From contig JAIPKD010000004.1 of NCBI GenBank assembly GCA_021733835.1, positions 1-64,000 of the forward strand: 64,000 nucleotides of DNA, written 5' to 3'. This DNA comes from Verrucomicrobiota bacterium. Lineage in GTDB: Bacteria; Verrucomicrobiota; Verrucomicrobiia; Limisphaerales; JAIPKD01. The notes below the pieces were generated by a model. That model worked only from the letters and a program-made list of their open reading frames with translations. It searched no databases and was not told where the DNA came from. Of the stretch, positions 1 through 64,000 are shown piece by piece. Both the position numbers and the translations under genes were made by a program. Numbering within the stretch: position 1 is the first letter of the stretch; each line of letters opens with the position of its first letter.

Positions 1-2345
1 TCAAATACAACCACGTTCTCACCTTCACGCTCGACCCGCAGGCGTGTGTCGCCCTTGAAAACATCGACGCCTGTACGTGTCCACAGCCGGCAGCGTTGTC
101 CGAGCTCGGACAAGAGGCTCGCCGAGGTCAGTGAATTATCCGCCCATTTCAAATCGACTTCGAATCCGCCGCGGGCCTTGAGTCCCCGCACATAGCCGTC
201 GCTCCACGCGCTCGGCAACGCGGGAAGGAGCGACACATCGCCGGCATGGCTTTGGATCAGCATCTCCGCCAGCGCCGCCGTTCCCCCGAAATTACCATCT
301 ATTTGAAACGGCGGATGCGTATCGAACAGGTTCGGCAATGTCGATTTTTGCAGTAAGAGCGACAAGTTCTCATAAGCCTTCTCGGCTTCTTCTAGTCGCG
401 CCCAGAAATTGATAATCCATGCCCTGCTCCAACCCGTGTGCCCGCCGCCATGCTCAAGCCTGTAAACGAGTGATTTCTCGGCCGCCGCGGCAAGCTCAGG
501 TGTTCCGCGTAGAGTAATCTGATCACCGGGATGCAGCGCGTACAGGTGCGAGACATGCCGATGCCCCGGCTCCGGTTCCTTAAACTCCGTGGCCCATTCC
601 ATCAGCCGCCCGTCGGAACCGATTCCCGGCATAGCAAGGTTTGATTTCACCTCTCGCGCAGTCTCGGTAAACGAGTCCTCTATTCCGAGGATTTCCGACG
701 CCTCGATACAATTGTCCAACAAGCCCCGGATTATCTCCTGATCCATCGACGGCCCCATCGAAAGACAAGCTCGGTCGCCGTCCGGCGTGAAAAACGAATT
801 CTCCGGTGATATCGAAGGGCCGGAAACGAGCTTACCGGTCTTCGGATTTTCGACGAGGTAGTCGAAGAAGAACAAGGCTGCTTCTTTCATGGTCGGATAC
901 GCGCGTTCCGCCAGGAACTCCTTGTCGCCCGTAAATAAAAAATGCTCCCACAGGTGATTGACCGACCACGCGGCGCCCATCGGCCACATGCCGTAATGGA
1001 TGCTCCCTATCGGACTCGTGAACCACCAGGCGTCCGTCGTATGATGCGCCACAAAACCACGGCAATTATACACATCCTCGGCCGTCTTACGGCCGCGCGG
1101 CTTGAGCGCGTCTATCAAGTCAAAGAACGGCTCGTGTAGTTCGGATAAATTACATACCTCGACCGGCCAGTAATTCATCTGAATATTGATGTTTACATGA
1201 TAATCGCTATTCCACGGCGCTTGGATATGCTCGTTCCAAATTCCTTGGAGGTTTGCAGGCATGCATCCCGGCCGCGACGAGGAGATCAGAAGATACCGTC
1301 CAAACTGAAAGTATAGCGCGAACAACTGCGGATCTCTCCCGCCGTCGTTAATTGCGGCAAGCCGCTCATCTGTAGGCAGCTTCTCGTTGTCCGCATGCCC
1401 TAACTCTAAGTCCACTCGCCGGAACAACCGCCGGTGTTCCTTCAAGTGATCCGATAAGGCATGTTCGTAGGTCTTACCTTCCAACCTTTCCAGGTAGCCG
1501 ACGCACTGTTGCGCCGGATCACTGCCACGGTAATCGGTCGCCGCAACCAGTTTCAACACCGCCGAGTCGGCGGCGCTGACCGAGATAGCGTCGCCGGCCG
1601 CACGCAATTCACCGCCATCGATACTAACCTTCAACCTGGACTCGAAGCGCACGCCGGAGTGCTCCTCACCCTGTACGGCGCGACCGCGCAGGACTATCGT
1701 GTTGCCTTCAACCGTCGCCTTCGCATCAGCCGGGCGTGTCAGACGAACCTTGAAGTTCAACGCCTTATCGCCATGCGCCGCTAAATGCACGTATATGGCC
1801 TGGTCGACCGGGCTCGAGAACACCTCGCGTTCGTAGGTGGTTTCTTCTACGGTATAAGTCACCTTCGCCAACGCCGAGTCCAAGTCCAGTTCACGACGGT
1901 AATCCTCGACTGTCCCGCCGTGATCAAACTCGAATTCGATATCACCAAGTGTCTGATAACTCCTTATCAACCGTGGGCCCATGAACTCACTCTGCATGAT
2001 CCGTTGCGCCTCAAGGTACTTGCCCTCGAACAACAGCCCCCTCGCCTCGTCCAAATGCTCGTATGCGCCCTCGCGATCCCTGTCCACGGGACTCCCCGCC
2101 CATAGCGTGTCCTCGTTCAACTGGATGCGTTCCTCCTCTACGCCGCCGAATACCATAGCGCCCAGACGCCCATTGCCGATGGGCAGGGCCTGGACCCATT
2201 TCTCCGCGGGCTTCTCATACCATAACACCCACTCGGACGCGCGCATACACGGCGTAATCAATATAGCGCTAAGTACGATAAGAATTGAAATACAAACTCG
2301 AAGAACCTTCGAACCGGCACAGCATGGATCAATTCTACTTTTCAT
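1..2345 (-). CDS. GH95-like alpha-L-fucosidase, C-terminus truncated by window edge
   Basis: Reverse-strand reading from ATG at 2345 ([12 protein letters not shown]...) stays open to base 1; motifs [74 protein letters not shown] and [14 protein letters not shown] are typical of GH95. Confidence 0.9.
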
Positions 2346-2558
2346 GATATATCAATAATTAATCTTTCGTTCCCGTTTGTATCCATTCTATCGCCGTCGT
2401 AATCGATGTAAACTCCAATCAGCCTGATAACCGAGTCGTGCAAATGCAAACAACAATGCAGAACCGCCTGGCCGGTCTCAGGCGTATCCCAAGCCCTGTT
2501 TTCAAAACCAATGTGAATCTGATTGAAAAATCGGAGGATTGAGTTCAAATTCTAGCTC

Positions 2559-3116
2559 ATGGAATCGAGAATCGAAGGGCCGGTTTTTGTCGTAGGAGAT
2601 AACATCGATACGGATCAAATTATCCCTGCGCAATACTTGAATCTTGTACCGACTATCCGTGAGGAATACGAACAGTTGGGCGGTTACGCACTGTGCGGCC
2701 TCCCCGATACGGCATATCCGATCAGATACGTCAACGAAGGCGAAGTGAACAGCGAGTATCCCATTGTCGTTGCAGGCCGGAATTTCGGCTGCGGCAGCTC
2801 GCGGGAGCATGCGCCCATTGCGCTCGGCGCGGCAGGGTGCAAGGCGGTTATCGCCCAAAGCTTTGCGAGGATTTTCTTTCGGAACTCTATCGCAACAGGT
2901 GAGGTGTATCCATGCGAGTGCGATGAAAGGCTATGCGAGAAATTAAAAACCGGCGATGTAATAGCACTCGACCTCGAGTCCGGCGAATTTATGATTAAAT
3001 CCACCGGCGCGACATATCAATTGAAACCACTCGGAGAAGTTAAACCCGTAGTTGATGCAGGCGGATTATTCAATTACGCGCGTCAACAGGGCATGATTCC
3101 ATCAGAACCACAATAA
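2559..3116 (+). CDS. leuD: 3-isopropylmalate dehydratase small subunit
   Basis: [15 protein letters not shown] and [15 protein letters not shown] motifs of the short LeuD/DmdB class. Confidence 0.93.
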
Positions 3117-3141
3117 TCCTTAAGAACAGTAACAGGCTACC

Positions 3142-3615
3142 ATGAGACATACCATCTCCGTTCTAGTCGAGAATAAGTTCGGCGTGTTGACCCGGATCGC
3201 GGGGTTATTCAGCGGCCGCGGGTTCAATATCGACACTCTCAATGTCGGGCCCACCCAAGATCAACATACGTCGCGTATGACTATCGTAACCCGCGGCGAT
3301 GACGCCACGCTCGATCAAATAGTCAAACAACTGGAAAAACTCGTCGAAGTATTGCATGTCCACGACTTCAGAGAAGGCGAATATATCGATAGAGAACTCG
3401 TCCTCGTGAAAGTCTCCGTCAATCCCAAGACCAGGGCCGAGGTCATGCAGATCAACGACATCTTCCGCACTAAAATTGTCGATGTCCAACCCAATAACCT
3501 CACCATCGAGGTCACCGGCGACGAGAGTAAGGTCGAAAAGTTTATCGAGCTGATGAAGCCGTTCGGGCTCCTTGCCCTCACGCGTACAGGTAAGGTCGCT
3601 CTACCGCGGAACTAG
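3142..3615 (+). CDS. ilvH: acetolactate synthase small subunit
   Basis: MRHTISVLVENKFGVLTRIAGLFSGRGFNIDTLNVGPTQD ACT domain; length typical. Confidence 0.95.
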   Translation: MRHTISVLVENKFGVLTRIAGLFSGRGFNIDTLNVGPTQDQHTSRMTIVTRGDDATLDQIVKQLEKLVEVLHVHDFREGEYIDRELVLVKVSVNPKTRAEVMQINDIFRTKIVDVQPNNLTIEVTGDESKVEKFIELMKPFGLLALTRTGKVALPRN

Positions 3616-3657
3616 GGGTAAATTGCGCTAATCCGCATATATCGGGCATGATCAATC

Positions 3658-3785
3658 TTTGGAGCGCGACTTTGCTGAAAGCCAGTCGCTGCACTCCCGA
3701 AAAGCCGTTGCCCCCGGTAATCGAATATAGCCATGGCATTCGCAGCCGCTGCGGCTGATCCTTCGGACACAGCCGCGCTCCAAAA
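3658..3785. repeat. dispersed intergenic repeat copy A with terminal inverted repeats
   Basis: TTTGGAGCGCG...CGCGCTCCAAA ends; shares GCATTCGCAGCCGCTGCGGCTGATCCT(T/G)CGGACACAGCCGCGCTCC with copies near 26.3, 27.5 and 45.1 kb. Confidence 0.8.
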
Positions 3786-3798
3786 TGAGAATTGCTGA

Positions 3799-6057
3799 TC
3801 ACGCGTTCGTCGCTTTTTCCGCCTTAGCGTTGTTATGTAAGTACCCCCAGTGCTCGATTACCCGCCGAACATCGATAACATTAAGGGGCTTGGACAGGTA
3901 ATCATCGAGCCCCGCCTTCAGATAACGCTCCCTGTCTCCGACAAGCGCGTTGCCGGTCATAGCCACAAGCACCGGCTTCTCGTTGCTCCGCGCGGATTCG
4001 CGAATGCGCTTGGATGTCTCGATTCCTCCCATATCCGGCATCTGCATATCCAGGAAGACTAAGTCGTATGAGTTATGCATGAGAAATTTCAATGCCTCGG
4101 CGCCGCTGACGGCGACATCCGGCTGGTACCCGAGGCGTTTCAAGTAACCTTGGCATACCTTACGGTTGATCTGATTATCGTCGACAAGGAGAATCCGCAA
4201 CGGGACGCGTTTGCTCAGTTCCGGATCAAACGGCGATTCCTTTTTCCTCTCTCTGGTGATGTACGTAGCGCCTGTAACGGCGCTTCTGATTACCTCCAGG
4301 ATTTCACCGTGGCATAATGGTTTCTTTAACCAGAACAAGGAAATGTCATCCGTCACTCCGGAATTACACTGCTTTAACGGTTGATAGGAAGTCACTATGA
4401 TCGGCAACGGTCTTTTCCCTGCATTATTGAGGAGCCTTTCAATAAAGTCTCCGCGTATACCCGGCTCCGAACTCCAAACGTCACCGGAAACCATCACCAA
4501 ATCGCAATTCATTGTCCCCTCCCGGTTATCCAATGAATCAAGCCGCGGTGTATCCATCGCAAAGCCAAGCCCCCATCGCGCGAATAGATGGGTCAGAATC
4601 CGCCTGTTAACTTCATCGGTTTCTATCAATAACGCCTGCTTGCCGTCCAAATCGTCTTGTTTCTTGCGTGTTTGCGCTTCAGAGGCGCCGGACACAGCAA
4701 GCGCCCTGGCGGTAAAGTGAAAAGCCGCCCCCCTGCCGCTATCGCTGATAACCCAAATATTGCCGCCCATTAAATCGACCAAGCGCTTACTTATCGCTAA
4801 TCCTAAGCCGGTACCCGAATACGTTTTTGTATCCGTGCTGTCCACTTGCATGAATGAATCGAATATATGCTCCTGAAGATTCAACGGAATACCAGATCCT
4901 GTATCGCTGACAATGAAATGTAGTTTGAATTCATCCGCGCTACCGGTCTCCGATATTTCATTTGCGAGCTCTACATTAACCGTTATCCCGCCTGTTTCCG
5001 TGAATTTAATACCGTTACTGATCAGATTGACCAGTACCTGCCGGAGCCGTACGGGGTCTGCCTGTATCCACGCCGGCACATCGTCATCCACAAAATAAGC
5101 GAGGTTCAATCCAATCTCTACCGCCTTCTGGACAAACAACTCAAGCGCTTCCTCTATGCATTTGAAAAGACTGAAAGGGCGTTTCTGGATTTTGATCTTG
5201 CCTGACTCGATCTTGGATAAATCCAGAATATCATTTGTAAGCTCCAACAGCGCCTCCGCGCTAATATTAATATTGTCAACGTACTCCCTTTGCGTATTGT
5301 CTAAATCCGTCTCACTCAGCAGCGTGGTCATTCCAAGCACGCCGTTCATCGGATTCCGGATTTCATGGCTCATGTTAGCCAGAAAAATCGACTTCGCCTG
5401 AGAGGCGCTCTCAAGCCTCTGGTTTAACGAGCACAATTCCGAATTGCTGTCGAGCAATTGTCTCTGACTCTCGCGTAGCGCGCGGTACGCTTCGTCACGC
5501 TGTAACTGGTTTATAAACGCCCGACTATGATACCGGATACGCGCAAGCAACTCTATCTTATCGGGAAGCTTAACAAGATAATCATTAGCGCCCAAACTGA
5601 ATACACGACTCTTTATCTCAGGATTGTTGTCGGTGGAAAGAACAATTATGGGGATATCACGCGATTCCTGCATCTCCCTGAACCTCACAAGCAACTCGAA
5701 TCCGTCTATCTCAGGCATGATCAGGTCAAGTAATATTACGGTGGGCTTGATCTTAACTACCGTATCAACCGCAGTACCGGGATTTTGACAAAAGTGAAAG
5801 TCTACATCCGCCTGTTCTTCCACACACTTGCGTACCGCTTCACCGACAAGGGGCTGATCATCGATTAAACAAACCAATGTCATATATTCAGGAAGCAATG
5901 GGTGAGGCTCGATCCGCGCAAATTTATTCTCTTCTTTCATAAATCCTTCGCTCGGGACTTCCGTACCCAGAGTACCACTACTGAGCAGGCATCCCCATTC
6001 CGCCGTCATTACACCCTCTCTCTTGAGGTTACAATTGTCCCCTCGAAAAAAACACAA
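3799..6057 (-). CDS. hybrid sensor histidine kinase (REC-HisKA-HATPase-REC); start codon uncertain
   Basis: N-terminal receiver ([13 protein letters not shown]...[16 protein letters not shown]), HisKA ([19 protein letters not shown]), HATPase ([32 protein letters not shown]), C-terminal receiver ([13 protein letters not shown]...[11 protein letters not shown]). Confidence 0.93.
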
Positions 6058-6180
6058 CAGCTTATATTTCCATTAGATTACCATAAACTTACTTAATACA
6101 TAAATTACTATCAATAGAAAAAGAAGCGAAAAATGTACGTAATCCAACAAACTCCTTCAATTGGATTTAGCTACGAAAAT

Positions 6181-6223
6181 CTCATATTTCAAATCTGAAA
6201 TCTCAAATCTCAAATCTCAAATA
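6181..6223. repeat. AAATCTC heptamer microsatellite
   Basis: AAATCTGAAATCTCAAATCTCAAATCTCAAAT just downstream of purM. Confidence 0.85.
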
Positions 6224-6239
6224 TATAAGCCCGGGATAA

Positions 6240-7298
6240 TCATTTCAGATGCACCTCGTGCGCGCCTTTGGCAATCTCACCGATCACCCATGCCGAGTGC
6301 TTTCGTGCGCGGATAGACCTCATCAAGGCATCGGCTTGTCCCGTATCAACAATCAAGACCATGCCGATGCCCATATTAAATGTTTGATGCATCTCGGCAT
6401 CTACAATCCTGCCTTCACGCTGTATGATATCGAAAATAGACGGGACTTCCCAAGACCCCTTGCGGATTATTGCATCACAGTTCTTCGGCATTACACGCGG
6501 AAGGTTGTCAATGAATCCGCCACCCGTAATATGCGCCATCCCTTTTATCGCAATACCACTGCCATTGTTGTTGAACCTCTTCAGTAGCCCACCGGTCAAT
6601 GGCCCGTATGACCGATGCACTTTAAGCAGCTCATCGCCGATAGAACAGTCCAGTCCTGCCACCCGGCTGCCGGGCTTAAGCTTCATCACATCAAATACCA
6701 CGCGCCGCGCCAGCGAGTACCCGTTCGTATGCAACCCACTCGATCCAAGCCCTATCAGTATATCTCCCGGTTTTATCCTGCGCCCGTCCAGAATCCTCGA
6801 CCTCTCGACTACACCGACAATGGTGCCGCTCACGTCGTATTCGCCGGCCGAGTAGAATCCCGGCATTTGTGCCGTTTCCCCGCCTATCAACGCGCAATGG
6901 TTCTCAGCACAAGCCTTGGCGAAGCCCTCGATAATCTTTGTAAACACCCCCTCCTCCAGCTTGCCCGCTCCTAAATAATCGAGAAAAAATAACGGCTCCG
7001 CGCCAATGACGATTATATCGTTCACGCAATGATTGACCAAGTCCTGGCCGATGGTGTCATGACGGTTTACGGCAAATGCGACCTTGAGCTTAGTGCCGAC
7101 ACCGTCGACACTCGAGACCAAAACGGGTTTACGGTATTTCTTTGTGTCCAGCGCGAATAACCCGCCGAATCCTCCGACTGTCCCTATTACACCCTTACGC
7201 TTGGTTCGTCCCAAGAGTGTGGGCAAGCCAAGTTTCAACCGATTCCCAAGGTCAATATCGACCCCGGCGCGCGCGTATTCTTTTCTTTTCTTCGGCAT
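6240..7298 (-). CDS. purM: phosphoribosylformylglycinamidine cyclo-ligase
   Basis: YARAGVDIDLGN...SSVDGVGTKLKVA...ALIGGETAQMPGFY...HITGGGFIDNLPR. Confidence 0.96.
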   Translation of the reverse strand: MPKKRKEYARAGVDIDLGNRLKLGLPTLLGRTKRKGVIGTVGGFGGLFALDTKKYRKPVLVSSVDGVGTKLKVAFAVNRHDTIGQDLVNHCVNDIIVIGAEPLFFLDYLGAGKLEEGVFTKIIEGFAKACAENHCALIGGETAQMPGFYSAGEYDVSGTIVGVVERSRILDGRRIKPGDILIGLGSSGLHTNGYSLARRVVFDVMKLKPGSRVAGLDCSIGDELLKVHRSYGPLTGGLLKRFNNNGSGIAIKGMAHITGGGFIDNLPRVMPKNCDAIIRKGSWEVPSIFDIIQREGRIVDAEMHQTFNMGIGMVLIVDTGQADALMRSIRARKHSAWVIGEIAKGAHEVHLK

Positions 7299-7394
7299 CT
7301 CGTGAAATACAAATTAACCAATCACAATAAAAACCAACCAATCTGCATCTTACGTACGATAGCTTCTATGACAACACTAAGTTTTTCATAAAAA

Positions 7395-7423
7395 AAACCC
7401 CGCAGTTCCAGACTGCGGGGTTT
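7395..7423 (-). terminator. intrinsic terminator downstream of hsp20
   Basis: AAACCCCGCAGT-TCCAG-ACTGCGGGGTTT with A-tract on the plus strand (U-tract for the minus-strand transcript). Confidence 0.9.
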
Positions 7424-7443
7424 CTTCATTCAACCTATTAACC

Positions 7444-7920
7444 TCAGGTAACCTTTACATCGATGGCCTTCGGTTTTGCCTTTTCACTCTTGGCCACGTT
7501 AAGTGTCAATATACCGTTCTTGAACTCGGCATTGACGTTTGAACTATCCGCATCGTCCGGCAGACCAAAGGAACGACTGAACTTTCCGTAACCGCGTTCC
7601 ACACGGTGATATTTCCGGCCCTTTTCTTCCTTCTCGAATTTCCGGTCACCGGTAATCGTAAGAACACCGTTTTCCACTGTCACGGACAAGTCTTCCTTCT
7701 TAACTTCCGGCAACTCTGCCTTGATGCAGTAAGTGTTTTCGTCTTCGGAGATATCCACAAGCGGCGCCCATTCGGAGAAGGTCAATTTCTCTTCTCCACC
7801 TTCCTTTTTCATCGGCAACCGCCCGAAGGTATTATCGAATAACGACATCATCCGATTTTGGATGTCCTCCATCTCACGAAGCGGATTCCATTTATTTTCT
7901 CTACGCGTTAGACTATTCAT
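7444..7920 (-). CDS. Hsp20 family small heat shock protein
   Basis: Alpha-crystallin domain: WAPLVDISEDENTYCIKAELPEVKKEDLSVTVENGVLTITGDRK...GVLTL-type end (NGILTLNVAKSE). Confidence 0.95.
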   Translation of the reverse strand: MNSLTRRENKWNPLREMEDIQNRMMSLFDNTFGRLPMKKEGGEEKLTFSEWAPLVDISEDENTYCIKAELPEVKKEDLSVTVENGVLTITGDRKFEKEEKGRKYHRVERGYGKFSRSFGLPDDADSSNVNAEFKNGILTLNVAKSEKAKPKAIDVKVT

Positions 7921-8286
7921 ATAGCTACTCCTTCCTACGGCGACAGAATTCCGCGTGATCCGGCTGATCGCCGTTTCAACCGGTCACTCCATTTCCATTT
8001 CTGTACCTTTAATTCAAAGAACCGTTTGATCGCGCCTTACCATCGGCAAGCCACGTTTATTATGTAAACATAAACCGTGCCAGAAAACATTAATATACAT
8101 AAGTACCTAATCATCAGTTATTTAAGGGATTCGAATATATACCTAATGTGACATTATGACACAGGTTTGCAGATGCTTCGGTGTGCCATATTGTCTCAGT
8201 TGGTCTGTTTGTCACAGGAGTATGGGGGAGGATGCAAAGATTTCAAATCTCAGATTGTTAGATATGAAATCTCAAATCAAAAGAAA

Positions 8287-8315
8287 AACCGCTTATCCTC
8301 GGCGGACAAGCGGTT
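8287..8315 (-). terminator. intrinsic terminator of pnp
   Basis: AACCGCTTATCC-TCGGC-GGACAAGCGGTT hairpin with A-rich plus-strand flank. Confidence 0.8.
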
Positions 8316-8353
8316 CGGTGGTTAGTTAATTTCTATTCTTTCGAGCAACTGGA

Positions 8354-10498
8354 TTAGTCCGCATCTTTTTCGGCATTCAGCATCTTATCGCGCTCGGCCA
8401 TAGCGGCTTTTCTGGAAAGGCGCACGCGGCCTTTATCGTCGACGCCGATACACTTGACCCAGATTTCGTCGCCATGTTTCACGATATCGTCGGTTTGTTT
8501 AACGCGGAAATTGGCGAGTTCGCTAATGTGACAGAGGCCGTCTTTGCCCGGCAGGACTTCGACAAAACAGCCGAAGTCTTTAATTGAGACCACTTTACCT
8601 CGATAGACCTTACCGACCTCGATTTCGGCGGCGACGGCTTCAATTTCATGGCGTGCTCTACCCATGCCTTCTTCGTTGACTGAATAGATATTAACGGTTC
8701 CGTCGTCTTCGATATTTATCTCGCAACCGGTTTCCTCGACGATACGCTTAATATTCTTACCGCCCGGGCCGATAAGCATACCAATTTTTTCGGGGTCTAT
8801 CTTGACCGTAAATATCCTCGGCGCGTACTTATTGAGTTCCGCGCGTGGCTCGGCGAGGGTCTGATTCATATTCTTGAGGATCAGCATCCTGCCTTGATGC
8901 GCCTTTTCGATTGCCTCGGTCATTATCGAAAGCGGCAGGCCGTCAAGTTTGAGGTCGAGCTGGAATCCTGTAATCCCGCGCTCAGTACCGGCGATCTTGC
9001 AATCCATATCGCAGAAGGCGTCTTCCCATCCGATGATATCGCTGAGCAATTTATAATTCGAAATACGTCCCTCCTGGTCTTGTTCGGTACATAGTCCGAT
9101 ACTGATGCCGGCGACTGGCCGGATCAGCGGCACGCCTGCGTCCATAAGCGCCAGGCTGCCGCTACAAACGGAGGCCATCGAGCTGGAGCCGTTTGATTCA
9201 AGGATTTCGCAAGTTATGCGGATGGCATAAGGAAAATCCTCCAGCGGCAGCATCGGTTCGATCGATCTTTCCGCCAATGCGCCGTGACCTATCTCTCTAC
9301 GCCCCGGGGGGCCTATCCTACCGGTTTCGCCGACCGAGAAGTTCGGGAAGTTATAATGTAGAATAAACTGTTTTTCGGTGACACCGCCCGTATAAGCGTC
9401 AAACTCCTGGGCGTCTTCAGTCGTCCCAAGCGTGGTCATGGCCGCGGCCTGCGTTTCACCGCGGGTGAACAGCGACGAACCGTGTGTCCTTGGAAACAAT
9501 CCTACTTCTGAATAGAGGGGACGAATATCATCGAAGCCGCGTCCATCCAGACGCTTGGATTCCGTCAGTATGCCACTACGAATCTTTTCCTTTTGAATCT
9601 TGCCGAACACCTCTGACACGACCTGATCGGTTGCAACGGTCTCGCCGAATTTTTCGACCAATTTCGGCGCCGTTTCTTCGAATAATTCCGAGCACGCCTT
9701 TTCGCGATCCTTTTTACCGTGGATAGCCAGGGCGCTGGAAAGTCTCTCATCCAACAGCGTCTTGGCCTCTTGCACCAGTTCTTCGGGGATGGAGGTTTGC
9801 GGCGCCGGGAGTTTCGGTTTACCGACCTTGTCCGCGAGTTCCTTTTGGATGGCTATCACCGGCTGGCAATATCCATGCGCGAGTTTGAGTGCGGTGTTGA
9901 AGTCTTCATCGGAAATCTCGCTAGCCGAGCCCTCGAACATGAGCATATCGTTTTCGGTACCGACATATATCATGTCCAGATCACTCTTGGCGCGCTCTTC
10001 GTGGGTGGGATTAACAACGAACTTTCCTTCGACCCTGCCGAGTCTGACAACGCCTATTGGGCCGTTCCATGGTACATTACTGACCATCAACGCCGCCGAG
10101 GCGCCGACCATACTCAATACATCCGGGTCATTGGCGCCGTCGGCGCTCAGAACTATGCTCTGCACCTGCACTTCGTTGATCCAGCCCTTGGGGAACAAGG
10201 GTCTCAACGGACGATCGGTCATTCTGCAGGTAAGAATCTCTTTCTCGGTGGGGCGCCCCTCTCTTTTGAAGTATCCGCCCGGGAATCTGCCTGCCGCGGC
10301 GGCCTTCTCCCGGTAATCGACCATCAATGGAAAGAAGTCCAAGCCGGGTCTCGGTTTTTCTGCGGCAATTACCGCCACCAATACGACGGTTTCACCGAGC
10401 CGTACGAGTACCGATCCATTTGCTTGTTTAGCTAACTTCCCTGTTTCTATCTGTAAAAATTCAGCGCCTATTTGCGCCTTTACTGTTGTAGGTGTCAT
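8354..10498 (-). CDS. pnp: polyribonucleotide nucleotidyltransferase
   Basis: Two RNase PH domains, KH (IGMLIGPGGKNIKRIVEETG) and S1 (GKVYRGKVVSIKDFGCFVEVLPGKDGLCHISEL). Confidence 0.97.
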   Translation of the reverse strand: MTPTTVKAQIGAEFLQIETGKLAKQANGSVLVRLGETVVLVAVIAAEKPRPGLDFFPLMVDYREKAAAAGRFPGGYFKREGRPTEKEILTCRMTDRPLRPLFPKGWINEVQVQSIVLSADGANDPDVLSMVGASAALMVSNVPWNGPIGVVRLGRVEGKFVVNPTHEERAKSDLDMIYVGTENDMLMFEGSASEISDEDFNTALKLAHGYCQPVIAIQKELADKVGKPKLPAPQTSIPEELVQEAKTLLDERLSSALAIHGKKDREKACSELFEETAPKLVEKFGETVATDQVVSEVFGKIQKEKIRSGILTESKRLDGRGFDDIRPLYSEVGLFPRTHGSSLFTRGETQAAAMTTLGTTEDAQEFDAYTGGVTEKQFILHYNFPNFSVGETGRIGPPGRREIGHGALAERSIEPMLPLEDFPYAIRITCEILESNGSSSMASVCSGSLALMDAGVPLIRPVAGISIGLCTEQDQEGRISNYKLLSDIIGWEDAFCDMDCKIAGTERGITGFQLDLKLDGLPLSIMTEAIEKAHQGRMLILKNMNQTLAEPRAELNKYAPRIFTVKIDPEKIGMLIGPGGKNIKRIVEETGCEINIEDDGTVNIYSVNEEGMGRARHEIEAVAAEIEVGKVYRGKVVSIKDFGCFVEVLPGKDGLCHISELANFRVKQTDDIVKHGDEIWVKCIGVDDKGRVRLSRKAAMAERDKMLNAEKDAD

Positions 10499-10731
10499 GT
10501 TTTTCTCCTTTTGGCCCTGGGCACCGGAGAAACTTCATTCAATCCATCCTGCGAGGGAAACACTGAGTGAAATTGCCCCGTGCCCACGAGCCGATTCAAT
10601 TTTCCGCTTGTTTCAATCGAGCTGAGTCTGCTCTTTATAAAACTACAACACACCTTTCCCGGTCGGATTCCCTTGTTTATCCTGATGCCGGTAAATCGGT
10701 GGCTGTAAATTCCGTTGGCCATCACGGCCGT

Positions 10732-10995
10732 TTACTTCCGCAAATTCAGTCGTTTAGTGACTGCTCTATAACGATTTATATCGGTTTCATGAAGATAATC
10801 GAGCAATCTACGTCTCTTGCTCACCATGATAATCAAACCGCGACGCGAACTGTGGTCTTTTTTGTTATTCTGTAAATGTTCCGTAAGGCGATTAATCCTC
10901 TCGGTAAGTAAAGCTATCTGCACATCCGCTGAGCCGGTGTCATGCTCGTGAATCCTGAATTCTTCAATCTTCTTTGTTTTTTCCTGTGTTTCCAT
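10732..10995 (-). CDS. rpsO: 30S ribosomal protein S15
   Basis: [23 protein letters not shown]...[22 protein letters not shown]. Confidence 0.97.
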
Positions 10996-11177
10996 AAACC
11001 CTAAATTAACTTCTTAATCCTATCCGGGAATCTAAGAATTAACAGATTCTATGTAAAGGATAATCAATCAAATATCCAAAAAAATAGTCTTCGGCGGCTG
11101 GTATATGAACAAGGCCTACCCCGCCACTACTCATCGAATATACCTCTATTCCGCCCAAAATAAACACCTTTTTCGGA

Positions 11178-12053
11178 TTATTTATGATCCGGCCAGCTGA
11201 GACCGCTGACAATCTCCTTAGCCAACGAAGCCTGGTTCAGCGGCATGACGTGCACGCCGTCGACACCATGGTCCAACAAACCCTGTATTTGGTTTATTGC
11301 ATATTCGATACCGGCCTTCTTCATATCCTCGGGGGAATCGGCGTACTTATCGACCATGATAAGCATCTCCGGCGGCATGGAAGCGCCGCAGAGCGATACA
11401 ATTCTCTTTATCTGTTTCGCGTTATAAACAGGCATGATCCCCGGCACGATCGGGCAGTTCACGCCCATCCCCCGCACTATTTCGAGAAAATGGAAAAATA
11501 TCCGGTTATCAAAGAACAACTGGGTCACCAGCAGGTCCACACCCTGGTCGACCTTATGTTTCAAGTGTTCCCAGTCCGACAATATCCTTGGGCAATCCTT
11601 GTGTCCTTCGGGATACGCCGCGGCTGCGATACTAAAGTCACGCTTCCTCTTTATATATGAAATAAGCTCGCTGGCATACTTGAAGTCATCCTTCGACCGG
11701 TCAAAATCGGGTTGATCCCGCGGCGGATCTCCGCTCAACGCCAATATATTTTCTATCCCCGACTTTTCGAGGTCTTCAAGGACTTCATCAACGGCATTGG
11801 TCTTCTGCCCCACACAGGTCAAGTGCGCCATCGGCTCGACGTCGTAATGATTCTTCAAAGTCGAAGCTATTTCGACCGTGCGCCCTTTCTGCGAGCCGCC
11901 TGCACCGTAGGTGACGCTGATGAACGAGGGCTCGAGCTCCTTCAATCCGGAAATTGCCTTAAATACTCCGTCCAACGGTGTGTCTTGTTTGGGAGGAAAT
12001 ACCTCCAAAGACAACACCGGCCTCTCACCCTTGAATATCTCTTTTAGCTTCAT
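11178..12053 (-). CDS. metF: methylenetetrahydrofolate reductase
   Basis: SLEVFPPKQ...SVTYGAGGS...HLTCVGQ...NILALSGDPPRD...TQLFFDN. Confidence 0.95.
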   Translation of the reverse strand: MKLKEIFKGERPVLSLEVFPPKQDTPLDGVFKAISGLKELEPSFISVTYGAGGSQKGRTVEIASTLKNHYDVEPMAHLTCVGQKTNAVDEVLEDLEKSGIENILALSGDPPRDQPDFDRSKDDFKYASELISYIKRKRDFSIAAAAYPEGHKDCPRILSDWEHLKHKVDQGVDLLVTQLFFDNRIFFHFLEIVRGMGVNCPIVPGIMPVYNAKQIKRIVSLCGASMPPEMLIMVDKYADSPEDMKKAGIEYAINQIQGLLDHGVDGVHVMPLNQASLAKEIVSGLSWPDHK

Positions 12054-12055
12054 CT

Positions 12056-12850
12056 TTATGCAATACTGTTTGGTTCAACACTAAAATTCAACGTTTCAGA
12101 CACCGAAACCTGCGTTGAAACATCGAGCTTCACATGCTCGGCGCCCATCCGGCGGAGCTGCTCTCCAACCGTTTCCAATGCCAGCTCGGGCCTGTTACAA
12201 TCCTTACTCAAGTGCCCGAGAAATACCTGTCTCAATTCATCTGACATCACCTGTTCGAGGATACCAGCCGCAGCGTCATTGGAAAGATGTCCGTGCCTGC
12301 TCATTATCCGCTGTTTCAAGCTCCATGGACGCCGGAGATCACGCTGGAGCATTCCCGTATCGTGATTAGTCTCGACAATCAGCACATTCGCCGCACGCAA
12401 TCGCTCGAGCACAAGCCGCGTGGCGCATCCCAAATCCGTTATGTACCCCAAATTACCATCGGGCGTATACACGATGAATCCAACCGGATCAGACGCGTCG
12501 TGCGGCACTGAAAACGACTGGATAGTCACATCACCGACATCAAACGCACCGCCGGTCTCGAACACCCTGTAATTCAACGGCTTTCGCGTTTGGTAATCCA
12601 ATGCCTCTTTGGTAAACCGATTGCAGTACACCGGCGTCTCCGTTTTCGAAGTCAGCACCCGTATCCCGCCTGCGTGATCTGAGTGCTCATGCGTAACTAC
12701 AATAGCGTCCAGACCGTCGGGATCACGACCGATACTTGCCATACGTTGGCGTATCTGGCGCGCAGAAAAACCGGCGTCGATAAGAAGCCGCGCCTTCCCC
12801 GTCTCCAAATACAAGCAATTACCGGACGAACCGGTCCCCAATATTGTCAT
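12056..12850 (-). CDS. MBL-fold metallohydrolase (YycJ/WalJ-like)
   Basis: MTILGTGSSGNCLYLETGKARLLIDAGFSARQIRQRM...VVTHEHSDHAGGI...HLSNDAAA...LGHLSKDCN; internal start at 12850 preferred. Confidence 0.88.
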   Translation of the reverse strand: MTILGTGSSGNCLYLETGKARLLIDAGFSARQIRQRMASIGRDPDGLDAIVVTHEHSDHAGGIRVLTSKTETPVYCNRFTKEALDYQTRKPLNYRVFETGGAFDVGDVTIQSFSVPHDASDPVGFIVYTPDGNLGYITDLGCATRLVLERLRAANVLIVETNHDTGMLQRDLRRPWSLKQRIMSRHGHLSNDAAAGILEQVMSDELRQVFLGHLSKDCNRPELALETVGEQLRRMGAEHVKLDVSTQVSVSETLNFSVEPNSIA

Positions 12851-12931
12851 TTGCACCGACACAACGCCTGACAGGTTATTCGAATTGGCATCTATCAACA
12901 ACCATTTTTCTGGAGTTACCAAAGCAAACAA

Positions 12932-15274
12932 TCACGACCGTTCGACGGCGACACGCAATGCTTTTAATTCGCACGGGTAAAAGTCCAGACTTAATTTACC
13001 GTCATCGACGACTACCGGTTCGCCGGTGGCTGCATCAAAGACTCGGCCAACGCCGGGAAGCTCGACTGTCACGTTCTTCGATGCGAGGCCTGTATTGACC
13101 AGGGAATAATAGACGCCATGCTCTCGTGTTTTGATTTTACGAATCACGATTTCATTATCGTCACACGCGCCGCCGACAACGACGCTCGGCAGCGCAGGCA
13201 ATGAGAGGAAGGCCATGTTGAATCTCCTCGCGTACGCGGGGAAACTCCGTGTAAACGAGTTACCGGCCAAGTATCCGATCATCGTAGGATCGCCGTTTGC
13301 CACAGCGCGCGCCTCGGCCAACATACAGTAGGGCCCTGCGCGTTCGATATCGCAAACAAAATATCCAAGCTTAGGCTCGCCGTCGGAATCGAACATCATA
13401 TCTTCATTAAGCGAGTAATGCCGAATTATCGCCAAGCCCGAAGGCCCGCGGAAGGTGTTGAAGGTTTCCGGTTTCCCAACCGTGTATGCGCGGTTGAAGG
13501 CGTGCGTCATCAGGACACCGCCGGTATCTTTGTAATTCAATGGATCAGGCGGCATATTCGCATGATGCACCTCCCAACCGCCCCAGGTCGGCGGCATAGC
13601 CGTCAGCGCCTCTTCGTACATGCCCTCGTCGATGACGCGTTTGAATGACAAGACCTCGAAGGATTGCGAGTCCGTGTTGTGCTCGGGTTTGCTCAGAATT
13701 CTCTCCCACACATCCGGCCGGCCGGTCACGACATACCTGTCCCATTCGGGAAAAGATACTCCCGGCTCGGCGGCGCACGCGGTGAACAAGACCATGGCGT
13801 CAGGAACACCCGATTCGCGCAAGTAATCGCGCATCGCGACGAGGAATTGTCTGCGCTTCCCATACCACCAGTGGTAGTACCTTTGAAGGAGCTCGGCGTC
13901 CTCCGCCAATTCGGCCTTTGTCACAGGCTTGTCGTCGTTGACCTCGGCGGCGAAGCGACGACGCGTCTCATCGCCGAACCCTATGGGCAATTGCGAACGC
14001 GGCCGAATCCAGGCGCCTACAAATCGCGCCTCGTCTGCGTATCGCAGGATCGTGAGCTTGAGCATTTTCTTGAAGTCCTCGTAGGTATCGGGGTCTGTGA
14101 TATCCGCGTTTGCGGTCTCGATCCATTCTATGTGCGTATACGCATCATCGCGCGTAAGCGGTCGGGCTCTACGTTTGAAGCCCAGGCCATTCTTACCCTT
14201 GCTCCCTGAATATTCGTAATACGGCAATATATCGAAACCCTCGCCGGCCATAAGCTCGACGATGCCGCGCCATAGGTCCTTCAGTTCGGCATTGAAGTAA
14301 ACCCAATCATTGCCACCGCCTGCAATCGGATTCCAATGCTGACACGCACCAAATTCCAGCAGGTCCTTCGAATAGGTATTCATCGCCAGCAAATGCATCA
14401 AATCCGCCTTGTACCGGTACCAGTCCAATCGCTCACTAACACCCCGTTTTCCGTCCGGCGTCTCCAAAATTCCATCCGACATCTCCTCGCGCCAGAATAG
14501 GTGACGCCGCGGAAGCCCGGCGGGAGGGAAGTTCACATCCGCCTTCAACTGTTCCGGCTCCGGCACCATGTACAATCGTATCTCGGCAACAGCCGCGCCG
14601 GCGGACATGGGCATATCCTTCGCCGAAAATTGCGCTATTGCGACTGTGAATCCGTCCGCCGGCTCGAATTCACGCGGCCCGCCACCGCGAATGCCGCCCT
14701 TGACCGGGAACCTGTCGTGAAGCCGGAAATACATCCGCGCCGATTCATACTCACCGCTCAAGGGTATCGCAATGGATTCGACAAGATTATCCACATACCG
14801 CTGATGCAACGCGTCGCCCAAGGTCGCGCCCGTATGAAAGCCGCGGAACACTTCGCAGCCGTCGTTGCGGATCAAGAGAGTTCTAGGCTTGTCCTCCGGA
14901 TACGCTATCTCAAGCACATACGCCGCGCCCGGCGCCAGCCGCTTACCCTCGCCGATACGGAAGCTGATGTAACTCGCCTCCCCCTCGACTTTATTCAACA
15001 CACGACAGCTTCTGCCGAGAATGGTCTCCACGCGGCTGCAGCCGGCCGGATTCTCCTCGAAGCGATGCCCGGGCTCGACCGCGCCGCAGTCAATCTCATC
15101 AACCAGATACACCTCGCCGAACGGATACCCGATGTCCACCACTTCACGCTGTTCCGCCTCTGGTACAGCTCGATCGGCTGATACCCTCGGCACGGCTTCG
15201 GTGACGGCCCGTGCTTTGACGTAGCCGCATATAAACAAAACGGTTAGGACACAAATAACCGGATATCGATACAT
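12932..15274 (-). CDS. large exported protein of unknown family
   Basis: 780-aa ORF with N-terminal hydrophobic signal (YPVICVLTVLFICGYVKA); family not confidently recognised. Confidence 0.75.
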   Translation of the reverse strand: MYRYPVICVLTVLFICGYVKARAVTEAVPRVSADRAVPEAEQREVVDIGYPFGEVYLVDEIDCGAVEPGHRFEENPAGCSRVETILGRSCRVLNKVEGEASYISFRIGEGKRLAPGAAYVLEIAYPEDKPRTLLIRNDGCEVFRGFHTGATLGDALHQRYVDNLVESIAIPLSGEYESARMYFRLHDRFPVKGGIRGGGPREFEPADGFTVAIAQFSAKDMPMSAGAAVAEIRLYMVPEPEQLKADVNFPPAGLPRRHLFWREEMSDGILETPDGKRGVSERLDWYRYKADLMHLLAMNTYSKDLLEFGACQHWNPIAGGGNDWVYFNAELKDLWRGIVELMAGEGFDILPYYEYSGSKGKNGLGFKRRARPLTRDDAYTHIEWIETANADITDPDTYEDFKKMLKLTILRYADEARFVGAWIRPRSQLPIGFGDETRRRFAAEVNDDKPVTKAELAEDAELLQRYYHWWYGKRRQFLVAMRDYLRESGVPDAMVLFTACAAEPGVSFPEWDRYVVTGRPDVWERILSKPEHNTDSQSFEVLSFKRVIDEGMYEEALTAMPPTWGGWEVHHANMPPDPLNYKDTGGVLMTHAFNRAYTVGKPETFNTFRGPSGLAIIRHYSLNEDMMFDSDGEPKLGYFVCDIERAGPYCMLAEARAVANGDPTMIGYLAGNSFTRSFPAYARRFNMAFLSLPALPSVVVGGACDDNEIVIRKIKTREHGVYYSLVNTGLASKNVTVELPGVGRVFDAATGEPVVVDDGKLSLDFYPCELKALRVAVERS

Positions 15275-15443
15275 AACAGACCTCTCTTATTTAACGTGTT
15301 CTACATTATCCCGATAATCTTCATTCCGACGCAACTCGGCGTAAAACGCACCAATATTATGGCTATGGCACAGATTATGAGAAGCAAACAGTATGCCGAT
15401 TTGTTTATTGATCAACCTACGGCATTCGACTATACTAGCGTTA

Positions 15444-16946
15444 ATGGCACAGGGTTTATTCTTGGCACAAAAAATGGCGCTGGCGCAGACGCTTGCGCCG
15501 CAGCTACAGCAGTCGCTCATACTGCTCCAGGCCCCGACAATGGAGCTTAAGGCGCTTGTCGAGCAGGAACTGCAAATGAACCCCGTCCTCGAAGAAACCG
15601 TTGCCGCCGAAACACATGAAGAACAGACTCAAGACGACTCTATACGCGAAGTCGACCCGGCGGAGCCGCCGGCGGATGTCTCCTACGATCCCGCAACCGA
15701 CCGTGATAAAGGGCCGGCCGACGATTTCGAGGCCGAGTTCGAGCGCCTATCGCAAATGGATCAGGAATGGCGCGAACACTTCTCTCAAACAAACCTGCCG
15801 TTACGTCAAAAAGAGGAGGAAGACGAAAAACGCCAGTTCATGTTCGATTCCCTCGTTTCGACTACGTCACTACAGGAGCACTTAATTGAACAAATCCGCA
15901 TGTCGGAGATACCCGAAGAGAAATATCCGGTCGCTGAAATGATCGTCGGGAATATCGACGACAACGGTTACCTCCAGGCCTCCGTAAACGAACTCGCATT
16001 CTCCACAAACATAGCCGCCGAAGAAATCAGTTCCATCCTCGAAATCATTCAAACATTCCATCCGCCGGGTGTCGGCGCAAGAGACCTCCGCGAATGCCTG
16101 CTCCTGCAGCTGGAACGCCTCGAACGCAGTGATACCCTCGAATATATAATCGTTCGCGACTACATGCAGGCGCTGGGAAAACGCAAGTTCCCCGAAATCG
16201 CCAAGCAATTATCGTCAAGGAACGATTCGGAAGTCACCATCGAACAAGTGCAGGACGCCGCAAAACGAATTGTGACGCTCGAACCGCGTCCCGGCAGCGA
16301 GTTCCAGACGTCGGAGCCGCAATACATCGTGCCCGAGGTGTTCGTCGAGAAAAACGGCGACGAATACGAGGTGATTTACGATAACCAACACTTCCCCCAC
16401 CTGCGTATCAGCAATGCGTACAAAGACATTATGTCAAAATCCGACAGCTCCTCGGAGGTGAGAAATTACATCAGGGACAAGATACGCGCGGGCAAGTTTC
16501 TCATCAAAAGCATACATCAACGCCGCGACACCATCCTGAATATCGCCAGAGAAATCGTTCACCGCCAAAGAGAATTCCTCGACCACGGCATCTCACATCT
16601 CAAACCAATGACCATGCTCCAGGTCTCGGAAGTCGTCGGCGTCCACGAAACCACCGTCAGCCGCGCCGTCTCCGGTAAGTACATGCAAACGCCCCAAGGC
16701 ATATTCGAGATGAAGTTCTTCTTCACTTCGGGTATTAGGACACATGACGGCAATGACGTATCAAACGCGAGCATCAAGGATATGATAAACGAATTCGTCA
16801 GAAAAGAGGACAAATCCAAACCCCTTTCCGACGACGCAATCGTAAACCTCCTCGCCGAACAAGGCATCAAAATCGCGCGCAGAACCGTCGCCAAGTACCG
16901 AACCGAACTCAACATCCTCCCCTCGAACATGCGCAAGGTCTATTGA
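15444..16946 (+). CDS. rpoN: RNA polymerase sigma-54 factor
   Basis: N-terminal Q-rich activator region (LFLAQKMALAQTLAPQLQQSLILLQ) and C-terminal RpoN box ARRTVAKYRTELNI. Confidence 0.96.
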   Translation: MAQGLFLAQKMALAQTLAPQLQQSLILLQAPTMELKALVEQELQMNPVLEETVAAETHEEQTQDDSIREVDPAEPPADVSYDPATDRDKGPADDFEAEFERLSQMDQEWREHFSQTNLPLRQKEEEDEKRQFMFDSLVSTTSLQEHLIEQIRMSEIPEEKYPVAEMIVGNIDDNGYLQASVNELAFSTNIAAEEISSILEIIQTFHPPGVGARDLRECLLLQLERLERSDTLEYIIVRDYMQALGKRKFPEIAKQLSSRNDSEVTIEQVQDAAKRIVTLEPRPGSEFQTSEPQYIVPEVFVEKNGDEYEVIYDNQHFPHLRISNAYKDIMSKSDSSSEVRNYIRDKIRAGKFLIKSIHQRRDTILNIAREIVHRQREFLDHGISHLKPMTMLQVSEVVGVHETTVSRAVSGKYMQTPQGIFEMKFFFTSGIRTHDGNDVSNASIKDMINEFVRKEDKSKPLSDDAIVNLLAEQGIKIARRTVAKYRTELNILPSNMRKVY

Positions 16947-17073
16947 TTGTCCTGGGTCACGTCCCGCCATATTAATGTGAAAGGAGAGGCATGGAATTAG
17001 AAATGACCAAGTCGGGAACGCGGACGTGAACAACATCTGATCTCAGATCACTCAACAACTCAACAGCTTATTA

Positions 17074-17128
17074 TGATAAATGTCGCTGTGTATTAGCTTT
17101 TTAAGCAATTTATCACTGAGTCTTTCGG
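17074..17128. repeat. left arm of imperfect inverted repeat flanking the lipoprotein gene
   Basis: TGATAAATGTCGCTGTGTATTAGCTTTTTAAG... matches the reverse complement of 17778-17831. Confidence 0.65.
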
Positions 17129-17204
17129 ACGAACTCTTAAGCTCACTGGTTTTTACGACGAAGCGCGGCGGAGTAAAAAAACAGAGAAGCGATTTGTTAG
17201 CCGA

Positions 17205-17735
17205 TTACCAGTGGTGCCCATCCAAAACCTTGTCTGGAGGGCCGAAAACCTGTTCAAGATCTGCTTGTGACAATGGAAGGGTATAAAAACGCTTTTCGTC
17301 TTCGCGACTTATCGCGACATCGTCACGCAGCAGTAGCTCGACAAGCGTGTCACCAACAAACAAACAAGAAATGCCGCGCGTAGCGAACTCATGCGAAACG
17401 TCGCGATGTGTGCCGAGTCTCTTGTCATAATACTGACGCCGATAGTCGCGATGAACCTCCTTCAAACCTGCCTGCCTCAAACCATTGTAGGTCAATGATG
17501 CTTGATCTATGATCCGTCCATCCAGCAACCGTAAGCAAAAGCGCGGCGCAGAATCATCCGCTGGTCGCGTGATCGTGACCTCGTGATACAAGGGCGCGGC
17601 ACCCGTTTGGAGAGCTGCTCGCGCAGACATAGAACCACTCTCGATGTAACGAATGTTGGGGCGAACGCAGCCGGATATTAAAACCACGCAGAGAACAGCA
17701 ATATAACTAGAATGTAGAATTGCGATCATCGGCAC
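17205..17735 (-). CDS. putative lipoprotein, unknown function
   Basis: N-terminal hydrophobic segment with lipobox-like VLISGC at Cys; no recognised domain. Confidence 0.65.
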   Translation of the reverse strand: MPMIAILHSSYIAVLCVVLISGCVRPNIRYIESGSMSARAALQTGAAPLYHEVTITRPADDSAPRFCLRLLDGRIIDQASLTYNGLRQAGLKEVHRDYRRQYYDKRLGTHRDVSHEFATRGISCLFVGDTLVELLLRDDVAISREDEKRFYTLPLSQADLEQVFGPPDKVLDGHHW

Positions 17736-17777
17736 TATTCAATTATTAGAAATACTTTCCTATCATGTTGATATTAG

Positions 17778-17831
17778 CGACAAACTAGAGATTAATTACT
17801 TAAAAAGCCATTAAAAAAGCGACATTTATCG
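17778..17831. repeat. right arm of imperfect inverted repeat flanking the lipoprotein gene
   Basis: ...CTTAAAAAGCCATTAAAAAAGCGACATTTATC, reverse complement resembles 17074-17128. Confidence 0.65.
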
Positions 17832-17910
17832 GAATAAACTTTGTATTTGTAAGTGCTTGTTTCTAACGAATTGATTTCTGTCCCTGATACGCACAGTTGC
17901 GCTGAATCCG

Positions 17911-17965
17911 GCGGAGCGCGGCTGTGTCCGCAGGACCAGCCGCGGTTTCATTTCGATTACCAACC
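17911..17965. repeat. dispersed GGAGCGCGGCTGTG repeat copy B (partial)
   Basis: CGGAGCGCGGCTGTGTCCGCAGGACCAGCCGCGG. Confidence 0.7.
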
Positions 17966-18053
17966 GTCCGTGCATTTTAGAATCCTGTAGGGATGAAATA
18001 TTTATAGCAAAAAGCCAACAAACAGAATAAGTCTTGTAGTGTCCCGAATGTTT

Positions 18054-21000
18054 TCATATCGCAGTCCACTCTTTACAGAGAACCTCCGCCTGCTCCAGAA
18101 CGGTTTGAGTTGCTTTTTCCTGTTTGTCGGGTGGATAGCCGTATTTGCGCAGAATACGTTTCACAATCACCCGTATCTGGGCGCGGGCATTTTCGCGAAC
18201 AGTCCAGTCTATGCTTACGCTCCGCCTGACCGCTTCAACCAGTTCGTGCGCAATCGTCTTCAGCGTTTCATCCCCCAGAACCTTCACCGCACTGTCGTTA
18301 ACCTCAAGCGCATCGTAGAAGGCGATTTCATCATCGGTCATGCCGAGATCATCGCCACGCCGCTGAGCCTCGCGAATTTCCTTGGCTAACTTGATTAATT
18401 CCTCAATGACCTGTGCTGCCTCAATTGCACGATTCTGGTATTTCCGTATGGCCTTTTCAAGCATGTCTGCAAAGGATCGCGCTTGAACAATGTTCTTGCG
18501 AGAATTCGTCTTGATCTCATCGTTCAGGAGTTTTCTCAGTAATTCCACCGCAAGGTTCCGGTGAGGAAGCTGCCGCACTTCCTGGAGGAAGTCATCCGAT
18601 AGTATTGAAATGTCGGGTTTCTTGAGGCCCGCCGCTGCGAAAATGTCGATGACCTCTTCTGAGGCCACGGCCCGAGATACCAGCTGGCGAATCGCGGTAT
18701 CCATCTCTTCGGGGCTCTTGCCTTCGCCTTCAACCGTTGCTTTGGCCAGCCCGGCGCGGACCTCCTGGAAGAATCCCACTTCATCACGAATTTTAAGAGC
18801 TTCCTCGTGCGGAACAGCGAGAGCAAAAGCCTTCGACAGCGCCGTAACTTCTGTCAGATAGCGCTTTTTGCCACCTGTCTGCCGCGTCGCATTGCTTTGC
18901 GGCGCAGGCAGATCCTCCAGTTGAAGAATATGTTCTATGGCGGCCGCAATGCCGGCAATACGCCTGCCTGCGCCGCGCACGTCGCGGCAGGCAGGCTTTG
19001 CCGGTTCTGCTTTGAGAACAGAGGTGTAATCGAAACCGTGGAACATGGAGAGGACAATTTCGAACTTCTCCAACATCACCGCAACGGCTTCTTCCTGGTT
19101 GATGGCCGCCTTGCCGCGGCCGCCCGCTTCGGTATAGTCCGCAAGGGCTCGTTTCAACTGATCCGCAAGGCCGAGGTAGTCAACGACCAGTCCGCCCGGC
19201 TTATCTTTGAACACCCGGTTAACGCGGGCTATCGCCTGCATCAGACCGTGTCCCCGCATCGGCTTGTCGACGTACATCGTATGCAGCGACGGGCAGTCGA
19301 ACCCCGTCAACCACATATCCCGCACGATCACCACCTTCATAGGATCGCTCGGGTCTTTGAACCTCTTGGCCAGGGCCTCACGCCGCGGTTTGCTCCGAAT
19401 ATGGGACTGCCATTCAGCGCGATCAGATGCGGAACCGGACATGACGATTTTCAACACGCCTTTGTCGCCTGCCTGCCGCGACGCTTTGCTTTGCGGCGCA
19501 GGCAGGTCGTCCTCGCTATGCCAATCCGGCCCCAGCTTCACGATGGCGTTGTACATATCCACACAGATTCGACGGCTCATGCAAACCACCATGGCCTTGC
19601 CGTCTAATGCCAGCAGGCGGTCTTCAAAATGGTTCACGAGGTCTTCCGCAACGAGCGAGATTCGCTTTTCCGTGCCGACCATCGCTTCAAGAGCAGCCCA
19701 CTTGGTGCGCAGCCTCTGCTTATAGGACTCTTCCTCCCCCTCGGTGATCTCTTCAAACTCCGGGTCGATTGTCGGCTTTTCCTCTTCCCGCAAATCGATC
19801 TTTGCCAGTCTTCCTTCGTAAAAGATGGGAACGGTAGCGCCGTCTTCGACCGCCCGCAGGATGTCGTATTTATCGATGTAGTCGCCGAAGACCGCCGGCG
19901 TGCTGCGGTCGTCACGTTCGATGGGCGTACCCGTAAACCCAATGAAGGACGCATTCGGCAGAGCGTCGTGCATGTGGCGCGCGAATCCGTCGATGAAGTC
20001 ATACTGACTGCGGTGCGCTTCATCGGCAATGACCACGGTATTCCGACGAGTGGATAGTTCGGGGTATTGCCGGCCCTTTTCGTCAGGCCTGCCTGCGCCG
20101 CGTCCGTCGCGGCAGGCAGGCAGAAATTTCTGAATCGTCGTGAAAACCACCCCGCCTGAAGGAACCTGAAGCAGCTCCTTCAAATGCTCCCGGCTTTCAG
20201 CCTGAACGGGTGTCTGGCGAAGCAGATCACGGCAGGATGAAAACGTGCCAAAGAGCTGATCGTCCAGGTCGTTCCGGTCGGTTATCATCAGCAATGTAGG
20301 GTTTTCCATGGCCGGATGACGGATGATCTTTCCGGCGAAAAACGCCATCAAAAGGCTCTTGCCGCTTCCCTGGGTATGCCAGATTACCCCGATACGGCGA
20401 CCGCCGAAGTGTTCGGTTCCAGAGCCATAAGCGGCCTGCGGATCGCGAACCTCATACGGATTGTACGCGTCATGCTCCGGGAAGCGGGCATACAGCATGT
20501 CCGGCTCAGCTTTTATGCCGCAAGCTGACAGGGCATATTCAACCGCCTTATTCACCGCATGGAACTGGTGATAACCCGCCGCTTTCTTGACAATCGCGGC
20601 ACCATCATCCTCGAACACGACAAAGTTCAATACAAGGTCGAGAAACCGCCGTTTTTCAAAAACACCCTTGAGCAGCACTTCGAGTTCCACCTGTCTGCGT
20701 GCGGACACGCACAGGCAGGCAGAACCTCTCGGAGCGACTTCTTTGCCGTCAATCGTGCGCCACGGCACGAACCGGTCCCATCCGCTGGTGAGCGTCCCGC
20801 CGCGTGCCTCCAGGCCGTCGGAAATGACAAGCAACTCGTTGTAGATGAAGAGACCGGGGATATCGCTTTTGTAGGTTTGAAGCTGGTTGAAGGCATGGCG
20901 GATGGTAGTCTTCTCATCCGCAGGATTCTTGAGCTCGATCACGCCCAGGGGCAGGCCATTGACAAAAACCAGAATATCGGGCCGCCTATTCTTTCGATCC

Positions 21001-21404
21001 TCGATGACGGTGAACTGATTGACAGCGAGCCAGTCATTGTTCTCCAGGTCCCCAAGGTCGAGAAGCCAGACCTTGTCGTGCACCTCGCGGCCGTCCTGCA
21101 TATAGGAGATATCCACGCCATCGGTAAGCATTCGATGGAAACGCTGATTGTTCTCGATCAGGCTGGGTGATTCGGTGCGCGTGATTTTCCGGACAGCCTC
21201 GCCAATGGCATCCGGCGGGATGTTTGAATTGATGTTTTTAAGCGCGATCTGAAGCCTTCCAATCAAGACGACCTGATCGTAATCCTGGCGTTCGCAGGCC
21301 GGACCGTCCGGGCTGATATCAGGGCCGAAGGCGGTCTGCCAGCCGAAAGATTCAAACCAGTCGAGGGCGGTTTGTTCCAGGGTGGTTTCACTCAGACTGG
21401 TCAT
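18054..21404 (-). CDS. hsdR: type I restriction endonuclease subunit R containing in-frame palindromic insertions
   Basis: HsdR_N ([10 protein letters not shown]), [14 protein letters not shown] Walker [22 protein letters not shown] and [39 protein letters not shown] motifs. Confidence 0.96.
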
Positions 21405-22078
21405 CGCTTCCTCCGTGCCTGAACGCGCCGCTGATAGAGTCGCTCAGTAAACCCGCCTTCTTTTTCAAAGGATTCGGCCTGAGAGGCAAGCTGTCGGTCC
21501 AAAAGGCTGCACGCCACGGCAATTAAAACTAAAGCGGCATTGGCCGCGATTTCTGCGTAAGTAGACTGAGTGGACTCTTTGGACTTCATAGACGGTCCAC
21601 CATGTCCACTTTGTCCATGTTGTCCATTCCCATCATGAACTTCCTTCACCCACTGTGCCACCTCATCCGCGGTAGCGCAACGCCGGTTGATCAGCTCTGC
21701 CCGGCGCGGATCTTCCCGCTCCCACTGTGGCAAACACCGTTGCCGCAGAAAATCCTCATAATCCAAGCGCAGTTCCTCCAGACTGGCCCGGGCCACATTG
21801 GTCAGTTTCAGCTCGGTCTTTTTGGATGTTCCAGAAGCCTTGCTGCCTTCGGCGATGTTCTGCACCCCCGACCGCGCCGCTTGCACCATCTGGTCCTTTG
21901 TCCGGCTGAACCTGTCAACATAGCGGTCACAGAATCGAACCGTCATATCATAAACAAGCTGCGCGACCTGAAAGCTCTTCAGATTACGGTAACCGCCGTG
22001 CTTTGGAATCAGTCCCTCAGAAATTTTGCTTCCCGTTCCGCGTCCACCCCGTCCATGTTGTCCACTATGTCCACTCAT
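21401..22078 (-). CDS. S23/four-helix bundle protein with C-terminal extension
   Basis: [66 protein letters not shown]; nonamer repeats at both ends of the core. Confidence 0.88.
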
Positions 22079-22302
22079 AAGCCAGCCTCCCGGCAGGTTG
22101 TTTCCAAAATGGAAACAACTGAATCCTCATCAAGTTCGCAGGATTCAAAGATGTTCTTCAGATGTTTACTGACAGCCGGCACCTTTACATTGAACATCCC
22201 GGCCAACGCCTTCTGCGTCAGCCAGAAATTCTCGTCATGATACAAGACGCCGACTTTTTTGTCGCCTTCCGGGGTGCTGTATAGGATGATTTCGTTTTTC
22301 AT
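22075..22302 (-). pseudogene. truncated RhuM-family (virulence RhuM) N-terminal fragment
   Basis: MKNEIILYSTPEGDKKVGVLYHDENFWLTQKALAGMFNVKVPAVSKHLKNIF resembles the RhuM N-terminus; only 75 aa, overlaps the next ORF by ATGA. Confidence 0.7.
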
Positions 22303-22730
22303 AGGTCGTTCACCACCCGATGGATACCGTTTTTCACCATTCGTTCACCGAAATTTACGACCAGCCCCAGCTTCAATCCGGTCAGGCGAAGATAGGTCAA
22401 TGTCTGGGTTTCAAATATCTGGTTATATTGGGAAGTAGCCTTACATTCCACAATGACTTTGCCGTCAACGATCAAATCAATACGAAGTGGTGTTGAGAGC
22501 GTCTGCCCTTTATAGGGTATCGGCAAAGATACCTGACGCTGAATTTGAAGTCCGGCATGGTTCAATTCCCAGGCAAGGGCTTCTTCATATACGCTTTCCA
22601 GCAGACCGGGGCCGCCAAGGGTCCGGTGTACTTCGATAGCGCAACGGACAATCTCGCGGCTGATCTCGTTTTCGGAATTAACGCAAGGACGCGAAGGCGC
22701 AAAGATTTTGTTTATTATCCCTTGCGTCAT
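22299..22730 (-). CDS. GxxExxY family protein
   Basis: CAIEVHRTLGGPGLLESVYEEALAWEL...IDLIVDGKVIVECKA...GLKLGLVVNFGE. Confidence 0.88.
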   Translation of the reverse strand: MTQGIINKIFAPSRPCVNSENEISREIVRCAIEVHRTLGGPGLLESVYEEALAWELNHAGLQIQRQVSLPIPYKGQTLSTPLRIDLIVDGKVIVECKATSQYNQIFETQTLTYLRLTGLKLGLVVNFGERMVKNGIHRVVNDL

Positions 22731-22908
22731 GGCGTCCCTGCGTCTTTACGTTTTTTTCCTTCATAAGCCGGCATCAACTCCCATAACTCGTTTTGATGGA
22801 GCCGGATCGGATCAGCATTATTTTATACGATTGCGCGGATTTTCTTGAGGATTCGCACGCATCTACATAAGCTAACAGGCAATCGCTACAAAAAAAGCCT
22901 AATAAACT

Positions 22909-23859
22909 ATGAAAGATCAAAATAGTTACACAAGACGTACATTCCTGAAGACGGCTGCCTGCGGCATCGCCGCCGTGCCCGCTGTCGGGTCTTACGCGGC
23001 ACCCGCCACGCAAGAGGCGCGAGTGAATTTCGCTCTCGCCACCTATTCTTACTGGCACTTTCGTCCGCCAAGGACGCCGGTTTCAACGGTCATAGAAAAA
23101 GCGGCGCGACTTGGATTCGGCGGAGTCGATATCCTTCATAGGCAAATGGATAGCGAGGAGAAGTCGTACATGAACAAACTCAAAAGGACGGCCCTCGTCA
23201 ACGGCATCGATCTCGTTTGCCTGTCCATCCACCAGGACTTCGTTTATCCATCCGCCGAAGACCGTCAGAGGAACATCGAGCACACGATCAAGTGTATCGA
23301 ACTCGCGTATCAAATGGGAATACCCTGTATCAGGCTGAACTCGGGCCGCTGGAAGACGGTTGACACATTCGATCGCCTTATGGAACTGCGTGGAGAGGAA
23401 CCGGTGCCGCCCGATCACACCGTCGACGAAGGCTTCAAGTGGTGTATCGATTCCATCGAGAAATGCCTGCCTACGGCTGAGAAATGCGGCGTTACCCTCG
23501 CCCTCGAAAATCATTGGGGTCTGACCTCGACACCCGACGGCCTGCTGCGCATCGCAAACGCCATCGACTCGCCATGGCTCGGCGTCCTTATGGATACGGG
23601 AAACTTTCTCGAAGACCCTTACGATAAGCTGGAGATGATCGCGCCGAAAGCGGTCTTCGTCCAAGCAAAAACATACTTCGGCGGCGGCGAATGGTATACG
23701 CTCGATCTCGACTACAAACGAATCGCGCGCATCCTCGCCAAGAATAATTACAACGGCTATATCTCGCTCGAATTCGAGGGCAAAGAAGACGCGGACTCAG
23801 GAGTACCCAAGAGCCTCGAGTTACTCCGGAACGCCTTCAGTGAGTATCCGGAAACTTGA
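22909..23859 (+). CDS. sugar phosphate isomerase/epimerase-like TIM barrel with Tat-type signal
   Basis: YTRRTFLKTAACGIAAVPAVGSYA signal; LALENHWGLTSTPDGLLRI, LGVLMDTGNF, GYISLEFEGKED. Confidence 0.85.
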   Translation: MKDQNSYTRRTFLKTAACGIAAVPAVGSYAAPATQEARVNFALATYSYWHFRPPRTPVSTVIEKAARLGFGGVDILHRQMDSEEKSYMNKLKRTALVNGIDLVCLSIHQDFVYPSAEDRQRNIEHTIKCIELAYQMGIPCIRLNSGRWKTVDTFDRLMELRGEEPVPPDHTVDEGFKWCIDSIEKCLPTAEKCGVTLALENHWGLTSTPDGLLRIANAIDSPWLGVLMDTGNFLEDPYDKLEMIAPKAVFVQAKTYFGGGEWYTLDLDYKRIARILAKNNYNGYISLEFEGKEDADSGVPKSLELLRNAFSEYPET

Positions 23860-23864
23860 TCAAA

Positions 23865-26207
23865 CTAGTCCACGGCCAATTCGTAAAGGATAGTCGCACC
23901 CTCGCCCGTTGCGTCCGCGACATCGGCGGTAAACGTCAGCGTATGATCATTCGTGCGCACCGGCAGCTCCTGAACACGCCGTCCGCCGAGTGAAAGCGCC
24001 CAGACCTTTACGCGCGTGATGTCCGTGTCCGGATCAAACTCGATTGAAACCTCGGCGGTTCCGGCGCGAACCAGGTACGGCAGTTGTCCCCAGTCCAACA
24101 GCGTCTTACGCGCCTTTTCGGCATATTCGATCCCGGAGTTCTGAAGATCTGTCAGGTGCGTCACGAGCAACCGCTTGCTCTCAGGAATCTCGGCGCCGTC
24201 CAATGCGCTCACCCAGACGGTGGCGTCGTAGCCACCGACCGTTATCCGCACCCCGGCTTCCCCGGCATCAATGGTCTTGCCGACGCTTGCAAACCCGCCT
24301 GCCGTACGCGGTGTGTCGATGACCATTGTTCCTTTGTCGCCTTCGACCAAAATTTCGCCTGTCTCGCTCTCGAAAATATTCGACCTCGGATCGGTCGGGT
24401 TTTCGTCCGAGACGATCCCGCGCTCGCGAAGGAGCCCAAGAACCTCCTCATCGCCGAGCGAATATGGATACTTATCGATCACGGCGTCACTCTCATACGC
24501 CGCAGCCGGCGTTTCCCATTCCAGCGGCAGGCCGAGCGTCAAATCGTAATCTATCTTATCCTCGGCGACATAAGTGCCTACCTTTGTTATCCACGCCGCC
24601 CAATGCCAGTCCGGCGGAATACGGGGAATACGATTTTTCGGATTCCGCAAGTCCTTCGGCGTCATGGTCACCGCCACACTGTGCGGCGCCGGCTGCATAT
24701 CACCGCGGAGGAACAGAAGCAAAGACGCCCTCTCGGCCGCCTGACTTAATGGGTCGGAGGCGAGATCGAAATACCCCATCCGCGACGGCTCGGAAATCGA
24801 GTTGCGGCTATGACTATATGCAAACCGCCAAATACCATCCCAGTCCTGCAATGCGCCCATTGCGCCGGTTAATATTCCGCCGACGCCCCGGAAACGTCCC
24901 GGCGCCGAGTAATTGTACTCGCTTATCGTATATGGTTTACCCAATAACCGCGTAAACGTCCGCGTCCTCCCGCCGTCAGCGCCGGAGCTGATCGGATTCT
25001 CGTTCGGACACCGGCTCGGCAGCCGCCAGTCGTTCTCAAGGAACCGTGGATGATCCACATAAAAATGATCGTCCACGTAATCATACTCCGCGCGCGCCGC
25101 CTGGTCGGTCACGTAATACGTCCATGAATTCGCGTTACTGATCAGCGCACGGCAGCCGATCTCATCCCTCAGGAATCGGCGCATTTCGCCGGTCATCCGC
25201 CGCTCTGTTTGTGAAAGGAAGAGTATGAAATCCCGCGTGCGCGGCGAGTTCGACCAGAGGTTCTCGGGCATATCGACTGAGCCTACTGCCGGATTCTCGT
25301 TATCATTGAGGACACCACCCCATTCGGACTTCAGCCCCTCTTTATCACCAAACCTGTCAACCAGCCATCTATTCCACGCCTCGCGCCATTCCGGGATTTC
25401 TTTGATCTGACTATAGAAATTCGCGAAGTTACCCTCGTTAATCATGACAAGGCCGATTAAAGCCGGATCATCCGCATACCGCACACTAGAGACGCTGTTT
25501 GTTCGATCGAGGAAGTTCCGGGCAAACTGTTTCCAATTCTCACGAGCACCATCGTGCACGGGGACGAGTATCTTGAACGTGTTCATCGGTATCACGCCTT
25601 GTTTCGACTCGCCGATGTCCTGATAGCGCACACGCCGCGAAACAAATATATCCGTCGTCCAGTAAATCCCACGCCTACGCAATGCGTCCACCAGGTAGTC
25701 CAGGCACCGCGCCTGCTCGGGATTCAACTTAGTGCCCGCCTGCTCCGACGTAACCAAGTCTCGCTCGTAATGATGTAGCCGCACCGTGTTATAACCTATG
25801 CGCGCCAGACGCTCGGCCAGCATATCAGCTGTAGATTCATCCAGGTACTGCGCACTGAAGCAGAGGTTAACGCCATAAAACTTCTGCCGCGTCCGTGGTT
25901 TGTCGGCAAAAGCGAACTTCCCGTCATCACTCAGTATCACCCTCCCATACTTGCCCGCCGGTGGATCGACGAAACCCATCGCCGTAAAATCCAGCGCGGA
26001 ACCCGCCTTGATCTCAAGCTCAGGCTCAAGCTCGATCCAGTCCGCGCCCGCGGACAGTTCAACTATATCGTCGTCATCCCCGGCCGCGATCACCGAACTT
26101 GAAACCAATCCAGTAATAAAAACAACACCGCCGACCAACAACGCACACCCCCATCGATACACAACACTCGACCTCTTCAGAGACAAAAAAGTATGGATCA
26201 CGTTCAT
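23865..26207 (-). CDS. exported glycoside hydrolase (cellulase/GH5-like TIM barrel)
   Basis: KFYGVNLCFSAQYLDESTADMLAERLARIGYNTVRLHHYE, VMINEGNFANFYSQI, GKPYTISEYNYSAPGRFRG; signal anchor near the N-terminus. Confidence 0.75.
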   Translation of the reverse strand: MNVIHTFLSLKRSSVVYRWGCALLVGGVVFITGLVSSSVIAAGDDDDIVELSAGADWIELEPELEIKAGSALDFTAMGFVDPPAGKYGRVILSDDGKFAFADKPRTRQKFYGVNLCFSAQYLDESTADMLAERLARIGYNTVRLHHYERDLVTSEQAGTKLNPEQARCLDYLVDALRRRGIYWTTDIFVSRRVRYQDIGESKQGVIPMNTFKILVPVHDGARENWKQFARNFLDRTNSVSSVRYADDPALIGLVMINEGNFANFYSQIKEIPEWREAWNRWLVDRFGDKEGLKSEWGGVLNDNENPAVGSVDMPENLWSNSPRTRDFILFLSQTERRMTGEMRRFLRDEIGCRALISNANSWTYYVTDQAARAEYDYVDDHFYVDHPRFLENDWRLPSRCPNENPISSGADGGRTRTFTRLLGKPYTISEYNYSAPGRFRGVGGILTGAMGALQDWDGIWRFAYSHSRNSISEPSRMGYFDLASDPLSQAAERASLLLFLRGDMQPAPHSVAVTMTPKDLRNPKNRIPRIPPDWHWAAWITKVGTYVAEDKIDYDLTLGLPLEWETPAAAYESDAVIDKYPYSLGDEEVLGLLRERGIVSDENPTDPRSNIFESETGEILVEGDKGTMVIDTPRTAGGFASVGKTIDAGEAGVRITVGGYDATVWVSALDGAEIPESKRLLVTHLTDLQNSGIEYAEKARKTLLDWGQLPYLVRAGTAEVSIEFDPDTDITRVKVWALSLGGRRVQELPVRTNDHTLTFTADVADATGEGATILYELAVD

Positions 26208-26320
26208 ATCATTATTAAACGCATTCTCGAACCAAATATTCGAAATACCCGGTGAAATCCAGTAACAAATTGCGAAAACCCGAATAATATTGGGCGTAAT
26301 CAATTCGTGTCACCATATAT

Positions 26321-26445
26321 CGGAGCGCGGCTGTGCTGAAAGCCAGCCGCAGCAGTATAAATAGGTAGTGGCGCCTGGTAATTGAGTAAAACCGTGGCGT
26401 TCGAATCTGCTGCAGCTGATCCTGCGGATACAGCCACGCTCCGCA
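26321..26445. repeat. dispersed GGAGCGCGGCTGTG repeat copy C
   Basis: CGGAGCGCGGCTGTGCTGAAAGCCAGCCGCAGCA...TGATCCTGCGGATACAGCCACGCTCCG. Confidence 0.8.
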
Positions 26446-26636
26446 ACTCCCCTCTCGTTCGCATACACGTTTTCGTTTAGTATGATCGACTGCGGGAGGA
26501 TTAAATCCGAAGCACGAAACAAATTCGAATGACCGAATTATACACGACGACATAAATAATTGCGCATAATCGGCGCAGTGTAGTATTCGGTTGCCTCCAC
26601 ATCACTAATTGCTCCTGTACAGAATAAACTATGTGT

Positions 26637-27116
26637 CTAAGAATCGCCCGGCTGGGCTCCCCCTCCTTCGAAATCCAAATCCAAATCCAAATCGGGATCG
26701 AAATCGAAATCGCTATCGAAATCCTCCTCCTCTATGACCAAGTAGGTTCCGAGCTCTTCGCTAACGTCATAGCCCCTCCCACTAAGCTGGCTGAGCATTG
26801 CCGCCATGCGGTCTGTCTCTGTTCTACGTTCCCGGCTCTCGGCCTTGTCCAAAGCGTTGCCGACTACGAGAACGTCCTGGATCGCTGCGCACTCCAATGC
26901 CGATCCGCGGGTGATTTCGAAGTATCGCCGCCGGTCGGCTTGTGCCGTCTTGCCGTTTGCTTCGGCAATGTTCAACGGGATCGACTGACTAGCGCGAAGC
27001 CACTGGCCACGTGCCGGACAGCGCGCTCCGGTCAACGAATCGGTCTTCTCGTAAACCCAGGCCGCGTATCCGATTGACAGACGTTAGACGTCAAGTTTCT
27101 CGCGTCCAAGTCCCAT
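26637..27116 (-). pseudogene. S23/four-helix bundle (23S rRNA IVP-like) gene with premature TAA at codon 11
   Basis: ATG at 27114-27116 gives MGLGREKLDV-TAA-RLSIGYAAWVYEKTDSLTGARCPARGQWLRASQSIPLNIAEANGKTAQADRRRYFEI...; stop at 27084-27086; Asp-rich hexamer-encoded tail. Confidence 0.75.
26669..26726. repeat. hexamer (GATTTC/GGATTT) array, left arm
   Basis: GAAATCCAAATCCAAATCCAAATCGGGATCGAAATCGAAATCGCTATCGAAATCC. Confidence 0.85.
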
Positions 27117-27129
27117 GATGCTCGATTTA

Positions 27130-27181
27130 AACCCCGATCCCGATTTCGATCCCGATCCCGATTTCGATTTCGATTTGGATT
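27130..27181. repeat. hexamer (GATCCC/GATTTC) array, right arm, inverted relative to left arm
   Basis: CCCCGATCCCGATTTCGATCCCGATCCCGATTTCGATTTCGATTTGGAT. Confidence 0.85.
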
Positions 27182-27291
27182 ATGACCGAACTACTAGGTG
27201 GCACGGAAAGGTGTTATGTGCATTTAAGTCGTCGTGTATAGAAATGGCCAAAACAAAAAAATTCAAGTCCCTTCTGATCTCAGACCACTCA

Positions 27292-27348
27292 ACACCTCAA
27301 CACCTCAACACCTCAACACCTCAACAGCTCAACAGCTCAACAGCTTAA
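27292..27348. repeat. CTCAACAC/CTCAACAG octamer tandem array (about 7 units)
   Basis: CTCAACACCTCAACACCTCAACACCTCAACACCTCAACAGCTCAACAGCTCAACAG; a 2-unit relative lies at 17051-17067. Confidence 0.9.
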
Positions 27349-27373
27349 TCACTTAAAACCCGAGAGGAAACTT

Positions 27374-27487
27374 GCCCCGTCAGGGGCAAAATATTTATAG
27401 CCACACCCGCCACACAAATCCGTTAAGTCCCTTTAGGGACGTAATATTTACTTCTTCATGGTGAACGTTTCATCCCTAACGGGATTC
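27374..27487. repeat. short-hairpin + AATATTTATAG boxes
   Basis: GCCCCGTCAGGGGCAAAATATTTATAG; GTCCCTTTAGGGACGTAATATTTA; ATCCCTAACGGGAT; related ATCCTGTAGGGATGAAATATTTATAG at 17982-18007. Confidence 0.75.
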
Positions 27488-27496
27488 TGAAGGGCG

Positions 27497-27573
27497 TAGC
27501 CGGTTTGCAACCGAATGATGCCGTAGCATTCGAGGCCGCAGCGGCTGATCCTTCGGACACAGCCGCGCTCCGC
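27497..27573. repeat. dispersed GGAGCGCGGCTGTG repeat copy D
   Basis: GCATTCGAGGCCGCAGCGGCTGATCCTTCGGACACAGCCGCGCTCCG. Confidence 0.8.
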
Positions 27574-27763
27574 TGGATCAAGCTCTCAGGATTAGTTTGA
27601 TTTATCTCCGTATTTGTTTAACTTATAATTCCATGGTGGGGTTTGACTTTTTTCGTAAAACGATATTATCTTGCACCCGTCATTGTTCGGAGTTGACGAA
27701 GTCAATGGCAATCGGACAAAAAACCGATACCGCGTCGATTAACGTCAAAAAAACTGATCCTCG

Positions 27764-28432
27764 ATGAATATATTATTCGCCCTATACAAATCCTCGGTAG
27801 GAAAAAAGTACATCGTCGCCGCAACCGGTTTTTTGCTCTTCATATTTCTCATCGGGCACCTACTCGGGAATCTTCAAATCTACATGGGCGCGGAGAAGCT
27901 AAACGCGTATGCGCACTTTCTCCAGACAAAGCCGCTGTTGATTTGGGCGTCGCGCGCCGGCCTGCTCCTGATAGCGCTCGTACACGTCACCACGACTATC
28001 AAGCTCGCATTGGAAAACAAGGCGGCGCGTCCTGTCGGATACGAAGTGTCGAAGGCCCCCTATGCGCCGCTGACCGCCAGGAGCATTCTCGTAAGCGGCA
28101 TCATTATCGGCTTATTCGTAGTCTATCATATACTCCATTTCACAAGCGTCACGTTTAACCCTGAATTCAGCGACCTCCGCGCCGCCCATAACGTCTACGG
28201 CATGGTGGTGGCCGGATTTTCGAATACCTACGTCAGCGCCTTTTATATAATCTCGATGGTACTCCTGTTCATGCACCTGCGCCACGGTATCTCGAGTTTC
28301 TTCCAGACATTCGGCATGAATAACAAAACATACAGAACAACGATTGAACGGCTTGCCGTTGTCGCCGCCGGACTCGTGTTTCTTGGCAACATATCGATTC
28401 CGTTGGTCGTACTCCTTGGATTCATCAAATAA
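27764..28432 (+). CDS. sdhC: succinate dehydrogenase cytochrome b558 subunit
   Basis: Multi-TM; ATGFLLFIFLIGHLLGNLQIYMGAEKLNAYAHFL; followed by sdhA and sdhB. Confidence 0.92.
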   Translation: MNILFALYKSSVGKKYIVAATGFLLFIFLIGHLLGNLQIYMGAEKLNAYAHFLQTKPLLIWASRAGLLLIALVHVTTTIKLALENKAARPVGYEVSKAPYAPLTARSILVSGIIIGLFVVYHILHFTSVTFNPEFSDLRAAHNVYGMVVAGFSNTYVSAFYIISMVLLFMHLRHGISSFFQTFGMNNKTYRTTIERLAVVAAGLVFLGNISIPLVVLLGFIK

Positions 28433-28450
28433 CAAAAACCTCCATCTCAA

Positions 28451-30350
<1,900 letters not shown>

Positions 30351-30364
<14 letters not shown>

Positions 30365-30406
30365 CTCAATTACAAGTAACTCAGTTACAAGTAACGCAGT
30401 TACAAG
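30351..30406. repeat. 15-bp dyad tandem repeat at the sdhA-sdhB junction
   Basis: CAGTTACAAGTAACT repeated about 4 times; each unit contains AGTTAC-AA-GTAACT. Confidence 0.9.
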
Positions 30407-30415
30407 CAATCAACA

Positions 30416-31201
30416 ATGAATCTCACACTCAAAATCTGGCGGCAGCAAAACTCGAAGGCGCAAGGCGAATTCGTCGAGTACAAGGTGACCGACGTTTCAG
30501 AAGATATCTCATTCCTCGAGATGCTCGATGTGCTGAACGAAGACCTCATAGAGCGCGGCGAAGACCCCGTTGCATTCGACTCAGACTGCCGCGAAGGCAT
30601 TTGCGGCGCCTGCTCTATCGTCGTCAACGGCATCCCACACGGACACCAATCGGGGACCACCGTCTGCCAACTGCACATGCGCCACTTCGATGACAGTCAG
30701 AAAATCGTGGTCGAACCGTTCAGGGCCAAACCCTTCCCGATCATCAAGGACTTGGTCATCGATCGCTCGGCAATGGACAGAGTGATCCAGGCAGGCGGAT
30801 TCATCTCGGTCGGCACAAACCAGTTCGCCGAGGCCAACGCCATCCCAGTCCCAAAAGACGTCGCCGAGTCCGCCATGGACGCCGCCTCATGCATCGGCTG
30901 CGGCGCATGCGTCGCGGTTTGTAAGAACGCATCCGCAATGCTATTCGTCGCCGCCAAAGTCTCGCACCTCAACCTGCTGCCGCAAGGCAAGCCCGAAAAA
31001 GACCGGCGCGTAACCAACATGATCAGGACTATGGACGCGGAAGGATTCGGAAACTGCACCAATATCGGCGCCTGCGAAACCGCCTGCCCGAAAGGCGTCA
31101 GCCTCGACTTTATAGCGCAGATGAACCGCGACTACGCCAAAGCGATCATTAAGGGACAATTATTAAACGCGTCCCAAACGGCGGCGCAGGAAACTAAATA
31201 A
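30416..31201 (+). CDS. sdhB: succinate dehydrogenase iron-sulfur subunit
   Basis: [50 protein letters not shown]. Confidence 0.96.
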
Positions 31202-31230
31202 CATTCGGCAACTGCACCGCGGCACCGGCA

Positions 31231-31431
31231 TCAGCCTTCCACAGGCAGTTCACCGAGTTGCATCGAGCTGACCAAATCCTTCTCCGCCAACACCCAATCC
31301 TCCAACGTCAACGGATGCTGCGGCAATTTATCACGAAAAATCGCATAGGCATGTTGCCTGACCATCGACTTGGTGACGCCTGGCGTGAAAGGCTTCGGTT
31401 GCTCGACAGACCTCTTTTCTCTCCGCTCCAT
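31231..31431 (-). CDS. small DUF2934-like protein
   Basis: VRQHAYAIFRDKLPQHPLTLEDWVLAEKDL resembles the DUF2934 helix pattern. Confidence 0.5.
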   Translation of the reverse strand: MERREKRSVEQPKPFTPGVTKSMVRQHAYAIFRDKLPQHPLTLEDWVLAEKDLVSSMQLGELPVEG

Positions 31432-31516
31432 ACGCTTTACTCCTAACGCAAGTTATTCCAATAGGACCGATAAATCAAATGAGTGCGGTACCTTTCACCA
31501 TCCAATCGTTTCGTAG

Positions 31517-31858
31517 TTAATTACCTTGCTCTTTATCTTTCGCGCCCGGTACAACGGTCCCTGTTTGCCTTTCCTCCAATTCTTCTATTCTTCTCTTTAA
31601 ATCTCCGATCTCTTGTTCCCGCTCGGCATCCGCCGCCTTTGCCGAAAGATACGAATCTCGCTCCCACCAATCCACACCAAGTTCCTTTGCCTTATCAACC
31701 GACGCAATCATGAGACGGATTTTGATTGTCAGGAGCTCTATATCGGCTATTTGAATCTTTATATCTCCGGCAATAACAAGCCCTTTGTCTAGTACGCGCT
31801 CCAGAACATCGGCCAAGGTCGCGGACTGCAATGATTGAACATTACTTCGTTCTGTCAT
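31517..31858 (-). CDS. gas vesicle protein, GvpA-family minor subunit (GvpJ/S type)
   Basis: TLADVLERVLDKGLVIAGDIKIQIADIELLTIKIRLMIASVDKAKELGVDWWERD. Confidence 0.93.
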   Translation of the reverse strand: MTERSNVQSLQSATLADVLERVLDKGLVIAGDIKIQIADIELLTIKIRLMIASVDKAKELGVDWWERDSYLSAKAADAEREQEIGDLKRRIEELEERQTGTVVPGAKDKEQGN

Positions 31859-31888
31859 TTTCTTTTCCCTCTGTATATAGTTCCATAT

Positions 31889-32431
31889 TTATAGAAGATT
31901 TCCTAATGGCCCGAGGTCAACATTGAGATCTTCATCTTCAATCCCAAAAACCGCCTGGAGTTCTTGAAGTTTTTTACGCATAGCCTTCAGGCTAAGTCCA
32001 AGCTTCTGGATTTCAATGGCCGAGAGAGAACCTTTCTTGACCCTGCGATAGGCTTCTTTTTCCATCAGCTGCCTTATGAGCTCTATGAGCGTTAACACCA
32101 GTTTGGCAATCCCCTTCTCAGCGTTTTCTGGATCGGCTGCATCGATCAGCCGTGGAATATTCCTCTCGGCCTTTCTGATTTCGGCTTGGATTCTCTCTAT
32201 TTCACGTAATTCCTCCGGAGAAGCCTCTCTGTTTGGATCAGTATAACCACGGTGTCCCAGCTCCTCGGCTTTTGATATCGATGTAAGCATAATACGAAGC
32301 CCGGCATAGACCAGATCGACGTCGGCCAGGCGGATGGCAAGTTCGCCCTCTACCACGGCTCCCTTTTCCAGAATTTTATCAAGCGCCTCGACGAGGCTGA
32401 CATTATCAGTTTGCTGAAGTGATCTATTCAT
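31889..32431 (-). CDS. GvpJ/S - GvpK fusion protein
   Basis: N-term SLVEALDKILEKGAVVEGELAIRLADVDLVYAGLRIMLTSISKAEELG (GvpA family) followed in one ORF by NAEKGIAKLVLTLIELIRQLMEKEAYRRVKKGSLSAIEIQKLGLSL...EDLNVDLGPLGNLL (GvpK). Confidence 0.9.
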   Translation of the reverse strand: MNRSLQQTDNVSLVEALDKILEKGAVVEGELAIRLADVDLVYAGLRIMLTSISKAEELGHRGYTDPNREASPEELREIERIQAEIRKAERNIPRLIDAADPENAEKGIAKLVLTLIELIRQLMEKEAYRRVKKGSLSAIEIQKLGLSLKAMRKKLQELQAVFGIEDEDLNVDLGPLGNLL

Positions 32432-33248
32432 TAATATCCCCTAAAGCACTGAAGCTGAAAGGCGCGAGGGGACCGGCACATTCAAGGCTCAACCCCATAA
32501 TTCCGAGCTTTTCATTAAGTTCGCGGATAATATCCAGGAAGGCGTTCAGTTCGTTGTTCTCTACCAAGTATGCCGCATTGAAAACCATGGGTTCGGATCT
32601 GCCTACGATATGCTTATCGAGAACCTCCATGCGCCTCGAATCCGATGCGGCGTCTTCCATTCTTCGGAATATATCCTTGGATATGCGCTCAATTTCCCTA
32701 TCTCGTTCCCGGTCGATAACCTTCTTAAAATCCTGTTCCAGAAAAAACGCCAAACCCTCAGGCTGGTTTGCGATTTTCACCTTTTCAGCGGCGATCTCCG
32801 GATTATGCTCGCATATAACATCATCCAGCGTATCCCTATTAACAAGAAATGCCTTAACGCTTAATTCTTGCTTCCCTCGAAATTTTTCTAAGAGTCGACT
32901 CAAATTCCCGTAATTACGTGATAATATCTGTTCCAGATTGGCGGTACTTTTGAAAATCGTGCCGAAACTCATGGGAACCACACAAACATCACTGCTTCCT
33001 TTTTTAGTAGACTTCTGTATCACCTCGTGGTGTCGAAGGACTTTGCTCTTTATCCAATCCACATCCTCTTTTGCCTTCCTTTGTATCTCCTCAGTACCAA
33101 ATTCATTTTCGGACACCTCACTGATTACGGCTTCTAAACCGCGGAAAGGATAGGAAAAGACACCCTCGTTTTCATCAACACCAATAGCATCAATGGCTTC
33201 ATGGGCCTTGACAAGGTCGCGTATGCAATATAGGTAAATTAGATTCAT
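32424..33248 (-). CDS. gas vesicle protein GvpL/GvpF family
   Basis: YLYCIRDLVKAHEAIDAIG...VISEVSENEFG...VLRHHEVIQKS...VVPMSFGTIFKS...LSLECAGPLAPFSF. Confidence 0.93.
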   Translation of the reverse strand: MNLIYLYCIRDLVKAHEAIDAIGVDENEGVFSYPFRGLEAVISEVSENEFGTEEIQRKAKEDVDWIKSKVLRHHEVIQKSTKKGSSDVCVVPMSFGTIFKSTANLEQILSRNYGNLSRLLEKFRGKQELSVKAFLVNRDTLDDVICEHNPEIAAEKVKIANQPEGLAFFLEQDFKKVIDRERDREIERISKDIFRRMEDAASDSRRMEVLDKHIVGRSEPMVFNAAYLVENNELNAFLDIIRELNEKLGIMGLSLECAGPLAPFSFSALGDINE

Positions 33249-33319
33249 TTATTTTAACTGCACGAACACCCTCTGTCATTGTCATTTAAACGAAGAGTAT
33301 CGGCTGATTCAAAACCAAA

Positions 33320-35254
33320 TTATATACGGGAAGAACTATAAAGGAGACTGCCAAGACTTGCAAGCCGATCTTCGCCTACTAATCTTGAAGATTGATATAC
33401 AATTGTCTTTTCCACATCCGGAATTTTCTTATCGAATTCTTTCCTAACTACAAATTGATCCTCCATGACAGCACGACATGTAGGACAATTGCTTTCCGGG
33501 ATTACACGATTAAGGAAGAGTGCCGGAATATGAATACCCGTTCGTTTACAGGCATCGACCAGATCAACTATCTCTTCCAATGCCATGTCCGTTGGTATCG
33601 ATACTACGTAAAGGGAAGCTCTGTCCGCATCAGTTAAAATGGATCGTAGATTCTTGATTCTCTTGGAGATCGTCACCAAGAAATCAGAAACCTTTGGTAA
33701 GGAGAGCAGATTTTTGTATTTAAGCAGTAATCCAAATATGACCTTCAACCAATGCTCGACCAACTCGGGAAGTTCCAATAACCGGATTAAATGTCCCGTG
33801 GGCGCTGTATCCAGAACGAACTTATCGTATTCATTTTGTTCCATCAGCTCCACGATCCTGGAGAGTGCAATTACTTCATCCAGTCCCGGAGGAGAAAGAT
33901 CGAGAATATTCTCGATAACCTCCCTATCAAATTGCAAATCAACCTTCCCGCCGCCTGTCAGTGACCGGAAAAACTCCGCCACATCCTGTGCATAAATCTC
34001 TTTGAGCTGAGTAAACTCTGCGTGAGCGTTGAGTTCAATAGCCGTCAAACCAGGACGTACTTTAATCGGTTTCGCCCTAATGTGGGTATCTAAACAGTCC
34101 GACAACGAGTGAGCAGGGTCGGTCGAGAGTATCATCACTTCGCCTGCGCTGGATTCGTCGGCCAATCGTACTGCCGTAGCGCACGCGAGGGTCGTCTTTC
34201 CCACTCCCCCTTTTCCTCCAAAGAGCAACAATGACTGATGTCCACCCGGAAATGGCGCAGGATTATCAACTCTCTGTCGGGATACCTGACTTGTTTGTAT
34301 TGTATCTGAAATCTTTTCAGGCTTTCTTACCTGATCCCAAAAACTTGAGAGGCGTTTGGCGCCCTGAACCTGGGCCCCCATGAGCGGAACGCTCCATAAC
34401 GAGTAATCCGCAATATATTCGTCTGTAATACGCTTTAGGCAATCATACTGCTCTACGTATGCGTTATGACATACGGAACAGTTGTTGTCATCCAGGTATA
34501 CCCTGTTGATTATTATTTCACATACAGGGATTTCCATACGCTTCAGTGCGTCCACCAGATCTCTGGTCTCCGGTATACTCATCGGATCAGGTGCTGTCAC
34601 CGGCACAAAACGACATTCTTTGGAATTCTTCAGTTTTTTTTGCAAGTGCTCTATATTTGCGCTCAGTTCATCCAGGAATTCATCGGTCTGATCCTTACGG
34701 TAACTACCGCGAAAAAGCATTACCATATAACGGTGCTTTGCGAGCATAGCGTCGAGAGCTTTAACCCATTTTTCCATTATATCGGGAAGCTCCATGAATC
34801 GAAGCACATGCCCCGTCGGCGCACTGTCAACAACGATACATGAATAATCAGTAGTATCAACCAAGTGGGCAATTCGAGTAAATGCCATTACTTCGTCGAG
34901 TCCGGGCATTGAAAGTTCAAGCAACTGACTTATATCTTCGTTATCGAGGAAGGTACCCCTTTGCGCTATCTGCTGCAATTGCTTCTCATGCTTGGATTTA
35001 AATTCCATTAAACTAGCTGAAGCATCGAGTTCATCAAGTTCCAGGTTGCGAGGCAGTACGGAATTTGCGAAGCTGTCTTTCAATGAATGCGCCGGATCAA
35101 TGGAAACAACCAATATTTTTTCATCGGGGCGCTGGCATGCCAAGCTAAGTGAGGTAGCGGCGGCACAAGTGGTTTTACCGACTCCTCCCTTGCCGCCGAA
35201 AAGAATTAAGGATAAGTTCTTATCAAATAAAAAAGAAGGCAGTTGTCGCTCCAT
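33320..35254 (-). CDS. tandem ArsA/GET3-family ATPase
   Basis: Two P-loops (LILFGGKGGVGKTTCAAATSLSLA and LLLFGGKGGVGKTTLACATAVRLA), two GLDEV(M/I)A and VLDTAPTGHLIRLLELPE motifs, and a CxxC in each half (NCSVC, NCPTC). Confidence 0.94.
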   Translation of the reverse strand: MERQLPSFLFDKNLSLILFGGKGGVGKTTCAAATSLSLACQRPDEKILVVSIDPAHSLKDSFANSVLPRNLELDELDASASLMEFKSKHEKQLQQIAQRGTFLDNEDISQLLELSMPGLDEVMAFTRIAHLVDTTDYSCIVVDSAPTGHVLRFMELPDIMEKWVKALDAMLAKHRYMVMLFRGSYRKDQTDEFLDELSANIEHLQKKLKNSKECRFVPVTAPDPMSIPETRDLVDALKRMEIPVCEIIINRVYLDDNNCSVCHNAYVEQYDCLKRITDEYIADYSLWSVPLMGAQVQGAKRLSSFWDQVRKPEKISDTIQTSQVSRQRVDNPAPFPGGHQSLLLFGGKGGVGKTTLACATAVRLADESSAGEVMILSTDPAHSLSDCLDTHIRAKPIKVRPGLTAIELNAHAEFTQLKEIYAQDVAEFFRSLTGGGKVDLQFDREVIENILDLSPPGLDEVIALSRIVELMEQNEYDKFVLDTAPTGHLIRLLELPELVEHWLKVIFGLLLKYKNLLSLPKVSDFLVTISKRIKNLRSILTDADRASLYVVSIPTDMALEEIVDLVDACKRTGIHIPALFLNRVIPESNCPTCRAVMEDQFVVRKEFDKKIPDVEKTIVYQSSRLVGEDRLASLGSLLYSSSRI

Positions 35255-35312
35255 GTTTACACGTCCTCTTTTGATCCCATCGGTTGATATTTCTCGAAGA
35301 CTCCCTTTGAAT

Positions 35313-35543
35313 TCATTCTGAATTCTCTAATCTATCCAGATAATCCAACAGTTCCTTTTCATGTGCGTCAAATTCATCTTCGCTAATCTGGTCGGTTTCC
35401 AGCATCATGTAGAGTTCTCTTAGCTTCGTGTGGACGTCCTCAGTTTCTTGAACAGCTTCCTGTTTTACCGCATTGTGAATCTCGCGGAAGATAAAACACA
35501 GACTTTTAACGGGGAAAAGCAGTATGTCATCAATCAAAAGCAT
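35313..35543 (-). CDS. gvpG: gas vesicle protein GvpG
   Basis: MLLIDDILLFPVKSLCFIFREIHNAVKQEA...LRELYMMLETDQISEDEFDAHEKELLDYLDRLE; internal ATG at 35543 is the likely start. Confidence 0.92.
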   Translation of the reverse strand: MLLIDDILLFPVKSLCFIFREIHNAVKQEAVQETEDVHTKLRELYMMLETDQISEDEFDAHEKELLDYLDRLENSE

Positions 35544-35556
35544 AATCGTCAATCTA

Positions 35557-36345
35557 TCATTTTGGCCGCAATTCAATATCGACGAAATTATATGGAGGCC
35601 AGGGACCGTTATAATCAAACGCAAAATTATCGTCAAAAAGTTTCGCGGCCTCGAAGACCGCCTCTTCGAATCGGCTTTCTCCAGTCCGTTCTATTAAACA
35701 TGCCAACTTCATTACCTCATTTTCATCCTTTGTCACATTCTTTTTGATTTCAAAACAAACATTGCTCAGCACTTCAATGACCAGTTGTGTATATGTTGCC
35801 CGGTCTTTTTCAAGTAATTGTTCAAAACGTTGGCCTAGAGCAATCTTTTCGTCTCGCGTTGGTTCTCGGTCTTCGCGAAAAAGCCGATCTCTCAATTTTT
35901 CCAATTCCGGATGAACAGATACCAAGTATTGGAAAATATTCGGGACATCCCATTTTACCTTTAATCCCATTTCAATTTTCCCATCGACGCGTTGCAACTG
36001 TTTACAAAACGTATCCTCATTTGAAACCAGAAGCTTTCGCAAAGCTTCCAAGTCTTCCGCTACGACTCCGAATGATACGGGAAGCATCGTTAATTCGTCT
36101 CTCATTAATGCCTGAAGCGTTTGGTGATGTGCAGCAAGATGACGCCTCTCCGGGCGAAATTTGGTCTCACGCACATTACTCACCACCGCGGCAATGGACT
36201 CCTGAATTATGCAATAAACTTTACTGTCGTTTAAACCAATATCTCCATACCTGTTTGCTTCATTCTCCGGCCATGCATCATCTACCGATATTACCGCATA
36301 TAAATATCTTCCACTTAGGTTTTCTGCATTCTCGCTCATACTCAT
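35557..36345 (-). CDS. gas vesicle protein GvpF/GvpL family (second copy)
   Basis: GRYLYAVI...AAVVSNVRETKFRPERRHLAAHHQTLQALM...MLPVSFGVVAEDLEALRKLL...LCPYNF-like end (GPWPPYNFVDIEL). Confidence 0.94.
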   Translation of the reverse strand: MSMSENAENLSGRYLYAVISVDDAWPENEANRYGDIGLNDSKVYCIIQESIAAVVSNVRETKFRPERRHLAAHHQTLQALMRDELTMLPVSFGVVAEDLEALRKLLVSNEDTFCKQLQRVDGKIEMGLKVKWDVPNIFQYLVSVHPELEKLRDRLFREDREPTRDEKIALGQRFEQLLEKDRATYTQLVIEVLSNVCFEIKKNVTKDENEVMKLACLIERTGESRFEEAVFEAAKLFDDNFAFDYNGPWPPYNFVDIELRPK

Positions 36346-36481
36346 TATTATCTTTTGGGATTATTTGCAAACCTTAGAGACTCGTTTGCTTCCAACCATG
36401 TATTTTCCAACCCGGCCACGATCAAATTTTCAATTTGTATAAATCTCCATAGATGAATAAATAATCTAATTTATGTACTTT

Positions 36482-36811
36482 TTAATACTGAATTTTGAAC
36501 CCTGATTCACATGATTCCTGTTCCTGCTGTTTACACTTTCGGCCTGAGATCAAGTTATCAGTTTTCTTATGAGATTCCACCTCTTCCATTAATTTTCTCT
36601 GTTCTTCCTCAATTTCTGCAATCCTACTTTCAAGCTGCCATAAACGCTGCATGGCGTTTTCTTTTTCGATCTTTTGACGATACTTTTCCATTTCCAGCCA
36701 TGCAACACGCAAGAGAGCCTGGTGTGGTAATCGCACTTGTTCCGCTCTATCCGCATGAGTCTTAATCCCATTCAAGCCACGTATTTTTCTCTTAGAACTG
36801 TTCATTTTCAC
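36482..36811 (-). CDS. small coiled-coil gas vesicle accessory protein (possibly GvpV-like)
   Basis: RGLNGIKTHADRAEQVRLPHQALLRVAWLEMEKYRQKIEKENAMQRLWQLESRIAEIEEEQRKL; position between gvpN and gvpF/L. Confidence 0.5.
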   Translation of the reverse strand: MKMNSSKRKIRGLNGIKTHADRAEQVRLPHQALLRVAWLEMEKYRQKIEKENAMQRLWQLESRIAEIEEEQRKLMEEVESHKKTDNLISGRKCKQQEQESCESGFKIQY

Positions 36812-37805
36812 TCCTTTTATCCGAAAGTACTTTCTTCAAGTGACACTTCCAGGTTTTAACTGCGATATCTTCGATCAGCTTACCTGCAATTACTTCACCA
36901 TCCCGTGTAACTTTGGCCGTATCCTGGCCCAGCACATCTTTACAGATATATCTGAAATCACGATCTTCCCAGCATGGAGCTTTATCAAGCTTCTTCAATA
37001 CCTTAGCTATCATTATTCCCGCGCGGATGGTAGGCTGATGATTATTAACTCCAATCTGACGCATCCCTTTTATTATATCGACGATAACCTCAGCATAATC
37101 CATGTCGATTCCCGATCGAGCTTGCGTGATCTTGATCTCTGTTTCACGATCGTAATGCCCTAAATTAATCGTAATAAGCCTGTCCTTCAGGGCGTCCTGT
37201 GTTTTATGGACGCCGGCGTATTCTTCGGGATTCGATGTAAATATCGCCCTAAAACTGGGATTCACCCTCATGTAACCGTCCCCAATCGTCCTTAGCTTGG
37301 GCAAATTAAGAATCCCTTCCGAAAGGACAGAAAGCAGGACATTATTGGCTTCAGGGCGTGAACGACTGAACTCGTCGTAAATGAGCGTATCTCCCCTTTC
37401 ACATGCGGTGGTTAATCGATTATCCACCCAGAAGCTCCTTGTTTCCTCTTGGGTTTTTACAACCGAGTGTATAAAATTATCCACCAATCTTGATCTCCTA
37501 TGTCCCGCATTCTGTCCTATTAAATCAGAGGTCCCGAACTCCTCGTTTCCGTGAATAAGAGTAACTAAATTCCCGAGCTTTGCCGCAACGTGAAACGCCA
37601 ATGTTGTCTTTCCGGTACCTGCAGGACCCGAGAAATGCACAGGAAATCCTGACTTTAAATAAATTAGTGCGCGTTCGATTATTTCGTTTACCTGTTTTGT
37701 CAAAACAAACGCATCGCTTGGTTTCAATTCTACATTATCTCCTTCAGTCTTCACGCGCACTATCGAAGAGACACCCGCTAAACCATTTCCGTTTCCGCTT
37801 CCCAT
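36792..37805 (-). CDS. gvpN: gas vesicle protein GvpN (MoxR-type AAA ATPase)
   Basis: YLKSGFPVHFSGPAGTGKTTLAFHVA...TLIHGNEEFGTSDLIG...TLIYDEFSRSRPEANNVLLSVLSEGILNLP...FRAIFTSNPEEYAGVHKTQDAL. Confidence 0.97.
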   Translation of the reverse strand: MGSGNGNGLAGVSSIVRVKTEGDNVELKPSDAFVLTKQVNEIIERALIYLKSGFPVHFSGPAGTGKTTLAFHVAAKLGNLVTLIHGNEEFGTSDLIGQNAGHRRSRLVDNFIHSVVKTQEETRSFWVDNRLTTACERGDTLIYDEFSRSRPEANNVLLSVLSEGILNLPKLRTIGDGYMRVNPSFRAIFTSNPEEYAGVHKTQDALKDRLITINLGHYDRETEIKITQARSGIDMDYAEVIVDIIKGMRQIGVNNHQPTIRAGIMIAKVLKKLDKAPCWEDRDFRYICKDVLGQDTAKVTRDGEVIAGKLIEDIAVKTWKCHLKKVLSDKRSENEQF

Positions 37806-37898
37806 TTTGTTCTAAGCTCCTTATTGTATTCGAATTTACTGTTCGGTCTTCTCTCTCGTGCCTTATCGGCCGGGATGTACTAGTCTTCCAGTAAGCGA

Positions 37899-38807
37899 CT
37901 ATTGTTTCACCAGTTTCTTGGCGTATCCAATCCATTTACTTACATTCTCCTCGGAGGCTACGCTCATATCCGAAAGTTTTTCGCATAGTTCAGCGGTATT
38001 GGAAGTCGCTAACTGATTGTAAGTATAAATGCCGGCATCCTCATTGAGACGCTCCTGTGTTTTTGCCCCTATACCCTTTATAACGGTCAGATCATCCTGA
38101 AGAGTTTCCGCTTTCTCTTTTTTGGGTTTCACTCGTTCCGGAGTCTTCTTTTTTGTTGGTGTCCGCCTTCCCACGGCTGTATCTACAACACCCAAGAAAG
38201 CTGAACGCGCTGATTTCAAGTCCGATGCCACTTCTCCACAGATTTCTTCGACGCTCTTCGCAATGTTAGATATAAAGTCCGCCCGCTCTTTGGCTGCAGC
38301 TTCGCCCATTTCTTCTCTTGCATCGCGATATCCGTCGCATAAGTCCGTTACATAGGATTGTAGCTCAGACATGAATCCTTGAAGCTCGTTTCTTGTCTGT
38401 TCAGCCGTCTGCATATGATTGTCTCGAATCTGTTGCTGTAAGCGCCTGGTTTGAGTCGTTAATTCCTTAACCTTCTCATCCAGCCCCTTTATAAAAGCAG
38501 ATCGTTCCGATCTCCCGGATTCAGCGGCTTCAACAAGCTCATCCCTGAATCTATGGCACATATCCTTTGCTTCGGATTGAATCCGCCCGACTTGCCGGCG
38601 TAATCCGCGAATAAATTCCTCCCTATTTTTCTCTAAATATTCCCTTGTCTCCGCCCTACCCTTATTTGCTGATTCTACGATAAATCTTGCATTTTCCTTG
38701 ATTTGCTCGACATCATCGGCAAGCCTTACTCTTAATTCCGTCCTGTTTTCATGGAGTCCGCGAATCTCTTCCGACAACCGCAACATATCTTGTGCTAGAG
38801 TACCCAT
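37899..38807 (-). CDS. coiled-coil protein with C-terminal helix-hairpin-helix-like domain; candidate GvpC analogue
   Basis: Degenerate 36-40-aa repeats (REEFIRGLRRQV, RSAFIKGLDEKV, RADFISNIAKSV) and DDLTVIKGIGAKTQERLNEDAGIYTYNQLA; directly downstream of gvpA. Confidence 0.6.
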   Translation of the reverse strand: MGTLAQDMLRLSEEIRGLHENRTELRVRLADDVEQIKENARFIVESANKGRAETREYLEKNREEFIRGLRRQVGRIQSEAKDMCHRFRDELVEAAESGRSERSAFIKGLDEKVKELTTQTRRLQQQIRDNHMQTAEQTRNELQGFMSELQSYVTDLCDGYRDAREEMGEAAAKERADFISNIAKSVEEICGEVASDLKSARSAFLGVVDTAVGRRTPTKKKTPERVKPKKEKAETLQDDLTVIKGIGAKTQERLNEDAGIYTYNQLATSNTAELCEKLSDMSVASEENVSKWIGYAKKLVKQ

Positions 38808-38932
38808 TCCAACACCTTTCTCTTAAATTTTACATTTTATTGGAGGGCGTCCGTCAGACGGACTCACTCAACGCTTATCCGCCTGACTTGACGCACTTCC
38901 TACAGACCACTTACTTCATACTGCACCACGAT

Positions 38933-39151
38933 TTATGCAGGTTGCGCCGCAGTGGCTGTCAACCCAACGGCTTCCGCATACTTAAGATACGTCTCGACGG
39001 AAGCGATTACGACACGGGCCTCCACAGAAAGCAATTCGATGCCTACTAATGAGACTTTAGCCCACGCATCAATGACAATACCCTTGTCAAGAATTCGGTC
39101 AACAACTTCTGCCAAGCTAGCGCTACTTGTTGTTTTTTGTACTTCAGCCAT
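38933..39151 (-). CDS. gvpA: major gas vesicle structural protein
   Basis: [53 protein letters not shown], canonical GvpA. Confidence 0.98.
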
Positions 39152-39238
39152 AATTAATCTTTTTTTATTTAGTTCCTGTTTACTTACGTTTCAGTGGTTA
39201 TGAACCAATGTACTATAACCACCCGACACGGAACTTTG

Positions 39239-39254
39239 AGCAATAAGGATGCCA
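39239..39254 (-). promoter_or_regulatory. sigma54 -24/-12 promoter of gvpA
   Basis: Minus strand TGGCATCCTTATTGCT; GG and GC separated by exactly 10 bp, about 90 bp upstream of the gvpA ATG. Confidence 0.88.
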
Positions 39255-39364
39255 CATCTTACCAACTGCAGGACTTATTGGTGTAAGTCGCTCTTTATCA
39301 CAATGTTATGCTGATTATATATTTGTCCTGTAACCCTAATTATTGCTGATTATCCATTTAACAC

Positions 39365-39403
39365 TATGGAATTCATTCCATACACTATGGAATTCATTCC
39401 ATA
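39365..39403. promoter_or_regulatory. two tandem palindromic activator sites (putative UAS)
   Basis: TATGGAAT-TC-ATTCCATA at 39365-39382 and 39386-39403, starts 21 bp apart, about 110 bp upstream of the -24 element. Confidence 0.75.
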
Positions 39404-39529
39404 ATTCCACATCACTTCACCTATTATTTGTCGGCAGCTCAATCATTGTGAGAATTACATGATGATTAATCACTAGTCGGGCGTGAAGGCCCAAGGGTTC
39501 ACGGATAATCCGGTTTTAACCAACAGGTC

Positions 39530-41680
39530 TTATGTATTCGAATCGTGTCTTTGGAGGTATTTATTATCCCCGACTGCTTTAATCGCCCTTTCAATGTGGC
39601 GCGGTTCTATTTGCAGCCTTTTCGGACCTCTGTCTTTAATGTTCACGATCAATTCACGGATCGCGTCTATTGCGGATTCGTTACAGACTGCATGTATTTC
39701 GGCGCCGGAAAAACCTTCGGTGCTTTCAGCCAGACTGAGGATATCCACATCTTCGCAAATGGGCTTTGGTTTCAGCCAAATCTCGAATATTCTCCTTCGA
39801 CTTTCGATATCCGGCAAAGGAATCTCCAACACCATATCGAAACGCCCTGGTCGTAAAAGAGCTGTATCAAGCAAATCGGGACGGTTCGTAGCGCCGAGCA
39901 CAAAAACTCCTTCCAACAACTCGATACCATCCAGCTCGGTCAAAAACTGACTGATGACACGTTCAATCACCCTAGAGTCCGAACCGCCGCATCCACGACC
40001 GGGCACCAAGGCATCGATCTCATCAAAAAAAACAATACATGGAGCAGCCTGTTTGGCTTTTCTGAATAGATCTCTGACCGCTTTTTCAGATTCGCCGACG
40101 TACTTGGATAGCAAAGACGGGCCTTTAACGGAGATAAAGTTCACTTCGGTTTTCTTAGCCAGCGCCTTCGCCAGCAGCGTTTTGCCACATCCGGGTGGAC
40201 CCGACAGTAAAATACCTTTTGGTGGTGTTACGGCCGCTTCTTTAAAAAGTGCGGGGAATTCTATCGGCCACTCGACACATTCCAAAAGCCGTTGTTTGAT
40301 CTCACTCAGGCCACCCACCTGCGTCCAATCCACCTCCGGCACTTCAGTGAATACTTCACGAATGGCCGAGGGTTCGACTTCCCTTAACGCCTCAACAAAG
40401 TCGGCCATATGAACCCGTAGATGTGAAAGCGTTTCGTAAGGTATCTCTGCAAGTTCAAAATTGATATCCGTCATGATATGCCTCAGACAGATCATGGCGG
40501 CTTCTCTACATAATGCCTCAAGGTCCGCTCCGACGAATCCATGGGTTATGGATGCCACACGTTCAATGTCAACGTCATCATCGAGCGGCATGCCGCGTGT
40601 GTGTCTCACCAATATTTCTTTTCTGCTTTCCCTGTCGGGAATTGGAATGACAATTTCACGATCGAAACGCCCCGGTCGTCGAAGGGCCGGATCGATTGCA
40701 TTGGGAATATTCGTCGCTGCAATTACAATCACCTGCTGGCGTTTGGCCAATCCGTCCATAAGCGCCAGCAGCTGGGCCACGACGCGTTTTTCCACATCAC
40801 CTACTACCTTTTCGCGATGCGGAGCAATTGCATCGATTTCATCAATAAAAATAATACTGGGTGCCTTTTCGGCCGCCTTCTTGAAGAAACTTCGCAGGTG
40901 AGCCTCACTCTCGCCATAAAACTTGTGTATTACCTCGGGGCCGTTGATAGAGAAAAAAGTGGCCTCTGTCTCATGCGCTACGGCCCTGGCAAGCAACGTC
41001 TTACCACATCCGGGCGGCCCTATCATTAAAACGCCTTTTGGTGGGTCAATGCCCAAACGTTCGAAAACTCGCGGATAACAAAGCGGCAGTTCGATTATTT
41101 CACGAATCCTTAGAATCTCACGCCCCAACCCCCCGATATCCTCATAACAAACGGTTTGCTTGGTCTCCGCCTCACCTACCTTGCCTATGCGAAGTTTAGT
41201 GGTGGGATTAATTACCGCCGGACATTTATTACCGACCTCGACTACTTTAAAATCCGCCGAGCGGGTACCGAATAACGTCACGCGAACACGGTCTCCGACC
41301 ATAACCGGTAATCCGTCCAATAGACCGCCGATATATTTTAAGTCTCGCTCAGAAGGACTGATAGTAATCGGGGAAAGCACTACCAGACTTGCGGGATTCG
41401 CTTCCGCCTTACGTACCTGAACATGCTGATCGAGTGCCGTACCGGCATTGTCCCGTGAGATTCCATCTATTTGCAAACAAGACCGACCGCGCACCTCTTT
41501 ATATGCCGGCATGGCCTTGCAGACGGTTTTCCTTTTGCCCAAGACCTCGATGATATCGCCTATATTCACGCCCAGGGCTTCTATATCGGAAGGGTCCAGT
41601 CGCGCAAACGCTCTTCCAACGTCCTTACCGAGGGCTTCGGAAACCTTGAGTTTGAGCACCTTTTCTTCCGTAGCGATCAT
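39530..41680 (-). CDS. CDC48/VCP-like double AAA ATPase
   Basis: N-domain plus two AAA modules ([60 protein letters not shown]). Confidence 0.95.
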
Positions 41681-41691
41681 TTCATCCGATG

Positions 41692-42219
41692 TTATTTACT
41701 CAACTTCACTTCCATAATCCCATTACGGCATGAATAAGTCATCTGATCCATTGAGAAACTTGCTGGAAGCAACACTTCTTTCCGATATTTCTTCTGACCT
41801 TTCGCCGCGGACAATGTCAAAATGTCGCCATGCAGTTTCAAATCAACATCTTGTTCACCTATCCCCGGCATCTCGGCAACGACCAACACGTATTTACCTT
41901 CATCAAACACGTCAACCAAAGGTTCGGTTATTTCACTGACGACCGTTTCCCCGGTGTTTTCGTCTTCATGCACATTACCGAAAGGTTCTATATTGACATC
42001 TTGCTTTCCAAGGCCGGTTTTCACGCGAAAACCATACACACCTCGCACTTTACCTTGTGACCCTTGAAATTCGCCGGTTTTTTTCAATTCCTCTCCTTTT
42101 TCTGCGAGATCTCCGAGCTTCTCGAGCAAATTACTCAGCCCGTCCAGAAATCCCTTGGCTCCGGAGGGTGTTTCTTTCCGGCTGTCTTTCTCTTTATTCT
42201 CTTCACTATCATCATTCAT
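41692..42219 (-). CDS. Hsp20/GvpH-like protein
   Basis: EPLVDVFDEGKYVLVVAEMPGIGEQDVDLKLHGDILTLSAAKGQKKYRKEVLLP...NGIMEVKLSK with acidic/GvpH-like N-terminus. Confidence 0.85.
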   Translation of the reverse strand: MNDDSEENKEKDSRKETPSGAKGFLDGLSNLLEKLGDLAEKGEELKKTGEFQGSQGKVRGVYGFRVKTGLGKQDVNIEPFGNVHEDENTGETVVSEITEPLVDVFDEGKYVLVVAEMPGIGEQDVDLKLHGDILTLSAAKGQKKYRKEVLLPASFSMDQMTYSCRNGIMEVKLSK

Positions 42220-43663
42220 TTGTATTCCTCCCGTTTTTTATTTGCTCAATTGAAATTATGTATCTTTTGACCTTTGAATGAACTGTTTTGTAATCGGTCT
42301 CCAATATCCTTGCTGCTTCAGCCATGTTCCCACGTGTTTTTTTTAATGCATGTACAAGAGCCTTCTTCTCAATCTGTTCAATCGCGCCCTTTTTTAACTC
42401 GCTAAGCGAGTTCTCTCCGATAACCCGAATTCCAAAACTCGCGTCCAATGTCTTTACAGGTTCGGATTCACGTGAAATATCCAAGTCATTTTCTTCGATG
42501 ACATTGTTATCACATCTTAAAACCGCTCGGCGTATAACATTACGTAATTCACGAATATTGCCCGGCCACTCATGTGACATTAAGATTTCCTGTGCCTTAT
42601 CGGATATCCCCTTTATATCTTTATTTAGTTCAAATCTACATTGATCTGTAAACCTTTTTGCAAGGAACCTAATGTCCTCACGGCGTTGCCGCAAGGGGGG
42701 CACGTCTATCTCAAATTCGCTCAGCCGATAGTATAAATCGCGTCGAAATTCCCTGTTTCTTACCATTGCAGATAGACTGCGATTGGTGGCGACAATAATC
42801 CGAATATCCACACTTATCGGCTTGTTGCCTCCTACTCTGACAACAGTTTTTTCTTGAAGCGTTCGGAGGAGTTTAGGCTGCACCTCTGAAGGTAGATTCG
42901 ATATCTCGTCAAGAAAAAGCGTTCCATCCGAGGCGGCCTCAAATTTACCGGGATGCCGAGAAGTAGCCCCCGTAAACGCGCCTTTCTCGTGACCGAACAA
43001 TTCGCTTTCAAGGAGTGTCGGCGCAATTGATCCACAGTCTACCGGAATGAATAAACCATTCTTCCGCTGGCTCCTCTCATGAATCGCACGAGCCACAACT
43101 TCTTTACCCGTACCGGTCTCACCGCTAATGATGACTGTGTAATCCGTCGGCGCCACAAGTTCCACTTGTGAGGTAATCTCGCGCATCGTCAAGCTAATGC
43201 CCAGATGCTCCCATGGCTTACATTGGTCTTCTGCAGAATGATAAACATCATCACATTGCGGCTTTCCTTTCCGGACAGCCCTGTTTATCACATCTCGTAG
43301 TTTTTCGCTATCAAACGGCTTACATAAGAAGTCAAAAGCCCCTAGTTTCATCGATTCAACAGCCGTCTCAATAGTCCCAAATCCGGAAATGACAATTACC
43401 GGTATATCGGAATCGATTTTTTTAACCTCCTTGAGAACTTCCATCCCCCCAATATCGGGCATTATCAAATCGAGAAAAATGAAATCTATGGTTTCAGCGT
43501 CACGCAATGTCATCAAGGCCTGTTCTCCACTACAGGCCTCAATTGATGCCATTCCAACGTTTTCTACGAAAGCACATAGAGTCTTCCTTACGCTATCATC
43601 ATCGTCCACGATCAGCACTCGGGCGGGAGACATACTGTCAGCGGTTGAACGCATAACCAACAA
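42212..43663 (-). CDS. NtrC-family sigma54-dependent response regulator
   Basis: Receiver (VLIVDDDDSVRKTL...FIFLDLIMPDIGGMEVL), AAA+ (ISGETGTGKEVVARAIHERS, SELFGHEKGAFTGAT), Fis-type C-terminus (TRGNMAEAARILETDYKTVHSKVKRY). Confidence 0.96.
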   Translation of the reverse strand: MLVMRSTADSMSPARVLIVDDDDSVRKTLCAFVENVGMASIEACSGEQALMTLRDAETIDFIFLDLIMPDIGGMEVLKEVKKIDSDIPVIVISGFGTIETAVESMKLGAFDFLCKPFDSEKLRDVINRAVRKGKPQCDDVYHSAEDQCKPWEHLGISLTMREITSQVELVAPTDYTVIISGETGTGKEVVARAIHERSQRKNGLFIPVDCGSIAPTLLESELFGHEKGAFTGATSRHPGKFEAASDGTLFLDEISNLPSEVQPKLLRTLQEKTVVRVGGNKPISVDIRIIVATNRSLSAMVRNREFRRDLYYRLSEFEIDVPPLRQRREDIRFLAKRFTDQCRFELNKDIKGISDKAQEILMSHEWPGNIRELRNVIRRAVLRCDNNVIEENDLDISRESEPVKTLDASFGIRVIGENSLSELKKGAIEQIEKKALVHALKKTRGNMAEAARILETDYKTVHSKVKRYIISIEQIKNGRNTNE

Positions 43664-43876
43664 TCATCGTCATAACTTATAGCCTTATAATTTGAAGTAA
43701 ATGGTACATAAGGGCAAGAATACGCCTTCTTTTCACATTACCCGTTCAATAATATTTAATCTATCGGAGAATCGATCCGAAGTCAAATGAATAGATGCAA
43801 CGAAGCTGCATTGTATTGATAGGGAACAGTAATCTTAACGTTGATTGACAAATTATCCTCGCCGCCCCACTTAACA

Positions 43877-44350
43877 TCATCCATACCGGTATGGTGGGGT
43901 CATGTGGAAGGCGCCCGGCAGGTGTCGGATTTCTAACACTTCGCCGGCTTCCACTACGACTTCGACTATATCGAATCGCAACGGAACTCTCGGATGTCCG
44001 ATCATTCGCAGGTAATCAAACGCGACCTTTGTTATACGTCTGCGCTTCTGTGCGTTCACCGCGGCGGACGGCCTGGACCACGAATCCGGCGCCCGGGTTT
44101 TTACCTCGACCAATACCAATGCAGGCCCATCTCTGAAAACCAAGTCGATTTCACCGCGCTTACTTCGGAAGTTGGCGGTCAGAAATTTCATGCCGCGCCG
44201 CCGCAAGTATGTCTTCGCCGCCGATTCGCCCAGGCATCCAACCTCCAAGTGCGGCGCGGCCGGCTTCTGTTCGAAGAATGTTTTTATGAGTCCGACGATT
44301 GACATATCACTCCGGCAGTGGGATATCCATCTGGTCGTTTTGCCTTCCAC
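43877..44350 (-). CDS. YraN/UPF0102 family nuclease-like protein
   Basis: GESAAKTYLRRRGMKFLTANFRSKRGEIDLVFRDGPALVLVEVKTR. Confidence 0.93.
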   Translation of the reverse strand: MEGKTTRWISHCRSDMSIVGLIKTFFEQKPAAPHLEVGCLGESAAKTYLRRRGMKFLTANFRSKRGEIDLVFRDGPALVLVEVKTRAPDSWSRPSAAVNAQKRRRITKVAFDYLRMIGHPRVPLRFDIVEVVVEAGEVLEIRHLPGAFHMTPPYRYG

Positions 44351-44969
44351 GAAGAAAGGTCATTCGATGGATCGGGCATGGTCCGTTGTTCTTGATAGCT
44401 TCAAGATGACGCTTGGTTCCATAACCCTTGTGCGCCGCAAAACCGTATTCCGGATATAAGCCGTCGTACTCCTCCATAAGCATATCACGTGTCACCTTTG
44501 CAATCACGCTTGCCGCCGCAATCGAATAACTCCTCGAGTCCCCGCGCACCAGTGTCGTTATATCGAATTCAGGGATAACGATCGGGCTGCCGTCGACTAA
44601 TACCTTTTCCGGCGCAGCCGACAGACTTATCAACGCATCACGCATCGCGTTTAACGTGGCGCGCAGGATATTAATACTGTCGATCACTAAAGGCTCCGCC
44701 ATACCGACTGCGTATTTCACCTGCGGGTGTGACGTCAACCATTCATAAAACCTGCGGCGTTGTGGATCACTCAGTTTTTTCGAATCATTCAACCCGGCGG
44801 CATGTTCCGGCATACCGTTTTTTATCCAGGCATCGGGAAGAATCACCGCCGCCGCGACAACAGGCCCCGCCAGTGGCCCGCGGCCTGCCTCGTCAACGCC
44901 CGCCACAAGCTTAACTCCACGTTTCAACATCGAACGCTCAATTCGAAAGAGGTTCGTTCCAAGTTTCAT
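44307..44969 (-). CDS. rnhB: ribonuclease HII
   Basis: LVAGVDEAGRGPLAGPVVAAAVIL...LNDSKKLSDPQRR...SIAAASVIAKVTRD. Confidence 0.95.
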   Translation of the reverse strand: MKLGTNLFRIERSMLKRGVKLVAGVDEAGRGPLAGPVVAAAVILPDAWIKNGMPEHAAGLNDSKKLSDPQRRRFYEWLTSHPQVKYAVGMAEPLVIDSINILRATLNAMRDALISLSAAPEKVLVDGSPIVIPEFDITTLVRGDSRSYSIAAASVIAKVTRDMLMEEYDGLYPEYGFAAHKGYGTKRHLEAIKNNGPCPIHRMTFLRGRQNDQMDIPLPE

Positions 44970-45056
44970 ATCTCGAGGAATCCAAGGATATTTTTTCTAT
45001 CGAGAAAACTCAACGGGAAAGGGATAATTGTTATGATGCCCCGCGCGGGCGACGCC

Positions 45057-45130
45057 CTTTATAATCGAATAAAGCCGTGGCATTCGCAGCCGCTGCGGCT
45101 GATCCTGCGGACACAGCCGCGCTCCGGTCG
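45057..45130. repeat. dispersed GGAGCGCGGCTGTG repeat copy E
   Basis: ATAATCGAATAAAGCCGTGGCATTCGCAGCCGCTGCGGCTGATCCTGCGGACACAGCCGCGCTCCGG. Confidence 0.8.
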
Positions 45131-45160
45131 GTTAATTGCGACTGTACCGAAGGGGGGATG

Positions 45161-46465
45161 CTATAATTCTTTTAGTTTTTCGCCAAGTTCTTCGACGGAA
45201 AATCCCTCTGCTATAACCTCGTGTTCGGGATCGGTGAGAATAAGCCAAGGCAAGGATTGAATACCCATCTCGAATTTCATGTCCTCGGCATCTTCATCCA
45301 TCACCCCACACGGATAATGAATTTGGTTATCATCAAGCCAATTCTTCAATTGTTCTTTATCAACCGGTGAGGTATTCAGAAGAACGACGATGACGTCGTG
45401 TTCGTTTAATACGTCCGCGTTGGCGGCAAGTTGTTTGACAAAATGCCTGCTGGAGCGTTGATTCATATCCCACGCGAAGACCAGGATCGAACCGGCGTCG
45501 GCGGGCATGGTAATATCACACGTCGTCAAATCCGGTAATGTCTTTCCGACCAGTGACGACGGTGTCTTGGGGACGAACTGCGGAGTAGCACCCCCCTCGG
45601 TGAGAATCAATTTTATGTTTTTTGCGCCGCCTTGGGTTCGAACGTTCCCGAACAAATACTCGCCGTCCTTGTGAATACTCCCGTTTATCGATATTTCGCC
45701 GGCACAGACGCCGTCGAATTCAAAATACCCGTCCTTATCCGCATTCATACGCAAATGGGGCTGTCCCTGCCCATAAACGCTCAATCGAACATCGGCAATA
45801 CCGTTTCCATTTATGTCTATGACCTGCCCGGACACTTTTCGATCGGCTTTCTTCAAAACAATATTCTCTACCTCGACCGAAGACCCGGTGGAATCGGACC
45901 ACACATCCTGTCTACCTGAACCGTACCCTTCGACTTTGGAAATATTGACCGAGTACCTCCAGTCCGGGAACAATGCGTCGAATTGGTATTCGCCCTTATC
46001 ATTGGTCGTAGTTTCTCTGCCGAATGAAACACCATAATTCGAACCCCAAAATTGAAGAACTACTCGTGCATCGACAATCGGCTCGCCATTTTCGTTAACC
46101 ACTTTTCCCTCTATCCCGGCGCCTTTGACGAGGTTAATCGTTACTTCCCTCGTGTCTTCATTGATCTGCGTCACTCCAGCCAATTTATTTTCCAGGTGTG
46201 TGGCGATGACATAAAATTCACCTTGCGCCCACGATGCCCGCGTCGGATCCCATAACACTTTAAACCGTCCGTCTTCATCCGATACTATACCATCTCCCTG
46301 CATTCCCCCAGTATTGGGAATCATTCGAATATTCACGCCTTCGGCCGGTTCGCCGTCGGGACCGATCACAGTCCCTGTAAGCTCCCGCTTCCCGGTATCT
46401 TGTGCGAAGACCAGACCCGACAAAAGCATGCATACACCGAACACTCCAATCCATCTTCTGCGCAT
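45161..46465 (-). CDS. exported carboxypeptidase-regulatory-like protein with C-terminal thioredoxin-like domain
   Basis: Repeated Ig-like segments (GTVIGPDGEPAEGVNIRM, GKVVNENGEPIVDARVVL, GQVIDINGNGIADVRLSV) and a terminal TlpA/thioredoxin-like region. Confidence 0.8.
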   Translation of the reverse strand: MRRRWIGVFGVCMLLSGLVFAQDTGKRELTGTVIGPDGEPAEGVNIRMIPNTGGMQGDGIVSDEDGRFKVLWDPTRASWAQGEFYVIATHLENKLAGVTQINEDTREVTINLVKGAGIEGKVVNENGEPIVDARVVLQFWGSNYGVSFGRETTTNDKGEYQFDALFPDWRYSVNISKVEGYGSGRQDVWSDSTGSSVEVENIVLKKADRKVSGQVIDINGNGIADVRLSVYGQGQPHLRMNADKDGYFEFDGVCAGEISINGSIHKDGEYLFGNVRTQGGAKNIKLILTEGGATPQFVPKTPSSLVGKTLPDLTTCDITMPADAGSILVFAWDMNQRSSRHFVKQLAANADVLNEHDVIVVLLNTSPVDKEQLKNWLDDNQIHYPCGVMDEDAEDMKFEMGIQSLPWLILTDPEHEVIAEGFSVEELGEKLKEL

Positions 46466-46500
46466 AGTTAGCTCCTCACTTTGTTATTTTGAAAAATACG

Positions 46501-49386
46501 CTATTTCCGTTTCCCGAGGGTCAGAACAGCGAGTAGTCCAAAGATTATCAAAATAATTGCCCCAACGGCGATCAGGTTATTGTCATTACCCTCGTCCGCC
46601 GTTTCCTCGCGCTCGGCCTCTGTGGCGACTTCCTGCATCGACTGCCCCTCCTCGACTATATCGGCATCGACGAGCCGGGGTACGGCGGGCGCGCTTAAGT
46701 CTATCTCACCGTCTCGGGCGATCTTTTCGATTTGCGAGGAATTCAACACCGAATCGAACACGCGCACCTCATCGATCAGTCCGTTGAAAAACCGGTTGGT
46801 AAAACCGGTATCGGCGCCGATCCAGAGAGCGCCATCGAATTCCTCGGGCGGATGAATTGTATTATTCGCGGCCGACTTCAACACATCGCCGTCATACAAA
46901 TACAACGTCCCTTTCTTCGGCTGAACGGTTAACGCGACAAACACCCAGCGCTCCCGCGGCACCATCAGACCGGGGTTCCAGGAATACGTTTGTACCATAT
47001 CATTCCAGTGATACCGCAGATTGTCGCCCTCTAAATTGATACCGGCGACCGTTTGATCCGTGCGGCAGAAGACGATACCACAAGTCCGCGCATCTTGTTG
47101 CTGTATGCCCTCCTGTTGCCGGGCATTTATCCATGCGCAAATAGTGAGAGTATCCGTGTTCAAGCCCAAGGCCGGGGTTTCGATATAGTCATCCTCGCCA
47201 TCGAGTTGAACCGCTTGACCGATACGTCCCGCCTGCCACGACGGCGCGCCTTGAACCGCACCGTCGAATTCCCCCTGCTCATCTACAGGCGTTCCGTCCA
47301 GCTTCCAGTGCGCAATCTGTTGTCTTCGGACTCTTAACGACCATACGGCGCCTTGCTCGATGGATTCGTCCTCGGATATCTCGTCAATACGCCAGACATA
47401 TTCTTTACCGGGCGCTAGGCCGGCCGTTGTTATCCGGGGCTTGCCTTTGACGCGGCCCAGTAGCTTCAGGGCATCCTCGTCCTCGCCGATATAGACGTCA
47501 TGCGCAACCGCGCCACTACCGGCGGTCCACATCAGAGTTATATTATCCGAGTATGAAATCTGCGAATCATCGGCGGGAACGGGATTACAAGCGGCCGCAC
47601 CGAGCGGTTCATGGAGGCTTACCTCGCTTAGTCCCAGTTGCGCCGTATCGGCATTGAAGGCCGTCATATTCTCGAACCGTATCTTCTCGGCCGACACAGG
47701 ATCGAACGTAACAATCGTCGGCGTATCATAATCGTCAGTGCCTTCGGCCTCTTCCAAGGTCGCGTCTTTTACAATCGTTCTCCACCCGTCATTTGCATTC
47801 CATACGGAAACATCCATCTTCCGGACGCCTAAGTCCGTATAACCGGGTTTATTAAAATTCCACACCGCGATTGAGCCGAGCGTCTGAGCGCCGTCTTCCA
47901 GGGCAATGACGATGTCGCCGCCGGCCTTGCCTGTTTCACAAAGCCACATCCCTGATGCGTCCGTGCTGTGTTCCAGAAGTCTATCCGCATCGTTATCACT
48001 CAGACCACTGCCATCCATCAGCGCTTTGAAAGGCGATGTATCATCCACCTGCACAGGGACGGCCTGCCCGAGTGCGGGCATGGGACGGTCTTCGGGCTTC
48101 AGTGTGAAGTTGAGTTCGCGGACATCAAACGGAACGTCGAGCACGACACTTGCGTAAAACGGACGTTCAACATCAGAAGGCTCTCGCCACGAGAGCGAAC
48201 AGGTGCCGCCTCACCCATACTCCAATGAAAAATTGCGGTCGTACTCGCCTGACTTATTCCAGATACGCACCCCCGGCGCTTCAGGTCTTACACCCGCTTT
48301 CCTCAGGGAGATGCTCTCGCCGGACTTACCGTAAAGGTTCTGATTAAAGTAAAATGTATTGCCGCTCGTATTCCTTGCCGTCAGTTGCGAGAAAAACGGC
48401 TCGCCGACATCGACATTTACAGGCGCATTCTCGGCGACCGTGAACCCGCTGTTCGGCGGAAAACTAGTTCCGCGAAGCGTCCACGGCACTCCCAGCTCAT
48501 CCTCGCGCGTTATTTCCCATGAACGAATGCGGTAATACCCTTCCGGCAGACTTACCTCGCCGCCATCGACAGCATGTTCGAACATACCGTTCGTGCCTGC
48601 GGCCGAAAAGGATGTGATCGTATCCGGCATGGTAACGACGCCATACGCCGTATCCGGTGCGGGTTGAAGCTCTAAAAAGGCGCCGTCCTCGGCTACCTTG
48701 AGACGATAAAGTGAGCGAGCGATCTCGATATAGTTTCCGACCCAATTGGTACGCTTCCCACCTCCACTGCCGAGTATAATACGGTCACAATCGAAATTCT
48801 CCGGTTTATCATTAAACGCGCCGTTACAATTGTAGTCCAACAACATGCAGCGTTCCGTTTTTCCCCCGATATCAATGTTCCCTTGATACCAACATCCGGC
48901 GGAAGAATAAACATATGGAGTCTGTCTGTTATAGCAGTAATACCGGAGGTTCAGGTGGTAGGTAATCGTTCCGTCATCACCCTCGAAATAGACGGGAACG
49001 GCGCCGAACTCGACGTTGTATTGCGACGTTCGACGGCCCTTGATCTTCTGCTCGTCATCGAGCTGTCCGTCACCGTCGGTATCGATATACAGGATATCGT
49101 TCGAGCTGTATATGCTCGTTTTGTCAAACACCATCCATCGGAATCCGGCGGGGTCCATTGCCGTCGTCCACTTGAAGAATTGTGGGGCGTCCGAAGACAA
49201 TTCAGGCAATTTCATATCGGCCGGCGCTTCCGTTTCCATTTCCATTTGGAGCACCTGGTAGCTGCCGCCCACGACTTCGCGCGCATGCTCGGAGGTATGA
49301 TAATTGAGCCACTGGGCATCCGCCCAAAGAATCGGGTACGCCGATAAAAACGCTGCCGCACATAGCCATGAACCGATTGTTTTCAT
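46501..49386 (-). CDS. exported LamG/fibronectin-like protein, two ORFs (49386-48211 and onward to 46501) in one frame separated by a single TGA
   Basis: Frame reads ...NFSLEYG-TGA-GGTCSLSWREPSDVERPFYASVVLDVPFDVREL...; 962 codons including the final stop; N-terminal signal peptide, LamG region (AWINARQQEG...) and C-terminal TM (LIAVGAIILIIFGLLAVLTLGKRK). Confidence 0.75.
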
Positions 49387-49484
49387 TCCGCTCTCCTATA
49401 GTCGAAGATCAATCCTCGTTCCACGGACAGTTTACATTTCCAAATTTAAGGTAAATATGTTCCGAAATAAATATTGTGCAAGAA

Positions 49485-49513
49485 AAAAACCCCGGTTCAT
49501 ACCCGGGTTTTTA
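49485..49513 (-). terminator. intrinsic terminator downstream of eno
   Basis: AAACCCCGGT-TCAT-ACCCGGGTTT with A/T tracts (one mismatch). Confidence 0.8.
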
Positions 49514-49540
49514 AATGTGTTAGGATAATATTAAGCGAAC

Positions 49541-50818
<1,278 letters not shown>

Positions 50819-50991
50819 TCAATTCTTTTTCGATATTCCTGTTAATTTTTGAATCCTAATTCCTCTCGTATTCGAGTCAAGAAACAACTCGGCGGAGACA
50901 CACCGAGAACAACTAAGTTATACTAAAAGTATCGTGGCGACCATACATATTTGGAGCGTAATACTGCGAAAACGACGGTGTGCGTCACCAA

Positions 50992-52251
50992 TCAACCTTG
51001 GAAACGGCTGAATGCAAGGCTTGCGTTGTGTCCGCCGAAACCGAATGAATTGCATAGGGCGGCCTTTACGGATTGTTCTCTGGCCTGATTGGGCACGTAG
51101 TCCAGATCACATTCAGGGTCAGGATGCTCGTAATTGATGGTAGGCGGGATCAGTCCTGTTTGTATCGCCTTGATGGTTGAGACACATTCGACGGCGCCCG
51201 CCGCACCGAGCATGTGCCCGGTGGCGCCTTTGATTGAACTTACCGCAACGCGCCGCGCCTCCTCATTAAACACGGTTTTAATGGCTTGTGTCTCACAAAG
51301 GTCGTTTTGAATCGTCGACGTTCCATGCGCGTTGATATAGTGCACGTCCTCGACATTCAACCCTCCGGAGCTCAACGCTTTCTGCATACACCTGGCGGCA
51401 CCTTCACCACCCGGTGCGGGCGCCGTTAAATGGTAAGCATCCGCGGTATTCCCGTACCCGACCAACTCGCATAAGATGTCGGCGTCTCTGGCCAGGGCGT
51501 GTTCAAGTTCTTCAAGCACGATAACGCCGGCGCCTTCGCCCATGACGAAGCCGTCGCGTTCGGCGTCGAACGGGCGGGACGAGCGCGCTGGATCATCGTT
51601 GCGTGTACTCAGCGCCTTCATTGCGCAGAAACCGCCGATACCCAATGGGATAATCGTCGCTTCCGCGCCGCCGGTAAACATAATATCCGCATCGCCCATC
51701 TTGATATTCCGCCACGCTTCGCCGATGGCGTGGGCGGATGTCGCGCAGGCGGAGCATGTCGCTAGATTCGGTCCTCGTAGTCTATGGTAAATGGAAAACA
51801 TCCCCGACGCCATATTGAGAATAAGCATCGGTATCATGAACGGCGAGAGCCTTCGCGGCCCACGGTTCAGTAAGATTTTATGTTGCTCGGACGTGGTATG
51901 GAGTCCGCCGATCCCGGAGCCGATAAAGACACCGATTCTATCGCGATCCTCTTGATCCAGCACCAGCCTTGAATCCTGCAGCGCTTGGTACCCAGCCTGG
52001 ACGGCAAACTGCGTGAACCGCTCCGTCCTGCGCCCCTCCTTTGGTGAAGGGAATGCCGCGGAGGGGTCGAAGTCATGGACTTCCCCCGCTATCCTGCTAT
52101 CGAAGTCCGAGGCGTCGAAGCTGGTAATTTCTCTAATGCCGCTCTTGCCGTTGACTAGGTTATTCCAAAAGTCGCCGGTGGAATTTCCTATAGGCGATAC
52201 GACACCCATGCCGGTTACTACGACACGCCGATCTTTATAAGGTAAGGTCAT
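50992..52251 (-). CDS. fabF: beta-ketoacyl-ACP synthase II
   Basis: RRVVVTGMGVVSPIGN...NLATCSACATSAHAIGEA...NAHGTST...GHMLGAAGAVE. Confidence 0.96.
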   Translation of the reverse strand: MTLPYKDRRVVVTGMGVVSPIGNSTGDFWNNLVNGKSGIREITSFDASDFDSRIAGEVHDFDPSAAFPSPKEGRRTERFTQFAVQAGYQALQDSRLVLDQEDRDRIGVFIGSGIGGLHTTSEQHKILLNRGPRRLSPFMIPMLILNMASGMFSIYHRLRGPNLATCSACATSAHAIGEAWRNIKMGDADIMFTGGAEATIIPLGIGGFCAMKALSTRNDDPARSSRPFDAERDGFVMGEGAGVIVLEELEHALARDADILCELVGYGNTADAYHLTAPAPGGEGAARCMQKALSSGGLNVEDVHYINAHGTSTIQNDLCETQAIKTVFNEEARRVAVSSIKGATGHMLGAAGAVECVSTIKAIQTGLIPPTINYEHPDPECDLDYVPNQAREQSVKAALCNSFGFGGHNASLAFSRFQG

Positions 52252-52314
52252 GAGACACTTAATAGCGTCAAAACGCCGCCTGATTGAACCGTGATCAGAA
52301 TAAGACTCCGTCCG

Positions 52315-52560
52315 TTATTTCTGGTTATCCTCGATGAATTTGCAGACGTCGCCGACACTGAGGAGTTTTTCGGCTTCTTCATCCGAAACCTCTATCCCGA
52401 ATTCTTCTTCAAGTGCCATGATTAACTCGACGATGTCCAGCGAGTCCGCGCTCAAGTCCTCTATAAATTTGGCCTCGGGCCTTACCTGATCGGCGCTCAC
52501 ACTTAACTGTGAGGCGACTATTTCCTTTATTCGTTGTTCTATTGATTTTTCTTCAGCCAT
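52315..52560 (-). CDS. acpP: acyl carrier protein
   Basis: [35 protein letters not shown]. Confidence 0.97.
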
Positions 52561-52720
52561 GATTTCTCCAATATAGTTTTCTTGTGTCTGTATTCAACGG
52601 ATTTTCCGCCGTCAAGTCTCAAATGCTAGTTAGTTCCGGGGAAAACCCCCTGTGCACTGGTTTCGATCTCATATTTTCCGGTAGAACATATTAATGCCCT
52701 CGGCATTCCGGAATGTTTTT

Positions 52721-53464
52721 TCACATTGCCAATCCGCCGTCAACAGATAATACGTGACCTGTGATATATTTTCCACTGCCTCCGGCAAGAAATACCGCCG
52801 CCTTCGCGATGTCTTCAGGACTTCCAAATGTGTTCATCGGAATTCGTGCCTGAATATCTTTACGTACCGATTCACCCAGCTTTGAAGTCATGTTGGTATC
52901 GATAAAACCCGGCGCAATTACATTAACGGTTATCCCGCGTGAGGCCAGTTCCCTGGCAACGGATTTGGAGAATCCTATGAGACCGGCCTTGCTCGCCGAA
53001 TAATTCGCTTGTCCGGGATTCCCCATTATTCCCGCAACGGAGCCGATGTTTATTATTCGCCCCGCGCGTTGCTTCACGAAAACCATGGAAAGCGCGCGCG
53101 TAAACAGGAACGCGCCCTTGAGATTAGTCGTCATTACGTCGTCCCAGTCATCGTCGCTCATGCGCATGACGAGTGTATCCCGGGTAATCCCGGCATTATT
53201 GACCAGGATATCGACTCGACCCGCTTCCGACATAATCTTATCGACGGCGGCATTCACCGATTCGATGTCGCCGACATCCACCGCAAGCGGCCATGCGCGA
53301 CGCTCCAGCGCCCGGACGTCGGATGCCGTACTTTCGGCATTTTCCCTGGTTCTGGACACACAGAATACGTCCGCGCCGTTCTTTGCGAACTCTATCGCAA
53401 TCGCTTTCCCTATCCCCCGGCCTGCCCCTGTGACAACCGCTACATTATTCAGCAATTCACTCAT
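52721..53464 (-). CDS. fabG: 3-oxoacyl-ACP reductase
   Basis: VTGAGRGIGKAIA...NNAGITRD...YSASKAGLIGFSKS; within fab cluster. Confidence 0.95.
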   Translation of the reverse strand: MSELLNNVAVVTGAGRGIGKAIAIEFAKNGADVFCVSRTRENAESTASDVRALERRAWPLAVDVGDIESVNAAVDKIMSEAGRVDILVNNAGITRDTLVMRMSDDDWDDVMTTNLKGAFLFTRALSMVFVKQRAGRIINIGSVAGIMGNPGQANYSASKAGLIGFSKSVARELASRGITVNVIAPGFIDTNMTSKLGESVRKDIQARIPMNTFGSPEDIAKAAVFLAGGSGKYITGHVLSVDGGLAM

Positions 53465-53567
53465 AAATCACCGCAGTTGTGGTCATATCCTTCTCTCGTG
53501 TCAATCCTGGAATTCGCGCTTCCTGGTTCCGAGCTATTTTTTCTCGTTCGGCTCCCGAGGTTAACAC

Positions 53568-54503
53568 CTATTTCACGGCCTCCAACGTCCTTTTAAGACT
53601 CTCCGTATCCGATACATTAAGTATTTCAAAATTTTTGCCAATCCTTTTTAAGAATCCACTCAATGTTGTGCCGGGGCCAAGCTCGATAAACCGGTCGTAC
53701 CCTTCATCAATCAAACGGCGCATGGACAATTCCCACAACACCGGATGCGTTACCTGCCGCACCAACAGCTGCCGAATTCGATTCGGTTCTTCGTGCGCGG
53801 ATGCGGTCACATTGGAGATCACGGGCACTCGAGTCGGGTTTATGGAAACCGATTCGAGGGTTTCCGCCAGTCCGTTTTGTGCGCTCTGCATCAGTCTGGA
53901 ATGATAAGCGCCCGCTACCGGTAAAGGCAGCGCGCGCTTAGCCCCCTTTTCCTTCGCAATACCACAGGCACGGTCTATGGCATCCTTCTCGCCGGAGACC
54001 ACTACCTGTCCGGGACAATTCATATTGGCAAGCTCGACATCCGCGGCCTCGCAAATTTCCCTGACCGATTTCTCGTCAAGCCCGATCAAGGCGGCCATCG
54101 CGCCGTCGGTCTTTTCACAAGCCTCCTGCATTAGCCGTCCGCGACGCCTGACAACCTTCAGTCCGTCGCCGAAATCCATGGCCCCCGCCGCGCACAACGC
54201 CGTGAATTCCCCAAGCGATAATCCTGCGGTGGCGTTGAATTCCAAGCCGGGCGCCATACTCCGGAGTAGCTCATAAGCAACCCATCCCACCAGGAAAATC
54301 GCCGGCTGCGAATGCTCGGTTTGCGTCAGCTCTTCCGCCGGCCCTTCGAAACAGATAGAGGCTAGATCGTATCCGAGAAGTCCGTTCGCCTGACCGAACA
54401 GCTCACGCGCCTGGTCGAATCCATCGAACAAATCCTTCCCCATACCCACCTTTTGAGCACCCTGCCCTGCAAAAAGTAATGCTGTCTTTCGCATAAGACG
54501 CAC
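53568..54503 (-). CDS. fabD: malonyl CoA-ACP transacylase
   Basis: LFAGQGAQKVGMGKDL...AGLSLGEFTALCAAGA...GAYHSRLM. Confidence 0.96.
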   Translation of the reverse strand: MRLMRKTALLFAGQGAQKVGMGKDLFDGFDQARELFGQANGLLGYDLASICFEGPAEELTQTEHSQPAIFLVGWVAYELLRSMAPGLEFNATAGLSLGEFTALCAAGAMDFGDGLKVVRRRGRLMQEACEKTDGAMAALIGLDEKSVREICEAADVELANMNCPGQVVVSGEKDAIDRACGIAKEKGAKRALPLPVAGAYHSRLMQSAQNGLAETLESVSINPTRVPVISNVTASAHEEPNRIRQLLVRQVTHPVLWELSMRRLIDEGYDRFIELGPGTTLSGFLKRIGKNFEILNVSDTESLKRTLEAVK

Positions 54504-54554
54504 TGAATAAACTAAAAACGCCGATTATTGAAAAGTATTAAATCAGCCTTTCAA

Positions 54555-54686
54555 TCAATGATCATTATCTACCGCCGAATGACAGCGGATACAATTCATT
54601 TTACCGCGCGTATCCCTGCGCTCGCTCTGCTTGGTATGGCATGAGCGGCAGTCGGAAGTTTCCTTCGATACCGGTTTATTGACATT
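54555..54686 (-). pseudogene. remnant of a diheme cytochrome c C-terminus
   Basis: Minus-strand open frame, no ATG: NVNKPVSKETSDCRSCHTKQSERRDTRGKMNCIRCHSAVDNDH, preceded in frame by TAG. Confidence 0.6.
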
Positions 54687-54733
54687 CTATGGCAACTTGA
54701 TATATCATTTTTTCATAAATAAGAGAAATTGAA

Positions 54734-55954
54734 ATGGAAGCGATCAATCAAACCACGCGGTATCTGCAATCGTTGTCGAGCGAACTTGCGGCGGAAACGG
54801 CGGTTCTTGTCGATTATCTCATGATCGACGCCATCAAGGCGGGCGCCAGTGACATTCATATCGAACCCTGGGAAAACACATTATCCGTTCGAATGCGTGT
54901 AAACGGCGTTCTCACCGAGCTTGTTCACCTGCCGCTTGATTTGATGGAGAAGATATCCGGCAGACTCAAGGTAATGGCCAACCTGGTGACATATCAAACC
55001 ACTCTACCGCAAGAAGGCCATGCGGTTGCCAACCCCGAGGTCGGCGGCGTCGAACTCCGAATCTCGGTATTTCCGACCGTCCGCGGCGAAAAAATCGTGA
55101 TTCGCCTGTTCGATCCCAGCAATCGCAGTTTTGACTTGAGCCAACTCGGTTTCGAGGACGAGACACTCACCAATCTCATGGAATTACTATCCAAGGCCAA
55201 CGGACTCATCCTCCTCACCGGCCCGACCGGCTCCGGAAAAACCACGGCCATCTACGCGGCGCTTTATTACCTGGTACAAAAGTACGGTTCCTCGATCAGT
55301 ATAAGCACAGTGGAAGACCCCGTCGAATGCCACCTCCCGACCATCAGCCAGGCGCAGATTAATCCTACCCAGGAATTTACGTACCCGATTGCCCTGCGTT
55401 CGTTAATGCGCCAAGACCCGCAGGTAATCATGGTCGGCGAGATTCGTGATCCGGAAACGGCCGCCATCGCGGTTCAAGCTGGATTAACCGGACACCTCGT
55501 TATTAGTACTATCCACAGCGGCAGTACGGCCGGTGTCTTCGCCAGGCTTATCAATATGAACGTCGAACCGTTCCTTCTCGCCTCCAGCATCACCGGCATC
55601 CTCGGACTCAGGTTAATCCGGAATAACTGCACCTTCTGCACAGAACCCTACGAGCCCGACCCAATGCTCTTAGACAATCTGGCACCGGAGGAGGTTGAGG
55701 ATGCAATATTCCGCCACGGCGCAGGCTGTCCGGAGTGTATGGAGACGGGATACGAAGGACGTTCCGCAATTACCGAGTTCCTTCTAGTAAACGAGGCCAT
55801 TCGGGAAACGGTCATGCAAAAACGTCCGACACGCGAAATACAGGAGCTCGCCATTCAAAGCGGAATGAATACCCTCTGGCACAACGGTCTCCAACGCACC
55901 CTGAACGGCCAAACTCCGCTCGAGGAAATCTGCCGCGTCATCGCCGCCGGATGA
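54734..55954 (+). CDS. GspE/PilB-type secretion ATPase, short form
   Basis: IDAIKAGASDIHIEPWENTLSVRMRVNGVL, LLTGPTGSGKTTAIYAAL, RQDPQVIMVGEIRDPETAAIAVQAGLTGHLVISTIHS, tetracysteine CTFC/CPEC. Confidence 0.93.
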   Translation: MEAINQTTRYLQSLSSELAAETAVLVDYLMIDAIKAGASDIHIEPWENTLSVRMRVNGVLTELVHLPLDLMEKISGRLKVMANLVTYQTTLPQEGHAVANPEVGGVELRISVFPTVRGEKIVIRLFDPSNRSFDLSQLGFEDETLTNLMELLSKANGLILLTGPTGSGKTTAIYAALYYLVQKYGSSISISTVEDPVECHLPTISQAQINPTQEFTYPIALRSLMRQDPQVIMVGEIRDPETAAIAVQAGLTGHLVISTIHSGSTAGVFARLINMNVEPFLLASSITGILGLRLIRNNCTFCTEPYEPDPMLLDNLAPEEVEDAIFRHGAGCPECMETGYEGRSAITEFLLVNEAIRETVMQKRPTREIQELAIQSGMNTLWHNGLQRTLNGQTPLEEICRVIAAG

Positions 55955-56070
55955 TATCAGACAGACAACGGTTGTAGAAAGCCACTCCCGAGGACTACCG
56001 TTCGCGTATCGAATGTATTATCTTGTTTTTCGCCTTTCAGTTACGGCGTACATCCATAAGAATAAACGTA

Positions 56071-56868
56071 ATGAACGGCATAGACCTAACACAAACACTG
56101 AATATAGCGGTTGACGCCGCGAAAACGGCGGGTCTGCTCCTGAAACAAAATCTTACCTCACAGAAAATCGCCGATTCGGTATCACAATATGATATCAAGC
56201 TGGAACTGGACACCCGATGCCAAGACTTAATCCATAAACACCTGCACACTCGATTTCCGGATATAGATTTCCTGGGTGAGGAAGGTGAACGCGCCGACTT
56301 CAAGAACCAGTACCGCTGGGTAGTCGATCCGATCGACGGCACGGTGAATTTCGCCTATGGTATACCACACGCGTGCGTCTCAATAGCGCTCCAGGAGTCA
56401 ATCCAGTCTAATACAGGCGAAAACACCTTCCATACCGTTGTCGGTGTGGTTTATGATCCCTTCTGCGACGAGCTTTGGACGGGGATACGCGGCGGCGAAG
56501 GAAGGCTAAACGGCACACCGATCCGCGTCAGCGATCGGGACAGCCTCGATGAAACAGTTATCTCGATCGGCTTCGCAAAACTCGACCCCACACTCAGAAA
56601 GCTACTCCCAAAGCTCGACGCTATAGTACCTAAAGTCCGCAAGGTGCGAATCATGGGCTCGGCCGCTTTGGACCTGGTTTATGTCGCAACCGGGCGTCTG
56701 GACGCATATTGGGAATGCGGCGTCCGGCTCTGGGATATAGCAGCCGGCGGCCTGATCCTCGAATGCGCCGGCGGCGAATTCTGGAACAAGCAGCTCTCCG
56801 GCGATCTCAAATACCTGATCATCGCATCAAACGGCCGCATCCGCGATCAACTCCAGCAACTCATATGA
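56071..56868 (+). CDS. inositol monophosphatase family protein
   Basis: FLGEEGERADF, WVVDPIDGTVNFAYGIPHACVSIAL, GSAALDLVYVATGRLDAYWECGVRLWDIAAGGLI. Confidence 0.94.
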   Translation: MNGIDLTQTLNIAVDAAKTAGLLLKQNLTSQKIADSVSQYDIKLELDTRCQDLIHKHLHTRFPDIDFLGEEGERADFKNQYRWVVDPIDGTVNFAYGIPHACVSIALQESIQSNTGENTFHTVVGVVYDPFCDELWTGIRGGEGRLNGTPIRVSDRDSLDETVISIGFAKLDPTLRKLLPKLDAIVPKVRKVRIMGSAALDLVYVATGRLDAYWECGVRLWDIAAGGLILECAGGEFWNKQLSGDLKYLIIASNGRIRDQLQQLI

Positions 56869-56915
56869 AACACTCGCCGGACAATACACAAATACCGCGA
56901 CACCGTTGACCACTT

Positions 56916-59252
56916 ATGAGTAAAAGCAACAAACGCAAACCCGTCGTATCCCGCACTAAGATAATCCTTTCAATCATCGCAGTGCTGCTGTTTACGGCCG
57001 GGCTTTCGGCGTTTCTCTTCTTAGGCGGCCAAAAATCAGATATCGCCAAACAAGTTAACGAAACCGCTCCCATACCGTCAAAGCCTCGAACCATGTCTCC
57101 AAGCGTACGCGCCGGCTTCGAAGAAATGGATCGCCGGATATTCAACGACTACGCAGGTTCGGAATCATGCGAAGATTGCCACGAACAGGAGTTCGAGCTA
57201 TGGCTTAATTCGCATCATGCACTTGCGGAAAGAGAATTGAATCCTGAAACCGATCGTGCGGCCTTCGTTCCGACAAGGACATTCTCGCACGGCTCACAAA
57301 CATCCACCGCGCTCAAGACAAACGGTCAGTACGCCGTTATCACACTCGGCCTGGACGGGAAACAGGTCTACTACCCGGAAAGAACCATCGGCGTCTCGCC
57401 CCTTATCCAATACCTAATTAAAGCGCCCGGCAACCGGTATCAGGTCACCGAAATCGCATACCATCCCGGCAGCAACGAATGGTTCGACGTTTACGGCGAG
57501 GAAGACAGGCAACCCGGCGAATGGGGGCATTGGAGCGGCCGCGGCATGAACTGGAACTCGATGTGCGGCACATGCCATAATACGAGGTTCAGAAAGAACT
57601 ACGATTTCGCCTCCGACTCGTATGCAACCTCAAAAGCCGAGATGGGTGTAGGCTGTGAGGCATGTCACGGCCACGGCAAAGAGCACGTTCAGTGGCAAAA
57701 CGCCCATACAAATTCCACACCGCAAGTCCAGGCCCAAGACCCCACGCTGAAGCGCATGAATAAAAAACAATACCTGCATACCTGCGGCGCCTGCCATTCT
57801 CGTAGAATTGAACTTACCGGTGACTTCGAACCCGGCGATGACTACTGGGATCATTTTACACCAATGATCCCGGATGATACGGATACATACTATGCCGACG
57901 GACAGGTGCGGGACGAGGACTTCGAATTCGCCTCGTTCATCGGCAGCCGCATGTACTCGCTCGGCGTCAGGTGTAACGACTGCCATGATGTGCACTCCGG
58001 TAAACTCCGCCTCCAGGGTAATGCGCTATGTCTCAAATGCCACCAGACAACTATTAATCCGGCGGAGCATGGAAAGCATCCCATGGACAAAGAAGGCAGC
58101 CAATGCGTGGATTGTCATATGCCTATTACTGTTTATATGGCGCGGCACCCGAGACGCGACCACGGCTTAACGATCCCGGACCCGACGCTTACCCGTGATT
58201 TCGGAATCCCAAACGCCTGTACCCGATGCCATGAAGATGAATCAGTCCAGTGGTCGATCGATTATGTCGAAAAATGGTACGGCGATAAAATGCAAAGACA
58301 TACTCAACAACGCGCGCGTTGGCTGGCGAATGCCAAGATTGGAAAAGAAGATGCAACCGGCTCGGTCATCCAAATGCTACACACCGAACGTATCCCGCTT
58401 TGGCGCGCGTCCGCTGCGGCAATGCTGAAACAATGGGCGTATAAAACGAACGTCATGCAGAACCTCTTCGAATCATTGAACGACCCTTCACCTATGGTGC
58501 GAAGCATGGCGGCGCGCTCACTCGAACCATGGGCTCAAGATAGCCGTATCTCCCAAAGACTCTCAGGCATGCTCGACGATCCGTCACGTTCGGTACGGAT
58601 CGAAACCACCTGGGCGCTCCGCAGAGGTCTGAACACAAACTCCGCAGCCGGATTTCAGCTCCTGAGTTATCTCGAACAAAACTTGGATCAACCTACCGGC
58701 GCGCTCCAGACAGGCGTATTGTTCCTCGACCGCGGGCTTCCCAGGAAGGCGCTCGATTTCCTGAAAAAGGCGGTGGCTTGGGAACAAAACGCGCCTATGC
58801 TGCATCAGGCGCTGGCCGTAAACCTGAGTCAATTAGGACAAACCGACAAGGCAGTACAACACCTAAGTAAGGCGTGTGAACTGGAACCGGATAATCCGAA
58901 CTTCCAATTCCAGCTCGGCATCGCACTCGCGGAGGTCGGCGAAATGAATCAGGCAATATCCACGCTGACGAAGGCCGTGAAAACCGATCCCAACTTCGCC
59001 CGCGCTTGGTACAACCTCGGCCTCGCGTATAACTCGATCAACCAACCGCAAATGGCCCTTGATTGTCTGAATCGCGGTGAACAGATGAATCCCGAGTCCC
59101 CGGACATCCCTTATGCACGCGCCACCATTCTTCGCGATATGGGACGTTACAAGGATGCCCGGGAAGCCGCCAGGCGCGTCCTGGAAATCGCGCCCGGTCA
59201 CCGTCAGGCAAACGCCCTATTACAAAATCTCAATCGAAACGAGTTCTTCTAA
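56916..59252 (+). CDS. octaheme cytochrome c with HEAT-like and TPR repeats
   Basis: Eight CxxCH motifs (CEDCH, CGTCH, CEACH, CGACH, CNDCH, CLKCH, CVDCH, CTRCH) plus C-terminal TPRs; N-terminal TM anchor. Confidence 0.93.
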   Translation: MSKSNKRKPVVSRTKIILSIIAVLLFTAGLSAFLFLGGQKSDIAKQVNETAPIPSKPRTMSPSVRAGFEEMDRRIFNDYAGSESCEDCHEQEFELWLNSHHALAERELNPETDRAAFVPTRTFSHGSQTSTALKTNGQYAVITLGLDGKQVYYPERTIGVSPLIQYLIKAPGNRYQVTEIAYHPGSNEWFDVYGEEDRQPGEWGHWSGRGMNWNSMCGTCHNTRFRKNYDFASDSYATSKAEMGVGCEACHGHGKEHVQWQNAHTNSTPQVQAQDPTLKRMNKKQYLHTCGACHSRRIELTGDFEPGDDYWDHFTPMIPDDTDTYYADGQVRDEDFEFASFIGSRMYSLGVRCNDCHDVHSGKLRLQGNALCLKCHQTTINPAEHGKHPMDKEGSQCVDCHMPITVYMARHPRRDHGLTIPDPTLTRDFGIPNACTRCHEDESVQWSIDYVEKWYGDKMQRHTQQRARWLANAKIGKEDATGSVIQMLHTERIPLWRASAAAMLKQWAYKTNVMQNLFESLNDPSPMVRSMAARSLEPWAQDSRISQRLSGMLDDPSRSVRIETTWALRRGLNTNSAAGFQLLSYLEQNLDQPTGALQTGVLFLDRGLPRKALDFLKKAVAWEQNAPMLHQALAVNLSQLGQTDKAVQHLSKACELEPDNPNFQFQLGIALAEVGEMNQAISTLTKAVKTDPNFARAWYNLGLAYNSINQPQMALDCLNRGEQMNPESPDIPYARATILRDMGRYKDAREAARRVLEIAPGHRQANALLQNLNRNEFF

Positions 59253-59299
59253 AAACACCGCCTCAGTCATATTGAATTAAGTAATTAAGCACTACCTCA

Positions 59300-60508
59300 T
59301 TACTCATTCGACTTGCCCCAATGCTTATCCGCGAAATCCATGTAACACCGCCAGTCGAATAAGGTCAGATTGTGTGAACCGGATCGAATATGATAACCGA
59401 TGTGACCGATTTGCACCGGAGTATCCGGCTCGGGCATGGTCTTCACACCAAGACCTTTCATACCGTAAAGCTCATAAACGGGCGAAGCCTCGACACAAGC
59501 CAGGAACTCACCCTTGGGATCAGCCCACGTGTCCTCGGTGGCACTGGCCACATACACGAGCCGCGGCGCCATAAGCGCAATCAGCATATGTTGGTCGACG
59601 GGTAAGTTCTCCTCTTTACCATTGAATTCATTGTAATTCTCGCAGAACCAGTGCGGGAAATTCTTGTTAATGTCCGCAACGCGCTCACCCTGCTTCCGTC
59701 GCGCCAATGCCGCGCCTGTACAACCGGAATCGTTGCTGATCACAAACGCAAACCGCTCGTCCCGGGCGCCGCACCACAGGGCGGTCTTACCGCCACGTGA
59801 ATGCCCGATCACGGCGACGCGTTCATCATCGATGTCCGCATCCGTCTCGATGTAGTCCATTACGCGACTCGCGCCCCAGGCCCAAGCGGCAATGCTACCC
59901 CATGCGTCACCACTGCGCTCCGCTCCGGGCGGATCGAATATTCCATGCACGCCATCCTTGAATTCATCATAATTGTCCGGGTCTACATCCGACACATGAA
60001 ATGTGAGCGCCGCATACCCGCGTGACACGATCTCCTCGGCCGGCCAAAACGGCTCCTTGACCTGACGGGACGGATCAATATTATCTCGACCTCTATGGCA
60101 AATCAGGAGAAACGCGGGAACCGGTTTGGGCGCCTTGTTCGGAATAAATCTGATTAATCCGATCCGCCCCTCGCCGCCGGGACCGGAAAAGCTGATGTCA
60201 ACCAGCTTCCGCGTCGCTCGGCCGCCCATGAAATCAGATCGGGTCTCCGTCACTTCGAACCGCAAGTCGTCCGGGCGCCCGACCGGTGCACGGCCGTATA
60301 CATGTTCCTTGAACAACTCCAGGATTTGCGGTCGCCGATCCTGCCGCCATTGCTCAGGTGATTTTATCACTTTACTATCGGCGGTCTTCAGTACCTCCGG
60401 CAATGCCAAGCCCTCGGCGCAACGCGCGGAGACGGCAACTAAAACAATCAACAACGCTCTGATAAACATATTCGTATTCCTTCCCAATAGGTTGATTCGA
60501 CTTTGCAC
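59300..60508 (-). CDS. CE15-like glucuronoyl esterase/acetyl xylan esterase family hydrolase
   Basis: VAVIGHSRGGKTALWCGARDERFAFVISNDSGCTGAALARRKQGERVADINKNFPHWFCENY...MLIALMAPRLVYVASATEDTWADPKGEF. Confidence 0.85.
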   Translation of the reverse strand: MQSRINLLGRNTNMFIRALLIVLVAVSARCAEGLALPEVLKTADSKVIKSPEQWRQDRRPQILELFKEHVYGRAPVGRPDDLRFEVTETRSDFMGGRATRKLVDISFSGPGGEGRIGLIRFIPNKAPKPVPAFLLICHRGRDNIDPSRQVKEPFWPAEEIVSRGYAALTFHVSDVDPDNYDEFKDGVHGIFDPPGAERSGDAWGSIAAWAWGASRVMDYIETDADIDDERVAVIGHSRGGKTALWCGARDERFAFVISNDSGCTGAALARRKQGERVADINKNFPHWFCENYNEFNGKEENLPVDQHMLIALMAPRLVYVASATEDTWADPKGEFLACVEASPVYELYGMKGLGVKTMPEPDTPVQIGHIGYHIRSGSHNLTLFDWRCYMDFADKHWGKSNE

Positions 60509-60590
60509 GTATTAAATACGTTTTAGATCATATTTCAATGGATTATTCGGCGCACGTATTTCCCTCCCTCGGGTATGATAGCTCGACTTC

Positions 60591-63098
60591 TCACACCTTC
60601 TTCAGTTCCAGCTTTTCTGCCACACGGTCGAGAAAAACGGATACAACACGCCCGAGATCGCGTTTGCTTTTATGAAATATCCACAGCAAGAAAACCAACA
60701 CGGCGCCCGTTACACCGCCCCATACCACTGGATAAGTACCGAACTGGAGTAACAGTAAAGCGGTTACCATCACGCCGGTTAATACAATCTTTGAAGCAAA
60801 AGACATAAACGGCTTGAGCCGGCATTTAATCATCATCCTCCCCCCTTCATAGACCTCCGCAACCGTGAGCAATCGGAGCCGACACCATCTGCTGCCGATT
60901 ATTTCCACATCGTATCTATTCCAACCTTGATCGTTTCTAAACTCCCAGTTCTCTTGCTCGAGGCCTGAAATAATCTCCGCAAGAAAGGCCAGCCGCCCGA
61001 TACCCGCTTCATCCCAGTACCGTATCTGATCGAAGCGAACACGCTCTTTCTTAAGGCTTAAAGAAACCAGGTTCTCATGCTCCGCCAATGGCGTCCGCGG
61101 TGAAGCCAGTCTCCGTCGATACCTTGCCACGCCCCTGACAAGCGGCTGCAGGAGCCACATTAATCCTACTATCGACTTCGACCAGAAACGCCGTTTGTCC
61201 TTCGGTATATCTGCATTATACGCGGACACGACACAAGCGCCGATGGAAGCGCCAAAACTCACTATCGCCATAGGTGCGATAAAATTGAATACGAGCGAAA
61301 TCAGCGCCAACGGCAGCGTCAAAAGAAAATGATACTCGAGCGTAGTAAACACCGACACAGACGGCATCCAATTCGCGGAATAAATCGACTGGAACATCCC
61401 GGCGCCGAATCGGCCGTGGTAAATATGCCGGGAGCAAGCCGGGAAAACCGGTCTTGCGTGCGAGTAGATACGACCACGCCATAAACCGCCGCCCATGAAA
61501 TTGAACTTCTCCGGGTGCTTCTTCACAAGCAATGCCTCAGCCTGACCATATCCATATTGCTGTGTCAGATACCCTACTACGCCGGAACGCCTGTGATGCC
61601 ATACGAGCGCAGCCGGACTGAATCCGATGTCCGCCCCGATCTTCCTCAGGCGCCAGCAAATATCGACATCATCACCCGCCTTGGTAAACACAGGATCAAA
61701 GCCGCCGATGGCGGATAACACCGACTTCCTGAATGCCATATTACACCCGGGCACATGCTCGGCATATCGGTCGTCAAGCATGACATGCGCGGGGCCGCCT
61801 GGTGAGGCATTTACAACAGCCGCCATAACCGAATCATCGGCCGGCGGAAGGTTCGGCCCACCCATCGCATGGAATTCATCATCCTCGAAACTCCGCGCCA
61901 AATAATAAAGCCAATCCTCATCCGCCCGGCAATCCGCGTCCATGAACGCCACTATTTCCCCCGACGCCACCGCAATCCCTGAATCCCGCGCCACGGACAA
62001 CCCCAAGTTCTCCGAATGCCGAATCAGCTTGAACTCCGGGAACTCTCCCGCGATCTCGACCGTCTTATCGGTAGACCCATCGTCCACGAGTATGACTTCG
62101 TACTTGGGATATCGAAGCTGGATCAACGACTCCAGGCACGGCCTCAGCGTAGCCGCGCCGTTGTAGCAAGCGATTATGACCGAAACCGCGGGCGCATGCG
62201 CCAACGGAAAATACGGCGCCTTCTCAAATTGCGTGCGCACCCTGAAGAACGCCGGTTTCCGATCACGCGAACGCGTGGTTATCCCAAACTTCCAGTCGTC
62301 AACCTCACGCCCGCCCTTGTACCACTCGTCGGTAAAACTGAATACCACCACTCCCGCCGCACCCTTGCAGAATGCGTCCTCGATCTGCCACTCAAGGAAA
62401 TGCGCCTGCTCTATCTCACCCTCGCGCAACGAGTCCATACCCAACTCACCCAATACAAGCGGCTTATTCCCCGCTATAATCTGTAATTTGGAAATATATC
62501 TCCTGTAATCCTCGCGCTCGTGCAGATAAACATTGAAGCAATGAAAATCAACTTGAGACGGCGAAAGATATTCAGTCGGCGGAAAATTACCAAACGTGCA
62601 AAGTCGACGGGCATCGATCTTCTTAACGGCCGAAATCAGTTCATCAATGAACTCCGCCACTTTTCCAGGGCCGCTCCAGCGCACTATATCCGGCGGGATT
62701 TCGTTCACCACGCTAAGGGCGAATACCGACTCCACACCCAGACATGCCTCCGCAGCCTTTTTAACCGCGTCGATTGCAGCCGCCCGCCGCTCCGGGGAAT
62801 CAAGGAAACATACATCCTTGTGCCACGGCACATCGATCAATAACATCACCCCCAATTCCTCCGCCATATCCATGAACCATCGCGGCGGCGTGTGGTAAAC
62901 CCTCAGTAAATTAGCGCCCGCGCGCCGAACCTGCTGCAAGTCCTCGCGCGTCTCTTCCACCCCTTTAAAACATTCACCTTCCGTGCCTGAAGCAAACGGC
63001 CCGTAAACCAAACCTTTCGGAAAGAATTTTTCGCGGCCTACGCGGAAAAACTTACCGTCTATACGCGGATAATACTCTTCGTTGTCTAAACTCGACAT
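60591..63098 (-). CDS. GH2/GH5-like TIM-barrel fused to GT2 glycosyltransferase with TM segments
   Basis: N-term GREKFFPKGLVYGPF...AGANLLRVYHTPPRWFMDMAEELGVMLLIDVPW...VVNEIPPDIVRW; then VSVIIACYNGAATLRPCLESL...VILVDDGSTDKTVEIA...AFMDADCRADEDWL. Confidence 0.88.
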   Translation of the reverse strand: MSSLDNEEYYPRIDGKFFRVGREKFFPKGLVYGPFASGTEGECFKGVEETREDLQQVRRAGANLLRVYHTPPRWFMDMAEELGVMLLIDVPWHKDVCFLDSPERRAAAIDAVKKAAEACLGVESVFALSVVNEIPPDIVRWSGPGKVAEFIDELISAVKKIDARRLCTFGNFPPTEYLSPSQVDFHCFNVYLHEREDYRRYISKLQIIAGNKPLVLGELGMDSLREGEIEQAHFLEWQIEDAFCKGAAGVVVFSFTDEWYKGGREVDDWKFGITTRSRDRKPAFFRVRTQFEKAPYFPLAHAPAVSVIIACYNGAATLRPCLESLIQLRYPKYEVILVDDGSTDKTVEIAGEFPEFKLIRHSENLGLSVARDSGIAVASGEIVAFMDADCRADEDWLYYLARSFEDDEFHAMGGPNLPPADDSVMAAVVNASPGGPAHVMLDDRYAEHVPGCNMAFRKSVLSAIGGFDPVFTKAGDDVDICWRLRKIGADIGFSPAALVWHHRRSGVVGYLTQQYGYGQAEALLVKKHPEKFNFMGGGLWRGRIYSHARPVFPACSRHIYHGRFGAGMFQSIYSANWMPSVSVFTTLEYHFLLTLPLALISLVFNFIAPMAIVSFGASIGACVVSAYNADIPKDKRRFWSKSIVGLMWLLQPLVRGVARYRRRLASPRTPLAEHENLVSLSLKKERVRFDQIRYWDEAGIGRLAFLAEIISGLEQENWEFRNDQGWNRYDVEIIGSRWCRLRLLTVAEVYEGGRMMIKCRLKPFMSFASKIVLTGVMVTALLLLQFGTYPVVWGGVTGAVLVFLLWIFHKSKRDLGRVVSVFLDRVAEKLELKKV

Positions 63099-63435
63099 CT
63101 CTTTTTATCCAATCGACTCTCCCATTTTAATGCACAAACCCCTACAAAACCATAGTGTATTCGTCAGGCCGCTTTTTTAAGCTCCTAAAACCTCTCGCTC
63201 GTGGTATAAAACAATCATCAAGGCCATATCGGGAAAAACCGTATCTCAATTCAAAAAGACGCTTTACGCCGGAAATCATTCAATCTATTTATTCATGAGC
63301 AACCGAACGGATTTAAAACAATTAGTACTCCAATGCATTCGTGAACACACCTTCTTCGCGTCGTGGGATCGCGCCGAAAAACATGCATCTTCCACTCTTG
63401 ACGCCGTGAATCGATATAGTAAAATATACTCGGAC

Positions 63436-63511
63436 GGTGGCCATAGCTCAATGGTAGAGTCCCAGATTGTGGTTCTGGTTGTTGCGGGTTCGAATCCCGT
63501 TGGTCACCCCA
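63436..63511 (+). tRNA. tRNA-His (anticodon GTG), encoded CCA
   Basis: GGTGGCCATAGCTCAATGGTAGAGTCCCAGATTGTGGTTCTGGTTGTTGCGGGTTCGAATCCCGTTGGTCACCCCA: cloverleaf arms, GTG in loop TTGTGGT, G-1 opposite C73, followed by T9. Confidence 0.97.
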
Positions 63512-63679
63512 TTTTTTTTTCAAATCACTTCATACTTCACGCAAATAACGGTGATTCCCAAAGCGAATTCAGGAATTACTGCGGCTTTACGGCGACAGAA
63601 AGAATTGTCTGGGCTACTCAACGTTACTATTCACAAGTCCCGCGGATTACGTTATCCTATAAGAAAAGCAAATTTGCTT

Positions 63680-63961
63680 ATGAAAACTGCATACGAACTT
63701 GTAATGGAACGCCTGGCCAAAGACGCACCATCAAAGCCGCTGACCGATGCCCAGAAAGCGGAGCTCGCAAAATTGGACGAGGTCTATAAGTCCAAGCTGG
63801 CCGAACGCGAGGTCTTCCTGGAGTCCAAGATAGCCGGCGCAACGGCGTCCGGCGATTTCGAAACGATCGAGCAATTCAAGAAACAACTTGCAAGCGATAG
63901 GAAAACCATCCTCGACGAACTCGAAGAAAAAAAGGAAGCGATACGCCGCAGCAGCGATTAA
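63680..63961 (+). CDS. small conserved coiled-coil hypothetical protein
   Basis: MKTAYELVMERLAKDAPSKPLTDAQKAELAKLDEVYKSKLAEREVFLESKIAGATASGDFETIEQFKKQLASDRKTILDELEEKKEAIRR, internal ATG at 63680. Confidence 0.8.
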   Translation: MKTAYELVMERLAKDAPSKPLTDAQKAELAKLDEVYKSKLAEREVFLESKIAGATASGDFETIEQFKKQLASDRKTILDELEEKKEAIRRSSD

Positions 63962-64000
63962 CAATCAGGCGATACGCTCGTAAGGCCGCGATTCAGATAA

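What the first reader, a model, noticed from the sequence alone, without database searches (positions are those of the whole stretch)
31889..32431. GvpA-family (J/S) domain fused to GvpK in a single polypeptide
Seen: one uninterrupted 180-aa ORF with a GvpJ/S-like N-terminus (LVEALDKILEKGAVVEGELAIRLADVDLVYAGLRIMLTSI) and a full GvpK C-terminus (...EDLNVDLGPLGNLL). Established: J/S and K are normally separate, often adjacent genes. Inference: the fusion fixes stoichiometry and suggests J/S and K act at the same site in vesicle nucleation. I am not aware of a described fusion but cannot search.
Basis: partly seen in the sequence, partly recalled or inferred. Interest (0 to 1): 0.75.

Follow-up and report, generated by a model that had tools for sequence, protein, structure and literature searches.

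The report
Fused gas-vesicle assembly protein GvpS–GvpK
Two small helper proteins that bacteria need to start building gas-filled flotation vesicles are encoded here as one joined protein, and the same joining has arisen several times in other bacteria, which suggests the two normally work side by side at the same step.

Summary
12–50, 49.8 bits) and a complete GvpK (PF05121, res. 99–180, 100 bits). The N-domain is GvpS-type, not J: it scores 72 vs 50 bits against profiles of genes just upstream vs downstream of gvpK, and a separate gvpJ follows. The order L–[S-K]–J matches the usual L-S-K-J order. The genome has no other GvpK and no other S-type domain.

The fusion is not unique. In systematic samples it is found in 6 of 7 assessable GvpK genomes of the window's own order and 9 of 46 in Chloroflexota, but 0 of 8 in a hyphomicrobial order and 0 of 5 elsewhere in the phylum. 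It also occurs on a Methylosinus plasmid, auto-named "gvpJ". Trees reject a single origin. Unfused S and K genes usually overlap or are separated by one in-frame stop, so one mutation joins them. I found no paper describing the fusion.

An assembly indel in this MAG is unlikely but not excluded. Most likely role: a tethered 1:1 S–K assembly factor in vesicle nucleation (inferred). Undescribed but recurrent; moderate interest.

The parts
31889..32431 (-). gvpS–gvpK fusion gene, 180 aa: S-type PF00741 domain (res. 12–50), linker (about res. 55–98, which carries a stretch like the native N-terminal helix of GvpK), GvpK domain (res. 99–180)
   Evidence: Pfam 49.8 and 100 bits; S-type by profile comparison; no internal start in the linker; AlphaFold2 model
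31517..31858 (-). gvpJ, separate GvpA-family gene directly downstream
   Evidence: PF00741 65 bits; J-position profile 125.8 bits vs S-position 60.8
32424..33248 (-). gvpL, directly upstream, overlapping the fusion gene by 8 nt
   Evidence: PF06386 171 bits
33320..35254 (-). two-domain ArsA/Get3-type ATPase of gas-vesicle clusters
   Evidence: PF02374 410 bits, two stretches; same association described in PMC2963123
35313..35636 (-). gvpG
   Evidence: PF05120 45.2 bits
35557..36345 (-). gvpF
   Evidence: PF06386 216.8 bits
36792..37805 (-). gvpN (AAA ATPase)
   Evidence: TIGR02640 328.8 bits, over cut-off
38933..39151 (-). gvpA, major shell protein, 72 aa
   Evidence: PF00741 hit at 39002–39118, one of three in the whole genome
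39530..41680 (-). CDC48-family AAA ATPase of the gas-vesicle cluster
   Evidence: TIGR01243 870 bits, over cut-off
41692..42219 (-). GvpH/Hsp20-like protein
   Evidence: its relative on the Methylosinus plasmid is annotated gvpH

Best explanation
The gene encodes a genuine GvpS–GvpK fusion that replaces the separate gvpS and gvpK of a conserved L-S-K-J block. Shown: both domains are present in one frame, there is no second copy of either in the genome, and the same fusion is found in many other gas-vesicle clusters, having arisen more than once. Inferred: the hydrophobic S domain (an alpha-beta-beta-alpha GvpA-like fold) engages growing or nascent shell edges while the tethered helical GvpK domain engages GvpL and other factors. 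The chain would thus deliver S and K in a 1:1 ratio to the early 'seeding' complex with J, L and A. It likely arose by loss of the stop/start boundary between overlapping or abutting gvpS and gvpK genes.
For: Domain hits. Single GvpK and three PF00741 domains (A, S-K, J) in the genome. S-type N-domain in the window and in all other fusions. Own order: fused in 6 of 7 assessable GvpK genomes. Chloroflexota: fused in 9 of 46, including sister species that share it. Methylosinus plasmid fusion in a complete record. Nearly all fused clusters with both flanks visible keep [S-K]–J, most with gvpL upstream and those of the own order with ArsA upstream. Tree: fusions clustered, yet one clade rejected (AU p 0.0001); window groups with two fused Chloroflexota (92/92). 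Unfused S/K pairs mostly overlap or are in frame across one stop (13 of 59). AlphaFold model: alpha-beta-beta-alpha N-domain, helical GvpK; best PDB matches of the N-domain are gas-vesicle shell proteins (weak). Literature: S, K and J all needed for A2–L contact and all GvpS fusions tolerated (PMC11445434); N-tagged S and C-tagged K still make vesicles, S/K overlap by 47 bp (PMC11223475).
Against: No expression, protein or vesicle data for this uncultured organism. Read-level support was not available; a one-base shift near 32,240 would give two overlapping genes of normal form. The AU test disfavours common descent with the own-order fusions (p 0.02), so those do not directly vouch for this copy. 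The AlphaFold S domain and linker join have low confidence (pLDDT about 51–68; pTM 0.52). The 1:1 delivery and the contact sites are inference.
Confidence: 0.72

Rival explanations
1. Assembly or sequencing indel: the true genome has separate, overlapping gvpS and gvpK, and one missing base near 32,240 joins them in this MAG.
For: gvpS and gvpK often overlap out of frame. A one-base change near 32,240 would give an S stop and a K start in the expected place, and the same-order relative L093 has K starting MIDPNR where the window reads YTDPNR. Exactly such a one-base difference fuses S and K in Rhodococcus JCM 9791 relative to a close relative.
Against: Ten other genes of the window (about 17 kb) are open along their frames, and those that meet a curated single-gene model cover it nearly end to end. 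The fusion architecture is independently present in many genomes, including two Chloroflexota to which the window's S-K is closest. No run of one base lies at the junction. No start codon survives in the linker, so the change would have to fall at one particular spot.
Confidence: 0.1
2. Fused, but functionally only a passenger: joining is neutral because S and K overlap and tolerate tags, and the product may be cut into S and K.
For: Long, variable, mostly P/S/G-rich linkers of 28–103 residues in other fusions; S and K tolerate tags (PMC11445434, PMC11223475); the boundary is one mutation from joining.
Against: Fusions persist across families of the own order and across sister Chloroflexota, and recur. 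In the window the linker is short and contains a predicted helix (res. 72–91).
Confidence: 0.18

Closest known systems
GvpS and GvpK of Bacillus megaterium (pNL29 cluster, genes overlapping by 47 bp)
   Same: Same two families, same order L-S-K-J, same neighbours (N, F, G, L, J); S and K both essential (PMC11445434, PMC11223475)
   Different: Two separate proteins there; one polypeptide here; the window also has ArsA-type and CDC48-type ATPases
'GvpJ' WP_142864684.1 of Methylosinus sp. C49 plasmid pMSC49b
   Same: Single polypeptide with S-type domain plus GvpK, followed by a separate gvpJ, Hsp20/GvpH and CDC48 gene
   Different: 219 aa, very divergent GvpK, longer linker; mis-named by automatic annotation
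S-K fusions of Chloroflexota (e.g. L030, L128) and of the window's own order (e.g. L140, L143)
   Same: Same architecture within [S-K]–J; L030 and L128 also share gvpL directly upstream and group with the window in the tree
   Different: Linkers of 28–103 residues, mostly disorder-like; own-order fusions lie directly behind the ArsA gene and form another branch

Membership tests
GvpK (PF05121) | Match above curated cut-off over the full domain | tested here: met
   100 bits vs 25, profile 4–85/85
Gas_vesicle GvpA/J/S family (PF00741) | Match above curated cut-off over the full domain | tested here: met
   49.8 bits vs 25, profile 1–39/39
GvpS subtype | Closer to genes immediately upstream of gvpK than to gvpJ | tested here: met
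   72.2 vs 49.6 bits; the adjacent gvpJ scores 60.8 vs 125.8
GvpS subtype | Essential for vesicle formation with K and J | not testable with these tools
   Only known from B. megaterium (PMC11445434, PMC11223475)
Functional gas-vesicle cluster | gvpA plus N, F, G, L, S, K, J all present | tested here: met

The most novel reading that the evidence does not exclude
S–K fusion is a recurrent solution maintained by selection because S and K act as an obligate 1:1 unit at the vesicle seed; the natural fusions therefore mark S–K as the core nucleation factor of gas vesicles, which is not described in the papers searched.
Probability: 0.4. Interest if true: 0.6.

Novelty: new variant of a known kind. 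Interest (0 to 1): 0.42.

Why it matters
How gas vesicles are seeded is the least understood step of their assembly, and GvpK is essential with no known role (PMC11445434). Repeated natural fusion of GvpS to GvpK is independent evidence for the proposed S-K-J seeding group. It also gives a single-chain reagent for locating K by cryo-EM and for simplifying vesicle gene sets used in ultrasound imaging. It warns annotators too: such genes are auto-named gvpJ, and some apparent fusions may be frameshifts.

Tried and rejected
N-domain as GvpJ or GvpA: rejected by profile scores. A single ancient fusion: rejected by the AU test (p 0.0001). Common descent with the own-order fusions: disfavoured (p 0.02), but long branches limit this. 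Rhodococcus JCM 9791 as supporting evidence: set aside, since one base separates it from an unfused close relative. Nonomuraea and Spartinivicinus plasmid hits looked like fusions in tblastn but have a stop between S and K. Fusion in a hyphomicrobial order: none in 8 GvpK genomes. Long branches of fused GvpK domains: not used, because the 80 loci were chosen by similarity to a fused query. PHROGs gave nothing for the fusion. Papers: no description of the fusion among gas-vesicle papers; only a GvpK–haloacid-dehalogenase link is mentioned in PMC2963123.

Full report
Observation. The 180-aa product has PF00741 at residues 12–50 (49.8 bits, cut-off 25) and PF05121 at 99–180 (100 bits, cut-off 25); both profiles are covered nearly end to end. 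Between codon 48, inside the first domain, and codon 112, inside GvpK, there is no ATG, GTG or TTG in frame, so separate translation of GvpK from this frame is not expected.

Setting. All genes of the cluster lie on the minus strand: a sigma-54-type response regulator (42212–43663), an Hsp20/GvpH-like gene (41692–42219), a CDC48 ATPase (39530–41680), gvpA (38933–39151), a coiled-coil protein (37899–38807), gvpN, a small coiled-coil gene, gvpF, gvpG, a two-domain ArsA-type ATPase, gvpL, the fusion, and gvpJ. The fusion starts 8 nt inside gvpL. The whole genome (2.84 Mb, 114 contigs, 91.9% complete) holds one GvpK and three PF00741 domains: gvpA, the fusion and gvpJ. If the cluster works, the fusion must supply both the S and the K function.

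S, not J. I made profiles from 30 loci with three genes in the order S-K-J, using only the unfused genes. The window's N-domain scores 72 bits with the upstream (S) profile and 50 with the downstream (J) profile; the window's downstream gene scores 61 and 126. All other fusions found also carry S-type N-domains.

How common. A scan of genome contigs gave 80 loci; among them four fusions, in Chloroflexota (L020, L030, L085) and Rhodococcus (L022), with a further one on a Methylosinus plasmid (L007). These loci were ranked by similarity to a fused query, so I counted in systematic samples instead. Own order: 320 genomes, 8 with GvpK, of which 6 fused, 1 separate (L093) and 1 cut by a contig end. 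The rest of the phylum sample: 5 with GvpK, none fused. Chloroflexota: 350 genomes, 46 with GvpK over the cut-off, 9 fused; one of the 46 was not read. A hyphomicrobial order: 397 genomes, 8 with GvpK, none fused.

Origins. On a tree of S plus K domains (68 rows, 18 fused), fusions are clustered, but well-supported branches force at least four changes of state; one clade of all fusions is rejected (AU p 0.0001). The window groups with fused Chloroflexota L030 and L128 (support 92/92, not conclusive), and not with the own-order fusions (AU p 0.02). L030, L128 and the window share L–[S-K]–J. Long branches make exact placement unsure.

How it arises. In 59 unfused adjacent S/K pairs, 13 are in the same frame with a stop between; most others overlap by a few to tens of bases. 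One substitution or one indel joins them. Rhodococcus JCM 9791 differs from its unfused relative by one base just before the K start and may be an error. The window linker contains a stretch that resembles the native N-terminus of GvpK of Lentisphaerae relatives (…SPDEFIKEIEKIQ… vs …SPEELREIERIQ…), so little or nothing of GvpK was lost.

Is this copy an artefact? A single-base shift near 32,240 would restore two overlapping genes of ordinary form; I cannot see reads. Against this, ten other genes of the window (about 17 kb) are unbroken, the junction is not a homopolymer, and the nearest relatives in the tree are fused too. I put the artefact at about 10%.

Structure. AlphaFold2 with 80 rows gives mean pLDDT 76 and pTM 0.52: helix 13–23, strands 25–35 and 38–49, helix 52–61, linker helix 72–91, GvpK helices 101–133 and 138–162. 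Confidence is high in GvpK and low in the S domain. The best PDB matches are the gas-vesicle shell proteins 7r1c and 8gbs, weak (E 0.07 and 0.28); the same two are the only hits by sequence. No chain annotated as GvpK appeared in either search.

Mechanism. Published work in B. megaterium shows that GvpS, GvpK and GvpJ are each needed for the contact between shell protein A2 and GvpL, and proposes these three as seeding factors; all GvpS fusions allowed vesicles (PMC11445434). N-tagged S and C-tagged K also allow vesicles and bind them weakly (PMC11223475). An S–K chain leaves exactly those two ends free. The likeliest role is therefore a single-chain seeding factor. Equal supply of S and K, and the contact sites, are inference.

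Novelty. Both families and their gene order are known; the fused chain is recurrent in public genomes and I found no paper describing it in the library searched, which lacks most subscription journals. The organism is a MAG whose phylum, by one shared genome (G052 carries the same DNA as Lentisphaerae GWF2_38_69), includes Lentisphaerae, i.e. probably Verrucomicrobiota in GTDB terms.

Noticed in passing
39239–39254 (-) and 39365–39403: A sigma-54-type -24/-12 site (TGGCATCCTTATTGCT, 1 mismatch) lies about 90 nt upstream of gvpA, with two perfect copies of the palindrome TATGGAATGAATTCCATA 21 bp apart behind it and nowhere else in the window. With the NtrC-type regulator at 42212–43663 this looks like an enhancer-controlled gas-vesicle promoter.
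   Followed up: partly
37899–38807 (-): Coiled-coil protein between gvpA and gvpN with imperfect internal repeats of about 33–40 residues and a C-terminal helix-hairpin-helix-like stretch; possibly a GvpC-like outer shell protein with an odd tail.
   Followed up: partly
18054–21404 (-): HsdR-like gene carries at least four GC-rich palindromic stretches (35 and 52 nt families) that stay in frame and add peptide repeats such as LPAPQS..TRQ; one of the two motifs occurs only twice in the whole genome, both here.
   Followed up: partly
33320–35254 (-): Two-domain ArsA/Get3-type ATPase inside the gas-vesicle cluster, next to S/K in several genomes of the phylum; association noted in PMC2963123, function unknown.
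   Followed up: no
L022:2974-3504: Rhodococcus sp. JCM 9791 S–K 'fusion' differs from Rhodococcus sp. ARC_M6 by one missing base at the junction; probably a sequencing error or a very recent frameshift.
   Followed up: yes

What the first reader, a model, noticed from the sequence alone, without database searches (positions are those of the whole stretch)
39239..39403. Textbook sigma54 enhancer architecture upstream of gvpA: -24/-12 promoter plus two palindromes phased by 21 bp
Seen: minus strand TGGCATCCTTATTGCT (GG-N10-GC), and about 110 bp further upstream two identical perfect dyads TATGGAAT-TC-ATTCCATA with starts 21 bp apart, i.e. about two helical turns. Established: NtrC-family activators bind tandem helical-phase dyads 100-200 bp upstream of sigma54 promoters. 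An NtrC-type regulator (42212-43663) sits in the same locus and rpoN lies at 15.4 kb. Inference: the regulator binds these dyads and gives all-or-none phosphorelay control of flotation.
Basis: partly seen in the sequence, partly recalled or inferred. Interest (0 to 1): 0.82.

Follow-up and report, generated by a model that had tools for sequence, protein, structure and literature searches.

The report
Conserved sigma54 enhancer controls gas vesicles
The DNA switch in front of this bacterium's gas-vesicle genes is real: its pair of DNA landing sites recurs ahead of gas-vesicle genes in several other bacterial phyla, and in this genome the only other such pair sits ahead of a gene for a giant secreted protein, which hints that floating and cell-surface make-up are switched on together.

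Summary
Upstream of gvpA (minus strand) lie a strong -24/-12 element (39254-39239) and, 110 bp further up, two identical dyads TATGGAAT-N2-ATTCCATA, 21 bp apart. The whole genome holds only one other such pair (contig C35, 22 bp apart). It also lies upstream of a near-identical -24/-12 (15/16 bases), before a truncated gene for a secreted beta-helix/FG-GAP/Ig-like protein of at least 3036 aa. A second gas-vesicle genome of another family (G079) repeats this: its second dyad and sigma54 promoter precede a giant Ig-repeat protein. The consensus TAkGGAAT-N2-ATTCCmTA also occurs upstream of gvpA in 19 of 44 non-cyanobacterial loci from several phyla, against 0 of 32 cyanobacterial loci and 2 of 995 control tiles. 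Second sites cluster at 19-24 bp. The linked regulator (42212-43663) is complete and shares a recognition-helix signature, DYKT, with nearly all gvp-linked regulators; the other EBPs aligned from this genome lack it. Sigma54 plus GvrA control of gvpA1 is already proposed in Serratia. What appears new is the cross-phylum enhancer box and the extra target. Not shown: binding, transcription start, phosphorylation. The cluster lacks the histidine kinase found in relatives, so the phosphorelay part is unsupported.

The parts
39239..39254 (-). sigma54 -24/-12 promoter of the gvpA operon, TGGCATCCTTATTGCT
   Evidence: sequence; zero mismatches to TGGCAYNNNNNTTGCW; equivalent elements at gvpA in relatives
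39365..39382 (-). enhancer dyad 1 (promoter-proximal), TATGGAATGAATTCCATA on the minus strand
   Evidence: cross-phylum consensus
39386..39403 (-). enhancer dyad 2, identical, 21 bp further upstream
   Evidence: tandem spacing of 19-24 bp in other genomes
38936..39151 (-). gvpA, main gas vesicle protein; first gene downstream of the promoter
   Evidence: PF00741; NF006874 GvpA above cut-off
31517..38807 (-). rest of the putative gvpA operon: coiled-coil protein, gvpN-type AAA protein, 109-aa protein, gvpF, gvpG, ArsA-like ATPase, gvpL/F, fused gas-vesicle/GvpK protein, gvpA-like gene
   Evidence: Pfam; homologues in gvp clusters of relatives. That they form one operon is inferred
42212..43663 (-). 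GvrA-like sigma54 activator: receiver, AAA+ with GAFTGA, HTH_8; proposed binder of the dyads
   Evidence: syntenic orthologues in other gvp clusters
41692..42219 (-). gvpH (Hsp20-like), conserved next to the regulator
   Evidence: PF05455; synteny
39530..41680 (-). CDC48-type AAA ATPase, third gene of the conserved regulator block; its end lies 127 bp upstream of dyad 2
   Evidence: TIGR01243 above cut-off; synteny
15393..16946 (+). rpoN (sigma54)
   Evidence: PF00309, PF04963, PF04552

Best explanation
The region 39239-39403 is the enhancer-dependent sigma54 promoter of the gvpA operon. SHOWN (sequence): the -24/-12 element; two dyads about two helical turns apart and about 110 bp upstream; a complete rpoN; a complete sigma54 activator in the conserved gvrA-gvpH-cdc48 block; one other dyad pair in the genome, also ahead of a sigma54 promoter; the same box upstream of gvpA in several phyla. 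INFERRED: dimers of the linked GvrA-like regulator bind the two dyads on the same face of the helix, assemble an ATPase ring through their AAA+ domains, loop the DNA and open RNA polymerase-sigma54 at the -24/-12, starting transcription near 39228. The regulator is probably switched on by phosphorylation of its receiver by an unlinked kinase or small phosphodonor. The same regulator is predicted to activate the giant secreted-protein gene on contig C35, so that flotation and a cell-surface or aggregation protein are expressed together.
For: Dyads and promoter confirmed. Only one other dyad pair in the genome, also with an exact -24/-12 downstream, although sequence outside these elements is unrelated. 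In 294 genomes of the order the exact consensus occurs only in two gvp-bearing genomes, at gvpA and at C35. Upstream of gvpA, 19 of 44 non-cyanobacterial loci carry the box within 2 mismatches, against 0 of 32 cyanobacteria, 2 of 995 control tiles and 0.05 in Markov sequences. -24/-12 elements within 180 bp of gvpA: 33 of 44 against 0 of 32. Of 28 promoters examined, 13 have a second site (score at least 9) within 40 bp, 12 of them at 19-24 bp; elsewhere in the same upstream regions 1 of 13776 positions scores as high. Regulator synteny. DYKT recognition helix shared with gvp-linked regulators and absent from the eight other EBPs of this genome that were aligned. In Serratia sp. ATCC 39006 gvpA1 needs GvrA and has a sigma54 site (PMC4982088); an rpoN mutant makes no gas vesicles (PMC11778176).
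Against: No binding, transcription-start or expression data. The genome has about ten other EBPs, any of which could in principle bind the dyads. The window regulator sits on a long branch and does not group firmly with the gvp-linked clade. Some loci with a DYKT regulator have no recognisable box upstream of gvpA (L048, L059). No kinase in the cluster and no clear GvrB orthologue in the genome. The C35 gene runs off its contig, so its full product is unknown.
Confidence: 0.83

Rival explanations
1. The promoter is sigma54-dependent, but the dyads are bound by a different sigma54 activator of this genome, and the linked regulator acts elsewhere.
For: Eleven EBPs with strong AAA+ matches are present in the genome, and enhancer-binding proteins need not be linked to their targets.
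Against: The same box recurs upstream of gvpA in several phyla in clusters that carry the same regulator-gvpH-cdc48 block. The DYKT recognition helix is specific to this set and absent from the other EBPs aligned from the genome.
Confidence: 0.1
2. The dyads are operators for a non-sigma54 factor, a repressor or a global regulator, that happens to lie upstream of a sigma54 promoter.
For: In Serratia, gvpA1 is also controlled by other factors such as SmaR (PMC4982088). Dyads alone do not identify the protein family.
Against: Position well upstream of the -24/-12 and tandem phasing near two helical turns are typical of sigma54 activators, and box and -24/-12 occur together in most loci. Cyanobacterial gvpA upstreams have neither element.
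Confidence: 0.05
3. The tandem palindromes act as RNA or DNA structure, as a terminator of the upstream cdc48 gene or a mobile repeat.
For: As single-stranded RNA the two dyads fold into one nested hairpin (-20.4 kcal/mol, z -5.5), and they lie 127 bp past the end of the cdc48 ORF.
Against: No T-tract and no terminator-like site. The repeat occurs at only two places in the genome, both upstream of sigma54 promoters. Boxes elsewhere are imperfect palindromes at conserved relative positions.
Confidence: 0.02

Closest known systems
GvrA/sigma54 control of gvpA1 in Serratia sp. ATCC 39006 (PMC4982088, PMC11778176)
   Same: NtrC-family activator encoded in the gas vesicle locus next to gvpH; consensus sigma54 site upstream of gvpA1; gas vesicles need GvrA and RpoN.
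   Different: In Serratia gvrA heads its own operon with gvrB and gvrC; here no gvrB/gvrC-like genes are in the cluster. No enhancer box was described in the passages I read. A second target encoding a giant secreted protein is not described there.
Classical NtrC/glnA-type enhancer promoters
   Same: -24/-12 promoter, tandem dyads about two helical turns apart upstream, receiver-AAA+-HTH activator.
   Different: Different dyad sequence; the regulator is below the NtrC family cut-off; target is the gvp operon.
PrsK/PrsR-RpoN control of PEP-CTERM surface proteins (PMC9850573)
   Same: A sigma54 activator controlling surface or floc-forming proteins, similar in spirit to the second target here.
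   Different: Regulator is below the PEP_resp_reg cut-off (394 against 502.6). No PEP-CTERM signal could be tested because both giant genes are cut by contig ends.

Membership tests
sigma54 enhancer-dependent promoter | GG-N10-GC -24/-12 element matching the consensus | tested here: met
   TGGCATCCTTATTGCT, zero mismatches
sigma54 enhancer-dependent promoter | upstream activator dyads in helical phase | tested here: met
   two dyads 21 bp apart, 110 bp upstream of the -24/-12; 19-24 bp spacing conserved in others
sigma54 enhancer-dependent promoter | intact rpoN and an activator with GAFTGA and DNA-binding domain | tested here: met
sigma54 enhancer-dependent promoter | transcription start about 12 bp past the -12 and dependence on the activator | not testable with these tools
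   needs 5' RACE and mutants
GvrA gas vesicle regulators | sigma54 activator linked to gvpH and the gvp cluster | tested here: met
GvrA gas vesicle regulators | shared recognition helix (DYKT) of gvp-linked regulators | tested here: met
GvrA gas vesicle regulators | groups with gvp-linked regulators in a tree | tested here: inconclusive
   window regulator is on a long branch near the base, fork unsupported
GvrA gas vesicle regulators | gvrB/gvrC-type genes in the locus | tested here: not met
   none in the window cluster; a kinase and a receiver protein are present in relatives
GvrA gas vesicle regulators | direct similarity to Serratia GvrA | not tested
   Serratia sequence not held
NtrC (NR-I) | above the NCBIfam ntrC cut-off | tested here: not met
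   394.6 against 558.6
PrsR (PEP-CTERM response regulator) | above the TIGR02915 cut-off | tested here: not met
   394.2 against 502.6

The most novel reading that the evidence does not exclude
A single sigma54 activator with a box conserved across phyla (TAkGGAAT-N2-ATTCCmTA) runs a small flotation regulon that couples gas vesicles to a giant secreted adhesin-like protein, so that cells make buoyancy and a sticky or aggregating surface together. In one genome the gvpA promoter was visibly copied in front of the giant gene.
Probability: 0.55. Interest if true: 0.7.

Novelty: new variant of a known kind. Interest (0 to 1): 0.58.

Why it matters
It turns a proposed GvrA-sigma54 model, known from one enterobacterium, into a testable cis-element with a defined sequence and spacing that recurs in gas-vesicle clusters of several phyla, and it gives a way to find co-regulated genes. 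The apparent co-control of a giant secreted protein links flotation to surface or aggregation behaviour, which bears on what floating bacteria do at their destination. The box could also serve as an inducible enhancer for engineered gas vesicles.

Tried and rejected
Recent duplication of the promoter region to explain the C35 copy: rejected for this genome, because flanks outside the elements align no better than shuffles; in G079, by contrast, the second promoter is a clear copy of the gvpA promoter. Terminator or attenuator: no T-tract and no terminator hit. Sigma70 promoter: hits near chance (4 against a mean of 2.2). Widespread repeat: rejected. Lone box-like sites in other genomes (L037, L139, L140, L141, L142, L146, L155) lie near unrelated genes without a convincing dyad plus -24/-12 arrangement and are treated as chance. 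A GvrB-like kinase in this genome: best match 27% identity, mainly over the kinase core, so not accepted as an orthologue. PEP-CTERM/PrsR system: regulator below the family cut-off. Literature searches for a described GvrA binding site found none, but only open-licence papers are held.

Full report
OBSERVATION. On the minus strand, 5' to 3', come the end of a CDC48-type ATPase gene (ORF 39530-41680), two dyads TATGGAAT-GA-ATTCCATA (39403-39386 and 39382-39365), 110 bp of DNA, TGGCATCCTTATTGCT (39254-39239) and gvpA (ATG at 39151). The dyad arms are perfect; the 2-bp centre is not. Chance expectation for the 18-mer with up to 3 mismatches in the window is 0.03. The -24/-12 matches TGGCAYNNNNNTTGCW exactly; this strict pattern occurs 7 times in the 2.84-Mb genome (3 times reversed), so alone it is only modest evidence.

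WHOLE GENOME. There is exactly one further pair: C35:9381-9398 and 9403-9420 (TATGGAATTGATTCCATA on the plus strand, 22 bp apart), followed after 73 bp by TGGCATCATTATTGCT, which differs from the gvpA element at one base. Outside these elements the two promoter regions align no better than shuffles (masked score 19 against a mean of 19.6). The gene behind the C35 promoter begins at 9109 and runs off the contig after 3036 codons. It has a signal-peptide-like start (my reading) and Beta_helix, FG-GAP, He_PIG and other Ig-like or Rib domains, a composition typical of giant secreted or adhesin-like proteins.

RELATIVES IN THE SAME ORDER. Of 294 sampled genomes (322 in a second, fuller search), 8 have a gas-vesicle match and 5 besides this one have a close GvpA (82-86% identity). 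All five have a GG-N10-GC upstream of gvpA, and four have a dyad of the same form further up: CAGGGAGCCAATTCCCTA, TAGGGAATCGCTTCCCTA, TAGGGAACGAATTCCCTA and TAGGGAATTGATTCCCTA; in the fifth only about 420 bp of upstream sequence is held. The exact consensus TAKGGAATNNATTCCMTA occurs among the 294 genomes only in this genome (four sites) and in G191 upstream of gvpA. In a 394-genome sample of the phylum it adds two isolated sites near unrelated genes, consistent with chance. In the four relatives with long enough contigs the regulator-gvpH-cdc48 block lies upstream of gvpA. In G079 a second dyad and -24/-12 lies just past the gvp cluster and precedes another giant Ig-repeat protein (at least 2387 aa, also cut by the contig end). 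There the second promoter is plainly a copy of the gvpA promoter (alignment score 102 against a shuffle maximum of 25).

OTHER PHYLA. A scan of named genomes with GvpA gave 80 loci. The consensus, defined beforehand from the order, was tested in the 600 bp upstream of gvpA. Within 2 mismatches it was found in 19 of 44 non-cyanobacterial loci, among them Desulfobacterota-type, Lentisphaerota, gamma- and betaproteobacterial and acidobacterial loci. It was found in 0 of 32 cyanobacterial loci, in 2 of 995 other tiles of the same non-cyanobacterial loci, and in a mean of 0.05 Markov sets. -24/-12 elements within 180 bp of gvpA were found in 33 of 44 against 0 of 32. A matrix from these sites (partly circular, so used only for spacing) finds a second site scoring at least 9 within 40 bp of the best one in 13 of 28 promoters; 12 of the 13 are at 19-24 bp, while elsewhere in these regions 1 of 13776 positions scores as high. 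Tandem placement about two helical turns apart is therefore a conserved property, not a quirk of this window. Whole-genome searches of 23 named gvp genomes return mostly the gvp sites and, in one, a second gvp-type locus next to a GvrB-like kinase.

REGULATOR. The window's regulator has receiver, AAA+ and HTH_8 domains and a GAFTGA loop. Its recognition helix contains DYKT, as do nearly all gvp-linked activators, while the other EBPs aligned from this genome lack it; gvp-linked L081 lacks it (DPKT) and has no box. Eleven EBPs with strong AAA+ matches exist in the genome. The tree leaves the window regulator on a long branch near the base, so orthology rests on synteny and the helix rather than on tree support. 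It is below the NCBIfam cut-offs for NtrC, AtoC and PrsR.

MECHANISM AND WHAT IS KNOWN. In Serratia sp. ATCC 39006, gvpA1 depends on GvrA and has a sigma54 site (PMC4982088); an rpoN mutant makes no vesicles, and GvrA is proposed to open the sigma54 complex (PMC11778176). What I did not find described in the papers available is the enhancer box itself, its recurrence across phyla, and the second, giant-protein target. The phosphorelay step is not supported beyond the receiver domain: relatives have a PAS-PAS histidine kinase (two of them examined) and, in G079, a stand-alone receiver between the regulator block and gvpA; this cluster has neither, and no clear orthologue of the kinase was found.

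LIMITS. All evidence is from sequence. The consensus was chosen by eye from the order before the cross-phylum test. The named-genome list is the best 80 GvpA matches, not a random sample, and related loci are not independent. Both giant genes are incomplete.

Noticed in passing
window 31889-32431: One 180-aa ORF holds both a Gas_vesicle (GvpA/J-like) domain and a GvpK domain; similar fused-looking ORFs occur in order relatives L030-L033 and L035, while L029 has a separate GvpK.
   Followed up: partly
window 39309-39324 and 39344-39359: A 16-nt direct repeat (TGCTGATTATATATTT / TGCTGATTATCCATTT), 35 bp apart, lies between the dyads and the -24/-12; possibly a site for a DNA-bending protein.
   Followed up: no
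L030 10390-12256: Relatives carry a PAS-PAS histidine kinase (L030, L032) and, in L030, a stand-alone receiver protein between the regulator block and gvpA; both are missing from the window cluster.
   Followed up: partly
L030 12600-12660 and 19184-19245: In G079 the promoter and leader of gvpA appear duplicated in front of a giant Ig-repeat gene, including a conserved TTCCA-GTGTTC-TGGAA stretch in the leader.
   Followed up: partly
L043, L049, L057, L061 upstream of gvpA: These mostly deltaproteobacterial loci have TGGCAY-N5-TTGA or TTGG in place of TTGC at the -12, a possible variant sigma54 element.
   Followed up: no
window 37899-38807: The gene between gvpA and gvpN encodes a 302-aa coiled-coil protein with a weak C-terminal HHH/DUF4332-like match.
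   Followed up: no
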